Source: Chloroflexota bacterium (GTDB lineage Bacteria > Chloroflexota > UBA11872). Taken from it: a stretch of 64,000 bases of DNA. The translations under genes and the position numbers were made by a program. The stretch covers positions 72,304 to 136,303 of the forward strand of contig JAPPNP010000026.1 of assembly GCA_028873795.1 (NCBI GenBank), given 5' to 3'. The notes beneath the pieces were generated by a model, which saw only the letters and a program-made list of their open reading frames with translations, had not been told where the DNA came from and made no database searches. This document shows, piece after piece, positions 1 through 64,000 of the stretch; the first letter of the stretch is position 1, and each line of letters begins with the position of its first letter.

Positions 1-192
1 TTGCAGGTCATTGCCGCCGTGGGACTGGCTGCCGGGGGCGTGCTTTCCGGCGAGCACGGGCTCGGCCGGGTCAAGCGCGGGTTCACGACGCAGGCCATGA
101 CCCCGCCCACGCTCGACGCCATGCGCGCCGTCAAACGGGCCTTCGATCCGGATCAGCGCCTCAATCCCGGCGCCATGTGGCCGGCGGAGTAG
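1..192 (+). CDS. FAD-linked oxidase, C-terminal end (partial)
   Basis: This is the last 63 codons of a gene that begins before the window, so the TTG at base 1 is probably not the true start. The visible part carries the C-terminal signature of the GlcD/D-lactate dehydrogenase FAD-linked oxidase family: an SGEHGLG motif near residue 17, then a helix with MRAVKRAFDP and the terminal DPDQRLNPGAMW, which matches the family's DPxxxxNPGK ending. These flavoproteins oxidise 2-hydroxyacids such as glycolate or lactate. Substrate cannot be told from the fragment. The stop TAG is at 190-192. Confidence 0.85.
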   Translation: MQVIAAVGLAAGGVLSGEHGLGRVKRGFTTQAMTPPTLDAMRAVKRAFDPDQRLNPGAMWPAE

Positions 193-262
193 GCGTAGGT
201 CGCGGCAGGCGTCTGCCCGAAGCCGCCGCCGCTCCCCCCTTCTGCCTTTCGCGCCCCCTTCT

Positions 263-345
263 GTCATTCCGAGCCGCAGGCGAGGAATCTAAGGGGCAGG
301 GAGAACGCACAGCGTCCTTAGATTCCTCACTACGTTCGGAATGAC
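263..345. repeat. Palindromic interspersed repeat, family A (complete copy)
   Basis: Nested perfect inverted repeats: GTCATTCCGA at 263-272 pairs with TCGGAATGAC at 336-345, and GAGGAATCTAAG at 282-293 pairs with CTTAGATTCCTC at 317-328. A second full copy lies at 31315-31396 and half copies at 30100-30127 and 46224-46253. No gene is seen here. The 193-548 gap holds this element, a second repeat block and a terminator-like hairpin. Confidence 0.85.
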
Positions 346-362
346 ATTTCTGTCGGCGCTCG

Positions 363-466
363 GTCATTCCCGGGGAGCGGGAATCCAGCCACCGCTCAAC
401 CTCATCGCCTACGAGTAGAGCCTGCCCCGTACTCGATACGGCGGGCGGTTCGCGAACCGCCCCTAC
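363..466. repeat. Composite interspersed repeat block (families B and C)
   Basis: A family B palindrome, GTCATTCCCGGGGAGCGGGA, starts at 363. It is followed by the phrase CCTGCCCCGTACTCGATACG (421-440), found again near 53484, and a family C palindrome in which GGGCGGTTCGCGAACCGCCC occupies 443-462. Similar modules recur in most other gaps of the window. Confidence 0.75.
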
Positions 467-494
467 GTCACCTACTCGAATGTCTCCCGACGCG

Positions 495-526
495 AAGGGG
501 GCGGACCCCGCAGGGCCCGCCCCTTT
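495..526 (-). terminator. Hairpin terminator candidate downstream of amt
   Basis: An 11-bp stem with one G.U pair (498-508 with 513-523) and a 4-nt loop lies 22 bases past the amt stop, flanked by AA on one side and TTT on the other. There is no long U tract, so it may be a weak intrinsic terminator or a mRNA-stabilising hairpin. Confidence 0.5.
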
Positions 527-548
527 CCCGTCGACTGCCGATCCGCGA

Positions 549-1997
549 CTAGGTCGTCGGGCTTGGCGCCGGTTCCGGCTCGGCTTCGTCGTCGTGTGTA
601 TACGTCGACTCGCCGTGCTCCGGAAGGTCCAGTCCGCTCAATTCCTCTTCGCGCGATGCGCGCAGGCCAACCGTCCGCTTGAGGACGTTGAACAGCAGCA
701 GTCCCGTGGTCAGCGCCCAGGCGACGGCCACGACGGCCGCGATGAGCTGGGCCACGAACTGCGAGCCGTTGCCCGCAATGAACCCGCTCACGCCGCCGTA
801 GGTGCCGTCGGCGAAGATGCCCACGGCCAGCAGGCCCCACACGCCGGCGGTGCCGTGCACCGAGGAGGCGCCCACCGGGTCGTCGATCTTGAGCCGGTGC
901 TCGACGACGTGGACGCTCACCAGCATCAGCACCGCCGCGACGGCGCCGATGATCACCGCCGCCCACGGCGCCACGAAGGCGCAGGGCGCCGTGATGCCCA
1001 CCAGCCCGGCGAGGGCGCCGTTGCTGGTGCTGGCCGCGCTGATGCGGCCCGTGCGCACCAGGCCGAGGTACGCGGCTGTGACCGCGCCCGTGGCTCCGGC
1101 CAGGAAGGTGTTGGTGATGATGACCGCGATGCGCAGGTCATTGCCCGCCACCGTGCTCCCGCCGTTGAAGCCAAACCAGCCGAAGAACAGCACGAACATC
1201 CCGATCACCACGTAGACCATGTTGTGGCCCGGAATGCTGCGCACTTCGCCGTCGGGCCCGTACTTGCCCAACCGCGCGCCCACGGTGGCCGCGCCGGCCA
1301 GCGCCAGCACGCCACCGATCGTGTGCACCACGCCCGATCCGGCGAAGTCCACGGCCGCGGCGCCGACCCACGATTCGAGCTGCTCGCCGCCCAGCCAGCC
1401 GCCGCCCCACATCCAGTGACCGTAGATGGGGTAGATCAGCGCCGTGACGAGGAAGCCGTAGGCCAGGTAGGCCGTCACCTTGGTGCGTTCGGCCACCGCG
1501 CCGGCCACGATCGTGGCCGTGGTGGCGGCGAAGACCATCTGGAAGAACCAGAAGCTGGTGGTCGACACGTCGTAGGCGTCACGCACCAGGAAGAACCCGG
1601 AGAATCCGATGAAGGCGTTGCCTTCTTCCAGGCCCGGCAAACCCGAGCCGCCGAACATGAAGGCGTACCCAAACGCCCAGAACGACAGTCCGGCGGCGGC
1701 GAAGTCCAGGATGTTCTTCGTCAGGTAGTTGACGGTGTTCTTCGCGCGGATGAGACCCGCGCCAAGCAGCGCGAACCCGGCCTGCATGAAGAACACCAAC
1801 GCGCCGGAGGTCAGCGTCCACACGAAGTTGACGCCCGCGTCGTGGTCGGCCGCGATGGTGGCGTCCCCGGCGGGATCGCCGGCGGCCATGACGACGCCGC
1901 GAACAATGAAAAACGCCGCCAGCGCCATGGCAACGGCGGCGAGAATTCGGAAGGTCGCGACCCAGCGAGGCTGGCCGCGCGACCAGAGCAATGTCAT
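549..1997 (-). CDS. amt: Ammonium transporter (Amt family)
   Basis: 482-residue integral membrane channel that brings NH4+/NH3 across the cytoplasmic membrane. The N-terminus has a hydrophobic signal-type segment (about residues 12-38), then the Amt core of about 11 membrane segments. Family hallmarks seen are the GAGLIRAKNTVNYLTKN stretch, the pore histidine in YPIYGHWMWGGGW and the second pore histidine in SSVHGTAGVWG. The C-terminal cytosolic tail is short and acidic. The start ATG at 1997 has AGGAG eight to nine bases upstream. No glnB/glnK PII gene, the common Amt partner, lies beside it, so a regulator would have to be elsewhere. Confidence 0.95.
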   Translation of the reverse strand: MTLLWSRGQPRWVATFRILAAVAMALAAFFIVRGVVMAAGDPAGDATIAADHDAGVNFVWTLTSGALVFFMQAGFALLGAGLIRAKNTVNYLTKNILDFAAAGLSFWAFGYAFMFGGSGLPGLEEGNAFIGFSGFFLVRDAYDVSTTSFWFFQMVFAATTATIVAGAVAERTKVTAYLAYGFLVTALIYPIYGHWMWGGGWLGGEQLESWVGAAAVDFAGSGVVHTIGGVLALAGAATVGARLGKYGPDGEVRSIPGHNMVYVVIGMFVLFFGWFGFNGGSTVAGNDLRIAVIITNTFLAGATGAVTAAYLGLVRTGRISAASTSNGALAGLVGITAPCAFVAPWAAVIIGAVAAVLMLVSVHVVEHRLKIDDPVGASSVHGTAGVWGLLAVGIFADGTYGGVSGFIAGNGSQFVAQLIAAVVAVAWALTTGLLLFNVLKRTVGLRASREEELSGLDLPEHGESTYTHDDEAEPEPAPSPTT

Positions 1998-2260
1998 AGG
2001 GCAAACGCTCCTGTGAAAGTAAACGACGCTTCCGACCCAGCGCCGATGCTCGGGTCACAGGCCATTGCCGCGCCGACGATGGGGGAGCACCAGCCGCGGC
2101 TGCTCGTGGGGGCTCCCAAAGGATCGCGGGGGAATCGTCGTCGGCCCCGCGGCATCGTCACATGGTCAAGCCCCCCAACCGACCGGGCGCCGCCCGGCGT
2201 CGATTTCGGGCCATAGCATAACCACTTGGCGGAATCAGCGTGGCGCCCGCAAGTTTGCGG

Positions 2261-3067
2261 CTAGCCGGCGAGGTTTTCGCCCCCGTCCACGCCGATGACG
2301 TTGCCCGAAATCCAGCTCGTTTCGCGCAAAGCCATGGCCGCCACCGCCCGCGCGATGTCCTCGGTTCGCGTGAGCCGACCGCCGGGATTCTGCCGCCGGG
2401 CGTTGGCCAGCAGCTCGTCGTGGCCCGGGATCTTTCGGAGCGCGGGAGTGTCCGTCACACCGGCGCGCAGCGCGTTCACCGTGACCTGCCGCGGGGCAAG
2501 CTCCACGGCCAGCCGCCGCACATGGGCCTCCAGGACTGCCTTGGCGGCGCCAACCGCGCCGTAGCCCGGCCAAATCCGGTCGGAGCCGGCGCTGGTCATC
2601 GCCAGAATGCGCGAGCCGTCGCCCAGCAGGTCCCGCGCCACCAGGTCCTGGGTCCAATACACCAGGGAATTCGCCATCACGTCGAGCGTCATTTCCAGCT
2701 GCCGCTGCGACATGCCGGGGTCGCCGTCCTCGCCGATAAAGGGCCGCAGCGTGCCGAAAGCCAGCGAGTGCAGCACCACGCGCACCGGCGGCTGATGTCC
2801 CGACAGCTCGGGCGCGACCTCGTCGAGCACCCGCGCGCGCGCCTCGGCGTCCGCCGCGTTGACGTTGAAGAACCTGGCCTGGCTGCCGGCGGCCTCGATG
2901 TCGTCGCGCACGGCATCGGCCAGATGCTGCGTGTTGCGGCGATCGAGATGCACGCCCACCACGTTCATGCCGCACCGCCCCAGGTGGCGGGCCGTCGTAG
3001 CGCCGAATCCGCTGGACGCTCCCAGGATGAGAGCCCAACCCTCCAGCCGTAGGGCTTCGGTGGCCAT
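2261..3067 (-). CDS. SDR-type enoyl-[ACP] reductase, FabI/FabL-like
   Basis: 268-residue short-chain dehydrogenase/reductase. The nucleotide-binding motif is GASSGFGATTARHLG (residues 16-30). The catalytic pair is Tyr169 and Lys176, spaced Tyr-x6-Lys (YGAVGAAK), which is the enoyl-ACP reductase spacing rather than the usual Tyr-x3-Lys of other SDRs. The LHSLAFG segment near residue 100 matches the FabI/FabL conserved LHSIAFA region, and AVELAPRQVTVNALRAG fits FabL of Bacillus. The likely role is the last reduction of fatty-acid elongation using NAD(P)H. Start chosen at the ATG at 3067, where homology begins; the frame is open upstream only through repeat DNA. FabL-like SDRs can also act on other substrates, so exact function is inferred. 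Confidence 0.75.
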   Translation of the reverse strand: MATEALRLEGWALILGASSGFGATTARHLGRCGMNVVGVHLDRRNTQHLADAVRDDIEAAGSQARFFNVNAADAEARARVLDEVAPELSGHQPPVRVVLHSLAFGTLRPFIGEDGDPGMSQRQLEMTLDVMANSLVYWTQDLVARDLLGDGSRILAMTSAGSDRIWPGYGAVGAAKAVLEAHVRRLAVELAPRQVTVNALRAGVTDTPALRKIPGHDELLANARRQNPGGRLTRTEDIARAVAAMALRETSWISGNVIGVDGGENLAG

Positions 3068-3200
3068 GTGCGCTCCGCGAATCTCGCTGTGCTGCCCGCC
3101 GCATCGTAGCGCGGTTGACGCGCCGCGGGTCGGCCCCAATTCGACAACTGGTGAAATCGCTCCATGTCCCCGGGGGTAGTTCGATGCACCTGCGGCGGCC

Positions 3201-3437
3201 CGGTCCCCTCTCCCTTGATGAGACCTTCGCAGAGTCCGGTCGGATAACGGATGAAGGTAGGAATCCCACCAGCCGCCAGATTCAATGAAGGGTGGATTCC
3301 CGCCTTCGCGGGAATGACGAAGGGTTACGCAAGAGTCTTTCGATGGGAGCGGCGAGTTCCAATGCCGCCGCGGCAGTCCGGTCCCCGCTCGCCAGTCCGG
3401 TCCCCTCTCCCAGAGGGAGAGGGTTAGGGTGAGGGGA
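3201..3437. repeat. Intergenic repeat cluster (families D and B)
   Basis: The 3068-3510 gap has no gene. It holds a family D phrase (CCCCTCTCCCTTGATGAG, from 3205), a family B palindrome (GGATTCCCGCCTTCGCGGGA from 3294), and a second D element at about 3400-3437 in which CCCTCTCC and GGAGAGGG form a hairpin followed by TTAGGGTGAGGGG. The upstream region of the Gfo/Idh-like gene therefore consists largely of repeats. Confidence 0.7.
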
Positions 3438-3510
3438 ATCCCCGCGGCAGATTCCACCCGACCCACGGCAAGGGAAGCCCATTGGCCCACGATCCGGAGA
3501 CTCAATAGCC

Positions 3511-4425
3511 ATGGAACGGCCCGTGCGCGTGGCCGTGGTGGGTGAAGGCCCCGCGGCGCGACGCTTTGCCGTCGCTGCGGCGAGCGTGGCCGATGTGGAC
3601 CTCGTCCCGGTCGGGGATGCCCAGGCGCTCATCCTGGCCGACGCGGCGGCCCTAGCCGAGCCGGCCGCGTCCGCCATCGCGTCCGCCGGCGTCCCCACGC
3701 TCATCGATCCCGGCGTGCTTGTGTCGCTCGGCGCCACGCCGGAGTCGCGGGCGGCGCTGCGCGACCTGCGGACGCCGGCGATCACCGCGCTGCCGTGGCG
3801 CCACTCCCCCGCCGTGAGGCTCGCGCGCCGGCTCCTCGAAGCCCCCAAATTCATTCACGCGCAGGTCGCCCTGCAGGGCGACGACTCGTTGCCCGTGGCG
3901 GCCCTGCACACGCTCGATATCCTGACGCACCTGATGGGCCGATCGCCAAGCCGTGTCTACGCGGAATCCGCGCCTGGGGAATCGAATGACCCTGCGTCGC
4001 AGTCGTCGCTCGCGGGCACGCTGGAGTTCGGCGCGGGAGGCTGCGCGGCCGTTGCCGTGAGCCGCTTGGGAGGCGCCACCGACCGGCTCACCGCCGTCGT
4101 GCAGCTGACCGACGGCCGGAAGAGCGTGACGCTCTCCGAGGGCTTCACCACGGCCACGCTCGCCGGCTTCGACGACGCCGATACCGACGCGCGGGCCGAC
4201 GACTTCGCACTCCGGGCGGTGGGGCGTTCGCACGTGGTGACGGTGGATTGGCGCCCCATCGACGGCCTGGCGGAGGCAATACGCAACCTGGTCCAGACGG
4301 TTCGCGCCGGCCAGGCGCCTCGCGACATGGTCGATTTACCCAGCGCATTGCGCAGCGCGGCGCTCGTGCGCGCCGCGCTCGCCGCCGCGGGCAGCGGACG
4401 GCCGCGCCGGCTGGTTGCGCGGTAG
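3511..4425 (+). CDS. Gfo/Idh/MocA-like oxidoreductase-related protein
   Basis: 304 residues. The N-terminus (VRVAVVGEGPAARRFAVAAA) resembles a Rossmann beta-alpha-beta unit, though the glycine motif is atypical. The middle part has HTLDILTHLMGRSPSRVYA, close to the Gfo/Idh/MocA C-domain stretch H..D...W..G..p..V.A. The EKP motif expected near residue 95 is not evident, so catalysis is doubtful. It is followed directly by nadD, whose GTG start at 4433 lies seven bases past this stop, suggesting co-transcription. Substrate unknown. The call rests on motif resemblance only. Confidence 0.6.
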   Translation: MERPVRVAVVGEGPAARRFAVAAASVADVDLVPVGDAQALILADAAALAEPAASAIASAGVPTLIDPGVLVSLGATPESRAALRDLRTPAITALPWRHSPAVRLARRLLEAPKFIHAQVALQGDDSLPVAALHTLDILTHLMGRSPSRVYAESAPGESNDPASQSSLAGTLEFGAGGCAAVAVSRLGGATDRLTAVVQLTDGRKSVTLSEGFTTATLAGFDDADTDARADDFALRAVGRSHVVTVDWRPIDGLAEAIRNLVQTVRAGQAPRDMVDLPSALRSAALVRAALAAAGSGRPRRLVAR

Positions 4426-4432
4426 CGGACCC

Positions 4433-5053
4433 GTGCGCATCGGACTGCTCGGCGGCACCTTCGATCCGGTGCACTGCGGGCATCTGGCCGTGGCGCGGCA
4501 GGTCAGGGACGTATGCGGGCTCGACGGCGTCTGGCTCATTCCCGCCGCCCGCTCGCCGTTTCGCGGAGCGCCGCACGCGTCGGCCGCGCACCGCGTGACC
4601 ATGTGCCGCCTGGCGGTGGCGGAGCGGCCCTGGCTGGAGGTTCACGACCTCGAACTCGAACGCCCCGCGCCCTCCTACACCATCGACACGCTGCGTGCGC
4701 TCACCAAGGCCCATCCCAACGCGGACTTTGCGCTCATCGTCGGGACCGACGCGCTGGAGGCGATGGCGGCATGGCGCGATACGGCGGCCATCTTCGCAAT
4801 CTGCGAGGTGGTAGCCGTGGCTCGGCCCGGCTTTGCCGCGGCGATTCCCGACGACCTGGCGCGCGAGCATCCGGAGGCGGCGACGCGGGTTCGCATCCTC
4901 CGCGACGTGGCCAGCGAGATCGCGGCCTCGGAGGTGCGGCGGCGCGTGGCGGCGGGGGACTCGCTGGCGAGACTGGTGCCCGACACGGTGGCCGCCTACA
5001 TCCGACGCCACGGTCTCTATGGGCGGCGGGACGCCGCCGAGGGTCGGATATAA
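4433..5053 (+). CDS. nadD: Nicotinate-nucleotide adenylyltransferase
   Basis: 206-residue enzyme that converts nicotinate mononucleotide and ATP to deamido-NAD in NAD biosynthesis. The nucleotidyltransferase signature GGTFDPVHCGHL sits at the N-terminus. The C-terminus has IAASEVRRRVAAG and PDTVAAYIRRHGLY, the NadD-type equivalents of the ISSTxIR motif. The GTG start at 4433 is preferred because VRIGLLGGTFDP begins there; a TTG at 4415 would overlap the preceding gene. The TAA stop lies inside a TATAAT hexamer (5049-5054), which might be a -10 element for rsfS, but no -35 match is seen. nadD followed by rsfS is a common bacterial arrangement. Confidence 0.93.
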   Translation: MRIGLLGGTFDPVHCGHLAVARQVRDVCGLDGVWLIPAARSPFRGAPHASAAHRVTMCRLAVAERPWLEVHDLELERPAPSYTIDTLRALTKAHPNADFALIVGTDALEAMAAWRDTAAIFAICEVVAVARPGFAAAIPDDLAREHPEAATRVRILRDVASEIAASEVRRRVAAGDSLARLVPDTVAAYIRRHGLYGRRDAAEGRI

Positions 5054-5124
5054 TCGCGGCACCTCATGATGCCTGAGCACAGCGCACGCTGATCCCACTC
5101 GAGCGGGCGCGCCGTGTAGTTGAG

Positions 5125-5433
5125 GTGTTGGCGGAAAGGGGCGCCACGGATGTTGCCCTCCTGGACTTGCGCGGCCTCACGATCATTGCGGACTACTTCG
5201 TCGTCTGCACCGCCGGAAGCACCGTCCAGATGCGCGCCATCCGCGACGCGCTCGACCGCGAACCGGTTCCTCCAGCGGCGTCGCACCCGAAATTCGAGGG
5301 CGAAGTGACGGACGGGTGGCTGTTGGCCGACTTTGGCGGCGTGGTCGTGCACGTCTTCGCACCCGATGCGCGGGCCTACTATCGGCTGGATGAGCTGTGG
5401 AGCGACGCCCCCGTCGTGGCGCGCTTTCAGTAG
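5125..5433 (+). CDS. rsfS: Ribosomal silencing factor RsfS (Iojap/DUF143)
   Basis: About 102 residues from the GTG at 5125. RsfS binds ribosomal protein uL14 and blocks subunit joining in slow growth. The motif LLDLRGLTIIADYFVVCTAG and the C-terminal VVVHVFAPDARAYYRLDELW are diagnostic. The start is a problem: the same frame is open back to 5077, and the residues LIPLERARRVVEV just upstream look like the family's first helix. The only upstream initiator-like codon is CTG at 5089. Either the gene starts at CTG 5089, or the annotated protein is N-terminally short, or there is a frameshift near 5076-5090. It follows nadD by about 70 bases. Confidence 0.85.
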   Translation: MLAERGATDVALLDLRGLTIIADYFVVCTAGSTVQMRAIRDALDREPVPPAASHPKFEGEVTDGWLLADFGGVVVHVFAPDARAYYRLDELWSDAPVVARFQ

Positions 5434-5447
5434 GCGCGGGAGGACGC

Positions 5448-5621
5448 ATGTCGCGAGGATTCGGCACCGGACTCGGCATGGGGCTGGTAGTCGGTGGCGC
5501 CCTGGGCGTGACCGCGTCGGTCCTGGCGTTCGCCGCGCGCCATCAATCGGTACGCCGCGCGCTGGCGCGCTGGCTCCTGCGCCGCGAGCCCAAGGTCGAA
5601 TTCGAGATCTTGCAGCAGTAG
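5448..5621 (+). CDS. Small single-pass membrane protein
   Basis: 57-residue protein with a Gly/Ala-rich hydrophobic segment (about residues 6-28: GLGMGLVVGGALGVTASVLAF) and a basic tail ending in EFEILQQ. The ATG at 5448 has GGGAGG six bases upstream, a good ribosome binding site, and it lies 14 bases after rsfS, so it is probably translated from the same mRNA. No known family recognised. It could be an assembly factor or simply a small conserved protein. Confidence 0.6.
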   Translation: MSRGFGTGLGMGLVVGGALGVTASVLAFAARHQSVRRALARWLLRREPKVEFEILQQ

Positions 5622-5683
5622 CGCCGTTTCCGTTCGTGGTGAGATGCAGGCGGGTTCGAGATTCGTCCCTATCAACCAACCTG

Positions 5684-5746
5684 TTCGTGGTGAGCTTGTC
5701 GAACCACGCACGACGCCCTTCGACTTCGCTCAGGGCGAACGGAGGG
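5684..5746. repeat. Interspersed repeat, family E
   Basis: CGTGGTGAGCTTGTCGAACC at 5686, completed by ACG, has CGTGGT/ACCACG ends. It is followed by a second palindromic phrase, CCCTTCGACTTCGCTCAGGG at 5716-5735. The first phrase recurs inverted at about 30292-30315. It sits between two convergent genes. Confidence 0.7.
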
Positions 5747-5777
5747 GGACGCTCACGGCGATCGGCCGCGCCGGCCG

Positions 5778-8105
5778 TTAGCCGCCGGCCAGCGCGACGA
5801 CCGTAACGCCGGCGCCGCCCGCGGTGGGTTCCGCGTCGGATAGATCCACCACGCTCGGATGCTCACCCACGTGGCCGCGAATCGCGCGGCGCAGCGTTCC
5901 CGTGCCCACGCCGTGGACCACCCGCAGGGCGGGCGCTCCCTCGAGCAAGGCGGCGTCCAGGGCCAGGTCCACTTGTTCCAAGGCATCGACCACGCGCTCG
6001 CCCCGAACGTGGACCTCGGCCGGGACCGGCGTCCCGCGCCGGCGCGCCCGCGGCCGGGGCCTCGGCTCCGGCGCCAGCACCTCTTGCACGTGGGCCCGCG
6101 GCACGCGCGCTCGCACGTTGCCGGCGCCGATTACGGCATCGGCCTCGCCCACGGAAACCACCACCGCTTCGCGGCTGTAGCCCTCCACCCGCACGCGGTC
6201 GCCTTCCTGAATCTCGAGCAGGGGCGCGGTGCGCGGCACGTCGGCCGCGGGACTCGCGGCGTCGAGCTTCTCTTCGAGATTCCGCATTCGCCGTCGCGCG
6301 GCGTCGGTCGAGGCGCCGGGCGACCGACGCGCCGCCTGCTCGGCCTGCCGCAGGGCGGCTCGGGTCTGCCGCAAGAGCGCGCGGGCCTCGCGCCGGGCGT
6401 CGCCGACCACGCGTTCGCGTTCGGCGTCGATGCCCGCCAGTCGCTCGTCGAGGTCGTGCCGCGCCGAGGCCAGGCGTTCGGCCTCGTCGGCGACGCCGGC
6501 TCGGGCCTCGGCCAGCTCGCGGCGATCGCGCTGCAGCGCCCCAATCAGACTTTCGACGTCGCGGAACTCCGCCGCCAGCATGGCCCGCGCCGCCTCGACG
6601 ATCTCCGCGTCGAGTCCTAAACCCGTGGCGATGTCGAAGGCGTTGCTGCGGCCGGGGACATCCATCAGCAACCGGTAGGTCGGACGCAGGGTGGCGGAAT
6701 CGAACTCCATGCTGGCGTTGCGGGCGCGTGGATGCCGATGCGCGAAGAGCTTGAGCTCCGGATGATGCGTGGTCACCACCGCCACGGCGCCGGCGTCGAG
6801 CAGGCGCTCCAGGATGGCCTGACCCAGCGCCGCGCCCTCGGTGGGGTCGGTGCCGGCGCCTAGCTCGTCGGTCAGCACCAACGCGCGCGGTCCCGCGGCC
6901 TTCACCATCGCGACCAGGTTGCGCATGTGCGAGGCGAAGGTGCTCAGGCTTTGCTCGATGCTCTGCTCGTCGCCGATATCCGCCAACACGGGGTCATAGA
7001 CCGCCAGCCGGGCGCTTGCCGCAGGCACGTGCAGGCCGCAGGCCGCCATCAGGTGCAGCAGCCCCACGGTCTTAAGCGCCACCGTCTTGCCACCGGTGTT
7101 CGGACCGGTGATCACGATCGCCTGCGACCCGCCGGCCGGGATTTCGATATCGGTCGGCACGACGTCGCCCTCCAGCAGGGGATGCCGCGCTTGCTTGAGC
7201 TGGAATCCCGCGTCCGGCGCGATGCTCGGCTCCACGGCCTCCTGCGCATCCGCGTAGCGGGCCAGCGCCAGCAGGCCGTCGAGCACGCCCAGGCCGTTGA
7301 CGCCCGCCACGATGTCGTCGCGCAGGTCGCCGACCGCGACGCTCAGCGCCCGCAGAATCCGGTCGATCTCGTGCCGCTCGGCAGCCTCCAACTCCCGCAC
7401 GCGGTTGTTGGCCGGCACCGCGGCCAGCGGCTCCATGTACACCGTGGCCCCGCTGGCGGAGGTGTCGTGCACGATGCCGGGAAAGCTCCCCTGGTGCTCC
7501 TGCTTCACCGGCACCACCTGCCGTCCCGCGCGCTCGGTGATCAGGGCCTCCTGCAGCACGCCGCGCGCGGCGGGCGACCGGAGCTGCTGCTGCATGATCG
7601 TGTGCACCGCCGCCGTGGCCTGCCGCAACTGACGGCGCAGCGATTGCAGCTCGGGGGAAGCCGTGTCGGCGACCCGGCCCTGCTCGTCGAACGTCGCGTC
7701 GATGCGCGAGCCGAGGTCGGGGTGGTCCGCGAGCGGCGCCACGATGCGCCAAAGCGCCGGTGCGTCCGCGCGGTGGGTATCGACGGTGCGGCGGGTCAGT
7801 CGCACCGCGCGTAGCTGCGCGGCCACGGCCTGGAGGTCCGTGGGACTCAGGCGTGATCCGCGCGCCGCGGCATCGGCCGCCGCGCGCACGTCCTGCGCCC
7901 CACCGACGCTGAATCCCGGCGCCTCACCCAGCAGCCAGCGCGCCTGCGCCGTCGCCGTCAGCCGGGCGCGCGCCTCGGCATGGCCGGAGGTCGGCCGCAG
8001 CGCGCGGACATGCGCCCGACCGGGATCGAATCCGGCGTAGGCGCTCGCCTGCGCCAGGATTTCGGGCAGCTCAAGACGGTCGGCGGACAGGTCGGACGCA
8101 AGCAT
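5778..8105 (-). CDS. mutS2: Endonuclease MutS2
   Basis: 775 residues, usual MutS2 length. An N-terminal clamp/core region precedes the ABC-type ATPase with Walker A GPNTGGKTVALKT (about residues 332-344), Walker B ALVLTDELGAGTDPTEG and the MutS-family VVTTHHPELK. A coiled coil rich in Arg/Glu/Ala (about residues 510-610) follows, then a C-terminal Smr nuclease domain with HGVGTGTLRRAIRGH. MutS2 lacks the mismatch-recognition domain; it suppresses homologous recombination and/or splits collided ribosomes in other bacteria. The ATG at 8105 is the only plausible start. It stands alone, with a repeat block downstream. Confidence 0.95.
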   Translation of the reverse strand: MLASDLSADRLELPEILAQASAYAGFDPGRAHVRALRPTSGHAEARARLTATAQARWLLGEAPGFSVGGAQDVRAAADAAARGSRLSPTDLQAVAAQLRAVRLTRRTVDTHRADAPALWRIVAPLADHPDLGSRIDATFDEQGRVADTASPELQSLRRQLRQATAAVHTIMQQQLRSPAARGVLQEALITERAGRQVVPVKQEHQGSFPGIVHDTSASGATVYMEPLAAVPANNRVRELEAAERHEIDRILRALSVAVGDLRDDIVAGVNGLGVLDGLLALARYADAQEAVEPSIAPDAGFQLKQARHPLLEGDVVPTDIEIPAGGSQAIVITGPNTGGKTVALKTVGLLHLMAACGLHVPAASARLAVYDPVLADIGDEQSIEQSLSTFASHMRNLVAMVKAAGPRALVLTDELGAGTDPTEGAALGQAILERLLDAGAVAVVTTHHPELKLFAHRHPRARNASMEFDSATLRPTYRLLMDVPGRSNAFDIATGLGLDAEIVEAARAMLAAEFRDVESLIGALQRDRRELAEARAGVADEAERLASARHDLDERLAGIDAERERVVGDARREARALLRQTRAALRQAEQAARRSPGASTDAARRRMRNLEEKLDAASPAADVPRTAPLLEIQEGDRVRVEGYSREAVVVSVGEADAVIGAGNVRARVPRAHVQEVLAPEPRPRPRARRRGTPVPAEVHVRGERVVDALEQVDLALDAALLEGAPALRVVHGVGTGTLRRAIRGHVGEHPSVVDLSDAEPTAGGAGVTVVALAGG

Positions 8106-8181
8106 GGATGCAGGCGGCGTCCCCGCGCGAGAACGGGGCAGCCGGTAAGGCGGACGAGCTTACGTCAGGGTAGCGCCTGCC

Positions 8182-8496
8182 CTACTCCTGCAGCCGGAAC
8201 GGCGGGTACTCGTCCACGATCGAGAGGAACCACGCGCTCGTGCGCAAATTCCACCGCAGCACGCCGACCTGGAAGTCGAAGAGCCCCCGCGGATACCAGC
8301 CGGTGACGATGATGGCGACGTACCCCACCAGTTGGGCCAAGACCGCCACGATCGAAAGGAAGTACAGCACGACGATGTGCGGCAGGAGCAATAGCCCCTT
8401 GATCAGAAAGGTCAGACCGCAGAAGGCAAGCAATCGCGAGCTGCGCTCCGGATATTCCGCGGTGATGTTCACCGGATAGGGGGATGGATTGTCCAT
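8182..8496 (-). CDS. DUF4389 membrane protein
   Basis: 104 residues. The sequence fits the DUF4389 pattern: an N-terminal YPVNITAEYPERSSRL, two hydrophobic segments (about residues 24-46 and 50-66), and the conserved ending in which GWYPRGLFDFQVGVLRW is followed by DEYPPF. Role unknown; a two-helix inner-membrane protein. It is divergent from the methylase island and upstream of mutS2 on the same strand with a 76-base gap. Confidence 0.8.
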   Translation of the reverse strand: MDNPSPYPVNITAEYPERSSRLLAFCGLTFLIKGLLLLPHIVVLYFLSIVAVLAQLVGYVAIIVTGWYPRGLFDFQVGVLRWNLRTSAWFLSIVDEYPPFRLQE

Positions 8497-8881
8497 GCGT
8501 CAACCCTCGCTGCGTTGCGGTGCCTGCTCACTCGGCACGATGCTCAGCAGTCTATATTGTCGCCAGTCGTGCAGGTGCCGACGGCTGGCCGGTGCGGATT
8601 GTCCGGCTAACGCTGCAGTCCAAGCACAGCGCCGACACGATTGATAGAGTGCGGCATTGATCGCCACGAGCCTCGTATAGGCGCAGCTGACAGATCTTCA
8701 ATCCGTCCTTAGCATTCTTGCAGCCGTCTCGGGACAGCGACCCTTATTCAGCTAGTACTTCGTGTTGCGTATCCACTAACTTCAGCGATTTGACGCCAAA
8801 TTGCGGGTAATGTAAGGTTCCGCCAGAGGTCTTGGCGGATCATCTGATCTTCTTTCGTGCGTCGACTTCTCCAGTCATCAA
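8497..8881. other. AT-richer gap bordering the restriction-modification island
   Basis: 385 bases without a gene. Base composition drops visibly toward 8881 compared with the GC-rich DNA before 8500, which marks the left edge of a compositional island ending near 12446. No tRNA, integrase or direct-repeat target duplication is seen at the edge. Confidence 0.6.
8790..8818 (+). promoter_or_regulatory. Weak promoter-like element before the methylase gene
   Basis: TTGACG (8790-8795) is separated by 17 bases from TAAGGT (8813-8818). The -35 matches consensus at five of six positions, the -10 poorly. It lies 64 bases before the TTG start at 8882 and is the best candidate in the gap, but only a candidate. 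Confidence 0.25.
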
Positions 8882-10555
8882 TTGGATAACCTGGCGACAC
8901 CCGCTGCCGCCAAGAGGCTCGGCGCTTTCTACACGCCGGACGAGTTGGCCGATTGGGTTGCAAGCGAGATATTTACAGCTGCTGATTCGTCTGGTGGTCG
9001 AATAGAAAACGTTCTTGACCCTGCCTGCGGCGACGGAGCGCTATTGGGCGCCATGAGCCGATTCGCAAGCGAACCTCTAGGGTTGATTGGTATCGACATC
9101 AACCCCGCTGCTGCCGCACAATGCACTGCAAGATTCGGTTCTGCTGCCGATATTCGTTTGGGGGATGCGATAGATCCACGGTGTCGCTGGGCGGATGGGC
9201 CACTAGATGCTGTAATCGCCAATCCTCCGTGGGGTGGAGAGCTACCCCGGCATACTCAGTTCTACCGAGATAGTGGCTACAGGACCGCATATGGGCAGTT
9301 CGACATATTCGATTTATTTGTGGAACGGGCGTTGGATGTCACACGTCCGGGAGCTGTGCTGGGGTTCATCTTGCCGGAGTCAGTTCTCCAACCGGAGCAT
9401 GAGACCTTAAGGAAACTGCTATTGAATCACACCCTTATCTTGGTAGCGCGAATAGGTGAGGGAGTGTTCGGAGGAGTGTATCGGAGCACGATTGTAGTTG
9501 TATTAAGGAATGGCTCAGCGACTGCGGACCATACGGTTGCATGCCTTCAACTTACAGCCGATCAACGCAGATCGCTCGGACAAGGTGGCATGCACTTGAG
9601 TCAGTTGAAGAAACTGCATTCCCACTATGTGCCGCAGGCGCGATTTGCGGGTAATCGGCAAAGTGTGTTCAATCTCACTCAAACGGAACAGGGATACGGT
9701 GTGTTCAAGAAGTTTTCGGAAGTTCCAGCGTTTGATTGGTCTGAAAGAGTGTTTGTAGGTCGGGGTGTAGAAATAGGCAAGCGCGGAATTACAGTGTGCT
9801 GCGAGATCTGTGGAAGCCACCGCTCGGCTCCGGTAGTCCGAGAGGCTGTCCGGTGCCGATTGTGTGCGGCGGTGATCCAAGGGGATTCTCCTCGTCACGC
9901 GATCATATCAACGGAATCAGGCGGGCCTGAATGGTATCCACTAATAGTTGGAGAAGACGTGGATCGCTACTCAGCGTCTTGCCGGCGTTTCATAAAGATG
10001 GGCGTTCCTGGAATCAGGTATAAGCCGATTGATCACTTTGCAGCGAAGAAACTCTTGATTCGCAAGACTGGCGTGGGGCTCAGGACGGCTGTCGATGAGA
10101 GCGGATCTGCGACCGTTCAGACTGTCTTTTACGTGGTTACCTACTCTGAGCCGGATGGCTGGCTCTTGGACTATCTGCAAGGCGTCATAAACTCCAGGCC
10201 CATCTTAGCTTGGTATCTGAAATGGTCTGGCGAGAATCAATGGCGCTCACATCCCTACGTTACGCCGAGGGTAGTGAAAGAACTTCCAATTGCTGATCCG
10301 TTCGCTGATGACTATGTCAGTAGCATTTGCCGAGAGATCGCTACCGAGGCACGACGTGTGAGGCGCGGTGAAGCTGGTGCCGACTATCGCGTGGACGATC
10401 TAGTTTTTAGGTTATACGGACTTGACGGTGTCGGCGCATCTTGGATTAGCGATGCTTTGGCTGATACCGATGATAGTCTGGAATATTTTGTAAGAATGAA
10501 AACCTCAGCGGCTAACGGACGGGCAAGCGAAGCAGCGCCGGGAAGCTCACGCTGA
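8882..10555 (+). CDS. N6-adenine DNA methyltransferase (Eco57I/TaqI-like)
   Basis: 557 residues. The N-terminal domain is an S-adenosylmethionine-dependent gamma-type adenine methylase: RLGAFYTPDELADW, then motif I DPACGDG (Asp46 onward), then catalytic NPPW at 114-117. The middle holds an unusual zinc-ribbon, CxxC at 307/310 and 325/328, probably within the target-recognition part. The C-terminal half (VFYVVTYSEP through SHPYVTPRVVKELPI) resembles TaqI/Eco57I specificity regions. No nuclease motif is seen in it. TTG at 8882 is the only start codon after the in-frame stop at 8813. Its TGA overlaps the next ATG by one base. Composition is clearly AT-richer than the neighbours, suggesting transfer. 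Confidence 0.85.
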   Translation: MDNLATPAAAKRLGAFYTPDELADWVASEIFTAADSSGGRIENVLDPACGDGALLGAMSRFASEPLGLIGIDINPAAAAQCTARFGSAADIRLGDAIDPRCRWADGPLDAVIANPPWGGELPRHTQFYRDSGYRTAYGQFDIFDLFVERALDVTRPGAVLGFILPESVLQPEHETLRKLLLNHTLILVARIGEGVFGGVYRSTIVVVLRNGSATADHTVACLQLTADQRRSLGQGGMHLSQLKKLHSHYVPQARFAGNRQSVFNLTQTEQGYGVFKKFSEVPAFDWSERVFVGRGVEIGKRGITVCCEICGSHRSAPVVREAVRCRLCAAVIQGDSPRHAIISTESGGPEWYPLIVGEDVDRYSASCRRFIKMGVPGIRYKPIDHFAAKKLLIRKTGVGLRTAVDESGSATVQTVFYVVTYSEPDGWLLDYLQGVINSRPILAWYLKWSGENQWRSHPYVTPRVVKELPIADPFADDYVSSICREIATEARRVRRGEAGADYRVDDLVFRLYGLDGVGASWISDALADTDDSLEYFVRMKTSAANGRASEAAPGSSR

Positions 10556-11220
10556 TGGGTGAACTGGAATTTGCGGCACTTCCACCGGGCCCGTTTTCCA
10601 CAATAGTAGCTGATCCCCCATGGGACTACAGCCGAAAGCTCTCGTATGGTGGAACAAGTGGATACAGTCCGGTTCACCAGTCTCGTGGGGGGAGCCGCGG
10701 AGCTGCGAACCACTATGCGACGCTGACATTGGAACAGCTGAAAGAGCTGCCCGTAGAAGCTGTAGCTGCAGAGCGAGCGCATCTTTACCTTTGGACCACA
10801 AGTGCTTTTGTAGTAGAAGCACATGTCTTGGCGGAAGTCTGGGGATTTGCGCCGAAGGTCTTGGTCCCATGGATTAAGACCAAGGGCCAGAGCGGAAAGG
10901 CGATTGTTGAAGCTGATGGCGATATGTACGCAGGTGTGCGAATGGGTATGGGGGTGTATATACGACACTGCGCAGAGTTTATTCTGTTCTGCGTTCGTGG
11001 AAAGGCACCGACGCGGCGAAATGATGCCTTGGGTGTGATATTCGCTCCGCGTCGAGAGCATTCTGAAAAGCCCAGTGAAGCATATGAGCTTATTGAGTCT
11101 CTGTCCGTGGCCCCGCGGCTTGAGCTATTTGGCCGGTCCCCGCGCGCTGGCTATAGCGTTTGGGGTGACGAGGCGGATGGCCGTGACGAGCGACTCCAAG
11201 CATCAGGCATGGTTGTATGA
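10555..11220 (+). CDS. MT-A70 family adenine methyltransferase
   Basis: 221 residues. DPPW at 20-23 in TIVADPPWDYSRK is the MT-A70 catalytic motif; the family methylates N6 of adenine. HLYLWTTSAFVVEAHVLAEV and the C-terminal RLELFGRSPRAGYSVWGDE are also typical of bacterial MT-A70 proteins. The gene starts inside the preceding stop (TGATG) and its own stop overlaps the next start (ATGA), so the three genes form one translational unit. With the upstream enzyme this gives two adenine methylases in one operon, consistent with methylating two strands of an asymmetric site, or with one enzyme acting as a regulator. Confidence 0.85.
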   Translation: MGELEFAALPPGPFSTIVADPPWDYSRKLSYGGTSGYSPVHQSRGGSRGAANHYATLTLEQLKELPVEAVAAERAHLYLWTTSAFVVEAHVLAEVWGFAPKVLVPWIKTKGQSGKAIVEADGDMYAGVRMGMGVYIRHCAEFILFCVRGKAPTRRNDALGVIFAPRREHSEKPSEAYELIESLSVAPRLELFGRSPRAGYSVWGDEADGRDERLQASGMVV

Positions 11221-12446
11221 CGGAGACCCTGGATATGGAGATGGGAATTGTCAGGAGTGTTTTCTGGAGGAGAATAACGAAAGGCGATTTCTTCAATATT
11301 GAACGAGCTCTTGATGCTGGGCCGTCTGGAGGCGGTGGGCAGCTATACATCGATATTCCGTTGGGCGGTGGTGTGTCGCTGGAAGAGTTCGGCGAATTCT
11401 TTAGCGGAGCTCCACTGGCTCTAGACGACTCAAGGTGGCATCCGTTTCAGCTACAGGTGTATTCGGCGTCACATCCCTTGGTAGTCGCTCCTCTCACTCT
11501 GACCCCTAGGCGGGGCCAGAATCGTCGCTACCGAATCGCAAACCAAAACAGACAGGCAACGGGTGGACAGCGGCATCCTGCGTGGTCCGAAGATCGAGGA
11601 TTTCCGAAAGCTCCTGACGACGTCCGGTCTCCGTCCGATCCGCGAATGCCGGATTTGTCCTACCTGAAGGTGTTTGTTGCGCGTACTGATAGCGGGATCT
11701 TCCTTGCTGGCTTCACAGATTCCAGCTCAATACCGCAAGCTTGGCCACGCAGAGCTGGGCTTGAGGTCTTGTTCGACCCCAACGACGGTGCAAGAGCCGA
11801 CGGCGTCTTCCACATTCCGGCCGACATCCGGTTTAGCGCTGAACAACTCGCTGAAGGAAGCGCTTCACCGTCCGGAGCGACAAGGACTGCTACTGGAGAC
11901 ACTCTTGGGCAGTCTAGGGTTATCCGCCGAACTGAAGTGAGTAGTCTCCGACGTCGAGTGGGTACGGCGTCTGCACCTAGACCTCTGGATCCTCGTGCGG
12001 ATCTGGACGAAGCTGTAACCATTCAGGCTCCTCGTGCTTCAGAGGCGGAGGATTGGGTTGAATGTCGACTAAAGGAGCTCAATAGTAGTCGTGAGTTGTG
12101 GCGAATTGGAAACACCAGTCTGGAGACAATTCCCCTGGAAGATGGATACCTACCGGGTGCCGATCTTATTGTTCTCGATCCTAGAAGCGAGAGTCCAGAT
12201 CGCTTTGTCGAAGTCAAGTCAGCGAGTGGATCACTCCCGGCATCAATACGTCTCACGGCCACGGAGCTGCAGAGGGCCAAGCTATGTGCCTCAGATGGAG
12301 TTCCATACGACATCTGGGTAGTGGTCTTTGACAATACCGGCGTAACAGGATCTGTCATCGCTGGCTTCGAACGCGAGGCGGTCATGCTTACGATTGATGA
12401 CTTGGCGGGTTTGGAAATCAGGATCGCTACAAAGTCAGCAGTCTAA
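11217..12446 (+). CDS. Restriction-endonuclease-like protein with C-terminal PD-(D/E)XK domain
   Basis: 409 residues. The C-terminal third has a PD-(D/E)XK nuclease core like that of DUF3883/NO VEIN-type domains: PGADLIVLDP with Asp316, then RFVEVKSASG with Glu332 and Lys334, followed by a helix LTATELQRAKL that matches the usual Q/E-x-x-x-A pattern. The N-terminal 230 residues, beginning GIVRSVFWRRITKGDFF and including GGGGQLYIDIPLGGG, are not a domain I can name. The ATGA overlap with the MT-A70 gene indicates coupling. The most likely role is the cleavage subunit of a restriction-modification system. Its stop overlaps the convergent LON-domain gene by four bases, the right edge of the island. 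Confidence 0.7.
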   Translation: MTETLDMEMGIVRSVFWRRITKGDFFNIERALDAGPSGGGGQLYIDIPLGGGVSLEEFGEFFSGAPLALDDSRWHPFQLQVYSASHPLVVAPLTLTPRRGQNRRYRIANQNRQATGGQRHPAWSEDRGFPKAPDDVRSPSDPRMPDLSYLKVFVARTDSGIFLAGFTDSSSIPQAWPRRAGLEVLFDPNDGARADGVFHIPADIRFSAEQLAEGSASPSGATRTATGDTLGQSRVIRRTEVSSLRRRVGTASAPRPLDPRADLDEAVTIQAPRASEAEDWVECRLKELNSSRELWRIGNTSLETIPLEDGYLPGADLIVLDPRSESPDRFVEVKSASGSLPASIRLTATELQRAKLCASDGVPYDIWVVVFDNTGVTGSVIAGFEREAVMLTIDDLAGLEIRIATKSAV

Positions 12447-13075
12447 TTCAGGCGCGAGTTTTGCCGCGCGTCCAGGAGGTCGTTGAGGTCGCGCAGCAGC
12501 CGCTGCATGAGCTTGGCCTCGCGGGCCAGCAGCTCCTCGACGGTCGGCGACTCGAGCAGGTTTTGGCGCGTGCTGGCCGTGGCTGGCAGGGCGGAGGCGG
12601 TGAAGTAGGCGAACCGCTCCGGATCGCGCGGCAGCTCCTCGTGCGTCCCGAAGGCGCCTTGCAGCTCCAGCGTGAGCTGCAGCGCCTTGCGGTAGTCCTC
12701 GCGCACGCGTGCCGCCTGGGCCGCCAGCTCGCGCGGGTCCGTCACCGGCATCGCGTCCAACGTCACTGACGCCGTCAGGTGCGGCTCCTGCTGCTCGAGG
12801 GCGTCGATGCGGAAGCGCTCCTCGCCCACCGCCTCGATGTTCATGCGGCCGTCGGGCAGCGTCTCATGGCTGGTGATGCGCGCCGTGGTGCCCACGCCGT
12901 GCGGCTCCGCCGGCCCGCCAACCTCCTCGCCGGAGCGGATCAGCGCCACGCCGAACGGCCGCTCCTCGTCGATGCAGGCGCGAATCATCACCCGATACCG
13001 CGGCTCGAAGATATGCAGCGGCAGCCGCATGTGCGGAAACAACACCGTATGAAGCGGAAACAGGTCCAGCTGCAT
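12443..13075 (-). CDS. Stand-alone LON substrate-binding domain protein
   Basis: 210 residues matching the N-terminal (LAN/PUA-like) domain of Lon protease with no ATPase or protease domain. MQLDLFPLHTVLFPHMRLPL and HIFEPRYRVMI are the characteristic opening, followed by FGVALIRSGEEVGG. A helical tail (residues about 120-205) follows. Single-domain LON proteins are common in bacteria and their role is unknown. It is divergently placed to the ABC exporter genes, with 165 bases between starts. Confidence 0.85.
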   Translation of the reverse strand: MQLDLFPLHTVLFPHMRLPLHIFEPRYRVMIRACIDEERPFGVALIRSGEEVGGPAEPHGVGTTARITSHETLPDGRMNIEAVGEERFRIDALEQQEPHLTASVTLDAMPVTDPRELAAQAARVREDYRKALQLTLELQGAFGTHEELPRDPERFAYFTASALPATASTRQNLLESPTVEELLAREAKLMQRLLRDLNDLLDARQNSRLN

Positions 13076-13240
13076 AGCCGAGTTTAGTCATTGGAAACCC
13101 CCGCGCCGTATTCCACCGCCGCATGCACCCTCGGGCGCAACGGGACTGCACGGCGCGGCGGCGCAATGTAGAGTCGCCTGCGAACCAGGACATCCCTCGT
13201 CTCTTCGGAGGTTCCTCCGATTTCGTCGCTCACGCCGCCC

Positions 13241-14134
13241 GTGACGGACGCGCCGCCGATCGTCACGCAGTCGCTGTCGAAGTCCTATGGCAGCGTCCAG
13301 GCGCTGACCGATTTGTCGCTTTCCGTGGAACGCGGAGAGATCTTCGGCTTTCTGGGTCCCAACGGCGCCGGCAAGACGACCACGGCGCGGCTGCTGCTGG
13401 GCTTGATGCGGCCCACCAGCGGCTCGGCGCGCATCTTCGGCACCGACGTGCACGCCGAGGGTCCCACGGCCCGTCGCTCTGTGAGCTATCAGCCCAGCGC
13501 CGACGCGATGTACGAGTCCATGCGGGTGGCGGCCTATCTGCGAGCCTTCGCGCGCATGGGTGGCGTGCCCGTGCATCGCACCGACGAGCTCATCGAGCGG
13601 CTGGACCTCGACACGTCGCGCCGCATCAAGGCCCTCTCGACCGGCAACCGGCAGAAGGTGGCCATCGTCCGCGCGTTGCAGGCCGACGTGCCGCTCTATC
13701 TCCTGGACGAGCCCACCCGCGGTCTCGATCCACTGGTGCAGCAGGAGTTCGGTCGGATTCTGGCGGAGTATCGCGACGAGGGGCGCACCATCTTCCTGTC
13801 CACCCACATCCTGTCCGAAGCCGAGAGTCTCTGCGACCGCGTCGGCCTGCTGCGGGAGGGGCGGCTGGTTGCCGTGGAGCGCGTGGACGTGCTGACCGAA
13901 AGCCGGGTGCGGCGCTTCCACGCCCGCTTCGCGGGAGCCACGCCCACCGAGGTTGACCTGGAAGGCGCCACGGTGGTGTCGCGCACGGATGACACGATCA
14001 GCTTCGAAGTCAGCGGGTCCGTGGACCGGGTGATCAAGACGCTGGCCGGCTTCGAGGTCACCGACCTCACCGTCGACGAGCCGAGCCTCGAGGACGCGTT
14101 TCTGCGGTACTACGACCAGCAGGACCAGACGTGA
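13241..14134 (+). CDS. ABC transporter ATP-binding protein
   Basis: 297 residues. ATPase of an ABC-2 type exporter. Walker A GPNGAGKTT (about residues 44-52), Q-loop region YQPSADAMYESM, a somewhat degenerate signature LSTGNRQKVAI, Walker B YLLDEPTRGLDP, and switch histidine in FLSTHILSEAE are all present. The C-terminal ~80 residues after position 215 form the DUF4162-like accessory domain ending EPSLEDAFLRYY, common in drug, bacteriocin or lipid exporters. GTG start at 13241; its stop overlaps the permease start (GTGA). Confidence 0.92.
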   Translation: MTDAPPIVTQSLSKSYGSVQALTDLSLSVERGEIFGFLGPNGAGKTTTARLLLGLMRPTSGSARIFGTDVHAEGPTARRSVSYQPSADAMYESMRVAAYLRAFARMGGVPVHRTDELIERLDLDTSRRIKALSTGNRQKVAIVRALQADVPLYLLDEPTRGLDPLVQQEFGRILAEYRDEGRTIFLSTHILSEAESLCDRVGLLREGRLVAVERVDVLTESRVRRFHARFAGATPTEVDLEGATVVSRTDDTISFEVSGSVDRVIKTLAGFEVTDLTVDEPSLEDAFLRYYDQQDQT

Positions 14135-14949
14135 CGCTGCACCTGCTGCTCCACACCCTGCGCCATCGGCGCCTGGCGATTTTCTGGTTCACCGTGGGGC
14201 TGTTCATTCTCGCGCTCTTGGTCATGGCGCTCTGGCCGTCGTCGCGCGACCTGGACCTGGACGCGTTCCTCGAAACCATGCCCGATGCGGCGAAGGCGGC
14301 GTTTCTGGGCCGGGGCTTCGACAGCCCGGCCATCGAGCAAAGCGCCTTCCTCCAATACCTCGGCTCGCAGCTCACCACCTGGTTGCCGATACTGGCCGCC
14401 TACTACGGCATGTGGGCCGGCGGCGGCGCGATTGCCCGGGCCTACGGCCGCCACACGCTCGACGTCTTGCTGGCGCAGCCGATCACGCGCGAGCGGTTTC
14501 TGCTGACGCGGCTGGCGGCGGTGGCGCTAGGCGCGCTGGTGATCGTCGTCGGCGCGATGATCGGCCTGCTGCTGGGCGTAGCCGCCTGGGCCGGCGACAC
14601 GCCGATTCCCGCCGGCGACATCGTCCTGGTGCACGTGCAGCTGCTGCTCTTCGGCTTGGCTGCCGGGTCGATCGCCGCGGTCGTGGCCACGATCCTGCTG
14701 GAGCCGGGCCGCACCTACGGCGCGAGCGCGCTCATCGTGGTGGTGATGTACGTGCTGTTCCTGGTTGCCGAGGTGGTCGAACCGCTGGAGTGGCTGGGCT
14801 ATGTGTCGCTGTTTCACTACTGGCGGCCGTTGGAGCAGTTCTCCACCGGGGGATTTGCGTGGACGGAAGCGGTGGTGCTGGCGGCGGTCGCCGTCGTCGC
14901 CGCCGGGCTGGCGGTCGTACTATTTCGACGCCGGGACATCGTGACCTAG
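14131..14949 (+). CDS. ABC-2 type transporter permease
   Basis: 272 residues with six hydrophobic segments (starting at about residues 14, 88, 130, 165, 195 and 243) and an extracytoplasmic loop after the first, the ABC-2 permease layout. It overlaps the ATPase gene by four bases and is therefore its partner. The motif HTLDVLLAQPITRERFLLTRL after the second segment is the usual ABC-2 coupling region. Substrate unknown. The GTG at 14131 is the only start consistent with the first membrane segment. Confidence 0.9.
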   Translation: MTLHLLLHTLRHRRLAIFWFTVGLFILALLVMALWPSSRDLDLDAFLETMPDAAKAAFLGRGFDSPAIEQSAFLQYLGSQLTTWLPILAAYYGMWAGGGAIARAYGRHTLDVLLAQPITRERFLLTRLAAVALGALVIVVGAMIGLLLGVAAWAGDTPIPAGDIVLVHVQLLLFGLAAGSIAAVVATILLEPGRTYGASALIVVVMYVLFLVAEVVEPLEWLGYVSLFHYWRPLEQFSTGGFAWTEAVVLAAVAVVAAGLAVVLFRRRDIVT

Positions 14950-14958
14950 GACCTCGAC

Positions 14959-15459
14959 ATGCCGCGATCCCAAGGCTCGACGACGCTCGCGGTCGGCGAG
15001 CCTGCGCCGGACTTCGACGTCCACGTTGCGGGCGAGGGCCGGCGCACCGTGTTGCAGGACTTTGCCGGCCGCTGGCTCTACCTGGTGTTTCTGCGGCACG
15101 TCTGGTGACTGAGCTGCCATGGCTACATGGCGCGGCTCGAGGTCGAGCTGGACGAGTGGACCAAGCGGGACGTGACCGTCGCCTTCGTCTATGCGCAGCG
15201 ACTCAAGATCGTGGACGCCTTCGTCAAGCGTGAAGGCCTGCCGTTCCCGGTGCTGGCCGACCCCTCGCGGCGGATGGTCCGCGACTACGGCGTCTACGTC
15301 CGCATCAACTTCGAGTCGTGGAACATGGCGCGGCCCTCGGTGGTCCTCATCGATCCGGGCGGGATCGTGCGCGAAGTGTTCGTGGGGCGGAGTTCGCTGG
15401 AGTGGCCGGAAAGCAAGGACCTCTGGGCGCTGATGGAGCGGCACGAGGCGGCCGGCTAG
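14959..15459 (+). CDS. Redoxin/peroxiredoxin-like protein, candidate selenoprotein (Sec50)
   Basis: Reading from ATG 14959 through one in-frame TGA (15106-15108) to TAG at 15457-15459 gives 166 residues of continuous thioredoxin-fold sequence. The N-terminus, AVGEPAPDFDVHVAGEG, is the AhpC/TSA-Redoxin opening; after the TGA come the helix and strands with PFPVLADPSRRMVRDYGVY and PSVVLIDPGGIVREVF, all typical. The TGA falls exactly where the redox-active cysteine should be, in LVFLRHVW-U-LSC, a UxxC motif. A strong hairpin begins three bases after the TGA. Ten bases separate it from the ABC permease gene, so it is probably in that operon. Alternatives are a TGA nonsense mutation of a CxxC redoxin, or a sequencing error. 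No selA/B/C/D genes are in the window. Confidence 0.75.
15111..15138 (+). promoter_or_regulatory. SECIS-like stem-loop immediately after the in-frame TGA
   Basis: GAGCTGCCATG (15111-15121) pairs with CATGGCGCGGCTC (15126-15138) to form an 11-bp stem with a two-base bulge on the 3' side and a GCTA loop (15122-15125) whose first base is G. Bacterial SECIS elements lie inside the coding region just after UGA, with a G in the first two loop positions. The loop begins 14 bases past the TGA, at or slightly short of the usual spacing, so this is supportive rather than decisive. Confidence 0.5.
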
Positions 15460-15766
15460 ACGGAGACTCGCGCCGGTTGGACCGCGAGGAAGAGGTCCCG
15501 CGAACGCGGCGGATGCCGCGACGCCGGCGGTTCGCATCGCTCCCGCAGGCGGCGATGGCAGGGGATTACGCCCAACCTGCCGGAGCGACGACGCAGCCAC
15601 CGCGCGCGGGACCTCCCCACACGGCGTAGTGAGAATACCATACAAAAAGCGAACAGAGGGGCTGGGTCGCGGGCGACGCGCGGGGCTGGCGGAGGAATCC
15701 CCCATCCCGGCCCTCCCGCTCAAGGGGAAGGAGCCGGAAGGATATGGCGCTGGGCAGCGCACTGTC

Positions 15767-15850
15767 GTCACCCCGGCGAAGGCCGGGGTCCAGGGATTCG
15801 ACCCTCGGACGGGATCAACCGGACTGGATTCCGGCCTTCGCCGGAATGAC
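15767..15850. repeat. Palindromic interspersed repeat, family B (complete copy)
   Basis: GTCACCCCGGCGAAGGCCGG (15767-15786) is balanced by the reverse element ending CCGGCCTTCGCCGGAATGAC at 15831-15850. A family D-like phrase (CTCCCGCTCAAGGGGAAGGA) starts near 15714. The rest of the 15460-15911 gap holds no gene, and I see no other feature. Confidence 0.75.
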
Positions 15851-15911
15851 GAGTGCTGAACGGCAGGCGCATGTGGAGTGCCGGGTGGCGCATCGCCACC
15901 CGTAACGCCGC

Positions 15912-16661
15912 CTACCCCTCCCAGGGCTCCTGCAGAAAGTCTCGATCGATGACGCCAAAGTCCTCCGTGAAGTCCGACTCGACGTAGAAGGCTCCCGTGA
16001 ACTCGCGCGGCTCGAGCGCCATCACGTCGAATACGGGTGAGGGGCGAAACTCCACCACCCCGTCGCCCGCGCGGCTCAGGTGGACCACCGTGTCCGCGGC
16101 CTGGCGGCCGCCGGAGACGAGTTGCAGCGCGTCCAGCCCCTGGCCGTCGGCGCGCGGAATGACCTTGAGGCGCCACATCGGCGTCAAGTCCGGGAGATCG
16201 GCGGGGTCGCACGGTCGATGCGCCGTCGACCGCACGGCGGCCACATCCACCCCACCGACCGAGGCGGTGGTGGCCATCACGCGTTCCACCTGCTCCACGC
16301 GCATGTCGGCCCAGACCTTTGGCGTGCCCCAGATTTCGCGGCCCGCCGGGATGCTGCCGCGGGAGTTCAAGTACTGCACCACGACGTAGTAACCCGCGCG
16401 TCCTTCGAACTCGCATCCCGCCGCGATGACGATGCCCTGAAACGCGCCGTAGTGGCTCGACCACGGCGCGTCGACGCCGATGGCGGCACAGGCGCCGTCG
16501 CGCGCCGGCTCCAGGCACTCGGGCAACAGATCGGCCACGCGGTTCGGGTCGGCGCGGAACAGCACCGTCTGCGCGCGCATGCCTCGATAGCGCGCGGGTG
16601 GACGCGGAAAGTAGGGCGAGGACGCCGGCATCCCGTCGATCCGGCTCAGGGGAATGGGCAT
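15912..16661 (-). CDS. Acetoacetate decarboxylase-like protein
   Basis: 249 residues. The region GREIWGTPKVWADM (residues 108-120) corresponds to the ADC-family active-site segment. Lys115 sits at the position of the Schiff-base lysine of clostridial acetoacetate decarboxylase, but the next residue, a lysine in the classical enzyme that lowers its pKa, is Val116 here. The rest (GAFQGIVIAAGCEFEG, GYYVVVQYLNS) fits the family's beta-barrel. It is therefore a superfamily member whose reaction may not be acetoacetate decarboxylation. Start chosen at ATG 16661 (MPIPLSRIDG); the frame is open upstream but without family-like sequence. Divergent from pckA. Confidence 0.75.
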   Translation of the reverse strand: MPIPLSRIDGMPASSPYFPRPPARYRGMRAQTVLFRADPNRVADLLPECLEPARDGACAAIGVDAPWSSHYGAFQGIVIAAGCEFEGRAGYYVVVQYLNSRGSIPAGREIWGTPKVWADMRVEQVERVMATTASVGGVDVAAVRSTAHRPCDPADLPDLTPMWRLKVIPRADGQGLDALQLVSGGRQAADTVVHLSRAGDGVVEFRPSPVFDVMALEPREFTGAFYVESDFTEDFGVIDRDFLQEPWEG

Positions 16662-16840
16662 GCACCGTCTCCCGTCGAACGCGCGGCGTCGCATTGTGGC
16701 CAGCGCCTCAGCCAGCGGCAACCGTCGCTCGCCCGCGCGAATCTGTACCATCGGGTGGCCGGGCGGCAGCTTCGTCCGGTTGAGGCGCACGGCCCTGACG
16801 GCCAAACAGGCGCCCGCCACCGAATTGAGGAGGCCGCTTC

Positions 16841-18448
16841 GTGTCGGATGCAGGTGACGACCCTCGATCGGGTTCGCTGGCCGCGCTCGGGATCAAGAAC
16901 CACGGGCAAGTGTTCTGGGATCTCCCCACGAGCCAGCTCTACGAGCACGCCGTGCGCGCGGGTGAAGGCAAAGTCGCGCATTTGGGTCCGTTGGTCGTGC
17001 GGACGGTTCCGCACACCGGCCGGTCGCCGAATGACAAGTTGGTGGTGCGCGACGCCGAGCGCGCGGACGCCGTGTGGTGGGGCGCTCACAACAAGCCGCT
17101 CGATCCCGAGCGCTTCGATGGGCTGTTCGGGCGTCTCCGCGCCTACATGCAGGGACGCAACCTCTACGTCCAGAACTGCTTCGCCGGCGCCGATCCCCGC
17201 TACCGGCTCTCGGTGCGGGTGATCAACGAGCTGGCCTGGCACAACCTCTTTGCGCGCAACCTCTTCATCGTGCCCACGGCCGATGAACTCGCCGACCATG
17301 AGCCCGAGTTCACCGTCATCGACATGCCCGGCTTTCACGCCGACCCGGACGAGGATGGCACCAACTCCGGCACGTTCATCGTGGTCAACTTCGCCGCGCG
17401 GCTCATCATCATCGGCGGCACGGCCTACGGCGGGGAGATGAAGAAGTCGATCTTCACCATCCTCAACTACCTGCTGCCGCAGCGCGGGGTGCTGTCGATG
17501 CACTGCTCGGCCAACGTTGGCGCCGAGGGTGACGTGGCCCTGTTCTTCGGACTTTCCGGCACGGGCAAGACCACGCTCTCGACGGACCCCGAGCGACCGC
17601 TGATCGGCGACGACGAGCACGGTTGGAGCGACACGGGAATCTTCAACTTCGAGGGCGGGTGCTACGCCAAGACCATTCGCCTGTCCGCCGAGAACGAGCC
17701 GGAGATCTACCAGACCACGCGGCGATTCGGCACGGTGCTGGAGAACCTGCCGCTTGACGCCGAGTCGCGCCGGCTCGACCTTGACTCGGACGAGATCACC
17801 GAGAACACGCGCGGGGCGTATCCGATCTCGCACCTGCAAAACGTGGTTCCCGGCGGCATGGCCGGGCATCCCCAAAACATCGTGCTGCTGGCGGCCGACG
17901 CCTTTGGCGTCCTGCCTCCCATTTCACGGTTGACCACCGAGCAGGCCATGTATCACTTCCTGCTGGGTTATACGGCCCGCGTGGCCGGAACCGAGCGCGG
18001 CGTCACCGACCCGCAGGCGACGTTCAGCGCCTGCTTCGGCGCGCCGTTCTTGCCGCTGCCGCCGCCGACTTACGCCGCAATGCTGGGCGAGCGGCTCGAG
18101 CGGCATCGGCCTGCCGTGTGGCTGGTCAACACCGGCTGGCTGGGCGGCCCCGCCGGTGAGAGCGACCGCGTGCAGTTGCCGCACACCCGGGCCATGATCC
18201 GCGCCGCGCTCAGCGGGGCCCTCGACGGCGTGCCGGACGCGGTCGAGCCGGTCTTTGGACTGCGCGTGCCGACCATGTGCCCCGACGTCCCCGGCGACCT
18301 GCTCGACTCCCGCGGCCAGTGGGCCGACCCGGCGCGCTACGACGCGCAGGCCGTGCAGTTGGCGAAGCGCATGCGCGAGGCCTTCCAGCCGTTCGCGTCG
18401 ACGGTCTCGACGGAGGTGCTGGCGGCGGAGCCTCCGGCCGGCGTCTAG
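16841..18448 (+). CDS. pckA: Phosphoenolpyruvate carboxykinase (ATP)
   Basis: 535 residues, normal for the ATP-dependent enzyme that converts oxaloacetate and ATP to PEP, CO2 and ADP in gluconeogenesis. The kinase-1a P-loop GLSGTGKTTLS (around residue 237), kinase-2 IGDDEHGWSDTGIFNFEGGCYAK, substrate-binding VRTVPHTGRSPNDK near the N-terminus and the conserved NVGAEGDVALFFG are all intact. GTG start at 16841 has GAGGAG upstream. The 3' end overlaps the convergent Yip1-like gene by four bases. Confidence 0.96.
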   Translation: MSDAGDDPRSGSLAALGIKNHGQVFWDLPTSQLYEHAVRAGEGKVAHLGPLVVRTVPHTGRSPNDKLVVRDAERADAVWWGAHNKPLDPERFDGLFGRLRAYMQGRNLYVQNCFAGADPRYRLSVRVINELAWHNLFARNLFIVPTADELADHEPEFTVIDMPGFHADPDEDGTNSGTFIVVNFAARLIIIGGTAYGGEMKKSIFTILNYLLPQRGVLSMHCSANVGAEGDVALFFGLSGTGKTTLSTDPERPLIGDDEHGWSDTGIFNFEGGCYAKTIRLSAENEPEIYQTTRRFGTVLENLPLDAESRRLDLDSDEITENTRGAYPISHLQNVVPGGMAGHPQNIVLLAADAFGVLPPISRLTTEQAMYHFLLGYTARVAGTERGVTDPQATFSACFGAPFLPLPPPTYAAMLGERLERHRPAVWLVNTGWLGGPAGESDRVQLPHTRAMIRAALSGALDGVPDAVEPVFGLRVPTMCPDVPGDLLDSRGQWADPARYDAQAVQLAKRMREAFQPFASTVSTEVLAAEPPAGV

Positions 18449-19098
18449 GGAACCGCGCCGATGAGCGCGGCGCCGATCAAGCCCGTGAGCACGGTGCCGC
18501 CGATCACGATGATGATGATGAGGTAGGCGATCACGCCGGCGACCATCGTGCCGATGGCCTGGCCGTCGGTGAGGCGCATCGACTCGCGGATCGCGAAGAA
18601 CCCCGTCGCCAGCAGCCAGAGCAGGACGCCGAGTTGCACGATGAATCCCAGCACGGGAATGAAACCCACGACGCCGAGCACTCCGGGCGCCTGAGCGAAT
18701 CCGGTGGCCCGCGCCACGTCCAGGAACTCCACCTGCTGCATGCCCGGGGCGATCAGGCGCGTGCCGATGAACCAGGCCACGCCCGACCAGGCCAGCCAGC
18801 CGACGATGCTCAGGATGGGGGTGAGGATGAATCCGAGCACGAACGCGGTGCCGAGCAGCGACTCGCGGATGGAGTCCGCCGCGCTCTCGTCGAGGCCAAA
18901 CCATGCCGGGTCCGGCGGATCGAGCTGATACCCGAGGAACGTGGCGAAGGCGGAGGCTAGGGCCGCGATCACGACAACCTGCAATGCCGGTCGCGTCGCC
19001 GTGATGTCCGCCGCGACCTCCGCGTAGAGCTGCCGCTCAAAGCGCGACGCGCGGATCATCCGATTGACGAGCTGACGCTCCGGTGCGTCCTGCATCAA
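18445..19098 (-). CDS. Yip1-family membrane protein
   Basis: 217 residues with a cytosolic N-terminus and five to six membrane segments (about residues 38-57, 85-115, 135-165, 180-212). The central ARATGFAQAPGVLGVVGFIP resembles the Yip1 domain pattern. Function in bacteria is not established. It lies 33 bases downstream of the nrdJ stop on the same strand and may be read through from it. Confidence 0.65.
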   Translation of the reverse strand: MMQDAPERQLVNRMIRASRFERQLYAEVAADITATRPALQVVVIAALASAFATFLGYQLDPPDPAWFGLDESAADSIRESLLGTAFVLGFILTPILSIVGWLAWSGVAWFIGTRLIAPGMQQVEFLDVARATGFAQAPGVLGVVGFIPVLGFIVQLGVLLWLLATGFFAIRESMRLTDGQAIGTMVAGVIAYLIIIIVIGGTVLTGLIGAALIGAVP

Positions 19099-19131
19099 GC
19101 TACGCGGCGGTCTGGCCGCCCGCGAGCGACC

Positions 19132-21792
19132 TCAGCCGCAGTCGCTGTAGCCGCACGAAATGCACTTGAGGCATCCCTCCGCCGACACCAGGTGGCTGCT
19201 GCCGCAGGAGGGGCAGGCGCCCGCGAACGACGTGCCTGTGGCCGACATCGTGGACTGCGCCTCGCCGTGACCCATCGCGGGCGGACTGGCTGCCACCGCC
19301 GGAGCGGCAGCGGCGGCCGGCACGTGGGCCGACCGGTCGCCTTCCAGCGTCACGCTCGGCGGGGCGTAGGTGCCCTCGCCTTGCAGGTCGACCATCGGCA
19401 CGTAGCCTTCCGGCTGAGAGCTCATGCGCAGCGCGACCACCTGGGCGATCGCGTCGCCGCACGAGAGCACGCGGGTGGGCCCGAATCCGGTCGGCCGGTG
19501 GCAGGTGATGCCGCGCAAGTGGCTGTGGACGATGTCCACGGGCGCGCCCGAGCGCAACGCCAGCGAAACCAATCGTCCGATCGCCTCCGTTTGCGCCGCC
19601 GCGCACCCGCCCGCCTTGCCCAGCGTGGCGAACAGCTCGAACGGAGATCCCCGCTCGTCGTCGTTCACCGTCACGAACAGCGGTCCGCACCCGGTGCGGA
19701 TGCGCGTGGTGGTGCCGCGGATCTGGTCCGGTCGCTCACGCTCCTGCGCCGCAAGCACCGGCAGCGGCTCTGGAGCGGCGGCCGGCGGCTCTGGCGCGGG
19801 CGCGGGAGCCGGCGCCGGAGAAGCATGCCCGTTGGCGGCCTCCGTCGGCGCCGGCGCGCCGGCGTGGCCGTTCGTGGCGGCCTCGACGACTGCCGGCGCC
19901 TCCTCGGACGGGGCGTCGTCCCGCCGCGTCTTGTCGCCGGAATCGCTGGTGGTGAGCACCTGCAGGTCGCGGCTGCCGTCGCGATAGACGGTCACGCCCT
20001 TGCATCCCAGGGTGTAGGCGAGCCGATAGCCGCGCTCGACGTCCTCGCGCGTGGCCTCATACGGGAAGTTAATCGTCTTGGACACGGCGTTCTCGGTGTG
20101 GCGTTGGAAGGCCGCCTGCACCCGGATGTGCCAGTCCGGCGTCACGTCGTGCGCCGTCACGAAGATGCGGCGGGCCTCCTCGGGAACCGCCTGCAGCGCC
20201 TCGAGCGCCGATTCCGGCGTGTGCTCGGTGATGCGCAGGCTGCCGTGGTTGTCGGTGATGGCGTCCAGCAACGCGTCGCTGAAGAACCCGTGCGCGCGGG
20301 CGTACTGCTCGAACTGCGGGTTGACGTAGCGCAGCGAGGTGGCCGCGTTGTCGTCGCCGTCGCGCATCACGTTCTTCCAGAAGATCAGCGCGAACAGCGG
20401 CTCGATGCCGCTGGAGCAGTCCGCGATCATGCTGATCGTGCCCGTGGGCGCGATGGTCGTGACGGTGGCGTTGCGCCGCGGGGCGTGACCCTGCGAATCC
20501 CAGAGCGAGCCCTTGAAGTTCGGGAACGCGCCGCGCGCTTCGGCCAGCGCCTCCGAGGCGCGCCGCCCTTCGTCGTTGATGCACTGCATCACCCGCTCGC
20601 CCAGCTCTTCGGCTTCGGGGCTGTCGTAGGCGATGCCCAGGGTGAACAGAATGTCGGCCCAGCCCATGATTCCCAGGCCCACGCGGCGGTTGCCGTGCTT
20701 CACGATGGCGTCGATGTCCTCCAGCGGGAAGTTCGAGGCCTCCACCATGTCGTCCAGGAAGCGGATGGACAGCCGCACGTCGCGGCGCAGCGCGCTCCAG
20801 TCGATCGCGGCGCCGTCGGCGGTCAGGTGCTTGCTGAGATTCAGGCTGCCGAGCACGCACGCCTCGTAGGGCAGCAGCGGCTGCTCGCCACAGGGATTCG
20901 TCGTGTCCTGCCGCGCGACCGACGGCGTGGGATTGGTGCGCTCCAGCCGGTCGAGGAAGATCATGCCCGGTTCGCCGTTGAGCCAGGCGCCGTCCACCAG
21001 CTTGTGCCAGATGTCGGGTGCGCTGGCGCGCGCGGGGGTCTCGGTGACCGGGTCCACGTGCGTCGTGCCCGTGCGCGGATTCACCAGGTCGTAGTCGCCG
21101 CCGGCTTCCACCGCCGCCATGAACGCGTCGGTCACGCCCACCGAGATGTTGAAGTTCGCAATCCGCCCGTCGCTGGTCTTGCAGCGGATGAAGTCTTCGA
21201 TGTCGGGGTGGTCGACGTTGAGGATGCCCATGTTGGCGCCCCGGCGCGTGCCCCCCTGCTTAATCTCGCCGCAGGAGTAGTCGATCATCGACATGAAGCT
21301 CACCGGTCCGCTGGCCACGCCGCCCGAGCTGCGGACGAAGTCCCCGCGCGGTCGAATGCGCGAGAAGTTGAAGCCCGTGCCGCCGCCCGTCTGGTGAATG
21401 ATGGCGGCGTTCATGTCGGTGGTCTTGATGCTGCGCAGGTCGTCGTCGATGGGCAGCACGAAGCACGCCGCGAGCTGGGCGTAGCCGCCGGGCTTGCCCG
21501 CGTTCATCAGGCAGGGGCTGTTGGGCACGAAGCGCAGCCCGCGCAGCAGTCCATACATGTCGTCGAAGAGCTCGCGATGGCCGGCGTCGTCGACCCAGTC
21601 CCGCTCGCGCTCGATATCGATCACGCCGCGCGTGACGCGCTCGAAGAATCGATCGACGTCTTCGATGGGATGGTCCACGCGATCCTTCAGGAAGTAGCGC
21701 TTTTTCAGCACCGCGAGCGCGTTGTCGGACAAGGCCGGCCAGGCCGCGGCGGTCTGCGGCGTGGTCGGTGCGGTGGCCCTTGTCTCTAACAT
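19132..21792 (-). CDS. nrdJ: Adenosylcobalamin-dependent ribonucleotide reductase (class II)
   Basis: 886 residues. It reduces ribonucleotides to deoxyribonucleotides using a cobalamin-generated thiyl radical, independent of oxygen. FVPNSPCLMNAG and QLAACFVLPIDD near the N-terminus, HQTGGGTGFNFSRIRPRGD, the active-site NPCGEQPLLPYEACVLGSLN, and PTGTISMIADCSSGIEP are class II signatures. A low-complexity Ala/Pro-rich linker lies after about residue 630, followed by the TSCPD-type domain (GGCAAAQTEAIGRLVSLALR) and a C-terminal zinc ribbon CPSCGSSHLV...CLKCISCGYSDC. ATG 21792 has a purine-rich AGAGGGAAAGG just upstream. No cobalamin riboswitch is seen in the short leader. Confidence 0.95.
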   Translation of the reverse strand: MLETRATAPTTPQTAAAWPALSDNALAVLKKRYFLKDRVDHPIEDVDRFFERVTRGVIDIERERDWVDDAGHRELFDDMYGLLRGLRFVPNSPCLMNAGKPGGYAQLAACFVLPIDDDLRSIKTTDMNAAIIHQTGGGTGFNFSRIRPRGDFVRSSGGVASGPVSFMSMIDYSCGEIKQGGTRRGANMGILNVDHPDIEDFIRCKTSDGRIANFNISVGVTDAFMAAVEAGGDYDLVNPRTGTTHVDPVTETPARASAPDIWHKLVDGAWLNGEPGMIFLDRLERTNPTPSVARQDTTNPCGEQPLLPYEACVLGSLNLSKHLTADGAAIDWSALRRDVRLSIRFLDDMVEASNFPLEDIDAIVKHGNRRVGLGIMGWADILFTLGIAYDSPEAEELGERVMQCINDEGRRASEALAEARGAFPNFKGSLWDSQGHAPRRNATVTTIAPTGTISMIADCSSGIEPLFALIFWKNVMRDGDDNAATSLRYVNPQFEQYARAHGFFSDALLDAITDNHGSLRITEHTPESALEALQAVPEEARRIFVTAHDVTPDWHIRVQAAFQRHTENAVSKTINFPYEATREDVERGYRLAYTLGCKGVTVYRDGSRDLQVLTTSDSGDKTRRDDAPSEEAPAVVEAATNGHAGAPAPTEAANGHASPAPAPAPAPEPPAAAPEPLPVLAAQERERPDQIRGTTTRIRTGCGPLFVTVNDDERGSPFELFATLGKAGGCAAAQTEAIGRLVSLALRSGAPVDIVHSHLRGITCHRPTGFGPTRVLSCGDAIAQVVALRMSSQPEGYVPMVDLQGEGTYAPPSVTLEGDRSAHVPAAAAAPAVAASPPAMGHGEAQSTMSATGTSFAGACPSCGSSHLVSAEGCLKCISCGYSDCG

Positions 21793-21873
21793 CCTTTCCC
21801 TCTCCCCCGTTGGACCGGAGATCCTGCTCCGGCGGAAGCGACGGTGGCTTCCCTGTAATTCATTGTGGACAAC

Positions 21874-21899
21874 AAAGGCGCTGCCTCCGCAGCGCCTTT
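21874..21899 (-). terminator. Intrinsic terminator after the 110-residue protein gene
   Basis: Perfect 11-bp stem (21874-21884 with 21889-21899) with a 4-nt loop. Read on the minus strand it ends GCGCCTTTGTTGT, a modest U-rich tail. It separates the small gene from nrdJ, so nrdJ should have its own promoter in the 21793-21873 interval. Confidence 0.7.
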
Positions 21900-21912
21900 A
21901 GCGAGTGACGAA

Positions 21913-22245
21913 CTACGCCCGGTGCGGTCGTCGCGGCATGGATATCCGGTACGTCGGACCGCCGGCCGCCGAGGGCGCTTCAATGAGCGAACCGTCCTCT
22001 TCGACCCCCTGATCTAGTTGGGCGCGGACGTGCGCCAACCCCTCGCGCAGGAGGAAGTCGCGCGCGCCCCACGCGCTCATCGATTCCTCGGGGAACGCCA
22101 CCGTCATCGAGAAATCCTGCTCATCCCGCCGCAGTCCGAAGAGCACGAGGTCGTAGGCCCCGGCCTCTGGAATGAACTCGGCGTAATCGATGAAGAAGGA
22201 TCGCCCGTCGCGAGTTTTGTGCATCTCCCCGATGATTTGAATCAT
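21913..22245 (-). CDS. Hypothetical protein, 110 residues
   Basis: A soluble, acidic protein opening MIQIIGEMHKTRDGRSFFID and continuing with alternating strand-like and helix-like segments (FSMTVAFPEESMSAWGARDF). No signal peptide or membrane segment and no motif I recognise. It is followed by a clean terminator, which supports it as a real monocistronic gene. It lies next to nrdJ and the potassium-uptake genes on the same strand without obvious functional link. Confidence 0.6.
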   Translation of the reverse strand: MIQIIGEMHKTRDGRSFFIDYAEFIPEAGAYDLVLFGLRRDEQDFSMTVAFPEESMSAWGARDFLLREGLAHVRAQLDQGVEEDGSLIEAPSAAGGPTYRISMPRRPHRA

Positions 22246-22586
22246 GGTTGACCCGACGTCCCGGCCGCATGCTCGGGACTAGTACCCACGCCTTTCTCTA
22301 CGCCTACGGCGCGACTGCCCCCCGCGCCGACCGCAAGATGCGACTCGGTAGAGGCATGCTACAGCTTTGCGCCCACAATGCACAACATCTGGGTGCCTGG
22401 CAATATCGCCGCCTATATGTGGTGTCTTCCACGCTGTGGACATGGTGCTATCACCAGATATGGGGGAAGTTCCGGACACCCGAGGTCCAGGAGCTCGTTT
22501 CGGACTTGAAGCGGCGCCCGCCGGCGCGATCAGGCGGGGATCACCCCGTCCAGCGCTGTCCACCAGCTATCCACAGGCCGGTGGCT
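22246..22586. other. Intergenic region with DnaA-box-like 9-mers
   Basis: 341 bases with no gene and no member of the repeat families. It contains ATGTCCACA on the minus strand (22435-22443) and CTATCCACA on the plus strand (22567-22575), each one mismatch from TTATCCACA, plus a related TTGTCCACA at 21864-21872 beyond the adjacent gene. Locally AT-richer between about 22370 and 22470. Confidence 0.35.
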
Positions 22587-23243
22587 CTATTCGTCCCCGT
22601 CGCTGGCGGCCACGATCTCGGCCAATTGATCATCGCGTCCCACCACGACGAGCACGTCGTCGTCCTGCACCCGGTCGGTCAGCTCCGGCATCACCACCAG
22701 CTCGTTGCCGCGCTTGATGGCGAGCACGGCGGCGTTGTAACGCCCGCGCAGGTCCATGCTGGCCAGCGTGCGGCCCGCAAACGCCGTGCCGACCGGGATT
22801 TGGGCGATGCCCAGGTGCGGCAGCAGCTCGAAATAGTCCATCGCGCGCGGGGCCTCAACCGACTGGGCCAAGCGCACCGCCATTTCCTGCTCGGGGAAAA
22901 TCACCCGGTCCGCACCGACCCGCTCCAGGATCGTGCGATGCACGTCGCTCGACGCCTTGGCGAAGATCAGCGGCACATCGAGATTCTTGAGGTGCGTGGT
23001 GATCAGCACGCTCGCCTCCACCTCCGCCATGGCCACGATGGCCAGTTGGACGTCGGGCGCCCCGATCTCAAGCAGCACGTCCTCGTCGGTGGCGTCTCCG
23101 GTGACCGCGGACTCGATATCCGGGGCGATGTCTTGCACCGCCCCCTGATCTTGATCGATCGCGACCACGTCGTGCCCCAGGCGCGTCAGGGTGATGGCGA
23201 GGTTGCGCCCGAACCGCCCCAGGCCGGCTACGAGGATGTGCAT
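22587..23243 (-). CDS. trkA: Trk/Ktr potassium uptake regulatory subunit TrkA
   Basis: 218 residues. An N-terminal RCK_N Rossmann domain (GLGRFGRNLAITL, NAD(H)-binding, with acidic AIDQDQ at the end of strand 2) is followed by an RCK_C domain (from about residue 135). This is the cytosolic gating ring that controls the TrkH/KtrB channel by nucleotide binding. Single RCK_N/RCK_C length indicates the KtrA-like one-unit form. It follows trkH with 21 bases between, an operon. Confidence 0.92.
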   Translation of the reverse strand: MHILVAGLGRFGRNLAITLTRLGHDVVAIDQDQGAVQDIAPDIESAVTGDATDEDVLLEIGAPDVQLAIVAMAEVEASVLITTHLKNLDVPLIFAKASSDVHRTILERVGADRVIFPEQEMAVRLAQSVEAPRAMDYFELLPHLGIAQIPVGTAFAGRTLASMDLRGRYNAAVLAIKRGNELVVMPELTDRVQDDDVLVVVGRDDQLAEIVAASDGDE

Positions 23244-23264
23244 GCGGATTGCGCTCGCGGGTTG

Positions 23265-24710
23265 TTAGCCAACCTTGATCCTTTCCTCCGGGAGTCGGAT
23301 CAGCTCGGGTCGCTCGCGCGTCACCAGCGCCTGCGCCAGGGTCAGCGCGCCCAGCCGGCCGACGAACATGGCCACCACCAGCACCGCTTTCGAGACCACC
23401 GAGAGGTCGGGCGTGATTCCGGTGGAGTATCCCACTACCGCAAAGGCCGAGATTGACTCGAACAGCAGATTGCCCAGCGGGTGGCCCGATTCGCGCTCGG
23501 CCACGCTCATCACCAGCGTGGCCAGAAACACGGCCATCACCGATAGCAGCACCACCGTGAGCGCGCGGGTAACCGTGACGGTGGCGATGGTGCGGCCGAA
23601 GGCCGTCGGCGAGCGGTGCCCGCGAATGTGGGAAACCGCCGCCACGGTCAGCACGCCGATCGTGTTGAGCGTCACGCCGCCGGCGACCGACGCGGAGGCC
23701 CCGCCGATGAACATCAGCAGCATGATGGCGGTCCAGGCGTCCAGTCCCAACGCGCCCAGATCGACCGTCGTCAGTCCCGCGGTGCGGTTGATGGTGTGAA
23801 AGGCGGCCGTCACCGTCCGCCCGCCCAGGTCGTCGTCGGCGATGGCGCCGCCGAAAGTCGGCGTGAGGATCCACAACACCACGAACCCGACCAGCGACAC
23901 GATGAGCATCGTGGTCAGCACGAGCTTGCTCTCCAGCGAGAGGCGGCGCCATGAGCGCCGGCGCAGCCCGTCGAAGATCACGGTGAATCCCACCCCGCCG
24001 AGGACGCTGAGCGCGCCAAACGCGGCCAGCACGTTGGTGGCGTCCACCAGGCGTCCCATGCTGGCGGTGCCGGGCTCCACGTTGAATCCGGCGTTGGTGA
24101 AGGCCGAGATCGCGTGGAAGGCCGACCACCACAGGGGATTCTCGATCGCCGGGTCGTTGGTCGCGTACCACATCACGAACCCAAACCCCACGGCCTCGGC
24201 GAACAGCGTCAATGCGGCGACGCGCCAGATCAGGCCGAGCAGGCCGCCGGGCTGGTCTAGTCCCAGGGGCTGGCCGAAGAGGAGATGCTCGCGCGACGAG
24301 GTGCGCCGCCCGCCCAGCGTCAGGATCACCACCGCGCCGGTCACGAATCCAAGCGCGCCCACCTGAATCAGCACCAGGATCACGGCCTCGCCAAACGCGG
24401 TCCAGTGGTCCGCGGTCGAGACCACCGTGAGGCCCGTGACGCAGACGGCCGAGGTGGCCGTGAAGAGGGCGGTGATGAAGTCGGTGCCGCCGGCCTCGCT
24501 GGCGAAGGGCAGCAGCAGAAGTACCGTGCCCACGGCGATCAAGCCCGCGAAGCCCGCGGCCAGGGTCACGCCCGGCCGTGCCGTGCCGGGCGCTCGGGAA
24601 CGCTTGCCGGCCTGCAGCCGTTGGGTCGCGCGGCGGCGCAGCGTCACCACGCGATCCGACAGCCCCAGGGGCTCCGGGATTCCCGGCGCGCCGCGGCGGC
24701 TCATGCTCAT
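23265..24710 (-). CDS. trkH: Trk/Ktr potassium uptake membrane subunit
   Basis: 481 residues. Polytopic K+ translocating subunit with the four-fold pore-loop repeat: TSAVCVTGLTVVSTADHW (first filter), FHAISAFTNAGFN (second), FHTINRTAGLTTVDLG (third) and ESISAFAVVGYSTGITP (fourth). The basic N-terminal 40 residues are cytosolic. ATG at 24710. Works with the TrkA-like protein downstream. Confidence 0.93.
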   Translation of the reverse strand: MSMSRRGAPGIPEPLGLSDRVVTLRRRATQRLQAGKRSRAPGTARPGVTLAAGFAGLIAVGTVLLLLPFASEAGGTDFITALFTATSAVCVTGLTVVSTADHWTAFGEAVILVLIQVGALGFVTGAVVILTLGGRRTSSREHLLFGQPLGLDQPGGLLGLIWRVAALTLFAEAVGFGFVMWYATNDPAIENPLWWSAFHAISAFTNAGFNVEPGTASMGRLVDATNVLAAFGALSVLGGVGFTVIFDGLRRRSWRRLSLESKLVLTTMLIVSLVGFVVLWILTPTFGGAIADDDLGGRTVTAAFHTINRTAGLTTVDLGALGLDAWTAIMLLMFIGGASASVAGGVTLNTIGVLTVAAVSHIRGHRSPTAFGRTIATVTVTRALTVVLLSVMAVFLATLVMSVAERESGHPLGNLLFESISAFAVVGYSTGITPDLSVVSKAVLVVAMFVGRLGALTLAQALVTRERPELIRLPEERIKVG

Positions 24711-24872
24711 CCCACCCCCGAAATCCGACGCAGCCTAGCGCGCCACCATGGTCGCCGTGATGGCGCGCGCCGCACCATCATGCGCCGTTTAGCGCGCGGC
24801 GCAACCCGTGGACCCGGGGAGCGGCGCGGTCGCTATGGCTGCGCTGCGAACGGCTTCGGTACGGCGCGCGGT

Positions 24873-25679
24873 CTACTCGAAGGCGAAGTTGGCCCGCACC
24901 ACGGCGCGGATCGTCACCTGTCCCGGAGCCGCCGTGGCCAGCTTCGCCTGCGCCGGATCCACCTTCTTGACCGTTGCCGCGAATACATCGACCTCTTCTT
25001 GAATGTTGATCAAGCCCGCCACCCGGCCCTGCAGCGCCTCGGCAATGGCCCGAGCCTTGGTGGCGGCGGCGATGGTTGCCAGGCGCAGCGCGTCCTCGGT
25101 GTGCGACCCCTCGTCGGCCAGGGTGTAGGTCAGCGAGTGCAAGGCGTCGGCGCCGGCCGCGAATCCCGCGTCCACCACATCCGCCGCGCGATCGAGCTTC
25201 GTGACGCGGATCCTGATCGTGGCGGTGGCGGTGTAGCCGGCCGGCGTGCCGCCGCGCTCCTTGGCCTGATAGGTGGGCGCCAGAGCCACGCCGCCGATCT
25301 GCACGTCATGGTCGTTTAGGCCGATGTCGTCGAGGTCTCTGACGTCTTCCGCCACGGCCCCGGCGGCCTCTTCCGCATTGGCCGCCGCAGCCGCGGCCGT
25401 GGCCGCATTGGCCTCAACGCTGAAGACGACGATGGCCAGGTCCGGCGCGCGAAGCACCTCGCCTACTCCGGTGACGTGCACGCCCTGCGGCTGCTCCGGC
25501 GGCAAGAACTGCGGCAGGCCGCCGACGTCGACGGTTGCCGAGACTTCTTCTTCTTCAGGTGCCGCACCCGCCTGGAATTGCTGCAGCGCCAGGAAGCCCA
25601 AGATGATCAGCGCGGCCACCAGCACGACGATGACGCCGATCTGGTAGATCCACGGGAGACGCCGGAAAAGCGCAAACAC
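24873..25679 (-). CDS. SIMPL domain (DUF541) protein, membrane-anchored
   Basis: 268 residues: an N-terminal membrane anchor (about residues 11-33), a short acidic linker, then a SIMPL/DUF541 domain starting at VHVTGVGEVLRAPDLAIVVF and including the repeated Ala-rich helix and GYTATATIRIRVTKLDRAADVVDA. The domain is exposed outside the cytoplasmic membrane. SIMPL proteins form oligomeric assemblies of unclear function, linked in other bacteria to envelope or oxidative stress. It is followed by the superoxide dismutase gene, on the same strand but upstream in transcription order. Confidence 0.85.
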   Translation of the reverse strand: MFALFRRLPWIYQIGVIVVLVAALIILGFLALQQFQAGAAPEEEEVSATVDVGGLPQFLPPEQPQGVHVTGVGEVLRAPDLAIVVFSVEANAATAAAAAANAEEAAGAVAEDVRDLDDIGLNDHDVQIGGVALAPTYQAKERGGTPAGYTATATIRIRVTKLDRAADVVDAGFAAGADALHSLTYTLADEGSHTEDALRLATIAAATKARAIAEALQGRVAGLINIQEEVDVFAATVKKVDPAQAKLATAAPGQVTIRAVVRANFAFE

Positions 25680-25794
25680 GGGCTAGGCCTGTCGATTCAG
25701 GGGCAGCGGCGGCCGACGCCGCTGGGCGAGCATAGGAAGGCGCGGCGCGCCGGGGCAACTCCCGGCGTTGCCCCCGCGCCGCCGAAGGTCCGCC

Positions 25795-26400
25795 TTAGCC
25801 GCCGAAGCGGCGAGCGGCCTCGTCCCAGTTCACGACGTTCCACCACGCCGCGATGTAGTCCGGCCGCTTGTTCTGGTAATTCAGGTAGTAGGCGTGCTCC
25901 CACACGTCCAGCCCCAGGATCGGCGTTCCCGAACCGTCCATCAGCGGGCTGTCCTGGTTTGGCGTGCTGGTGACGGCCAGCGAGCCGTCCGCCTGCTTGA
26001 TCAGCCAGGCCCAGCCGGAGCCGAAACGGGTCGTCGCGGCCTGCGCAAACTCGTCCTTGAAGGCGTCCAGGCTGCCGAAGGCGCTGTCGATCGCCGCGGC
26101 GAGCGCGCCGCTGGGCGCTCCGCCGCCCGGACCCAGCACCGTCCAGAAGAGGCTGTGGTTGGCGTGACCGCCGGCGTTGTTGCGCACGGCGGTGCGGATG
26201 CCTTCCGGCACCGCGCTCAGGTCGGAGATCAGGTCCTCGACGCTCATCGCGGCCAGGTCCGGGTGGTCGGCCAGCGCGTTGTTCGCGTTCATGATGTAGG
26301 TCGCGTGATGCCGATCGTGGTGGATCTCCATCGTCCGCGCGTCGATGTGCGGCTCCAGCGCGTCGAACGCGTACGGCAGTGGGGGCAGTTCATAGGCCAT
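25795..26400 (-). CDS. sodA: Superoxide dismutase, Mn/Fe type
   Basis: 201 residues. Metal ligands are seen in [12 protein letters not shown] (first His), [10 protein letters not shown] (second His) and [18 protein letters not shown] (Asp and third His). Gly-Gly before HANHSLFW and the Gln in NQDSPL favour manganese over iron, although metal use cannot be proven from sequence. ATG 26400 has GAGGAG nine bases upstream; the frame is open further upstream but there is no homology. Cytosolic; a second, lipoprotein Cu/Zn enzyme is at 32347. Confidence 0.93.
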
Positions 26401-26568
26401 GCGGGACTCCTCACCAGGCGGGCACATGGACCCCGAGTGGGTCGGGTGCGATGAGAATCGTGCCCAATCGTAGCCTGCCGATATCGGTGTACGAAAACCC
26501 ACGCGGCGTCCGTATACTTGCCGCGGTGCCGTGCACACGCCCCGGTCCAGAACCCAGCCCGGTCGAGC

Positions 26569-26652
26569 GGGGAAGTGTCGGAACTGGTAGACGAGCGTGA
26601 TTTAGGATCACGTGGAGATTTCTCCGTGAGAGTTCGAGTCTCTCCTTCCCCA
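26569..26652 (+). tRNA. tRNA-Leu (anticodon UAG)
   Basis: Acceptor GGGGAAG (26569-26575) pairs with CTTCCCC (26645-26651), discriminator A at 26652. The anticodon stem CGTGA/TCACG encloses TTTAGGA with anticodon TAG at 26603-26605. A long variable arm (GGAGATTTCTCC) and T arm GAGAGTTCGAGTCTCTC give the class II shape of tRNA-Leu. CCA is not encoded in full. Confidence 0.95.
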
Positions 26653-26703
26653 CCTGAACGCCCCGCCGCCGATCGCGGGGCGCGTAGGAGCGTGTGAGCA
26701 CCC

Positions 26704-28113
26704 ATGCAGGCCACCGCCAGCAAGCTCGAGGGCAGTCGCGTCCGGCTGGACGTCGAGGTAGGCCCCGAGGATCTCCAGCGGGAATACACCCGCGCCATTC
26801 GCCGCGTCTCGGGTCGGGTGAGCATTCCCGGCTTCCGCCGCGGCAAGGCGCCGCGCCGGATCGTGGAGAGCTACGTCGGCGCCGAGGCGGTCATGCGCGA
26901 GATGGTGGAGCACGTGGTGCCGCGGGCCTACACCGACGCCGTCCAGCAGACCGGCGTCGAGCCGCTCGATCAGCCTGAGCTCGATCTGCCCGACCTGCCG
27001 TCCCTCGATGCGCCGCTCGTGTTCTCCGCCGAGGTCGCGGTCGCGCCCGACGTCGAGTTGGGCGACGTGTCCGCCCTCGAGGTCGAGGCCGAAACGCCCG
27101 AGGTATCCGACGAGGACGTTGAAACCCAGGTGACGGAATTGCGCGACATGCGCACGACCTGGGACCCCGTCGAGCGACCGGCGCAGACAGACGACGTGGT
27201 CCGGGTCGAGATTTCCATCAACGCGCCCGGAGTCCAGGACAGCGAACCGCAGCCCTTCTCCGTGCGGCTGGGGCAAAATGGATTCCCGGCTGAGTTTGAC
27301 CAAGAGCTCGCCTGCAAGTCCGCGGGCGACGACTTCTCCTTCGAGAGCGACATCCCGCTCGACGATCCCAACCCCGAGTTGCGCGGGCAGCGCGTGACGT
27401 TCAGCGGCGCCGTCCAAGACGTCAGCGAGGCGCGTCTGCCGGACCTCGACGACGCCTTTGCGCAGACCATGGCCGGGCTGGACACCATGGACGCGCTGCG
27501 CGCCGACATCCGCGAGCGCCTGCTGGAGCAGCGCCGCATCGAGGCTCAGGCCAAGCTCGAGGACGACGTGCTCGACGCCCTCGTCGACGCCTCCACCTTC
27601 GAGGTGCCGGCGGTGCTCGTGGAGCAGGAGCACAGCGCGCTCCTGGAGCGGGAAACGCAGGCCATGGTGTCGCGCGGCATCGCGGTGGACACATACCTCG
27701 GCTCGATCGGCCAGACCCGCGGCGAGTGGGAACAGCACTGGCGCGAGGAGGCCGTGACGCGCGTCGACCGCGGCATCGTGCTGGAGCACTTCGCCGACGC
27801 CGAGGAGATTCAGGCGGATGACGACGAAGTCGTCGAGGAAATCGATCGCGTCGCGGCCGGCTATCCCGAGGCTCGGCAGGACACCGTGCGCCGCTCGCTG
27901 GCCCGCGACGACGGGCGAGCCCGTATCGAATCCGCCATTCGAAATCGCAAGGCGTTAGCTAAGCTTGTGGAGGCGGTCACCGGCCACGCCGGGCCCGCGC
28001 ATGACCACCAGGCCGAGCCCGAGCCGGACCCCGACGTTGCCGCGGTAGCGGACGCCGCGGCGACCGAAGCCGAGCCGGGCGAAGCCGCGGAGTCGGAGTC
28101 AGCCACCTCCTAG
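26704..28113 (+). CDS. tig: Trigger factor (ribosome-associated chaperone)
   Basis: 469 residues. The ribosome-binding domain carries the signature GFRRGKAPRRIVE (residues 40-52). A PPIase-like middle domain (about 150-235, beginning QTDDVVRVEISI) and a long helical C-domain follow. The tail beyond residue 430 is a low-complexity acidic His/Glu/Ala stretch. It folds nascent chains at the ribosome exit. The gene is followed within 30 bases by clpP, then clpX, the widespread tig-clpP-clpX operon, and lies just after tRNA-Leu. Confidence 0.95.
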   Translation: MQATASKLEGSRVRLDVEVGPEDLQREYTRAIRRVSGRVSIPGFRRGKAPRRIVESYVGAEAVMREMVEHVVPRAYTDAVQQTGVEPLDQPELDLPDLPSLDAPLVFSAEVAVAPDVELGDVSALEVEAETPEVSDEDVETQVTELRDMRTTWDPVERPAQTDDVVRVEISINAPGVQDSEPQPFSVRLGQNGFPAEFDQELACKSAGDDFSFESDIPLDDPNPELRGQRVTFSGAVQDVSEARLPDLDDAFAQTMAGLDTMDALRADIRERLLEQRRIEAQAKLEDDVLDALVDASTFEVPAVLVEQEHSALLERETQAMVSRGIAVDTYLGSIGQTRGEWEQHWREEAVTRVDRGIVLEHFADAEEIQADDDEVVEEIDRVAAGYPEARQDTVRRSLARDDGRARIESAIRNRKALAKLVEAVTGHAGPAHDHQAEPEPDPDVAAVADAAATEAEPGEAAESESATS

Positions 28114-28140
28114 CCAACGGCAACAGAAAGAGTCACCGGA

Positions 28141-28752
28141 ATGGGTTTTCTCGTCCCTTACGTCATCGAGACCACGGACCGCGGCGAGCGCGGCATGGAC
28201 ATCTACTCGCGCCTGCTCCGCGACCGGATCATCTTCCTGGGGACGCCGATCGACGACGCGGTGGCCAACACGATCATCGCCCAGCTGCTGCTGCTCACCA
28301 GCGAGGACTCCGAGGCCGACATCTACATGTACATCAACTCGCCGGGCGGAAGCGTCGCCGCGGGGCTGGCCATCTACGACACGATGCAGCACGTGGCAAA
28401 CGACGTCGCCACCACCTGTCTCGGCTTGGCCGCCAGCATGGGCTGCGTGATCCTGGCGGGCGGCGCGCAGGGCAAGCGCTCCGCGCTCCCGAACAGCACC
28501 ATGCTGCTCCACCAGCCGGCGCAGGGCATCGAGGGCTTCGTGCAAGCCACCGATCTCGAGATCCGCACGCGCGAGATCATCAAGGTGCGCGAGCGGCTGG
28601 AAGGCATTCTGGTCGAGTCGACCGGGCAGCCCAAGGAGCGCATCCACCAGGACACGGACCGCGACTACTACCTGACCGCGCCCGAGGCCGTGGAGTACGG
28701 CATCATCGACAACATTATGCCTGCCCGCGAGGCCGTCGACGGTGCCGAATAG
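28141..28752 (+). CDS. clpP: ATP-dependent Clp protease proteolytic subunit
   Basis: 203 residues. Catalytic serine in [14 protein letters not shown], histidine in [10 protein letters not shown] and aspartate in [14 protein letters not shown] are present. The opening [24 protein letters not shown] is canonical. It forms the tetradecameric chamber that degrades unfolded substrates delivered by ClpX. ATG 28141 has AAAGAG about eight bases upstream. Confidence 0.97.
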
Positions 28753-28794
28753 CGCCTCGCCGAGGCGTAGCCCTCGGCCGCACGGGAAACCCTG

Positions 28795-30063
<1,269 letters not shown>

Positions 30064-30099
30064 GGGCAGCGGCCAACGTCCGGCCAATCGACCCCGGCT

Positions 30100-30317
30100 G
30101 TCATTCCGAGCGCAGCGAGGAATCTAAAGGGCAGCCGGGAATCTCAGCGCCCCTCGACTCCGCGCATCGCAACAACGACGTGCCCGGCGCCCGGTGGCCC
30201 AGGCTGCGCGCAGCCTGGGAGATCCAACCGCGGCCGGTCCCACGCTGCACGCAGCGCGGGCCACCGGAGGGCTTCGGGGCTCCGATTCGTGGTTCGACGA
30301 GCTCACCACGAACGGAG
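30100..30317. repeat. Intergenic repeat cluster (families A and E and a CTGG-rich inverted block)
   Basis: Half of a family A palindrome (GTCATTCCGAGCGCAGCGAG, from 30100) is followed by a GCCTGGGAGATCC-type inverted block around 30200-30265. An inverted family E phrase containing CGTGGTTCGACGAGCTCACC starts at about 30292. No gene is seen in 30064-30368. Confidence 0.7.
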
Positions 30318-30368
30318 GGCCGTCCGGCACAATCGGCGCAACAGCCGCTTCCCCGACCGGAGACCAGC

Positions 30369-31250
30369 ATGCGTCGTTCCACCCGCCTGCGCCGGCGCCT
30401 CGACCGCGACGAGATCATCGTGCTGCCGGGCGCCTACGACGCCCTCTCGGCCACCCTGATCGAGCAAGCCGGATTCGAGCAGTTCTTCACCACCGGGTTC
30501 GGCCTGGCCGCGAGCACCCTCGGCGTGCCCGACATCGGGCTGCTGACGCAGACGGAAATCATCGAGCGCGCCCGGCGGATCGCCAGCGTGGTGGACATCC
30601 CGCTGGTCGCCGACATGGACACCGGCTACGGTAACCCGCTCAACGTGATTCGCACCGTGACGGAGTGCGTGCAGGGCGACATCGCCGGCGTGATCCTGGA
30701 GGACCAGGAGTGGCCCAAGCGCTGCGGGCACCTGGAGGGCAAGCGCGTCATCCCGCGCGAGGACCACGTGCAAAAGCTGCGCGCCGCTGTGCACGCCCGC
30801 GGCGACGACGATCTGGTCATCATCGCCCGCACCGACGCCCGCGCGGTCAATGACATGGACGACGCCATCGACCGCGGTCGGGCCTATCACGCCGCCGGGG
30901 CTGACGTGGTGTTCATCGAGGCGCCCCGCACGCGCGACGAGCTGCGCGCCATTCGGGACGCTTTTCCACCCGACGTGCCGCTGTTCGCCAACATGATCGA
31001 GGACGGCGCCACGCCGTTTCTGTCGGCGTCCGAGCTGCAAGACTTCGGCTTTCGCATGGTGGTCTATCCGCTGTCGGGGCTGTTCGCCAGCGCCGCCGCG
31101 CTGCGCGGCGTCTTCGACGCGCTGCACGCCACCGGCACCACCACCGGCGCGGGGCCGATGACGGGCCTCGAGGAATTCAAGACGCTCATCGGGCTGGACC
31201 GCTTCAACGCCCTCGAAGCCGAGTTCGCCTCGAACGGCGGGGAGGGCTAA
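30369..31250 (+). CDS. Isocitrate lyase/PEP mutase family enzyme
   Basis: 293 residues. The TIM-barrel signature residues of the superfamily are seen: ADMDTGYGNPLNV (metal-binding Asp), EDQEWPKRCGHLEGKRVI with the catalytic KRCGH loop, and IIARTDARAV. The KxCGH loop points to a C-C lyase (methylisocitrate lyase, 2,3-dimethylmalate lyase or oxaloacetate decarboxylase-like) rather than a strict PEP mutase. Start at ATG 30369, where homology begins; the upstream open frame is ClpX shadow and repeat DNA. No methylcitrate pathway gene is nearby, so the substrate stays open. Confidence 0.85.
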   Translation: MRRSTRLRRRLDRDEIIVLPGAYDALSATLIEQAGFEQFFTTGFGLAASTLGVPDIGLLTQTEIIERARRIASVVDIPLVADMDTGYGNPLNVIRTVTECVQGDIAGVILEDQEWPKRCGHLEGKRVIPREDHVQKLRAAVHARGDDDLVIIARTDARAVNDMDDAIDRGRAYHAAGADVVFIEAPRTRDELRAIRDAFPPDVPLFANMIEDGATPFLSASELQDFGFRMVVYPLSGLFASAAALRGVFDALHATGTTTGAGPMTGLEEFKTLIGLDRFNALEAEFASNGGEG

Positions 31251-31314
31251 AGCCCCGCCGGTCGGAAAACACATGTCATTTCGAACGCCCCAAGTCGTTT
31301 CGACCGCCCTCCAT

Positions 31315-31396
31315 GTCATTTCGAACGAAGTGAGAAATCTAAGGATGTCGGTGCAGGCTCCGCGCCCCTTAGATTCCTCGCGTTGCTCGGAATGAC
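31315..31396. repeat. Palindromic interspersed repeat, family A (second full copy)
   Basis: GTCATTTCGAACGAAGTGAG opens at 31315, and CTTAGATTCCTCGCGTTGCT then CGGAATGAC closes at 31396. Arms correspond to the copy at 263-345 with base changes. A truncated left arm (GTCATTTCGAACGCCCC) is at 31275. The surrounding gap 31251-31448 holds nothing else. Confidence 0.8.
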
Positions 31397-31448
31397 AGGA
31401 GGGGAGGCTCGGAATGACAGATGCGGAGGCTCGAATATCTGGCGGAGG

Positions 31449-32222
31449 CTAAGCCTCCCCGAACGCCGCGATCAGGTCGTCCGTCAGGGCGGTGTAGAAC
31501 CAGCGTTCGAGATCCAGGATCACCGCGCGCGTGAGGCTCAGGCTGCCGATCGTGGCCCGCGTCTCGATGGCGCTGGTGGCGTCGCGCAGCAGGATCGGCG
31601 CATAGCCGCGATCGCGCATCGCGTGCAGGCCGTAGTCGCGGAAGCGGATGCAGATGTTGGTGGCGAAACCCGCGTAGATCAGATGCACCAGCCCGCGAGC
31701 CTTGCAGGCCGCGTGCAACTCCGCGCCGGTCGCCACGACCACGTCTCCGGGCATCGGCGGGATCGACGGGTCGATGCCGTGAATGGGGAACCAGTCGGGA
31801 ATGGGCCCGTCGTAGTTCTCCGGGAGCTCGCCGGGGCGCTTGCGCAGCGAACTGTAGCTCCCTGTCGTGTCGCGGTACTCCTGTGGCGGCCAGTCATCGA
31901 CGGGCGGGTCCGGCGGCGCGGTCTCCCGGCTGTCGTGGCGAAAGGACTCGAAGTCGGGTGCGACCCGCGGCGACGGAGCGTAGATCACCGTGGCGCCGGC
32001 GGCCCGCGCCGCGTCCAGCACCGGCCGGATGCGCGTGCGGCAAATCTCACCCGTGCGTTCCAGGTGGGACGGCATCGGATGTCCCGCCCACGTGTCCACC
32101 AGCACGATGGCGACCTCGGCCACGTCCAAATCGACGGTGGCGGCCGCGTGCACGATGTTGGCCTCGGAGTTGTCATCGGGCCCAACGCTCTCCATCACGT
32201 GATAGCGCACGGGAAGCTGCAT
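31449..32222 (-). CDS. Isochorismatase-like cysteine hydrolase
   Basis: 257 residues. The fold's catalytic Asp lies in VAIVLVDTWAGHPM and the nucleophile Cys in YAGFATNICIRFRDYG. The family includes nicotinamidase, N-carbamoylsarcosine amidase and other amide or ester hydrolases. An insertion with many prolines (about residues 105-145, including PPDPPVDDWPPQEYRD) enlarges the substrate site compared with small family members. The substrate is not predictable. ATG at 32222. Divergent from the Cu/Zn-SOD gene and convergent with the PEP-mutase-family gene. Confidence 0.8.
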   Translation of the reverse strand: MQLPVRYHVMESVGPDDNSEANIVHAAATVDLDVAEVAIVLVDTWAGHPMPSHLERTGEICRTRIRPVLDAARAAGATVIYAPSPRVAPDFESFRHDSRETAPPDPPVDDWPPQEYRDTTGSYSSLRKRPGELPENYDGPIPDWFPIHGIDPSIPPMPGDVVVATGAELHAACKARGLVHLIYAGFATNICIRFRDYGLHAMRDRGYAPILLRDATSAIETRATIGSLSLTRAVILDLERWFYTALTDDLIAAFGEA

Positions 32223-32346
32223 GGCCCGTCCCTCCGGCCCGACCTCCGTCAGACGCTCCGCAGCATACGCCTAATCCCGAACCGGCTCCGCCCGGCAACT
32301 TAGACTGGGCATTGAGAGTCGCCCGCGGGCGGTGCGCGAAGCGGAT

Positions 32347-32910
32347 ATGGACATGAGCCACGCAACTGGTGACCGGCGGAAACAGCCCCGAGCCTGGCAT
32401 AGCGCGTGTCTCGTCCTCGCCCTGGTCGCGCTCCTGGCGCTGGCTGCCTGCGACGGCCAGTCGGTCGACGAGGCGGACCTTGGTGTCACCGTGTTCGCCG
32501 CGATGGCCGGCCCGGACGGGGTCTCCATGGGAACCGTCGCGCTGACGCAGGGGCCGAATGGCATGTTGGTTTCTGCTGACCTGACCGGATTGACCGAGGG
32601 CTGGCACGGCTTCCACATTCACGAGACTGGGAGTTGTACGCCGGACTTCTCGGCGGCCGGCGGCCATCTGAATCCCGAAGACAAGGGGCACGGCTTTCTC
32701 CACGGCCCCAACCATCCTGGTGACATGCCCAACATCTACGCCGGGGCCGACGGAACCGCGCGCGCCAACGTCTTCAACACCCAGGCGTCGCTGAAGTCCA
32801 TCTTGGACGACGACGGTTCGGCCATCATCGTGCACGCCAAGCCGGACAGCTATGGCGAAGACCCGGGCGCCGGCGACCGCGTCGCCTGCGGCGTGATTAG
32901 TCGGAGCTAA
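32347..32910 (+). CDS. sodC: Cu/Zn superoxide dismutase, lipoprotein
   Basis: About 187 residues. The N-terminus is a lipoprotein signal: basic region, hydrophobic run LVLALVALLALAAC with lipobox LAAC, then Asp. The Cu ligands are in WHGFHIHETGSC and IIVHAKPD, the Zn ligands and bridging His in GGHLNPEDKGHGFLHGPNHPGDMPN, and the structural disulfide Cys are in GSCTP and RVACGVI; all are intact. It detoxifies superoxide outside the cytoplasmic membrane. ATG at 32347 or 32353 are both possible; either gives the same signal peptide. Confidence 0.9.
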   Translation: MDMSHATGDRRKQPRAWHSACLVLALVALLALAACDGQSVDEADLGVTVFAAMAGPDGVSMGTVALTQGPNGMLVSADLTGLTEGWHGFHIHETGSCTPDFSAAGGHLNPEDKGHGFLHGPNHPGDMPNIYAGADGTARANVFNTQASLKSILDDDGSAIIVHAKPDSYGEDPGAGDRVACGVISRS

Positions 32911-33097
32911 TGGCGGCGACGCCCCGCCATCGCTGACGCGCCTACGGCACCGCCCGACACCGGGCGCGGCGCCGGAGATTCGGAACGATCGAAGGGCGTC
33001 CAGGCGTAGGGCCGCGCGCCACTTGGGCAGAGCGCGTTCGCTTTATGTTTGGTAGAATCCACGCCCCAATGAGGCGGACACCCACCAACCCATCCCG

Positions 33098-34396
33098 ATG
33101 ACGCCGCGCCAAATTCGCTTCGTCCACTTCGCCGACGTGCACCTGGGCTTCAAGCAATACGGCCTGGCTGAACGCGCCGAGGACTTCACCCGCGCCTTCG
33201 GCAGCGTCATCACCTATTGCCGCCAGGTGCGGCCGGACTTCGTGATCCTGGCCGGCGATCTGTTCGACTCCAAGTCCATCGATCCGCGCACCTACGCCGA
33301 CGCCGACGCCGGTTTGGCCCTGCTGGCGCAGGATGGAATCCCGGTGGTGGCCGTGGAGGGCAATCACGAGCGCTGGTTCCGCCGCGGCGAGCGCTCATGG
33401 CTCTGGCAGCTCAGCCGCAGCAACCGGCTCCGCCTGCTGCAGCAGATTGACCCCGAGCAAGAGGGCTTGACCTGGCGGCCGTGGACCGCCGAGCGCGGTC
33501 ACGGGGCCTACACCGACATCGGACCGGTGCGCATCTTCGGCGTGGAGTACCTGGGCGCCCGGTTGCCCGACCACCTGCCGCGGGTCATCGAGGCGGCCCA
33601 GGCGACGCCCGCGGACGGCGTGCAGTTCCGCATCGGCGTGCTGCACACCGGCGTGGACGAGGAGTCGCCCGGCGGAAAGGGCGGCGCCGCCGCCGCGGAC
33701 GTGCTGCAACTGCGCGACGTGGCCGACTACCTGGCGCTGGGGCACATCCACTACCGGTACGAAATCCCCATCGAAAATCCTTGGATCTTCAACCCCGGCG
33801 CGCTCGAGGCCCACAGCGTCACGGAAGGGCTCATGGGCGAGCCCGGCTTAGCCGGTGCGGGTCGCGAGCGCGGGCTGTACGACGTCACAGTGGAACTCGG
33901 GGATCGGCCACGAATCGATGCACGGTTTCGCGGCGACGTGGTCGAGCGCCGGCCGTTCATGCGGCTCGCCATCGACGTCACGGGGACCGAGGGCTTCGCG
34001 GCCCTGCGGCAGCAAGTCGCCGACTCGCTCGGCCCGCCGCCGCCGGCATCCCAGCCGCGGCCGATGGTCGAGATCCTGCTACGCGGCGTGCTGGGGTTCG
34101 AGCGAGCGGCGCTGGATCAGCCGGCGCTGCTCGAGCTTGTCCAGGACCAATTCAACCCGCTGCATGCGCGCGTGACGGTGCACGTGGAGCGCACGCTGGG
34201 CGCCGGGATGCGCGTCCGCACCGGATCGCGGGGCCAGATCGAGCGCGACGTGGTGCGCGAGCTGCTGGCCCAAGAACCTGGCCTGGCCGCCGAAGCCGAG
34301 ACGTTGGCCGAGCGCACGCTCGAGCTCAAGCGCTCGGTCCTCGAGGGGCAGGACGAAGAGTCCCTGGCGTCGATCGTGGAGGCCACGCTGCCCTGA
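33098..34396 (+). CDS. Mre11/SbcD-family DNA repair exonuclease
   Basis: 432 residues. All five metallophosphoesterase motifs are visible: FADVHLG, LAGDLFDSK, VEGNHE, VLHTGVD and GHIHYR. The C-terminal half holds the capping and Rad50-binding region (from about residue 290). It processes DNA double-strand ends with Rad50. The stop lies two bases before the rad50 ATG. Length is closer to archaeal-type Mre11 than to E. coli SbcD, and the operon partner set (nurA, herA) is the archaeal combination. Confidence 0.93.
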   Translation: MTPRQIRFVHFADVHLGFKQYGLAERAEDFTRAFGSVITYCRQVRPDFVILAGDLFDSKSIDPRTYADADAGLALLAQDGIPVVAVEGNHERWFRRGERSWLWQLSRSNRLRLLQQIDPEQEGLTWRPWTAERGHGAYTDIGPVRIFGVEYLGARLPDHLPRVIEAAQATPADGVQFRIGVLHTGVDEESPGGKGGAAAADVLQLRDVADYLALGHIHYRYEIPIENPWIFNPGALEAHSVTEGLMGEPGLAGAGRERGLYDVTVELGDRPRIDARFRGDVVERRPFMRLAIDVTGTEGFAALRQQVADSLGPPPPASQPRPMVEILLRGVLGFERAALDQPALLELVQDQFNPLHARVTVHVERTLGAGMRVRTGSRGQIERDVVRELLAQEPGLAAEAETLAERTLELKRSVLEGQDEESLASIVEATLP

Positions 34397-34397
34397 C

Positions 34398-37331
34398 ATG
34401 CTGATTCACCGCGTCGAGCTCACCAACTTCAAGAGCTTCACCTCCGCCGCCGTCGACCTGGCGCCCGGACTTACCGCCATCGTGGGCGACAATGGCGCGG
34501 GCAAAACGGCGATCCTGCAGGCCATCGGGTTGGGCGTGTTCGACGTTCGTCCGCGCCCGCTTGCGAGCGTGATGCGACATGGCGCGACGGACGCGTCGGT
34601 AGCGATCGAATTCACCTCCGGGCTGGACCAGCGGCGCTACCGCGTCACCCGCAAGCTGCACCGCACCCGCGCCCGCGGCACGGGGGCCCTCTCGTCGACC
34701 GTCAACATGGAATCGGCCGTGCTCGACGTTGAGCAGGGCCGCATATTCGAAGAGCGGGCCGACGACGTGGAAGCCTTCCTGGCGCAACACCTGGGCGTGG
34801 CGGGCTTCACCGGGCCGGACGAGGTGTTCGACCGCGTCGTCGGCGTGCCGCAGGGACGGCTCACCGCCGACTTCCTGGACCAGCCGCGCCTGCGCCGCGA
34901 GCGCTTCGATCCCATCCTGCGAGTCGACGAGTTCAAGCGCGCGGTGGACGAGTTGCGGCCGCTGCTCAATCACTTCGACACGCAACGCGTCGCGCACGAA
35001 ACCACGGCCGGCGAGCTTGAGCTTCAATTGCAGCGTCGGCCCCAGGCGGAATCCGCGCTCGCCGAAGCGCAACGCGAGGCCCGGGAAATCGCGCAGCAGC
35101 ACACCGAAGCGCAAGGCAAGCTGGATCAGGCCCAAGCGGCCGCGCGGCGGCATGACGCGGATGCGGACGCGGCCAAGGCCGGACTCACGGCCGCCAAGCT
35201 TGCCGACTCGCAGCTGCTGATGCTTCAGCAGGCCGCGCGCGACGGCGAGAGCCAGGTGGCCGAAGCGCAACGCGCGGCTCACGAGCTCGACCAAACTCGC
35301 GCCGATCACGCGGCTTATACGGCGGCGCAGGACGAGCTCAAGCAATTGGGCGACGTTCGCGGCGAGCAGGAGCGACTGCTCCGGAATCTGACATCGCTCA
35401 GGGCGGACGAGGCGCGCGCCACTTCCGCGCGTGACCAGGCGCATCAGGCCCTGCGGGAGGCTCAAGCGGCGGCGGACGGCCTCGCGGAGCTCGCCGCCGC
35501 CGCTGCCGCGGAGACAGAGACGTCGGCAGCCATCCAGGAGTTGAACGGACGCCTCGCGGTGGCCAGGGCGACCGCGGATAGCGCCCCCCGCGCGCAGGCG
35601 GAGGTCGTGGGAGCACGACAGGAAGTCGCCGACGGCTTCGAGCGCTGCGCCGCCGAGGTCCAGGCGTCGTCAGCCGAGATCCAGCAACTCGAATCCGAGT
35701 GGGACAAGGCGTCCGCGTTGCGGCCGCTGGTTGACCAGCTCGATTCGCGTGGTGAGGCCCTGCGAGATTTCCAGGCGCAGCGCGCCAGCGTCACGGCGGT
35801 GATGGCGGCGGACGACGAGGCCGCGTCGCTGCTCCATAGCGCGCAGACTTGTCCGTTCTTCGACTCCGAATGCCGCAATCTGGCCGATGTTCCCGATGTG
35901 ACGCTGGTATTCGAGCAGCGCGCCTCGAGCCACCAGCGCAACCTCGAGCAGTTGGCGAGCAGCGAGGTCACGGCGCAGGCGGCGTTGCGTGAAGCCGAGG
36001 ACGCCCGGGGCCGCATGGGCGATCTCGGGGCGCGTCGCGGCGCGCTCGACGAGGCGCGGCGCTCGCACGCCGCCAATCAGTCGGTGCTGGAGACCCTGCG
36101 TCCGGTGTCGGCGGCGGCCGAGGGAGAGGACGAGCAGGCGCTCGCGGCGGCCGTCGACGCTGCCGAAGCGGTGCTGCAGCCCGAGGCCGGCCATGCACAT
36201 GTCATCGGCGCCGCGCGACGGCTGGCAGTCGCGCTTGAGTCGCTGGCCCGATCGCGGCAAGCCGCCGCCGACGCCGCGCGGCTGACCGGCGAGATCCAGC
36301 GCGAGCAGCAGGCCCTGCAAACCCATGCCGGCGCGGGCGCCAGGTTGGCGCAGGTCCAGGCGCTGGCCGGTGAGCGGGATGCCAGAGCGATGGCGGCGCA
36401 GCAAGCGGACGCCGAGGTGGAGCGGGCCGCCGGCGCGCGGGCGGCGGCCGACGCGGCCCTTACCAAACTTGAACCGCGCCTCGCCCAAGCCCGGGCCGCC
36501 CAGCGAAGGCTCGATGACTCGCGCGCCGGCCACGAGCGCTACCTCCAGCACGAGCGCCTGGCGGGTGAGACGGAACAGCGCGCCGAGCGCCTCCGGCAAG
36601 TCCAAGCGCAGGTCCGCGACGCCGTGGTCACGACGGCGGATGCCTGGGGCGTGGCGGCCAGACTGGGCGCCGCGGCCGATCGCGTGGCGCGAGATGAGGC
36701 GCATGCAGCCCGCGACGCTGCAATCGCCGACGTGAGGGAGTTCGACACTCGCGCCCGAGAAATGGCCGGGCGGATTGCCGAGCGGCAGCAGGAACTTGAC
36801 GCGCTGGCGGAGGTCGAGCGTCGGCTGGACGCCGAAAACCACGCGGTCGCCCGAGCCAAAGCCCTGCACGAGCGCACCGGGCTCATGCGTGGCGTGCTCG
36901 GGGCCGCCGGGCCGCTCGTCACCGAGGCCCTGCTCGCCGACGTGAGCGAGGCGGCGGACGAGATCTTTGGCGAGGTGCTCGGCGATCGCGCCGGACGGCT
37001 GCGCTGGACCTCGGACTACGACATCGTTCTCGAGCGCGGCGGCCACACCCGCAGCTTCCCGCAGCTCTCCGGCGGTGAGCAGATGACGGCGGCCCTGGCC
37101 GTGCGACTGGCGCTGCTGCGCGAGCTGCTCCACATTGACGTCGCGTTCTTCGACGAGCCGACGCAGAATCTCGACGACACCCGCCGCGCCAACCTCGCCG
37201 AGCAAATCCTCCGCGTGCGCGGCTTCGAGCAACTGGTCGTCATCACCCACGACGACAGCTTCGAGCGGCTGCTCGACCACGTGATTCACGTCCGCAAGGT
37301 CAACGGCGAAAGCCGGGTCGAGGTCGCATGA
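34398..37331 (+). CDS. Rad50/SbcC-family SMC-like ATPase
   Basis: 977 residues. The N-terminal Walker A is GDNGAGKTAILQAIG (residues 31-45). Two long coiled coils rich in Ala/Glu/Arg/Gln flank the hinge. At the hinge apex the zinc-hook cysteines are Cys485 and Cys492 in TCPFFDSECRNL, a CX6C spacing instead of the classical CxxC. The C-terminal signature LSGGEQMTAALAVRLALL and Walker B FFDEPTQNLDD complete the ABC ATPase. It partners with the Mre11 protein immediately upstream and overlaps nurA by four bases (ATGA). Confidence 0.92.
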   Translation: MLIHRVELTNFKSFTSAAVDLAPGLTAIVGDNGAGKTAILQAIGLGVFDVRPRPLASVMRHGATDASVAIEFTSGLDQRRYRVTRKLHRTRARGTGALSSTVNMESAVLDVEQGRIFEERADDVEAFLAQHLGVAGFTGPDEVFDRVVGVPQGRLTADFLDQPRLRRERFDPILRVDEFKRAVDELRPLLNHFDTQRVAHETTAGELELQLQRRPQAESALAEAQREAREIAQQHTEAQGKLDQAQAAARRHDADADAAKAGLTAAKLADSQLLMLQQAARDGESQVAEAQRAAHELDQTRADHAAYTAAQDELKQLGDVRGEQERLLRNLTSLRADEARATSARDQAHQALREAQAAADGLAELAAAAAAETETSAAIQELNGRLAVARATADSAPRAQAEVVGARQEVADGFERCAAEVQASSAEIQQLESEWDKASALRPLVDQLDSRGEALRDFQAQRASVTAVMAADDEAASLLHSAQTCPFFDSECRNLADVPDVTLVFEQRASSHQRNLEQLASSEVTAQAALREAEDARGRMGDLGARRGALDEARRSHAANQSVLETLRPVSAAAEGEDEQALAAAVDAAEAVLQPEAGHAHVIGAARRLAVALESLARSRQAAADAARLTGEIQREQQALQTHAGAGARLAQVQALAGERDARAMAAQQADAEVERAAGARAAADAALTKLEPRLAQARAAQRRLDDSRAGHERYLQHERLAGETEQRAERLRQVQAQVRDAVVTTADAWGVAARLGAAADRVARDEAHAARDAAIADVREFDTRAREMAGRIAERQQELDALAEVERRLDAENHAVARAKALHERTGLMRGVLGAAGPLVTEALLADVSEAADEIFGEVLGDRAGRLRWTSDYDIVLERGGHTRSFPQLSGGEQMTAALAVRLALLRELLHIDVAFFDEPTQNLDDTRRANLAEQILRVRGFEQLVVITHDDSFERLLDHVIHVRKVNGESRVEVA

Positions 37332-38500
37332 CCCTCTCGCGGACCAAGGTGATCGAGGCGCTCGAGAGCCGGCGCGACGACTTTCTCACTCTCGACCAGG
37401 CGTTCGCGCGCGAGCTTGACGACCTGCGCCGCGGCTCGGCGGTGCTGCGCAGCCTCACAGCCGATGCGCTGGGTGACGCGCTCGGCGGCCTCGACCAGGC
37501 CCAGGGCGCCTTTCCCACCCACGAGTGGGACACGACCCCCGACGGCGCGTGGTGGCGGCCGTTCGCGGCCGACGCCGGCGACACCCATGAATCCTGGCGC
37601 GCCTGGGCCATGCGCACGCTCACCGGCGTCACCACCTGCGCCGTGGACGGAAGCCAGATCTATCCGTCGTCGGAGTGGTCGATCGACGTGGGCGCGGTGC
37701 AGATCGGCCGCTTCGTCAACGGTCACGCCAAGGACGCCTACTCCAAGGACCTGCACTTCGAGGCCATTCCGGCCACGGACCTCTACGACGCGCAGAGCCA
37801 GGACTATCGGCCGCGCGAGTTGGTGGACCTCCGCCGCTTCGAGACCGAATGCGCGGCCCTCACCGAGTGGATCGAAGACTCCGACGCCGGTTCCGCGCGG
37901 CTGGCGATTTTCGACGGCAGCCTGATCGCGTCGTTTGTCACGAATCCGATCTATCGCGCGCGCTACGTGGCGGCGGTGGTGCGTCTGCTCGAGGCTTCCA
38001 ATGCCAATGCGGTGCCGGTCGTGGGCTACATCGACGCAAGCCGCGCGCGAGATCTTGGGTCCATGGTGGCGACGGCGCGTGGCGTCGACCCTCCACAGCG
38101 CGTCACCGATGGCGTGTGGCTGCCGCGGGCCCCCTGGGGCGCGCGCACGCCGGCGTTTATCAGTGCCCGCAGCAAGGGGCTGGAGGACTACGGCGAGCAC
38201 GAGCGCTCGGTCGCGTTTCTCTACCTGCGCGCCTCGTCCCGCCGCCGCCCGGCGCGGCTCGAATTCCCCCGCTGGGTCGTCGAAGCCGACCGCACCGAAT
38301 GGATGACCGACGTCGTGCGCTCCGAGATCGTGGCCCAGGCCGACGGCTACCCGTACGCCGCCGAGACGGCCGACGCGCTGGCCGTGCTCACGCAGGCCGA
38401 CCGCGACCGCTTCCACGCGCTATTTCAGGAGTTCGCCGACCGCCATGGCCTCGACGCCTATCTCTCCGGCAAGTCGGCCAGCAAGCGACGGCGTCGATGA
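37328..38500 (+). CDS. NurA-like 5'-3' nuclease
   Basis: 390 residues. NurA nuclease motifs are seen: TTCAVDGSQIYPSSEW (first acidic motif), LAIFDGSLIASF (second), and the C-terminal WMTDVVRSEIVAQADGYPY. NurA pairs with the HerA translocase to resect DNA ends after Mre11-Rad50 processing. ATG at 37328 overlaps the rad50 stop. The C-terminus is basic (KSASKRRRR). Confidence 0.88.
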   Translation: MTLSRTKVIEALESRRDDFLTLDQAFARELDDLRRGSAVLRSLTADALGDALGGLDQAQGAFPTHEWDTTPDGAWWRPFAADAGDTHESWRAWAMRTLTGVTTCAVDGSQIYPSSEWSIDVGAVQIGRFVNGHAKDAYSKDLHFEAIPATDLYDAQSQDYRPRELVDLRRFETECAALTEWIEDSDAGSARLAIFDGSLIASFVTNPIYRARYVAAVVRLLEASNANAVPVVGYIDASRARDLGSMVATARGVDPPQRVTDGVWLPRAPWGARTPAFISARSKGLEDYGEHERSVAFLYLRASSRRRPARLEFPRWVVEADRTEWMTDVVRSEIVAQADGYPYAAETADALAVLTQADRDRFHALFQEFADRHGLDAYLSGKSASKRRRR

Positions 38501-39081
38501 CGCTCGCGAAGATCGTGAAGTCCAACTCGCACGTGGAGTACGTGGCCCAGGTCATGCGCCCCGGCGAGGTCGATCAGGCGCCCGAGCCCGCCGACTACGC
38601 CTTCGGCGCCTTCGTTGCGGTGCCGCGCGCGGATGACGGCGTTGCCGTCGGCGTGGTCTTCGACACCACCCTCGTCAATCCCGAGTTCGGCGCGCTCGGT
38701 CCTCGCCTGACGACCGGCGCGGAGCTGCAAACGCTCGCTCCCGATCAACTGCCGGAAACCGCCACCCTGATTGGCGTGCTGCTCCTCGGCTCACAGTCCG
38801 CCGACGGCCAGGTGACCCAGGGCGTGGTCGCCCATGCCCTCGGCGTTGGCGACGCGGTTCACCGCCTTGATGAGGCGGAATTCAGGGCCTTCCACGGCGC
38901 CGACGAGGGTCTGCGGGCGGCCTATCTGCCGCTGCTGCTGGCCCACGGGCATCCGCTAACCGCGGAGTTGGCCCTGGCGATCACCCAGCGCCTGGTGGAA
39001 GCGTTTCCCGATCACGCGGGCGCGGTGGCCGTGCTGCGCGATTCCATCGCCTGGCGCACGCGCATCCAGGCGGCTGGATGA
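38497..39081 (+). CDS. Conserved protein embedded between nurA and herA
   Basis: 194 residues, overlapping nurA and herA by four bases each side (ATGA), so translationally coupled to both. The start, LAKIVKSNSHVEYVAQVMRPGEV, followed by YAFGAFVAV, looks like a small beta-barrel resembling the HAS-barrel of HerA-type ATPases. The second half is helical (LRAAYLPLLLAHGHPLTAEL). Function unknown. Its conserved position suggests a cofactor of the HerA-NurA machine, perhaps a loading or regulatory subunit. This is inference from location. Confidence 0.7.
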   Translation: MTLAKIVKSNSHVEYVAQVMRPGEVDQAPEPADYAFGAFVAVPRADDGVAVGVVFDTTLVNPEFGALGPRLTTGAELQTLAPDQLPETATLIGVLLLGSQSADGQVTQGVVAHALGVGDAVHRLDEAEFRAFHGADEGLRAAYLPLLLAHGHPLTAELALAITQRLVEAFPDHAGAVAVLRDSIAWRTRIQAAG

Positions 39082-40760
39082 GCGGCGCCGTGTCCGTTGG
39101 CACCACGAAGGGACCGGGTGAGAACCCGCACACCTACACCATGGTCGCGCCCGACCCCGACGATCAGCTCAAGATCGGCGAGTTCGTGGCCTACGACGCC
39201 CAGGTCGATGGAAAGCTGCGCTCGGTGCTCGGACGCATCGACGCCCGCCGCCCGCTCAAACTCTATCCCGACGCATTCATGGCCGACCCGCAGGTCGCGC
39301 CCGGCCTGGTGGCCGGCCTGATCGGCTTCGACCACGCGACGCCGGAGCTCTACGAGCTCGACGTCGCCGTGTTGGGCTATTTCGACGACGCGCTGGGATT
39401 CGTGAATCCGCGGGTGGCCCCCCGGGCCGGGCGGCCGGTGTATCTCGTCCCGGACGACGTGCTGGCGCACGCGCTGTCCCGGGTTCCCCACGGCCGGCCC
39501 GGCGCGGCGCACATCGGCAGCCTGCTCACGCGCGCCAGGGACCAGGTGCCCATCACCCTCGACGTCAACGAATTCGCCAGCACGCACCTGGCGATCATTG
39601 CGGGCACCGGCGCGGGCAAGAGCTATCTCGCCGGCGTGATCGTCGAGGAGCTGATGCAGCCGTCGGTGGGCGCGGCGGTGGTCATCGTCGATCCGCACGG
39701 CGAGTACGGCACGCTCGAGGAGATCGCCAACCATCCCGGCTTCCGCGGCGACGGCTATCGCGCGCGCACCCTGGTCGTGCGCCCCGAGCAGATCAAGATC
39801 CGGCGGGATCTCCTGCATCCGAGCGACATCTATCAGCTCGTCGGCTCGACGCACGGCCTGTCCGGACCGCAGCGTGAGGTCCTCAGGCTGGCGCTCCGCG
39901 CGATCGGCATCGACCGCGGCCGCCGTTGGACCCATCGGCAGCTGACGGAAGCGGTGGACGATGTCGACCTCAGCCGCAGTCCGGGCGCCGGGGACGAAGG
40001 CGCGGACTACGCGCTGGTCAGGCGAGCGTTGATGTGGCGCCTCAACGCCACGCTCGGCCGCCAGGACGGCATCTTCCACGACTACGAGCACACGTCGCTG
40101 CAGGAGCTCATCAGGCCCGGGCAGTGCACCGTCCTGCAACTCAACGAGGTGCCCCGCGAGGAGCAGCAGATCATCGCCGCCACGTTGCTGCGGCGCTCAT
40201 TCGACGGTCGCGTCGGCACGGCCAAGCAGCGCATTGGCTCGGACGACGAGCAGTATCTCCCGGCGCCGGTGTTCACCCTCATCGAGGAGGCCCATCACTT
40301 CGCGCCGGCGGGCGAAGAGGTGCCCACCACCAACCTGCTCAAGCAGATCCTGGCCGAGGGTCGCAAGTTCGGGTTTGCCGTGGGACTGATCTCCCAGCGT
40401 CCCGGCAAGCTCGACCAGGACGTGCTGAGCCAATGCATGACCCAGTGCATCCTGCGCGTGGTGAATCCCGTGGATCAGCAGGCCATCGCCGGGGCCGTGG
40501 AGAGCGCCGGACGTGAGCTGCTGGCCGAGTTGCCGGCGCTCAGCAAAGGCCAGGCGATCGTGGCCGGGGCCGCGGTCAACACGACCGTGCTGTGCCGCGT
40601 GCGTTCGCGGCTCACGCCCCACGGCGGCGAGTCGCCCGACGTAGTGGACGCTTGGCGGCGGGCGCGGTCACAATTGCCGCCCGTCGATCGCTCGCTCGAG
40701 GCGGCTGACCCGGAGTCCGCGCGCACGCCCGAGGAACGGTTGTTCGGCTCGATTCAGTGA
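39078..40760 (+). CDS. HerA-like hexameric DNA translocase
   Basis: 560 residues. An N-terminal barrel region (to about residue 165) precedes the FtsK/HerA ATPase with Walker A GTGAGKSYL (about residues 175-183), Walker B VVIVDPHGEY, and a later FTLIEEAHHFAP motif. The arginine-finger region and LLKQILAEGRKFGFAVGLISQRP match HerA. It drives NurA along DNA during end resection. Overlaps the small protein upstream by four bases. Ends the five-gene repair operon. Confidence 0.92.
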   Translation: MSGAVSVGTTKGPGENPHTYTMVAPDPDDQLKIGEFVAYDAQVDGKLRSVLGRIDARRPLKLYPDAFMADPQVAPGLVAGLIGFDHATPELYELDVAVLGYFDDALGFVNPRVAPRAGRPVYLVPDDVLAHALSRVPHGRPGAAHIGSLLTRARDQVPITLDVNEFASTHLAIIAGTGAGKSYLAGVIVEELMQPSVGAAVVIVDPHGEYGTLEEIANHPGFRGDGYRARTLVVRPEQIKIRRDLLHPSDIYQLVGSTHGLSGPQREVLRLALRAIGIDRGRRWTHRQLTEAVDDVDLSRSPGAGDEGADYALVRRALMWRLNATLGRQDGIFHDYEHTSLQELIRPGQCTVLQLNEVPREEQQIIAATLLRRSFDGRVGTAKQRIGSDDEQYLPAPVFTLIEEAHHFAPAGEEVPTTNLLKQILAEGRKFGFAVGLISQRPGKLDQDVLSQCMTQCILRVVNPVDQQAIAGAVESAGRELLAELPALSKGQAIVAGAAVNTTVLCRVRSRLTPHGGESPDVVDAWRRARSQLPPVDRSLEAADPESARTPEERLFGSIQ

Positions 40761-40858
40761 TCGCGGTCGCGCGGCGTGTTGAGGCGGTACCCATTGCCCA
40801 CCGTCATCGCTGAGCCGGCTACCCATGGCCGCCGGCGCAGCGATTTGGCAGCGCGCTG

Positions 40859-41602
40859 ATGGCCACGCTGACCCTCGTCATCCCGGCGTACAACGAGGCA
40901 CAGCGGCTGGGCGCCACCCTCGACGCGGTGGCCGACTACCTGTCGCGGGAGGGAATCGACGCCAATGTCATCGTGGTGGACGACGGCAGCACCGACGGCA
41001 CGGCCGACGTCGCCGCGCGGTACACCGTGGCGGATCACCCGGTGGATGTCATCACCCTGCCTGGTCAGCGGGGCAAGGGCGCGGCCGTCCGCGCGGGGAT
41101 GCTGGCCGCGGACGCCGACGTCATCGGATTCGTGGACGCGGACCTGTCCACGCCGCTCGATGAGTTGCCCCGAGCGCTGGAAGCCTTCGACCGTGGCTAC
41201 GACGTGGTCATCGGTTCGCGCGCGATGCCCCGCAGTCGCACCCTCCGCGCACAGTCGGCGACCCGGCGGGTCGGCGCCCGAATGTTCCGCGCGATCACGC
41301 CGACGATTGCCGGGCTACGCGGATTCCCCGATAGCCAGTGCGGTTTCAAGTTTTTTTCTCGAGAAGCGGCCCGGGATCTGTTCGGTGGCACGGTGATCGA
41401 GCGCTGGGTGTTCGATGTCGAGGTGCTGCGGCTCGCCGTGCACCGTGGATACCGCGTGGCGCAAATCCCGGTAGCCTGGCGCGATCACCCCGGGTCGCGC
41501 CTGCGGCCTTCACTGGTGGCCTTCGGGGTGTTGCGAGACTTGGTGCGCATTCGGCTCCGGTTTGCGCTTGGGAGGTACGGGGCGGCCCGGCGCGCCACCT
41601 AG
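40859..41602 (+). CDS. Family 2 glycosyltransferase, dolichyl-phosphate glucosyltransferase-like
   Basis: 247 residues. The GT2 core is LTLVIPAYNEAQRLG, VDDGSTDGT, and GFVDADLSTPLDELP with the DxD-like metal site, followed by GSRAMPRSRT and FPDSQCGFKFF, which match ALG5-type dolichyl- or polyprenyl-phosphate beta-glucosyltransferases. No C-terminal membrane segments. It probably loads a sugar onto a polyprenyl phosphate for envelope glycosylation. It is 98 bases after herA on the same strand; a functional link is unlikely. Confidence 0.85.
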   Translation: MATLTLVIPAYNEAQRLGATLDAVADYLSREGIDANVIVVDDGSTDGTADVAARYTVADHPVDVITLPGQRGKGAAVRAGMLAADADVIGFVDADLSTPLDELPRALEAFDRGYDVVIGSRAMPRSRTLRAQSATRRVGARMFRAITPTIAGLRGFPDSQCGFKFFSREAARDLFGGTVIERWVFDVEVLRLAVHRGYRVAQIPVAWRDHPGSRLRPSLVAFGVLRDLVRIRLRFALGRYGAARRAT

Positions 41603-41863
41603 AATGTCCCCGTCGCGGCGGCCGCGCGCGTAGACTAGGCGGCCTCACCCCATAGCGTGCGTCCCGAACGCCGTGCACGCGCGCAACGGCAGGAGATCGC
41701 CCGTGGTGTGGCAAAGAACGAGAAGAGTGGGCGTCGCCGGTGATAGATCGAACCGAGTCGCGGCTTGGCCGGGCGGTGCGCGCAAGCATCCGAGCCGGAT
41801 GTGAGCCCGCGCTAGACGTGCTCATGCCGACCGAAACACCCGCCGGGCGGGTGAGGACCTTCC

Positions 41864-42502
41864 GTGGCTGACGGATTTGACGCCTTCCGCGAGGCCCTGT
41901 CGGCCTTCCTGGAAGTCAGCCAGTATCTGGGGCTGGCCCTGTACGTGGGCATCGAGGAAGTCGGCGTTCCGTTTCCGGTGCCTGCCGACACCTTGCTGGT
42001 GCTCATGGGCTATCAGGTGTCCCGCGGCGAGGCGCACCCGCTGCTCGTGATGCTGGTGACCGTCGGATCCGCCACGGCGGGGGCGTCCATTCAGTATTGG
42101 CTGGGACGATACTTCGGCACACGGTTGATCAACCGGCTGCGCGGCATCTTTCGCCTCAGCCACGAACGCCAGCAGCGCATCGAAGTTTGGCTCCGGCGCT
42201 ACCAGTTCTGGGCGGTGATCCTGCTGCGCCTGGTGCCCGGATTCCGCGTCATCTTGACTCTCGTGTGCGGCGTGTCGCGGGTTGACTTCCGGCTGTTCGT
42301 GCCCTCGGTGGCCATCTCCGCCACCATCTGGGCGGCGCTGTTCATGGGCTTGGGCTGGGCGCTCGGCGACGAGTATGAACTCCTGGTTGAGGCCATCGAG
42401 GAGAACGTGAGCATTGGCGTCAGCCTCGCGGTCGTCGCCGGCGTGGTGCTCCTGGCCATCGCGATCTTCCGCCTGCGGCGGCGCATCTTTCGTCGGACCT
42501 GA
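41864..42502 (+). CDS. DedA-family membrane protein
   Basis: 212 residues. DedA/SNARE-associated pattern: GIEEVGVPFPVPADTLLVLMGY near the start, YWLGRYFGTRL, and WAVILLRLVPGFR with the conserved arginines of the re-entrant loop. Five to six membrane segments and a basic C-terminus (RLRRRIFRRT). DedA proteins act as polyprenyl-phosphate or phospholipid flippases or scramblases. GTG start at 41864. The 41603-41863 gap shows nothing recognisable. Confidence 0.9.
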   Translation: MADGFDAFREALSAFLEVSQYLGLALYVGIEEVGVPFPVPADTLLVLMGYQVSRGEAHPLLVMLVTVGSATAGASIQYWLGRYFGTRLINRLRGIFRLSHERQQRIEVWLRRYQFWAVILLRLVPGFRVILTLVCGVSRVDFRLFVPSVAISATIWAALFMGLGWALGDEYELLVEAIEENVSIGVSLAVVAGVVLLAIAIFRLRRRIFRRT

Positions 42503-42541
42503 TCCCGGCCCGAGGCGCCCCGCCCCAAATCGGGTGTCCGG

Positions 42542-42943
42542 CTAGGACTGCTCCCGCGCCTCCGGATGCATGCGCGCCGCCGCCCGCTTTACGAGGCTCA
42601 CCCATGACGACGTGCCTTGGCCGCGCCAGTCCAGGTCGTCCTGCAGCTTCATCAGCCGGTCGACCCGCCCCAGGCGCTCCGCCCGCTCATAGATCCGCAG
42701 CCACACGCACGGCATCGACGGGTCGGTTTCGCACATGCCGTGCATGTCGGTGCCGCCACATGGCCCGTCGCGCAGCCCTTTCGGGCAGGCCATCGGACAG
42801 ATGAACGCCGTGTCCTGCAGGATGCAGTGTCCGCACATCTGACAGCCGAACAGCGGGCGCTTGACTGCGCGCTCGACGAGCGTCAACGCCTCCATCGGGG
42901 CCTGGCGGACGGCGCGCTTGATGACCGTTGATGTGATTGACAT
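42542..42943 (-). CDS. MetV-like cysteine-rich MTHFR C-terminal domain protein
   Basis: 133 residues. The motif FGCQMCGHCILQDTAFICPM, followed by ACPKGLRDGPCGG and a further Cys pair (MCETDPSMPCVW), matches the MTHFR_C domain (MetV), a zinc or iron-sulfur protein that works with the MetF subunit of methylenetetrahydrofolate reductase in acetogen-like and actinobacterial systems. No metF is adjacent, so its partner would be elsewhere. ATG 42943 is preferred; the frame is open upstream without homology. Confidence 0.85.
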   Translation of the reverse strand: MSITSTVIKRAVRQAPMEALTLVERAVKRPLFGCQMCGHCILQDTAFICPMACPKGLRDGPCGGTDMHGMCETDPSMPCVWLRIYERAERLGRVDRLMKLQDDLDWRGQGTSSWVSLVKRAAARMHPEAREQS

Positions 42944-43022
42944 GGTGGCGAGGGCGCGGGGTGGGTAGTCCCCAATTATAGATACGACGCGGACGCCCGA
43001 ACGATGAACGGGACCGCCGCGA

Positions 43023-43649
43023 CTAGGGCGATGGCCGCGGGGTGGGGGGCGTCGTCTGGCGCTCGGGAATCTGGAGCGGTCGGCCGACGAAGAGCTGCGA
43101 CGGGTCGGCAATGTCATTGATATCCGCCAGATCCTCCACCGTCACCCCAAGCTCCTGCGCAATGGCGAACAGCGTGTCGCCGGCCTTGACGACGTAGACC
43201 TCGTCGTCAGATCCCGTTGGCACCGCGGGCGTCACGCGCTCGTCCGGCTGGGGTAGCTCGAGCTTCTGCCCCGCGAAGATGTTGTTCGGATCCAGAATGC
43301 CGTTCTTCGCGGCCAGGTCCTCGATCGTGACGTTGAAGCGCTCGGCGATCAGCGCCAGCGTGTCGCCGCTCTGCACGGTGTAGGTCTGCGGCAACGGCGT
43401 CGGCGTGGGGGTTGGGGCCCGCGTGGGCGTGGGCGTCGGCGACGGCAGCGGCGGCACCGTGGCCCCGGGGGAAACCGCGTCTGTCGGGTTCTCGTCGCCG
43501 AAACCGGGAAAGCTGTCGGAGGCCTGGGTCACCAACACCACCGCCACGACGGCGAGAATGGCGAGGCCAAGCGCTCCAAAGATCAACTCACGGCGTGCAT
43601 CGGTCACGCGCGCCACTCTCCCGGCTGGTGGCTCTCCCCCGAAGCCCAT
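43023..43649 (-). CDS. LysM-domain membrane-anchored protein
   Basis: 208 residues: a short cytosolic N-terminus, one membrane segment (about residues 24-43), a Ser/Thr/Pro-rich linker (TPTPTRAPTPTPTP), then two LysM domains (TYTVQSGDTLALIAERFNV and VYVVKAGDTLFAIAQELGV), which bind peptidoglycan or chitin-like glycans. A cell-surface or periplasm-facing protein without a catalytic domain. Divergent from the nucleotidyltransferase gene. ATG 43649 preferred to a 43721 start, which would overlap the promoter region. Confidence 0.85.
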   Translation of the reverse strand: MGFGGEPPAGRVARVTDARRELIFGALGLAILAVVAVVLVTQASDSFPGFGDENPTDAVSPGATVPPLPSPTPTPTRAPTPTPTPLPQTYTVQSGDTLALIAERFNVTIEDLAAKNGILDPNNIFAGQKLELPQPDERVTPAVPTGSDDEVYVVKAGDTLFAIAQELGVTVEDLADINDIADPSQLFVGRPLQIPERQTTPPTPRPSP

Positions 43650-43744
43650 CCGCAGCGGGATGTCGGCGCGGAGTCTCGCTCGCGGTATCGCCGAGTATAG
43701 CGGCGGACAGTCTCGCGGCACCGGCCGACGCTATGATCGGCGGC

Positions 43745-44482
43745 ATGCAAGCGCTGATCCTCGCCGCCGGCTGGGCCACGCGCATGGGCGATCTCGCCCG
43801 CGCCACGCCCAAGCACCTGTTGCCCATCGGCTCGCGGTGCAGCCTGGATTTTGCGGTCGAGCGTCTGGCCGCCATCGACGATATGCAGCAGATCCATGTG
43901 ATCACTCACGACGCCTTCTTTCCCCAATTCGTCGACTGGGCCGCGGCGCACGAGCTGGCCCCGCGCCTGACGCTGCACAACGATCAGACCACCAGCGAAG
44001 CCACCAAGCTGGGCTCCATCGGCGACATCAAGTATTTCCTGGATACCGCGCCCCCCGACGATGATCTCGTCATCGTGCTCGGCGACAACGTGTTTGACTT
44101 CGACCTGCGGCCGCTGGCGGCGCGCGCCGCCGGCGACATCGTGGTGGGGCTGTTCGACGTCGAGTCCCTGGAGTTGGCAACGCGCTACGGCATCGTCGAG
44201 TTGGACGAGAGCGATCGGATCGTCTCGTTCGTTGAGAAGCCGGCGGTTCCCCGTTCCACCCTGGCCGCGACCGGCATCTACGGCTTCCCTCGCGCAAACT
44301 TGGCCGACTTCGACGCCTACCTGAACGACGGGGGCAGCGCCGACAAGTTCGGGTCGGTCATGGAGTGGCTCCACACGCGGCGCACGGTGATCGGCCAGAT
44401 GTTCCACGGGCGCTGGTTCGACATTGGCAGCCCCGACGAGTATGAGCGCGTCAATCGCGAGTTTGGCGGCGCATCGGGCTGA
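43745..44482 (+). CDS. Sugar-1-phosphate nucleotidyltransferase (RmlA/GalU-like)
   Basis: 245 residues. The NTP_transferase signature is QALILAAGWATRMGDLARATPKHLLPIG, in which the usual G-x-G-T-R is altered to GWATRMG, with Lys and the DNVFD motif (VIVLGDNVFDFDL). VVGLFDVESLELATRYGIVELDE and the C-terminal GRWFDIGSPDEYERVN fit glucose-1-phosphate thymidylyl- or nucleotidyltransferases. It makes a sugar nucleotide for surface glycans. ATG at 43745 (a 43733 ATG four codons upstream is possible). tRNA-Leu follows convergently. Confidence 0.85.
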   Translation: MQALILAAGWATRMGDLARATPKHLLPIGSRCSLDFAVERLAAIDDMQQIHVITHDAFFPQFVDWAAAHELAPRLTLHNDQTTSEATKLGSIGDIKYFLDTAPPDDDLVIVLGDNVFDFDLRPLAARAAGDIVVGLFDVESLELATRYGIVELDESDRIVSFVEKPAVPRSTLAATGIYGFPRANLADFDAYLNDGGSADKFGSVMEWLHTRRTVIGQMFHGRWFDIGSPDEYERVNREFGGASG

Positions 44483-44492
44483 GCGTTTGCGG

Positions 44493-44573
<81 letters not shown>

Positions 44574-44612
44574 GGGGACGACTTTCAGAGTAACGGCCAC
44601 GACTTCGGTTCC

Positions 44613-44868
44613 GTGTAGGGGCGGCCCTGGTGGTCGCCCTCTGGCCCGTCCGCGCAGCTTCCCGCCGTCATTCGCGCGGAGGCGGGAATCCACCCCACCG
44701 GCACCACCGCGCAGGGAGACCTTAGCGCTGCTCCCGCGCCGTCGGATGTCCTGTACTCCTGCCGAAGCCCCTTGCAAGACCTGTCCGCCATTCCGGCGAA
44801 TGCCGGAATCCAGTCCGGACGACTCGGGAGACCCGCCGCCTGTAGGGGCGGTCCTCGTGGCCGCCCGT
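44613..44868. repeat. Intergenic repeat cluster (families C and B)
   Basis: Within 44574-44875: a family C arm (GTGTAGGGGCGGCC, 44613), family B halves (GTCATTCGCGCGGAGGCGGG from 44667 and CCATTCCGGCGAATGCCGGA from 44788), and a second family C arm (TGTAGGGGCGGTCCTCGTGG from 44841). No gene in this 300-base stretch. Confidence 0.7.
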
Positions 44869-44875
44869 CCGCTCC

Positions 44876-46105
44876 CTACGCCGCGTGCTCCCAGCTGGCG
44901 ATGAACTCGTCGACGGTTAAGCCGCGCTGCATCCGCTCCAGGGAATAGGGAATCGGACCCGACTGGTAGCCGGGAACGTAGTCCTCGCCGTCTGGAGCCA
45001 GCAGGTGGTCCTCGAGCGCGCCAAACCGCTGCCAAATTGTGTCTGCCTCGGCTCTGGTGAACCGCTCCGCAAACGCCGGCCCCCAGTTGAGCGAAATGCC
45101 GTGGCTGTATTCCGCGCGGCGGCGGAACTCGGGCGACAGGCTCGCGTAGTCCGGCCGCTTGAGGTTGTGGATGTGCATGGCGGCCTTGCAGAGCCAGATC
45201 GTCAGCTGCAGCTTGGTTGCGGCGCCCGCGCCGGGCCGCAGCGCCTCCAGCGCGTCGGCGTAGGCCCCGGCATCGCGGTCCAGTACCCCCCGCAGCGCCC
45301 GCTCGGTCTCGTCCTTCAGGCTCGCCGTGCGTGCCGCCCACAGCTCGAACCACTCGCGCGCCTCAGCCGAGAGATGCCGCGTGAAGTCCAGGTCCTCCCA
45401 GTGGGGGTAGATGGTGTGTCCGCCGTGCAGGGTGCGGCGCTTGGGCTCGCTCATGTAGCGGCTGCCCCAGTGGATCAGGTAGTTGACGTAGACCAGCACG
45501 TCGCCCGCGCGCAGCTCGACCTGCTCGCCGCCGGGAATCGGCACGCGGGCGTTCTCCAGCAGGCTGCGATTTTCGGCCTCGGTGTTGATCCGCGTGTGGC
45601 TGCCGGGAACGATCCAAAACACGCTGTCGTCATACAGCGGAATGTTCCACTGCATGTAGTTCGGCCCGTCCTCCACCAGGCTGTCCTGCATCGACTGCAT
45701 GGGGCCCATGTCGATGGGGTGGATGTCGCGGTGCCACGGCGCGGGACCGTAGTCGAAGGTGGGGTTGCACATCATCTGCATCGCGCTGATCCCGGCGTGC
45801 TCGTCGTCGAGCAGCTCCGCGGCCAGACCGCGAATCGGCTCCGAAACCCAGATCTCGACCGCCTCGGCCGTATCCGCGTCGATGAACGTCTCGGTGTTGC
45901 TCAGCCGCGGTTGCATCGCGCTGTCCCAGATGCCGCCCGGCGGGTCGTCGGGCCCGCGCTCGCGTCGCCAAACCGCCCGCTGCCGATCGAGCAGCGTCTC
46001 GAAGGTCACCCGCAGCGACGCCAGCTGGTCCTCCGGGATCACGTCGCGCTTGACCAGATACCCATCGCGCATCAGCTGCGCGCGATTGCTCGACGACATC
46101 GCCAT
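44876..46105 (-). CDS. Phytanoyl-CoA dioxygenase-like Fe(II)/2-oxoglutarate oxygenase
   Basis: 409 residues. The metal triad is His125 and Asp127 in PAPWHRDIHP and a distal His212 in YLIHWGSRYM, with Arg216 nearby for 2-oxoglutarate. The cupin/jelly-roll fold sequence (NIPLYDDSVFWIVPGSHTR) is characteristic of the PhyH family, whose members hydroxylate a wide range of small molecules. Many paralogues occur in SAR202-like and sponge-symbiont genomes, a known trend rather than a demonstration here. ATG 46105 preferred; the frame upstream is repetitive low-complexity DNA. Confidence 0.82.
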   Translation of the reverse strand: MAMSSSNRAQLMRDGYLVKRDVIPEDQLASLRVTFETLLDRQRAVWRRERGPDDPPGGIWDSAMQPRLSNTETFIDADTAEAVEIWVSEPIRGLAAELLDDEHAGISAMQMMCNPTFDYGPAPWHRDIHPIDMGPMQSMQDSLVEDGPNYMQWNIPLYDDSVFWIVPGSHTRINTEAENRSLLENARVPIPGGEQVELRAGDVLVYVNYLIHWGSRYMSEPKRRTLHGGHTIYPHWEDLDFTRHLSAEAREWFELWAARTASLKDETERALRGVLDRDAGAYADALEALRPGAGAATKLQLTIWLCKAAMHIHNLKRPDYASLSPEFRRRAEYSHGISLNWGPAFAERFTRAEADTIWQRFGALEDHLLAPDGEDYVPGYQSGPIPYSLERMQRGLTVDEFIASWEHAA

Positions 46106-46137
46106 CACTCCCCAGCACCGCCAGGCACGGCCCCATC

Positions 46138-46253
46138 GTGGCACCCGCGTGCCGGTTTCGTCATGCCGCGCGCCGGTTTCGTTTTGCCAAACACCGTCTT
46201 GGTCATGCCGAGCGCCCCTCTTCGTCATTCCGAGCGCCAGCGAGGAATCTCAG
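46138..46253. repeat. Degenerate repeats upstream of the dioxygenase gene
   Basis: Short related phrases (TGCCGGTTTCGTCATGCCGC, CGCCGGTTTCGTTTTGCC, TTGGTCATGCCGAGCGC) lead into a half family A element (GTCATTCCGAGCGCCAGCGA from 46224). They make up most of the 46106-46348 gap before the GIY-YIG-like gene. Confidence 0.6.
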
Positions 46254-46348
46254 ACGTTCAACCTCGGCCGCGAGAAGCAAGGTCCGCGTAGCGGCGGGAC
46301 TTGTGCCCGCCTACCCGATCTTCAGTTCTCAGTTGGTCGCCTGGATCG

Positions 46349-46804
46349 TCAGCCTTCGTATCTCGGCTGAAGGCGCATGTGCAAGAACGCTTCCAAAAAC
46401 GACAAGAGGGCCTTACTCGTCGTGGCAGGCAGAAGAATGTTCACGCGGCTCGTCTCCCGCTTGATCCACGCTGCGAGAGCCTTTCCATCAAGGTCGGAGA
46501 TGTTACGCATGCGCTCATCACTTCTGATCGACTTTGCCAAGGTGCTTGGGGCACTTTCGGTGTAGTGCTGCGACACGTACCGTGCATTTGAATTCGCTCC
46601 AGCTCGACCGACCTTTAGCCACGTGCCGTCCAACCAGAAGCCGTACACCGCCACTTTTCCCCTCGGCAAAGCCCGCGGCGTATGAGGCGCGCATAGGAAT
46701 TCAATCTCCGCGTGCTGAGGGTCGACACGGTCCCCGGCGAGTTCGGATACCGCACCAAAATCTCTCAGCGCCGATCTAACGTCCTCGCGCCAGTCCCAAT
46801 CCAT
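46349..46804 (-). CDS. GIY-YIG-like nuclease family protein
   Basis: 151 residues. The sequence contains VAVYGFWLDGTWLKVGRAG, which aligns with the GIY-YIG beta-hairpin (Y-G-F ... K-V-G-R), then NARYVSQHYTE, STLAKSI and the helix FLEAFLHMRL, where Glu is the expected metal-binding residue. The motif is degenerate (YGF and LKVG rather than GIY and YIG), as in several restriction or homing-related families. It lies 32 bases after the PIN-toxin gene on the same strand and may be co-transcribed. The call is by motif likeness and should be checked by profile search. Confidence 0.55.
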   Translation of the reverse strand: MDWDWREDVRSALRDFGAVSELAGDRVDPQHAEIEFLCAPHTPRALPRGKVAVYGFWLDGTWLKVGRAGANSNARYVSQHYTESAPSTLAKSIRSDERMRNISDLDGKALAAWIKRETSRVNILLPATTSKALLSFLEAFLHMRLQPRYEG

Positions 46805-46836
46805 CAGGTGGTCCTCCCTACACCAGCCGAATCGCA

Positions 46837-47223
46837 TCAATCCCGAATCAGCCGCACCTCGGCATCGACATCGAGCTCCGCCCACGCCCGATCCGCCGTC
46901 ACCGCCGGCAGCCGCCGACGCGCCGCCAACTCCAGACAGGCGCGGTCGCCAAGCGAGAGCCCGCGGTGCCGAGTGGCGCGGCGGGAGGCGGCGGTGGCAA
47001 GGGCTTGCTCCTCGTCGAAAGGCACGATGTCCAGAAACATGTGGGCGATGGAAAGTCGGACTTCGGTGAGCGACAGTCCGAGATCGACGAGCCGGGCAGC
47101 GGTCTCGGCGACGTTCACCGCCGAGGCCAGCGCATCGCCCACATATCCGTTCACGATTTCACCGCCCGGTTCGCCGCGAATGAACGCCACCATCGCCGAT
47201 GCATCCAGCACGGCGCGGCTCAC
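46837..47223 (-). CDS. PIN-domain toxin (VapC-like)
   Basis: 128 residues. Acidic PIN residues are placed as expected: Asp7 in AVLDASAMVA, Glu in NVAETAARL, then Asp in LSLGDRACLELA and TADRAW near the C-terminus. VapC toxins are RNases that cleave tRNA or rRNA. GTG start at 47223 overlaps the antitoxin stop by four bases (GTGA), the normal toxin-antitoxin arrangement. Confidence 0.87.
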   Translation of the reverse strand: MSRAVLDASAMVAFIRGEPGGEIVNGYVGDALASAVNVAETAARLVDLGLSLTEVRLSIAHMFLDIVPFDEEQALATAASRRATRHRGLSLGDRACLELAARRRLPAVTADRAWAELDVDAEVRLIRD

Positions 47224-47717
47224 ATGGACTCCTCGGCGGCGGCCTCACGGCGGCGCTCCCGAATCAGCTCGTCCACCAGGCTCACGCCCTCGGGCACGTA
47301 GCGGGCGATCATCTCGCGAATGCGACGGGTCTCGGTGGCGTAGCTGACGAGGCGCAGCTCTTCGTCGTCCAACCGCAAGATCACGTCGTCGCCTTCCTTG
47401 ATTCCGAGGGACGCGCGGTATTTCGCCGGGATTACCACCCGTCCGCCCGGACCGACCGTGGCTAGGACTTGCTCAGGCGCCGATTCCTCGGCTGTCGCGT
47501 CTTCTTCCCGTACGGGTCGGCTCAACTGGGTTTCCATATAGCCCGACTGCACCAGCACGTTGCGCACATGCTGGTAGCGGATACCGAGATTCCGGGCAAT
47601 CTCCGACCGGCTGTATCCGGCGCGAAACAGCGCCCGAATCTTGTCGGACTTGGTCGTCAGGCCGACCACGACCTGTTCCGCGGGTTGCCGATCGTAGTCA
47701 TAGGTGTGCGTTGCCAT
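47220..47717 (-). CDS. HTH-AbrB fusion antitoxin
   Basis: 165 residues with two DNA-binding parts. Residues about 24-55 form a helix-turn-helix (SDKIRALFRAGYSRSEIARN) and about 87-125 an AbrB/SpoVT swapped-hairpin domain (VGPGGRVVIPAKYRASLGIK). The C-terminal 30 residues probably bind and neutralise the PIN toxin. VapB-type antitoxins usually have only one DNA-binding domain; the added HTH is unusual. ATG 47717 has GGAG upstream. Confidence 0.85.
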   Translation of the reverse strand: MATHTYDYDRQPAEQVVVGLTTKSDKIRALFRAGYSRSEIARNLGIRYQHVRNVLVQSGYMETQLSRPVREEDATAEESAPEQVLATVGPGGRVVIPAKYRASLGIKEGDDVILRLDDEELRLVSYATETRRIREMIARYVPEGVSLVDELIRERRREAAAEESM

Positions 47718-47743
47718 TGGCAGAGCTCCAGAATTTGGATGGT

Positions 47744-47779
47744 AATAGTTAGACTGTCATATGAACTATTCTCTGTCAA
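47744..47779 (-). promoter_or_regulatory. Operator/promoter region of the toxin-antitoxin operon
   Basis: A perfect 7-bp inverted repeat, AATAGTT (47744-47750) and AACTATT (47764-47770), lies 27 bases before the antitoxin start, the position expected for autoregulation. TTGACA on the minus strand (47774-47779) could be a -35 box; no -10 with good spacing is seen. The surrounding 47720-47820 is markedly AT-rich. Confidence 0.45.
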
Positions 47780-47866
47780 CCAAACAGTTTGCTCATATTG
47801 CTCGATTGTCGCGGCATCCAGTCTCGGGCAATACGAACTAGCGCCGCCGGAGCGATCCAGCCGTCG

Positions 47867-49096
47867 TCAGGCCGCGCGTTTCAGACCGTGGGCCTGGTTG
47901 CGTAGCTCACGCACGCGTTGGGCCAAGCGCCGGACGGACGCCAACACGTCATCCAGTGTCCCGCCCAGATCCAGCGCCGTGACTTCCAGCCGCTTGCCCG
48001 CATGGCGGACCTCGTATTCCGCGCGGTCGGCTTCGCCCTGGGCGTAGACCAGCAAACCGCCGGGCAGGTCAAGGGCGGTGGCGTAGGCTAGCAATTGGTA
48101 AAGGTCGGCGCTGGGCACACTCTCGCCGCTCACGTTCTTGTACTTCGCGTCGCCCACGAAGGTGCAGACGCCTCCGTCCCACCATGACAGATCAGGCTCG
48201 ATCGGCAGACGCCCGTGCAGAGCGAGCGAAGTGCCTCGGGGCAGGTTCTCATCAGAGCGGAGCTCGCGGTCGGTCACACCCAGTTCGTCCCTCAGCGCCT
48301 GAGTCACGAATTCCTGGAAGAGCGTGTTCATGTCGATCAGAAACCCGGCGGCGCGCACGGTCCCGCGGCTGGACTGGAAGGCGCTGTGCCGCAGTATCAG
48401 CCGCGACAGCCCAATCACGTGGCGATAGTGCTTATTCAGCCGGTCGAAGCTGACCTGCGGCAGCTTGTTTGGCGGGAATTCAACCAGCGTGACGTTGTCC
48501 AGCAAACCCACGATGCGCCCCAAGTCTTGGCGCGCCGTCTCCGAACGCAGCCGCATATTGCCCAGGCTTACGACCGCCGCCTTCACCAAACGGTTGGCCA
48601 GGATGTCGTCCGTGAACTCGTCGTACCGGACCTCAACCGGCAGCGGCAGGCCGAATCTGCGCCGCAGCTGGTCGTCGAAGCGGATGCGCCCGCGCACCGT
48701 GGGCAGCGCCTCTTCGTACGTCAGATAGCCGTGTAGCAGTCCCCGCGCAAAAGCTCGGCGGGCCGCGGCGGCCAGGGCTACCGCCAGTGTGTCCGGCAGC
48801 GCCGGCTGCTCCTCAAAGTCGAACCAGCGCCGTTCCTGAGAGTCGACTGCGCCCATGGCGTAGCAGGCCAGCGACAGCAACTGCGGGATACCGATCTTGG
48901 GCCGAATGAGCACGGACAGGCCGCCGATTTCAAGCGCGCCCACGGTTGAACCGGACCTCAGCCGATAGGCGTCACGCTCGCCCGGTTCCGGTTCGATGGT
49001 CAGCGAGCGCAATACCTCCCGCAGAGTGTCGCGCTCCTGCACCGAGAGCCGATAGGGTTGGCTCTTTCCGTACTCCTGCAGCTCAAGCTGACGCAT
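47867..49096 (-). CDS. McrC-like component of type IV restriction
   Basis: 409 residues. The C-terminal nuclease motif is PDLSWWDGGVCTFVGDAKYK (residues about 300-320) with the PD-(D/E)XK acid and lysine. The N-terminal region fits the McrC domain that stimulates McrB's GTPase. Start ATG 49096 overlaps the mcrB stop by 14 bases, ensuring coupled expression. Acts with McrB to cut modified DNA. Confidence 0.85.
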   Translation of the reverse strand: MRQLELQEYGKSQPYRLSVQERDTLREVLRSLTIEPEPGERDAYRLRSGSTVGALEIGGLSVLIRPKIGIPQLLSLACYAMGAVDSQERRWFDFEEQPALPDTLAVALAAAARRAFARGLLHGYLTYEEALPTVRGRIRFDDQLRRRFGLPLPVEVRYDEFTDDILANRLVKAAVVSLGNMRLRSETARQDLGRIVGLLDNVTLVEFPPNKLPQVSFDRLNKHYRHVIGLSRLILRHSAFQSSRGTVRAAGFLIDMNTLFQEFVTQALRDELGVTDRELRSDENLPRGTSLALHGRLPIEPDLSWWDGGVCTFVGDAKYKNVSGESVPSADLYQLLAYATALDLPGGLLVYAQGEADRAEYEVRHAGKRLEVTALDLGGTLDDVLASVRRLAQRVRELRNQAHGLKRAA

Positions 49097-51518
49097 GGTC
49101 GGCGCTGGCCGGCTGGTCGGGTTCATCTGACGGGTCGTCAGTGGGTTCAGCCTCGCCCGCGGATTGGGCACGCAGGTCGTCCAGGTCGAATTCGGCAAGA
49201 CGTTCGGATTCGCCGAACAACCGTTCTTCGATGTAGGGGAGGACGTTGTGCTCCCAGGTCAGGCGGACCTTCTCATCGTCGAGGTAGGGGTCGCCGGACT
49301 CATCGGTCTGCATGAAGTAGCTCGGGCCGATGGCGGCGTGCTCGTCAGCCAGCTTCTCGTTTGCGAGATCGACCACGCTCTCCACCCACGCCATTTCCGG
49401 CGCATTCTTGTCCAGCCAGCGTCCAAGTAGTCCGCGCACCGGCGCTTTATCGGGATGGAACTCCACGAAATGGAAACGGCGACGCAGCGCCAGGTCCACC
49501 AGCGCGATCGAACGGTCGGCAGTGTTCATGGTGCCGATGATGTAGAGATTCGCGGGCAGCGAAAAGGGCCGGGGGGAGTACTGAAGGCGCATTTTCTCGT
49601 CGCGGTACTCCAGCAGGAAGTACAACTCGCCGAACACCTTGGCCAGGTTGCCGCGGTTGATTTCGTCGATGACGAGGAAGTGCTTCGCGTCTGGCGCCCT
49701 TTCCGCCGCCTCCGCCATCTCGATCAGCGGCCCATTCTCGAGATTGAACCCGAGCTGTCCCGCATCGCGCGTTGGACGGTAACCCTGCACAAAGTCCTCG
49801 TAGGCGTAGGACGGATGGAACTGAACCAGCCGCACGCGGTCTTCAGAACCGGCCAGGCACTCCGCTAGCTTCCGCGCGACATAGGTCTTGCCGGTGCCGG
49901 GCGGACCCTGGAAGATGACCTGGCGCTTGTCGTTAAGGCTCAGCAGCGACTCGATCTTGCGAAGCTCGGCAACGTCGAACAGGAGATCCTCGGCCAGTGC
50001 TTCGAGCGGATCGGGGGGAGGTGGCGGCGGCGGCGGCGGCGGCGGCGGATCTACGACATGCGTGCCCTCTCGATAATTTAGGAAGGCTGCGAGCTCATCC
50101 TCGTGCAGGACTTCCTCGCACCAGCCTGAGCTAGCGACTGCCCAGAGCGCGCCTTGCGCGTCCAGCCGATCCCTCAATGTCAGGCCGCGGGTCGAAGCCT
50201 CACGGATCAGGGTGTCGAGAAAGTCCAAGGCGTGCTGGAAAGTCGCAGCTTCATCGGCGCCGTCATCCGGCGGTGGATAACCAGTGAGCTCGTAGCCTCT
50301 AGTGAACCCTCTCACTCGATATGGGGGATATCGGCCTGGATCAATGGCCATTGCCAAGAACGATGCCAGGTTTGTCTTCGCGCCCGGTGTGCTAGCGACA
50401 CTCGTCGGAACGCGAGGTAGAAAGCTGCGAATCGCCTCTTCGACAGAGGTCTCTTCGCCCCACAGTTTGAGCAGTGCGGTACGAGCGTCTGCCCTGTGTT
50501 CGTCGCACCATTTGAGAAAACGGTCATGCACTTGCCAGGACGTCAGGTTGTTGGGCTTCCCGAACGCACGTCGCAGCGTGCCCACCCAATCTTCCGAATC
50601 TCCCTCGACCGCTGAACGCGCCTCCCGAAGATTGTCTGCAACCTTGAGCTTGTAGTTGCGCTCTTCCTCTTCGAAGTCGGGATGGTCGACGAAACGCCGA
50701 GACCACCGAATGAACGTCCCCCACTTCGAGTTGTCACGTGAATGTTCGGGATCCCACTGAGGCCAAATGGACTCGTCGTAGAAGTCGAGATTCTCGCCAT
50801 AGGTTTCGGATAGGCGATCACGAATCTGCAGTAGATTGCGATCAAGGTCGCCGGAATCATTGTCAATACGATTTACGAAGGCTCGCACAATCTGCTCTTT
50901 GTGATACTTCGGAAGGACACGCTCAAAGGAATCTGGGAAAACCAGATGGAGAATAGCGGAAGTTTGAACATATGTTTGCAAATCATCGTCAACCCAGACC
51001 TCCTGGCTAGTCTTCCAGGGATCGTCGATTGCGGCTATGCGTTGATCTTCGGACTGCAATTTGAAATTCTTGGCTAGCGTTGCGATTTGCCGTAGTTGCA
51101 AGTGGCGGCGGGTGGAGAAATACGCTCCAGGATTGCAAACGCCGGTATCGAGCGCCTTATCGAGATTCTGAGAGAGCGGAGTGGCGCGCCTGGCCCACCC
51201 CAGAACTTCCATGATCTGATCTCGCTTTGCAGTGCCACCGATTGCGTCGTTGATCAAGAAATGAACGTAAAGGACCTCTGCACCGAATTGGATAGTGTTT
51301 TGCGGGGCGGGGGCGAGGCACGCCTCATACCGACCGATGAAGGTGCCTTGGCCGACGGATTCGCTGTCGACCCGTCGGAGAAAGTCGTCGATGGCTTCCA
51401 ATGACCAGACTGGGTCGCCTGGCGTAAAGAGTGAGTCATCGCTACGCAGCGCCCGGTCGACCCACTGCTGGGCTGCGGCGTAGATTCCGGCTTCTTCCGC
51501 CTTAGCTAGCCTGGCCAT
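49083..51518 (-). CDS. McrB-like GTP-dependent restriction protein with long N-terminal domain
   Basis: 811 residues. An N-terminal region of about 490 residues, not recognised by me as a known modified-base reader, is joined by a run of 12 prolines (about residues 491-502) to a McrB-type AAA+ domain. That domain has Walker A FQGPPGTGKTYVARKL (around residue 538), HPSYAYEDFVQGYRP, IDEINRGNLAKVFGE and the GTP-specifying NTADRS signature. ATG 51518 (MARLAKAEEA) is preferred; an apparent extension to 51680 is translated repeat DNA. The first 1.5 kb of the gene is locally less GC-rich than the neighbours. Confidence 0.85.
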   Translation of the reverse strand: MARLAKAEEAGIYAAAQQWVDRALRSDDSLFTPGDPVWSLEAIDDFLRRVDSESVGQGTFIGRYEACLAPAPQNTIQFGAEVLYVHFLINDAIGGTAKRDQIMEVLGWARRATPLSQNLDKALDTGVCNPGAYFSTRRHLQLRQIATLAKNFKLQSEDQRIAAIDDPWKTSQEVWVDDDLQTYVQTSAILHLVFPDSFERVLPKYHKEQIVRAFVNRIDNDSGDLDRNLLQIRDRLSETYGENLDFYDESIWPQWDPEHSRDNSKWGTFIRWSRRFVDHPDFEEEERNYKLKVADNLREARSAVEGDSEDWVGTLRRAFGKPNNLTSWQVHDRFLKWCDEHRADARTALLKLWGEETSVEEAIRSFLPRVPTSVASTPGAKTNLASFLAMAIDPGRYPPYRVRGFTRGYELTGYPPPDDGADEAATFQHALDFLDTLIREASTRGLTLRDRLDAQGALWAVASSGWCEEVLHEDELAAFLNYREGTHVVDPPPPPPPPPPPPDPLEALAEDLLFDVAELRKIESLLSLNDKRQVIFQGPPGTGKTYVARKLAECLAGSEDRVRLVQFHPSYAYEDFVQGYRPTRDAGQLGFNLENGPLIEMAEAAERAPDAKHFLVIDEINRGNLAKVFGELYFLLEYRDEKMRLQYSPRPFSLPANLYIIGTMNTADRSIALVDLALRRRFHFVEFHPDKAPVRGLLGRWLDKNAPEMAWVESVVDLANEKLADEHAAIGPSYFMQTDESGDPYLDDEKVRLTWEHNVLPYIEERLFGESERLAEFDLDDLRAQSAGEAEPTDDPSDEPDQPASADHASA

Positions 51519-51572
51519 CGGCTGCCTTTCCGGCTCGTCGGCATTTGCCGTGCCTGTCGGCGCAGGGTTCCA

Positions 51573-51610
51573 ACCCTCACCCTGACCCTCTCCCATCGAG
51601 GGAGAGGGAA
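51573..51610. repeat. Family D repeat forming the end of pyrE
   Basis: CCCTCACCCTGACCCTCTCC starts at 51573, followed by a short loop and GAGGGAGAGGGA, giving a hairpin. The pyrE reading frame ends inside it (its last residues are SSSLSLDGRGSG), and the false upstream extension of mcrB runs through it. Confidence 0.65.
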
Positions 51611-52182
51611 CTGGAAGCGGCCTCCGGCGGCGTGAAGTCGTCGAGGGTGAACACGCTGGCGGCGGGGACGCCGATTTCATTCATGGCGGCCTCGTAGCCG
51701 GCCAGGCGGTCGACGAGGGCGATGGCTAGCACGACCTCGAGGTCCAGGCCGGCTTCGCGCAGGCAGCGCGTGGTGTAGACCAATGAGCCGCCGGTGGTTG
51801 CGGCGTCGTCGACGATGACCACTCGCATGCCGCGCTGCAGCGGGCCTTCGATGACGCGCTCGGTGCCGTGGTCCTTGCGTTCGCCGCGGACGAGCAGCCC
51901 GGCCAGCGGCTGCTCGGTGCCGGCGCTCAGGAGCATGGCCGCGGTCACGATCGGGTCCGCGCCCACCGTGGGACCGGCGACGGCGTTGGCGTCGGGCGCC
52001 CGCTCCCGAATCAGCTCGAGCATCGCGTTGCCGGCCAGGTGCGCGCCTTCGGGATCCAGCACGACCTGCTTGCCGTCGAAGAAGTAGGAACTGGTTTGGC
52101 CGGACGAGAGCTTGAACGTGCCGGAGATGAAGGAGCGCTCCTGCAGCATGCGGCGCAGGCGTTCGCGATCGGTGCTAGCCAT
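51577..52182 (-). CDS. pyrE: Orotate phosphoribosyltransferase
   Basis: 201 residues. It makes orotidine monophosphate from orotate and PRPP in pyrimidine biosynthesis. The PRPP-binding motif VVIVDDAATTGGS is at about residues 121-133, and FKLSSGQTSSYFFDGKQVVLDPEG and GLLVRGERKDHGTERVIEG are OPRT-specific. The C-terminal dozen residues (SSSLSLDGRGSG) are encoded by a family D intergenic repeat and are not expected to be part of the fold. ATG 52182. Not in a pyr cluster here. Confidence 0.93.
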   Translation of the reverse strand: MASTDRERLRRMLQERSFISGTFKLSSGQTSSYFFDGKQVVLDPEGAHLAGNAMLELIRERAPDANAVAGPTVGADPIVTAAMLLSAGTEQPLAGLLVRGERKDHGTERVIEGPLQRGMRVVIVDDAATTGGSLVYTTRCLREAGLDLEVVLAIALVDRLAGYEAAMNEIGVPAASVFTLDDFTPPEAASSSLSLDGRGSG

Positions 52183-52211
52183 CAGCGTCAGCTCCCGTGC
52201 GCCAGGTGCTG

Positions 52212-52340
52212 GTGGGCGCCCACAAGGGACGCCCCTACACGGACAAGCAGGCGCTCGCGATCGGAGTCGGTCATTGGTTTCGCCTCCCCGGCGCCGCTCG
52301 CGGGCGGGCGCCTACAAGGGACGCCCCTACACGGAGGGGT
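52212..52340. repeat. Family C repeats upstream of pyrE and the Gfo/Idh gene
   Basis: Two direct copies of a phrase reading GGGCGCC(C/T)ACAAGGGACG and then CCCCTACACGG, one at about 52214-52242 and one at about 52306-52334, lie in the divergent gap 52183-52416. Promoters of both flanking genes must lie within or between these copies. Confidence 0.65.
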
Positions 52341-52416
52341 GCCGCTGCGGCGCAAATCGGGTCATTATGCGTCAATGGCGCTCTAGCACGGCCCATAGAA
52401 ACAAGGAACTAGCGCA

Positions 52417-53442
52417 ATGGCCTCCCTCAAGGCGGCGGTGATCGGCGCCGGCAATCACGGCGCCGGCCACCTCCGGATGATTGCCGACGAGCCCGAGATG
52501 CGGCTCGTCGGCGTGTCGGACCTCGACGAGCAGCGCTTGGCCGCGGCCGCGGCATACGAGCCTGAAGTCTCTGCTACCGACTATCGCGAGATGCTCGACC
52601 GCGCGCGCGCCGACGTGGCTTACGTGGTCACGCTGCCGGGGCATCTGCTGCCCATCGTGCGCGAGTGCCTGGAGCGCGGCATCCACACCTCCGTCGAAAA
52701 GTCGCCCGGCAACACCAGCGCCGACACCGCGGCCATGATCGAGGCCGAGGCCGCCAGCACGGCCATGGCCATCGCCTCGTTCAACCGCCGCTACTATCCG
52801 CAAATCCTGGCCGTCAAGCGGCTGACGCTGGCCCGCGGCGGCCCGGTCCACGCCGCCGCGACGTACAACAAGACTCCGAGCGATCGCGTGGTCGAGAACA
52901 TGCGCCGCGGTCTGATGCCGCCGGCACTGGTGTGCGACGCTATCCACCACGTCGACCTGCTGCGCTGGCTGGTGGGGGACACCATGGAGACGACCGGCGT
53001 CGTCACCCAGGTCCACTCCGAGACCTACCGCTCCAGCCCCGCGCGCGAGCGGCACAACGCCGTCATCACCTTTGCCAACGGCGCACGCGCGGTCCTGATG
53101 TCGCACTTCGGCGTGGGCACGCGCATCCAGCGGGCCGAGCTGCACGCCGAGGACTTTTCGGCCTACATGGACCTCACGCGCATGAGCCCGCCCGAGGAGG
53201 CGCACCGGCCCGACACCTTCGAGCTCTTCGCCGACGGCGATCCCTACGAAGCGCCGCTCGACCTTGCGCCCGAGGGCGGCCCGCACTTCAACGAGACGCG
53301 GCACTTCGCCGATTGCATCCTCAGCGGCCGCCGCCCCTGGAGCACGCTGGAGGACGCCCTGGTGACCATGCGACTGTGCGAGGCCATATACGCCGGCCAC
53401 AAGGGACCATTCGACGGCGCCGTCCGATCCCCTCTCCCTTGA
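52417..53442 (+). CDS. Gfo/Idh/MocA-family oxidoreductase
   Basis: 341 residues. Rossmann motif AAVIGAGNHGAGHLRMI (residues 6-22), the family lysine in TSVEKSPGN (a variant of EKP, around residue 94), and the C-terminal catalytic-side pattern AIHHVDLLRWLVGD are present. These enzymes oxidise or reduce sugars, inositols or sugar acids with NAD(P). The last residues (AVRSPLP) are encoded by a family D repeat. ATG 52417 is preceded by AAGGA. The next gene is a DUF2961 protein, which fits a carbohydrate role. Confidence 0.85.
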   Translation: MASLKAAVIGAGNHGAGHLRMIADEPEMRLVGVSDLDEQRLAAAAAYEPEVSATDYREMLDRARADVAYVVTLPGHLLPIVRECLERGIHTSVEKSPGNTSADTAAMIEAEAASTAMAIASFNRRYYPQILAVKRLTLARGGPVHAAATYNKTPSDRVVENMRRGLMPPALVCDAIHHVDLLRWLVGDTMETTGVVTQVHSETYRSSPARERHNAVITFANGARAVLMSHFGVGTRIQRAELHAEDFSAYMDLTRMSPPEEAHRPDTFELFADGDPYEAPLDLAPEGGPHFNETRHFADCILSGRRPWSTLEDALVTMRLCEAIYAGHKGPFDGAVRSPLP

Positions 53443-53770
53443 TGAGAACTTTGCGTTACCCCTCCGTCATTCCGGCGAAGAGCCTGCCCCGTACTCGATA
53501 CGGGGCTGGAATCCAGTCCGGTCGCTTCTGGAAGCCCGCCGGATGTTTGGCGTCGGGCGGGTCTCAGACCCGCCCCTACCCGAATCTGCAAACGTCTCTC
53601 GGTGGGAGAGGGGTAGTGCTCGCCCCATTCCTCGCTACGGGGTTGAGGTTGAGTGGGGGGCTGCGCCAGTGAATCCTTCAGTCTCCCAGGCTGCCCGCAG
53701 CCTGGGCCACCGGGCCCGGACGTCCCCTCATCCCACCCTTCTCCCACAAGGGGAGAAGGAGCCGGACCGG
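53428..53770. repeat. Large intergenic repeat block (families D, B and C)
   Basis: In order: a family D phrase CCCCTCTCCCTTGATGAG (53430-53447), a split family B palindrome with the inserted phrase found near 421 (53466-53516), a family C palindrome GGGCGGGTCTCAGACCCGCC (53556-53575), and a D-like hairpin ACCCTTCTCCCACAAGGGGA near 53735-53754. No gene is seen in 53443-53835. Confidence 0.75.
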
Positions 53771-53835
53771 CCTGACGTCTCCCTGGACATGCCGAATGAC
53801 GGCCCCAGCGTTCGGCGGAAGTGGAAACGCCGCCA

Positions 53836-55383
53836 ATGAACCCCGCATGGCTCGACTTGCCCGAGCACTTCGCGCCCACGCGCGTCACGACCTACCAGGC
53901 CCTGCCGCCCGACACTCCCGTCACGCTGGCCCAGCTCGACGGCCCCGGCTGCATCCGCCGCATCTGGGCGGCCTCCGTGCGCCGGCCCACGCCCGCGCAC
54001 CAGCGCCAGATTGTGCTGCGCATGTTCTGGGACGGCGCGGATGCGCCGGCCGTCGAGGCGCCGCTCGGGGACTTTTTCGGCCAGCTCCACGGCTTGCCGC
54101 CCTACTCGCTCGACTCGCGCTACCTCACCATGCAGGCTCACGCCGGATACACGGCCACGTTTCCCATGCCCTTTCAGCAGGGGGCGCGCATCGAGGCCAC
54201 GGCGGGACCGGGCGTGGGCGACGACGGGATTCTGCTGCAGACCGATTGGCACGCCTACCCGCCGGAGTCCTTCACCGAGCCGCTGCGCTTCCACGCACAG
54301 TTCCGGCGCGAGTTCCCGTGCGAGGCCTATGGACGGAACTACCTGCTGCTGGATGCGGTCGGCCGCGGTCGTTTCCTGGGCTTCAACTACGGCGTGGCCG
54401 TGCGCGACGACCGGGCGCGCTGGTCCCACGCAGGCGCCGAGAACATCTATGTGACAAACGCGGCCGACGCCCCTGAGGGCCCGTTTGCCCATCTGCGCGG
54501 CGCGGGCGGTGAGGACGCGTTTGGCGCCTCCAACGGCGGTGTGCTGCACCGGCCCTCCACCCACCTCGACCAGGGCGTGCCCTACTACGCCCAGGAAGAC
54601 CTCGGTCCCGCCCTCGCCAGACACACGCTGGCGGCATATCGCTTCTTCGAGGCGGACGCCATCCCCTTTGGCCAATCGCTCCAGGTGCGCTTCGGGTCGA
54701 TGGCCAACGACATTTGCAGCACAGCGTATTGGTACCAGGAGCCGCCTCACCGGCCGTTCTTCCGCATGCCGGACTGGGACCAACTCCTGCTAGGAACGGA
54801 GCTGCCGTTCGAGACCTCCGGTGCGCCGGACCCGGAACCGCGCTGGCAGCTGCTGGGCCCATTCCATCCGGATCACGAAGCCGCGCTCGACGCAGCCGCC
54901 GACCGTGCCGATGCCGCCGAGCGCTTCGCCGAAATGGGCTACCCGCCCGACTCGCCGTGGCGCCGGGGCGACCGGCACGTCGCGCGCTGGGCGCCCGCCG
55001 CCGACATCAACGGCTTCGTGGACTTCTCGCTGACCTTCCGCCCCATCGGCCCCGAGAACTCGCTCACCTATCCCGCGGTCGGGCTGGCGCAAACCTGGCT
55101 GCACGTCGATGCGGACACCGCGGTCACGCTGCAGATCGGCTGGGTGAACGAGCTTCGGCTTCGGGTCGGCGAAGCTCCCTGGGCGTCTCTGGGCGGACAC
55201 GCCTACTTTCGCAATCGGGAGCACCGGCTGGCCCTGCGGGCGGGCTGGAATCGGCTGCAAATCAGGCTCGACAGTCCCGATGACGGACTGGCCCGGCAAG
55301 CCTGGGGCTCGTGGGTCTTTGCGCTGCGCGCCATCGACGGCCAGGGACGAGAGCTCGGGCTGCATCCGGAGCCGGGCGGCTAG
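53836..55383 (+). CDS. DUF2961 (GH172-related) protein
   Basis: 515 residues. Pattern of DUF2961: LAQLDGPGCIRRIWAASV, LRMFWDGADAPAVEAPLGDFFG, and RYLTMQAHAGYTATFPMPF. GH172 enzymes with this fold cleave fructose dianhydrides or D-arabinofuranose linkages. The C-terminal 150 residues are a beta-sandwich-like region. The neighbour Gfo/Idh and TIM-barrel genes support a role in unusual glycan breakdown, but the substrate is unknown. Start at ATG 53836 (MNPAWLDLPEHF); a GTG five codons upstream is possible. No signal peptide is seen. Confidence 0.8.
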   Translation: MNPAWLDLPEHFAPTRVTTYQALPPDTPVTLAQLDGPGCIRRIWAASVRRPTPAHQRQIVLRMFWDGADAPAVEAPLGDFFGQLHGLPPYSLDSRYLTMQAHAGYTATFPMPFQQGARIEATAGPGVGDDGILLQTDWHAYPPESFTEPLRFHAQFRREFPCEAYGRNYLLLDAVGRGRFLGFNYGVAVRDDRARWSHAGAENIYVTNAADAPEGPFAHLRGAGGEDAFGASNGGVLHRPSTHLDQGVPYYAQEDLGPALARHTLAAYRFFEADAIPFGQSLQVRFGSMANDICSTAYWYQEPPHRPFFRMPDWDQLLLGTELPFETSGAPDPEPRWQLLGPFHPDHEAALDAAADRADAAERFAEMGYPPDSPWRRGDRHVARWAPAADINGFVDFSLTFRPIGPENSLTYPAVGLAQTWLHVDADTAVTLQIGWVNELRLRVGEAPWASLGGHAYFRNREHRLALRAGWNRLQIRLDSPDDGLARQAWGSWVFALRAIDGQGRELGLHPEPGG

Positions 55384-55396
55384 CAGAATCCGATCT

Positions 55397-55454
55397 GGAT
55401 TCCGGCTTCCGCCGGAATGACGGATTGGACGGGCGGTTTGCGAACCGCCCGTCC
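55397..55454. repeat. Repeats between convergent genes (families B and C)
   Basis: GGATTCCGGCTTCCGCCGGA (55397-55416), then GAATGAC trimmed, and GGGCGGTTTGCGAACCGCCC (55431-55450), both near-perfect palindromes able to fold as terminator-like hairpins for the convergent genes. Confidence 0.75.
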
Positions 55455-55456
55455 GC

Positions 55457-57244
55457 TCAGCCTGGCGCGATTGTGGTCATGTCCCAGCCGCCCAGGGTGC
55501 GGAGGGGAATGGTGGGATTCGCCAAACTCGGCTCGCCCGCCTGCCGCCAGGCCTCGATTTCGTCTGAGTGGCCCAGACGGCGCAGCGCATTCCAGTGCTC
55601 CTGGTGATTGGCGCGGAACCACGAGCCGGCGCAGTCCCACACGAACAAGTGCTCGGCCCCGGCGCCGTAGAGCATCGAGGCCATGCGGCGATAGTCCTCG
55701 GCGCCCAGGTCGCGCGGCATCAGGTTGGGCGCCATCAGGCAGCTTGTGCCGCGCACCGCCTCGACGAACGGCTGGATCTGCTCGCCCGAAATCCACGTGT
55801 CTTCGGCCACCGGCAGGGCCAGCGGCGCGGGGCTGTAGGGAATCAGTGTGTCGATCAGCCCCTCGCGCGCCCAGGTGGCCACGTCCAGGCCGAAGAAGTC
55901 GTTGTCGGCCTGGGTGCCCAGCACGCACACGGAAATGTCGATGCGCTTGCCCTGGCGCGCGGCGCTGGCGGCGTCCATCTCGGCGCGCAGCCGCCGCATG
56001 AAGGCCGTGAGCACGGCCGCGCGATGCGCCAGCCAGCGGGGATCGCGCTCGTCCAGATCGTGCGGATCTTCGCCGTACTCGCGGGTGAAGCTCTCGACCA
56101 GCGGCGCCTCGTAGTCCAGGTACGGCGGGCGCCGGTTGAAGAGCAGCGCGATGCCATCGACCGGATAGGCCGCCAGCTCGCGCAGCACGGCCAGGCAGAA
56201 CTCCTGGGTCTCCGGAAACGCATAGGACAACCGCGGCAGGATTCGCCCCTGCCGGTCGATGCAATGCAACTCCGGGTGCCGCTCGAAATACCCGCCCTTG
56301 AAGAACCCCTCCATGGTGGTCGGCGGATAGGTCCACGCCGCCAGCCGGTAGCTGGCGTGGAACTCCATCCCCAGGTCGTGGGTATGCCGCAGCGCCACGT
56401 CCACCGGATCGATGCCCTTGCGCCGGAACTCGCGAAAGCTCTCCACCAGCAGGCGCTCGCCCAGCCGGCTGTAGCCCTGCAAGTCGAGATCGGCCGGATT
56501 GCGACCCACGCCGGTGGGGTAGTAGAGCTTGTCGCCGCCGCCGACCTCCCAATAGATGCGTCCGAAGTCCGTCTCGCGGTAGGGCTCCACCTCGCGCCGG
56601 ATCTCCTCGGCGGTCGTCGTGCGATAGGTGTAGGGATAGAACGCGTCGTTGTGCCCGAAGAGCCGGCGGGTGGAGGCGTCCCGCAGGTCGCGCTCGTGCG
56701 CCGCTGCCTCGGCGTCCGAGAGCGGCACGAGCTTGACGTAGGCGATCTTGGTCGACTCGCCCTGAATCGTCCCCGGGCCGTCGCCCGCCGCCAGGCGCCG
56801 GGTGATCTGCTCGAACACCAGGTCCTGGCCGTCGAGCTTGGCCACGCGCCAGAACAGCTCCTCGAACCGGAGCCGGCGCATGTGCCCGTCCAGCCCGCGC
56901 GGCGGCTCCCAGCGCAGCGTCGAGTAGGTGTCGTCGCCGCTCAGCTTCACCAGCACCTGCTCCAGCCAGCCCTGGTCCTCATTGGTCGGGTGAAATCCCA
57001 CGCTGATGGCGTGCCAGCCGCGCCGCTCGAGCGGATAGCTGACCGCAGGCGCCTGCGACTCGAATCCCGCCCACAGCAGCACGCCGCGCAGATGGTCGGT
57101 CTCGTAGGGCAGCGTTTGCCAGGTGCGTGGACGCAGCTCGGACGCCAGCGCCGAGGCCGGCATGACGCGGTCCAGATCGGTCAGATAGATGGGATCCGCC
57201 GCATATCCTCGGTCGGCCAAAAGATCGCGCGCTGCTGCAGCCAT
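55457..57244 (-). CDS. Glycoside-hydrolase-like TIM-barrel protein
   Basis: 595 residues. After a beta-rich N-terminal region of about 200 residues (ETDHLRGVLLWAGFESQAPA, RGWHAISVGFHPT) comes a likely (beta/alpha)8 barrel containing ALRHTHDLGMEFHASYRLAA, PVDGIALLFNRRPPYLDYEA and ISVCVLGTQADNDFFGLDVA, with the look of glycosyl-hydrolase-like family 10 (GHL10) proteins. No signal peptide. Catalytic acids cannot be assigned with confidence. It is convergent with the DUF2961 gene, and both may act on related glycans. Confidence 0.6.
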   Translation of the reverse strand: MAAAARDLLADRGYAADPIYLTDLDRVMPASALASELRPRTWQTLPYETDHLRGVLLWAGFESQAPAVSYPLERRGWHAISVGFHPTNEDQGWLEQVLVKLSGDDTYSTLRWEPPRGLDGHMRRLRFEELFWRVAKLDGQDLVFEQITRRLAAGDGPGTIQGESTKIAYVKLVPLSDAEAAAHERDLRDASTRRLFGHNDAFYPYTYRTTTAEEIRREVEPYRETDFGRIYWEVGGGDKLYYPTGVGRNPADLDLQGYSRLGERLLVESFREFRRKGIDPVDVALRHTHDLGMEFHASYRLAAWTYPPTTMEGFFKGGYFERHPELHCIDRQGRILPRLSYAFPETQEFCLAVLRELAAYPVDGIALLFNRRPPYLDYEAPLVESFTREYGEDPHDLDERDPRWLAHRAAVLTAFMRRLRAEMDAASAARQGKRIDISVCVLGTQADNDFFGLDVATWAREGLIDTLIPYSPAPLALPVAEDTWISGEQIQPFVEAVRGTSCLMAPNLMPRDLGAEDYRRMASMLYGAGAEHLFVWDCAGSWFRANHQEHWNALRRLGHSDEIEAWRQAGEPSLANPTIPLRTLGGWDMTTIAPG

Positions 57245-57306
57245 TGCTCCCGCTCCCCGTTGAGGTCCCTGTAGGGCCAGCCCTTGCGGCTGCCCGAGCT
57301 AATCCC

Positions 57307-57822
57307 CTAGCCGCCGTCTATGGAAACACCCGGCCCCTCGTAGAACCCGCGGCGCCAGTAGACCAGCGGCTGCGCTTCTCGCATCGACCCGTCCACCACC
57401 TCGCCCACCACGATCGCGTGGTCCCCGAGCACCGTGGTGCTGATGCGACGGCAGATCACCACGGCCAGCACCTCGCTCAGCACCGGCACCCGGTCGTCCC
57501 AGAGCGTCCACGGCACCTGGTCGAACTTGTCGGTAGCGCTGGAGGCAAAGAGCGTAGCCACATCGGCTTGCTCCGCCTGCAACAGATGCGCCGCGAAATG
57601 GCTCCCGGTCGCGAGCGCCGCGTAGCTGTTGCACGCCTCGTCCACGCAGACGATCACCGACGGCGGATGGGCGGAGTAGGAGGCGATCGACGTGACGGTG
57701 AGTCCGCGCGGCGACCCGTCCGCGGCCGTGCCTGTCACCACCGCGACCCCCGAGGCCAGCGCCGCCATCGAGCCTTTGAACAGCGCTTCGACATCCGTAG
57801 CGGGAGTTGACGGCACGGTCAT
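57307..57822 (-). CDS. Flavin reductase (HpaC/RutF-like)
   Basis: 171 residues. The flavin reductase domain shows MAALASGVAVVTGTAADGSP, GLTVTSIASYSAHPPSVIVC and the dimer-interface GDHAIVVGEVVDGS. It supplies reduced FMN/FAD to a two-component monooxygenase. The partner oxygenase is not adjacent. ATG at 57822. Divergent from the DEAD-box helicase gene and upstream of the TIM-barrel gene by 63 bases. Confidence 0.9.
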   Translation of the reverse strand: MTVPSTPATDVEALFKGSMAALASGVAVVTGTAADGSPRGLTVTSIASYSAHPPSVIVCVDEACNSYAALATGSHFAAHLLQAEQADVATLFASSATDKFDQVPWTLWDDRVPVLSEVLAVVICRRISTTVLGDHAIVVGEVVDGSMREAQPLVYWRRGFYEGPGVSIDGG

Positions 57823-57899
57823 CGCAGGGCCCTCGAGTCCGTCGGGTGGCGCGCCGGTGCCACGATACTACTGCGCGGCGGCTGCGCGATTGTGTATGG

Positions 57900-59306
57900 T
57901 TGAGAAAGCTAGAGGCGCCCAGCGCACCACGAAGGGCGCGGGCCGCAGACAACCATCGGCCCACCGCGGGCGCCAGTTTCAGCAGAAGGGCCCCCGCTAT
58001 CGAGAGTTTTACCGCGCTGCGCGTTCGACCGGATCTCGTCGACGCGCTGGCGGCCGACGAGATCACCAGTCCCACCCCCATCCAAGCCGCCTGCATTCCG
58101 CACTTGCTCGAAGGCCGCGATGTTGTCGGCCAAGCCCGAACCGGCTCCGGCAAGACCCTGGCCTACGCCATCCCGCTCGTTGAAGGCCTCGACCCCGATT
58201 TGCCGCGCGTCCAGGCCCTAGTCCTGGCGCCGACCCGTGAGCTCGCCGAGCAGATCGGCACCGTCGTCGATCCGTTGCTCGGTCCGAGCGCCCCGCCCTC
58301 GGTGCGTATCGTCGGCGGGCTCAGCTACACCCCGCAGCGCCGCGCGCTCGCCCAGGGCGCGCAGGTCGTGGTGGGCACGCCGGGACGCGTGCTTGACCTG
58401 ATCGAAAGCCGCGATCTGAACGTCGACGACTTGCGCATGCTCGTCATCGACGAGGCCGACCGCATGTTCGACATCGGCATGGCGCCCCAGGTCGAGTCGA
58501 TTCTGCGCTATTCGCCAACCTCGCGGCAGACGGCGCTGTTCTCGGCCACGGTGCCGGGATGGGTCGCGCGGCTCACCCTGCGCCACCTGCGCGATCCCGA
58601 GCACGTGGCGTTGGACACCCGGCCGGAAGACTTGCCCGAAATCGACCACGAGATCTGGGTCGTGCCTGAAATGGAAAAGGCCACGGCGGTCGAAGGCATC
58701 CTGCAGCAGTCGCCCGGCGTGCCGACCATCGTGTTTGGCCGCACCCGCCGTGGGGTCGACCTGCTGCGCGACCGCTTGCGTCGTCGCGGCCTGCGGGTGG
58801 ACGCTATCCAGGGCGGCATGCCCCAGCCCTCCCGGCAACGGGTCATGGACCGGTTTCGGCAGGGAGAGGTCGACGTGCTGATCGCCACCGACGTCGCCGC
58901 CCGAGGCTTGGACATCATGGGCCTGGCCCAGGTGATCAACTACGACATCCCCGATCACCCCGACATGTTCACCCACCGCACGGGCCGCACCGGCCGCATG
59001 GGCCGCGCGGGACGCTCGGTCACACTCGTCAGCGGCGCCGGCCTCGACCGGCTGGCCTCGATTGAGTACTCGCTCGAGCGACGCATCCCACGCCGCTATT
59101 GGGACGAGATCAAGACCGAGTTTCAGCCGGCGGCAGACGAACCCGCCGAAGCACCCGCCGCGGCCAACGGCCGGCGCGTGATGCCGGGCGAGCGACTCAG
59201 CGGTGGCAAAGCGAAAGCCAACGGCGCGAATGGCGGCGCACCCCGGTCGAACCGTCGCCGACGCCGTCCGCGAAAGGCGGGGGCTGAGACGGCCGGCGGG
59301 CGCTAG
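57900..59306 (+). CDS. DEAD-box RNA helicase
   Basis: About 468 residues. All the main motifs are present: Q motif (SPTPIQAACIPHLLEGRD), motif I ARTGSGKT, Ia APTRELAEQ, GG and TPGR, motif II VIDEADRMFD, motif III SAT, motif V ATDVAARGLDI and motif VI HRTGRTGRMGRAG. The C-terminal tail after residue 415 is low-complexity and basic (RRRRRPRKAG), as in RNA-binding helicases of the RhlE/CsdA type. The start is uncertain: TTG at 57900 is the first start in frame that does not overlap the divergent flavin-reductase gene. It likely acts in ribosome assembly or RNA decay. Confidence 0.88.
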   Translation: MRKLEAPSAPRRARAADNHRPTAGASFSRRAPAIESFTALRVRPDLVDALAADEITSPTPIQAACIPHLLEGRDVVGQARTGSGKTLAYAIPLVEGLDPDLPRVQALVLAPTRELAEQIGTVVDPLLGPSAPPSVRIVGGLSYTPQRRALAQGAQVVVGTPGRVLDLIESRDLNVDDLRMLVIDEADRMFDIGMAPQVESILRYSPTSRQTALFSATVPGWVARLTLRHLRDPEHVALDTRPEDLPEIDHEIWVVPEMEKATAVEGILQQSPGVPTIVFGRTRRGVDLLRDRLRRRGLRVDAIQGGMPQPSRQRVMDRFRQGEVDVLIATDVAARGLDIMGLAQVINYDIPDHPDMFTHRTGRTGRMGRAGRSVTLVSGAGLDRLASIEYSLERRIPRRYWDEIKTEFQPAADEPAEAPAAANGRRVMPGERLSGGKAKANGANGGAPRSNRRRRRPRKAGAETAGGR

Positions 59307-59335
59307 TCGTACGGGGATCCCAGGGCGGCAAGGGC

Positions 59336-60097
59336 TTGGCACCCCGCAAGCCGCTGGTCATCGCGCATCGCGGGGACACGGCGGCGGCGCCGGAGAATAC
59401 GCTGGCGGCCTTCACCGCCGCGATCGACGCCGGGGCGGACGGCATCGAGCTGGACGTCCACCCGAGCCGCGACGGAGCGCTGGTAGTTCATCACGACTAC
59501 TACCTCGACCGCACCACCGACGGCGCGGGACTGGTCAGCGATCACACTCTGGCGGAACTGCGGGCGCTGGACGCCGGCGCGTGGTTCGACGAGAAGTTCG
59601 CCGGCGAGCGCATTCCCACACTCGAGGAGGTGCTCAGCCTCGCCGTCGGATGCGTGCGCCTCGAGATCGAGCTCAAGGGGACCACGCTGGAGTTCCTGGA
59701 GCGGGCGCTCGACGCCGTCCGCGCCGCCGACGCCGTTGGCTCGGTGGAGTTGACGACCGGGCACCGGCCGCTCCTGTGGCACATGCATCGCCGCGAGCCG
59801 CGCATTCCCACCGGCATGTTCTTCGTCGAGCCGTGGCCGGACTGGATGGGACCCGAGTTGGGCCGGCGGCAGGTCATTGAACTGATGACCCTTGCCGGCG
59901 CTCGCGTTGCGCATCTGCCCATCGGCATGATCGACGCGGAGTTCGTCGGACGGCTGCACGGCGCGGGAGTGCAGGTGCACGGTGCCAATGTGAACGACGC
60001 GGCCACGATCGAACGAGCCATCGAATGTGGTGTGGACCAATTCACCACGTCACGGCTCGATCTGGCGCTGAGTGTGGTGGGAGACACCGTTGCCTAA
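59336..60097 (+). CDS. Glycerophosphodiester phosphodiesterase
   Basis: 253 residues. GDPD catalytic elements are present: AHRGDTAAAPENTLAAF (His, Arg and Glu), IELDVHPSRDGALVVHHD (Glu, Asp and His) and EIELKG. It cleaves glycerophosphodiesters to sn-glycerol 3-phosphate and an alcohol. No signal peptide, so cytosolic. TTG start at 59336; SD not clear. Thirty bases after the helicase stop, probably the same mRNA. Confidence 0.88.
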   Translation: MAPRKPLVIAHRGDTAAAPENTLAAFTAAIDAGADGIELDVHPSRDGALVVHHDYYLDRTTDGAGLVSDHTLAELRALDAGAWFDEKFAGERIPTLEEVLSLAVGCVRLEIELKGTTLEFLERALDAVRAADAVGSVELTTGHRPLLWHMHRREPRIPTGMFFVEPWPDWMGPELGRRQVIELMTLAGARVAHLPIGMIDAEFVGRLHGAGVQVHGANVNDAATIERAIECGVDQFTTSRLDLALSVVGDTVA

Positions 60098-60189
60098 CGG
60101 CTGGCAGCATATGGTGTCGGAGATACACACTACGTCCAATGGAATCTGCCCGCGGCAGCCGAACGTAGGGCGGTACGAAGGAGGCTGAC

Positions 60190-60933
60190 ATGACTCGACG
60201 ACGAGTGCTGTTCGGCGGCGGACTGGTCGGAATCATCGTGGCGGTGGCGATTGCCTGGTGGCTGATATCGCCGCTCTTTCGCGACACCGTGGTGGACGAG
60301 GCGTTCCCATTCGAGCTTCCGGAACCTGCGGCCATGGAGACCATGACCGAGGAAGAAAAGCAGGAGATGGCCGCCGAATTCGAGGCTGCCATGCCGACCT
60401 TGATGGAGATCGAGGCTCTCGCCGAGGCTGACCGCATGGTGGTCCAGGAGCGGGTGATGGAGGCGGCCGCCGTCATGCCCGACACCGTGATGGACGAGCC
60501 GATGCCCGCCATGCCCGAGCCGGAGGCCACGCCCAAGCCGGAGGCTACGCCGCAAGCCACGCCGCAGCCACAGCCGGAAGCTGCGCCTCAGCCTGAGCTC
60601 TTGCGCGAGGGCCAGTTCCGCGGCGCCGACGACTTTCACCGAGGATCCGGAAACGCCCAGATCTTCCGCACGCCCGACGACAAGCTGGTGCTGCGCCTCA
60701 CGGACTTCATGGTCACCAATGGTCCGGCGCTGAGCGTGCTGTTGTCCTCGTCGCCCGCGCCGGCGTCGAGTCAGCAGCTGGGCGACTACATCGACGTGGG
60801 CGCGCTGAAGGGCAACATCGGCAACCAGAACTACGAGATTCCGGCCGGCACCGACCTTTCGACGTACAACAGCGTCGTCATCTACTGCGTGCCGTTCCAC
60901 GTCGTGTTCGCGACCGCCACCCTCCCCGCGTAA
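60190..60933 (+). CDS. DM13-domain membrane-anchored protein
   Basis: 247 residues: a basic start and one membrane segment (residues 7-27), an acidic helical region with Met-rich low complexity (to about residue 105), a Pro/Ala/Glu linker (PEPEATPKPEATPQATPQ), and a C-terminal DM13 domain (REGQFRGADDFHRGSGNAQI, FMVTNGPALSVLLSSSP, GNIGNQNYEIPAGTDL, VIYCVPFHVVFATATL). DM13 domains, with a conserved Cys, are proposed to be cytochrome-like redox or electron-transfer modules. Strong SD GAAGGAGG seven bases before ATG 60190. One base separates its stop from the NDH-2 GTG, so the two are coupled. Confidence 0.85.
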   Translation: MTRRRVLFGGGLVGIIVAVAIAWWLISPLFRDTVVDEAFPFELPEPAAMETMTEEEKQEMAAEFEAAMPTLMEIEALAEADRMVVQERVMEAAAVMPDTVMDEPMPAMPEPEATPKPEATPQATPQPQPEAAPQPELLREGQFRGADDFHRGSGNAQIFRTPDDKLVLRLTDFMVTNGPALSVLLSSSPAPASSQQLGDYIDVGALKGNIGNQNYEIPAGTDLSTYNSVVIYCVPFHVVFATATLPA

Positions 60934-60934
60934 C

Positions 60935-62776
60935 GTGCGCCGCCGGCGCGCCGGTCGCCTGGTGACGCGCCTCGAGCGCGAGCCTGTGCTGATCGGCGCC
61001 CTGGCGGGCGCCGCGGCGGCGCTGGTGTTCCTGGTTCCGGCGACGCCCATGGGCGGGTTCGACGGACTGCTCGGGTCGCCGGTCGACGACGCGCTGCTGG
61101 CCGTGCACCTGGTCATCGGCGCCGCGGTGGGCGCGGCCTACGCCCGCCTCATTCCGCTGCACCGGCGCGGCGAGCACGCCTCGCGCATCACGCTGGCCCT
61201 CATGGCGGGGCTCATCTTGTGGGTCGTTGGTCCGCTCACTATCGGTCCAGCGCTCGACGGCGCGGCGCCTACCTGGTCGGTCGAGGCCGCGTCGCGGCAC
61301 TTTCCCAGCCTCATCGCCCATCTGATGTTCGGCGGCGGTCTCGGCGTGCTGCTGGCGTTGGCGGCGCGCGCGGGAGTGGGTGGCGGCGCCGAAGCGCGGA
61401 CGGCTTCGCGGGAGTCGGTGCAACCCGTGCGCGTGGTGATCGTGGGCGGCGGCTTTGCCGGCCTGGGGGCCGCGCAACGCTTCGAGGAGCTGAACCGGCG
61501 GGACGTTCCCCTGGACGTGACCCTGGTGAGCCGCAGCAACTTCCTGCTCTTCACCCCGATGCTCGCGGAGGTCGCGTCGAGCGGACTGGACGCTCAGGCG
61601 ATCTCGGCGCCCATCCGCGTCGCCTGTCCGCACACGCGCTTCCGCCACGCCGACGTGCAGGCGGTCGACGCCGACGCCAAGTGCATCACGGCGATCCCCA
61701 TCGGCTCCAACGAGACCGAGGAGATTGCCTACGACCACTTGATCGTGGCGGTCGGCTCCGTGCCCGCGTACTACGGACTCCCGGGACTGGCCGAGCACGC
61801 CTTTACCCTGAAGACCCTCGAAGACGCGGCCCGCCTGCGCAATCACGTCATCACGGCGCTGGAGACCGCGGAGCAGCAGACCGACGGACCCGCGCGGCAG
61901 GCGCTGCTGACGTTCGTGGTGGCGGGCGGTGGGTTCGCGGGCACCGAGGCCATCGCGGAGCTGTTCGACCTGGTGCGCAGCGTGCGCCGCTACTACCCCG
62001 GCATCGCCCGCGACGAGCCGCGGTTCGTGCTGGTGCACTCCAGCGACCGCATCATTCCCGAGCTCAGCCGCGAGTTGGGCGACTACGCCCGCGAAAGGCT
62101 CGAACGCCGCGGCATCGAGTTCGTGCTCGGCCGGCGCGTGGCCGCCGCCGATGCCGAAAGCGTCACTCTCGACGACGACTCCCGGCTTCCGACGCGCACC
62201 CTGGTCTGGACCGCTGGAAACCAGCCCAGCCCGTTGCTGCGCGGGATGCCCTGTGAGCGGAACCGCCGCGGCCAGCTCGTGGTCGAGCCCACGCTGCAGG
62301 TGCCCGGCATGGACGGCGTGTGGGCCTTGGGCGACGGCGCGCAGGTGCCGGACGTGCACCGGCCGGGCGCCTTTCACCCGCCCACCGCGCAGCACGCGAT
62401 CCGCCAGGGCAAGACCGTGGCCAACAACGTGGTGTCCGTCGCGAGCGGGCGGGCGCCAAAACCGTTCAACTACCGCGCCATCGGCTCGCTGGTCGCGCTC
62501 GGGTCCCGCACCGCCGCCGCCGAAGTGGCCGGCCGCAAGTTCTCCGGCTTCGTCGCCTGGGTCATGTGGCGCACGATCTACTTCACCAAGCTGCCGGGCA
62601 TGGACCGCAAGGTGCGGGTGGCGCTCGACTGGGCCATCGATCTGCTGTTCCCGCGCGACATCGTGCTGCTGCCCGGGCCGTCGGACACCCCGGAGCCGAG
62701 TGCGGGCGGCCGAAACGGCAAGGCCGATCCCCGTCCCGGCCCCGAGCCGGTCGCCCCAGGAGCGTCCGACGCATGA
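60935..62776 (+). CDS. Type II NADH dehydrogenase fused to an N-terminal four-helix membrane unit
   Basis: 613 residues. Residues about 16-145 form a membrane unit of four segments, beginning LIGALAGAAAALVFLVPATP and ending HLMFGGGLGVLLALAARA. From residue 165 a normal NDH-2 follows: FAD-binding VVIVGGGFAGLGAAQ, NADH-binding VVAGGGFAGTEAI (around 328-340), the LLFTPMLAEVASSGLD quinone-site region and VWALGDGAQVPD. NDH-2 transfers electrons from NADH to quinone without proton pumping. The added membrane unit is not part of standard NDH-2 and resembles the units of the next gene. GTG start at 60935. The stop overlaps the next ATG by four bases. Confidence 0.88.
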   Translation: MRRRRAGRLVTRLEREPVLIGALAGAAAALVFLVPATPMGGFDGLLGSPVDDALLAVHLVIGAAVGAAYARLIPLHRRGEHASRITLALMAGLILWVVGPLTIGPALDGAAPTWSVEAASRHFPSLIAHLMFGGGLGVLLALAARAGVGGGAEARTASRESVQPVRVVIVGGGFAGLGAAQRFEELNRRDVPLDVTLVSRSNFLLFTPMLAEVASSGLDAQAISAPIRVACPHTRFRHADVQAVDADAKCITAIPIGSNETEEIAYDHLIVAVGSVPAYYGLPGLAEHAFTLKTLEDAARLRNHVITALETAEQQTDGPARQALLTFVVAGGGFAGTEAIAELFDLVRSVRRYYPGIARDEPRFVLVHSSDRIIPELSRELGDYARERLERRGIEFVLGRRVAAADAESVTLDDDSRLPTRTLVWTAGNQPSPLLRGMPCERNRRGQLVVEPTLQVPGMDGVWALGDGAQVPDVHRPGAFHPPTAQHAIRQGKTVANNVVSVASGRAPKPFNYRAIGSLVALGSRTAAAEVAGRKFSGFVAWVMWRTIYFTKLPGMDRKVRVALDWAIDLLFPRDIVLLPGPSDTPEPSAGGRNGKADPRPGPEPVAPGASDA

Positions 62777-64000
62777 TCCGCTCCGATCGCCTCGGCGCAT
62801 GGCTGCTCACCGGCGCGGTGGCCGGGCTGGTGGGCGGCGTGGTGCTGGCCCTCGCCATGCTGGAGCTCGGAATGATGGCGTCGATGGCGCTCATCGTCAC
62901 CGCCCGCGAGTCGCTGGGCGTCGGGCTGGTGGTGCACTTCGCCCTTTCCGCCGTCTTCGGTGTCCTGTTCGCGGCCCTGGTGCGCAACCAGGCGCGCCGC
63001 AACGACGCTCTGGTGTTCTGGGGCCTCGCCTTCGGGGCGGTCGTGTGGTTCCTCGACCCGCTCACCCTCTACCCGCTCACGTCCGGCCAGCCGGTCACCT
63101 GGTCGCTGGCTGCCGCGCAATCGTCGTTCGACCTGCTGCTCGGCTTCCTGCTGTTCGGCGCGACGACGGGCCTGGCGCTGCTCATCCTGAGCCGGCCGGT
63201 CGTGCGCCGGCCCTCGCTGACGGGCCTGAGTCTGGGGGCCGCCGCGGGACTCGCGGCGGCGGCCATCGCGGCGGGCCTGCTGAACGACCAGGGGCAGACG
63301 CCAACGTTCGCCGCGCTGCCGGCCGACACGGCCGGGCCGGCTGCCTGGCTGGCCGCGCTGATCATCGGCGCGGTCGCCGGCGCGGGATTCGCGGCGCTGG
63401 CCCAGCGCCCCAGCGACAGCGCCGGGGCCGGACTGGTGCGCGGCGCCATGTACGGCTTTCTGCTCTGGGTCGTGCTGCGGCTCACGGTCCTGCCGCTCAT
63501 TTTGGAGGGCGGCCTCCCCTGGTCGGCGGGCGCCGCCGCGGACGCCTATCCCGCGCTCCTCGCCTATCTTGTCTTCGGCGGCTTTCTGGGCGTGGGCTAT
63601 CAATGGCTGCGCGGGCTCTGGCGTGTCCTCTTCGACGAGGTCGACAGCTCGGACGACGAGGAAGGCGTGGGAACACGCGGCCTGCGCGCCCTGGGACGAG
63701 GCATCGCCGCCGGGGTGGTCGGCGGACTGCTCTTTACCTACGTCATGATGCAGGTCGGCGCGCTGCGCGGCGTGGCCGGACTGATGGGCGGCGAGTCGCA
63801 GATCGCGGGCCTCGTGATCCACCTGGTCATCGCCATGCTCTTCGGCGCGGCCTACGGCCTGCTCTTCCGCCGCCAGAGCTACGACGCGGGCTCGGCCGTC
63901 GGCTGGGGCGTCTCCTACGGCTTCTTCCTGTGGATTCTCGGCCCGCAGATCCTCATGCCGATGCTGCTGGGCGCCACGCCCGCATGGTCCGCGGCAGGCG
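62773..64000 (+). CDS. Polytopic membrane protein with tandem repeated units (partial, runs off the window)
   Basis: ATG at 62773 overlaps the NDH-2 stop; the frame stays open for 409 codons to base 64000, so the gene is cut. Translation shows at least three tandem copies of a roughly 130-residue four-helix unit, beginning near residues 8, 150 and 298. Each has HxxxxxxFGxxxxxL, a Gly/Trp-rich segment with LW or VW before Pro-x-x-x-x-P, then PxWS and a final FGxxxGxxL. Examples are VVHFALSAVFGVLFAALVRN, PLTSGQPVTWSLAAA and IHLVIAMLFGAAYGLLFRRQ. The same unit heads the preceding NDH-2. No known family recognised. It may act as a membrane scaffold or partner for that enzyme. Confidence 0.75.
   Translation, partial: MIRSDRLGAWLLTGAVAGLVGGVVLALAMLELGMMASMALIVTARESLGVGLVVHFALSAVFGVLFAALVRNQARRNDALVFWGLAFGAVVWFLDPLTLYPLTSGQPVTWSLAAAQSSFDLLLGFLLFGATTGLALLILSRPVVRRPSLTGLSLGAAAGLAAAAIAAGLLNDQGQTPTFAALPADTAGPAAWLAALIIGAVAGAGFAALAQRPSDSAGAGLVRGAMYGFLLWVVLRLTVLPLILEGGLPWSAGAAADAYPALLAYLVFGGFLGVGYQWLRGLWRVLFDEVDSSDDEEGVGTRGLRALGRGIAAGVVGGLLFTYVMMQVGALRGVAGLMGGESQIAGLVIHLVIAMLFGAAYGLLFRRQSYDAGSAVGWGVSYGFFLWILGPQILMPMLLGATPAWSAAG

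What the first reader, a model, noticed from the sequence alone, without database searches (positions are those of the whole stretch)
14959..15459. Candidate unannotated selenoprotein: redoxin with in-frame TGA in a UxxC motif
Seen: an otherwise intact AhpC/TSA-type redoxin is interrupted by one TGA at 15106-15108, exactly at the redox-active residue (LRHVW-TGA-LSC). Upstream (49 codons) and downstream (116 codons) parts are in the same frame and are both redoxin-like, and a GC-rich hairpin starts three bases after the TGA. Known: Sec replaces Cys in UxxC motifs of several bacterial thioredoxin-fold families, and bacterial SECIS elements lie just 3' of the UGA. Inference: this is a Sec-containing oxidoreductase that standard gene callers would split or discard. 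It sits ten bases after an ABC exporter operon, which may be its functional context.
Basis: partly seen in the sequence, partly recalled or inferred. Interest (0 to 1): 0.88.

Follow-up and report, generated by a model that had tools for sequence, protein, structure and literature searches.

The report
Selenocysteine redoxin beside an ABC exporter
A gene that looks broken by a stop codon in an uncultured Chloroflexota bacterium is almost certainly an intact gene for a selenium-containing redox protein, a new branch of a known kind of selenoprotein that standard gene finders would cut short.

Summary
The finding holds. ORF 14959-15459 encodes a 166-residue AhpC/TSA-fold protein, read through one TGA at 15106-15108 (U50 of a UxxC motif). 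The source genome (3.18 Mb MAG, 96.6% complete) has tRNA-Sec, SelA, SelB and SelD, and SelD itself carries an in-frame TGA. All 30 matches of the subfamily in 20 genomes (45-86% identity) keep a single in-frame TGA, with no Cys form seen. More distant thiol-disulfide redoxins of the TlpA/ResA type have TGC (Cys) at that column. Synonymous sites are unusually conserved just after the TGA (permutation p 5e-5). Two hairpins follow. The second (15133-15150, loop AGGU, 31 nt from the UGA) fits the published bacterial SECIS model; the nearer one does not fit its spacing rule. The protein lacks the peroxiredoxin PxxxTxxC motif and has a Pro at the Trx cis-Pro position, so a UxxC thiol-disulfide oxidoreductase is the best reading. 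It matches the SelL-related family NF040769 only below its cut-off. Linkage to the ABC-2 exporter is conserved in all six genomes of the genus and in ten loci of the sister genus. Verdict: a genuine selenoprotein, a new subfamily of a known kind.

The parts
14959..15459 (+). Sec-containing Prx-like redoxin, 166 aa, TGA read as Sec (U50), UxxC motif U50-L-S-C53
   Evidence: AF2 model mean pLDDT 84.3 with U50 just before helix 51-62
15106..15108 (+). in-frame TGA, Sec codon 50
   Evidence: one TGA inside all 30 subfamily matches from 20 genomes; at the same column in the 22 aligned
15115..15132 (+). hairpin 1 (7 bp, loop GCUA at 15122-15125, 13 nt after the UGA)
   Evidence: RNAalifold consensus; two pairs with changes on both sides; spacing is shorter than the 16-37 nt of the bSECIS model
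15133..15150 (+). hairpin 2, likely SECIS core (7 bp, loop AGGU at 15140-15143, 31 nt after the UGA)
   Evidence: paired in 100% of cells; GG in the loop invariant; codons 58-64 have identical third bases in all 16 genomes; fits the bSECIS model in PMC13188914
14131..14949 (+). ABC-2 type membrane permease, ends 9 bases before the redoxin
   Evidence: Pfam PF12679; linkage conserved
13241..14134 (+). ABC transporter ATP-binding protein of the same putative operon
   Evidence: Pfam PF00005; linkage conserved
12443..13075 (-). Lon substrate-binding-domain protein, divergent neighbour that stays beside the exporter genes
   Evidence: Pfam PF02190; present in window-genus loci L051 and L052 and in nine sister-genus loci

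Best explanation
This is an intact selenoprotein gene. During translation the UGA at codon 50 is decoded as selenocysteine by tRNA-Sec and SelB, guided by an RNA stem-loop within the coding sequence just downstream. The product is a cytosolic AhpC/TSA-fold (Prx-like) thiol-disulfide oxidoreductase: Sec50 is the nucleophile of a UxxC site and Cys53 resolves the mixed selenenyl-sulfide. Shown by computation: the frame, the conserved TGA, the Sec machinery, the conserved hairpins and the fold. Inferred: actual Sec insertion, the catalytic cycle, the cytosolic place, and a functional tie to the adjacent ABC-2 exporter.
For: Conserved TGA: all 30 subfamily matches in 20 genomes, down to 45% identity and including another family of the order. 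tRNA-Sec with anticodon tca, 71.3 bits; SelA 499.9, SelB 295.9 and SelD 376.3 bits, all above their cut-offs; SelD has U in its active-site motif. tRNA-Sec is found in 18 of the 20 genomes that carry the gene, and the two misses are 86% and 89% complete MAGs. Cys (TGC) occupies the column in TlpA/ResA-like redoxins of related genomes; TGA also occurs there in other UxxC redoxins. Third positions: 88% identical in codons 51-66 against 61-65% elsewhere, permutation p 5e-5. Hairpin pairs hold in 98.6% of cells against 27-42% when slid. Full-length AhpC-TSA domain across the TGA; AF2 model and PDB matches to Prx folds, TM about 0.8. P126 aligns with the cis-Pro of TlpA-like proteins.
Against: No read, proteome or selenium-label data. 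No Cys version of the close subfamily was found, so the Sec/Cys pairing rests on distant homologues. Covariation is modest (two pairs, few changes), and codon bias could contribute to the synonymous conservation. Substrate and partner are unknown, and peroxidase activity is not excluded; the confidence is for the selenoprotein claim, the thiol-disulfide role alone is about 0.7.
Confidence: 0.95

Rival explanations
1. It is a Sec-containing peroxidase: Cys53 sits where peroxiredoxins have the peroxidatic Cys, and Sec50 next to it resolves or assists.
For: C53 aligns with the C of TxxC in Bcp-type proteins; R125 aligns with the Arg before the last strands of Bcp-type proteins; the best fold matches are peroxiredoxins.
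Against: The peroxiredoxin PxxxT/SxxC motif is not kept: R46 replaces P and U50 replaces T/S, invariantly. P126 matches the cis-Pro of thiol-disulfide oxidoreductases.
Confidence: 0.25
2. A pseudogene, or a Cys gene with a sequencing or assembly error at one base.
For: A single stop in one frame can always be an error.
Against: The same TGA occurs in many independent MAGs over about 50% protein divergence; the full Sec machinery is present.
Confidence: 0.01
3. Two separate proteins: termination at the TGA and reinitiation at ATG 15127.
For: An ATG follows 18 bases after the TGA and gives a 110-aa ORF.
Against: That ATG is codon 57, which is Leu (CTG or TTG) in most relatives; both halves would lack a complete redoxin fold; it does not explain why TGA and never TAA or TAG is kept.
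Confidence: 0.02
4. TGA is reassigned, or read by a near-cognate tRNA, in this lineage rather than decoded as Sec.
For: The frame is open if TGA is read as any residue.
Against: Some close relatives use TGA as the terminal stop of this very gene (L021, L025, L026, L027). The TGA sits at a Cys column and the genome has SelA, SelB, SelD and tRNA-Sec.
Confidence: 0.01

Closest known systems
Prx-like thiol:disulfide oxidoreductase selenoproteins (PF00578, UxxC; Prx-like 1 in the GOS survey; PMC1088965, PMC2398784, PMC13188914)
   Same: AhpC/TSA domain; thioredoxin-like UxxC in place of the Prx TxxU/TxxC motif; downstream SECIS-type hairpin
   Different: Own sequence branch with the invariant RHxWU and SWNxARP motifs, found here only in Chloroflexota; direct identity to the published members was not measured
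SelL-related redox protein (NCBIfam NF040769)
   Same: Best NCBIfam match, 7.7e-17, over residues 15-112
   Different: 61.5 bits, well below the cut-off of 120; the match lacks the C-terminal part
Redoxin family selenoprotein (PF08534, UxxC) in PMC13188914
   Same: Redoxin Pfam match 7.5e-20 and UxxC
   Different: AhpC-TSA scores higher (3.7e-24); direct comparison with the listed example was not possible
Sec-peroxiredoxin (PxxxTxxU) and PrxU (NF040737)
   Same: Same fold; weak match to the PrxU model, 7.7e-9
   Different: No PxxxTxxU; Sec is three residues earlier; 35.6 bits against a cut-off of 270

Membership tests
Bacterial selenoprotein | Sec machinery (selA, selB, selC, selD) in the genome | tested here: met
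Bacterial selenoprotein | In-frame UGA conserved in homologues | tested here: met
   30 of 30 subfamily matches
Bacterial selenoprotein | Cys homologues at the UGA position | tested here: met
   TGC in TlpA/ResA-like relatives only; none within the close subfamily
[quoted passage not shown]
   hairpin 2: loop AGGU, 7 bp, 31 nt; energy was computed only for the two hairpins together, -21.6 kcal/mol
Bacterial selenoprotein | Sec shown in the protein | not testable with these tools
   needs mass spectrometry or 75Se labelling
Prx-like thiol:disulfide oxidoreductase (PF00578, UxxC) | PF00578 domain with UxxC at the active site | tested here: met
Prx-like thiol:disulfide oxidoreductase (PF00578, UxxC) | Thiol-disulfide oxidoreductase activity | not testable with these tools
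   P126 at the cis-Pro position is only suggestive
SelL-related redox protein NF040769 | Score over the curated cut-off of 120 bits | tested here: not met
   61.5 bits
Peroxiredoxin | PxxxT/SxxC (or U) motif | tested here: not met
   R46, U50, C53 invariant in the subfamily

The most novel reading that the evidence does not exclude
The selenoprotein is a dedicated redox partner of the adjacent ABC-2 exporter, acting on its cargo or on the transporter, so that export in these Chloroflexota depends on selenium.
Probability: 0.15. Interest if true: 0.55.

Novelty: new member of a known kind. Interest (0 to 1): 0.38.

Why it matters
It adds a subfamily of UxxC redoxins, Sec-only in the data searched, in a little-known order of Chloroflexota. 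No NCBIfam model covers it above its cut-off, so these genes are probably annotated as truncated or missing. It shows that such genes can be confirmed from MAGs by conservation of the TGA, Sec machinery and local synonymous constraint. The conserved link to an ABC-2 exporter is a testable lead.

Tried and rejected
Sequencing error or pseudogene: rejected by the conserved TGA. General recoding of TGA: rejected because relatives of this gene end in TGA. Extended single stem from the UGA with hairpin 1 as apex: pairs hold in 91.8% of cells against 98.6% for the two-hairpin structure, and its lower helices break in several relatives. Hairpin 1 as the SECIS core: spacing 13 nt, outside 16-37. Peroxiredoxin membership: motif not met. 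The plasmid collection gave only distant redoxins, at most 33% identity among those listed; the best one has Ser at the U column by eye. A sponge origin of the genomes was suggested by bin names but not established.

Full report
Observation. The frame 14959-15456 plus stop is open over 166 codons but for one TGA at 15106-15108, codon 50. Pfam AhpC-TSA spans the TGA (3.7e-24, residues 12-139), and the part behind it still matches alone. A scan of the window for TGA codons between two coding-like stretches lists seven, and only this one has a Cys within three residues.

Sec machinery. The window lies in a 3.18 Mb assembly, 96.6% complete. It holds tRNA-Sec (71.3 bits; anticodon tca by ARAGORN), SelB, SelA and SelD, all above cut-off. 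SelD has an in-frame TGA of its own at its active site (GAG-U-ACK), and a second redoxin in the genome has a U-GTC motif.

Conservation. All five other genomes of the genus have the gene at 80-86% identity, ten sister-genus genomes have a copy at 60-63%, and a second group lies at 45-50%; a member of another family of the order has one at 49%. A profile search of 41 genomes of the class finds 30 members of the subfamily in 20 genomes, every one with a TGA inside; in the 22 that were aligned it falls at the same column. One of the 30 showed a TAG as well in the pairwise search, outside the profile match. tRNA-Sec was found in 18 of these 20 genomes; the two without it are incomplete. A scan of 84,980 species genomes returned 22 loci at 45-86% identity, all titled Chloroflexi or Chloroflexota, and two distant ones. 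In distant redoxins the column holds TGC in TlpA/ResA-like proteins, Thr in Bcp-like ones, and TGA in several other UxxC redoxins.

RNA signal. Third positions in codons 51-66 agree in 88% of comparable pairs, against 61% before and 65% after (16 genomes; permutation p 5e-5). The effect is strong in the sister genus and across both genera; within the window's genus alone another stretch (codons 106-125) is even more conserved. RNAalifold gives two adjacent 7-bp hairpins. Pairing holds in 98.6% of cells against 27-42% for slid versions; two pairs of hairpin 1 change on both sides, and hairpin 2 is nearly invariant. The published bacterial model asks for 16-37 nt from the UGA to a small loop with G in its first two positions (PMC13188914). 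Hairpin 2 fits: 31 nt, loop AGGU (CGGG in more distant copies). Hairpin 1 lies 13 nt away and does not. Both may matter.

Protein. The AF2 model has mean pLDDT 84.3, with residue 50 just before a helix (51-62) as in thioredoxin folds. The best PDB matches are peroxiredoxins, TM about 0.8. U50 lies where Bcp-type peroxiredoxins have Thr and C53 where they have the peroxidatic Cys; the Pro of PxxxT is Arg46 here. P126 lies at the cis-Pro position of TlpA-like proteins, with R125 before it. This favours a UxxC thiol-disulfide oxidoreductase, but peroxidase activity is not excluded. The N-terminus shows no evident signal peptide (by eye).

Context. ABC ATPase, ABC-2 permease and redoxin lie in a row in all six genomes of the genus, and in ten loci of the sister genus for the 45-50% group. 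In nine sister-genus loci the 60-63% copy lies elsewhere, behind a zinc-type alcohol dehydrogenase by eye. The tree puts the window gene with that relocated copy (99/97), although its place in the genome matches the other: the linkage is probably older than the duplication, or one copy replaced the other. The function of the linkage is unknown.

Known kind. The literature lists Prx-like UxxC selenoproteins from marine metagenomes (PMC1088965; PMC2398784) and a 2026 table of 119 families (PMC13188914). The nearest NCBIfam model, NF040769 (SelL-related), scores 61.5 against a cut-off of 120. I file it as a new subfamily of a known kind.

Noticed in passing
L102 (G000:C76:12500-16000), redoxin at contig 13915-14346 minus strand: Second TGA-interrupted redoxin in the same genome, motif FYRAFW-U-GTC, behind a Pro/Thr-rich stretch; the other five genomes of the genus have TGA-containing matches at similar score.
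   Followed up: partly
L047 (G000:C75:178015-181941): SelD of this genome is itself a selenoprotein (GAG-U-ACK); a standard annotation would miss its N-terminal part.
   Followed up: partly
L053-L061 against L062-L072: Genomes of the sister genus have two Sec redoxin copies: one beside the exporter and one relocated behind an alcohol dehydrogenase; the tree groups the window gene with the relocated one.
   Followed up: partly
L031, L032, L033, L036, L037: Other UxxC redoxins with TGA in more distant Chloroflexota genomes; by eye several have a hairpin with loop AGUU 25 nt after the UGA, a different SECIS spacing.
   Followed up: partly
L073 (Phycisphaerae MAG JAJDDZ010000318.1): Distant redoxin with TGA at the same column (GHW-U-RYC), probably another selenoprotein.
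   Followed up: no
redoxin codons 106-125 (about window 15274-15333): Third positions are fully invariant within the window's genus in this stretch, without an obvious reason.
   Followed up: no
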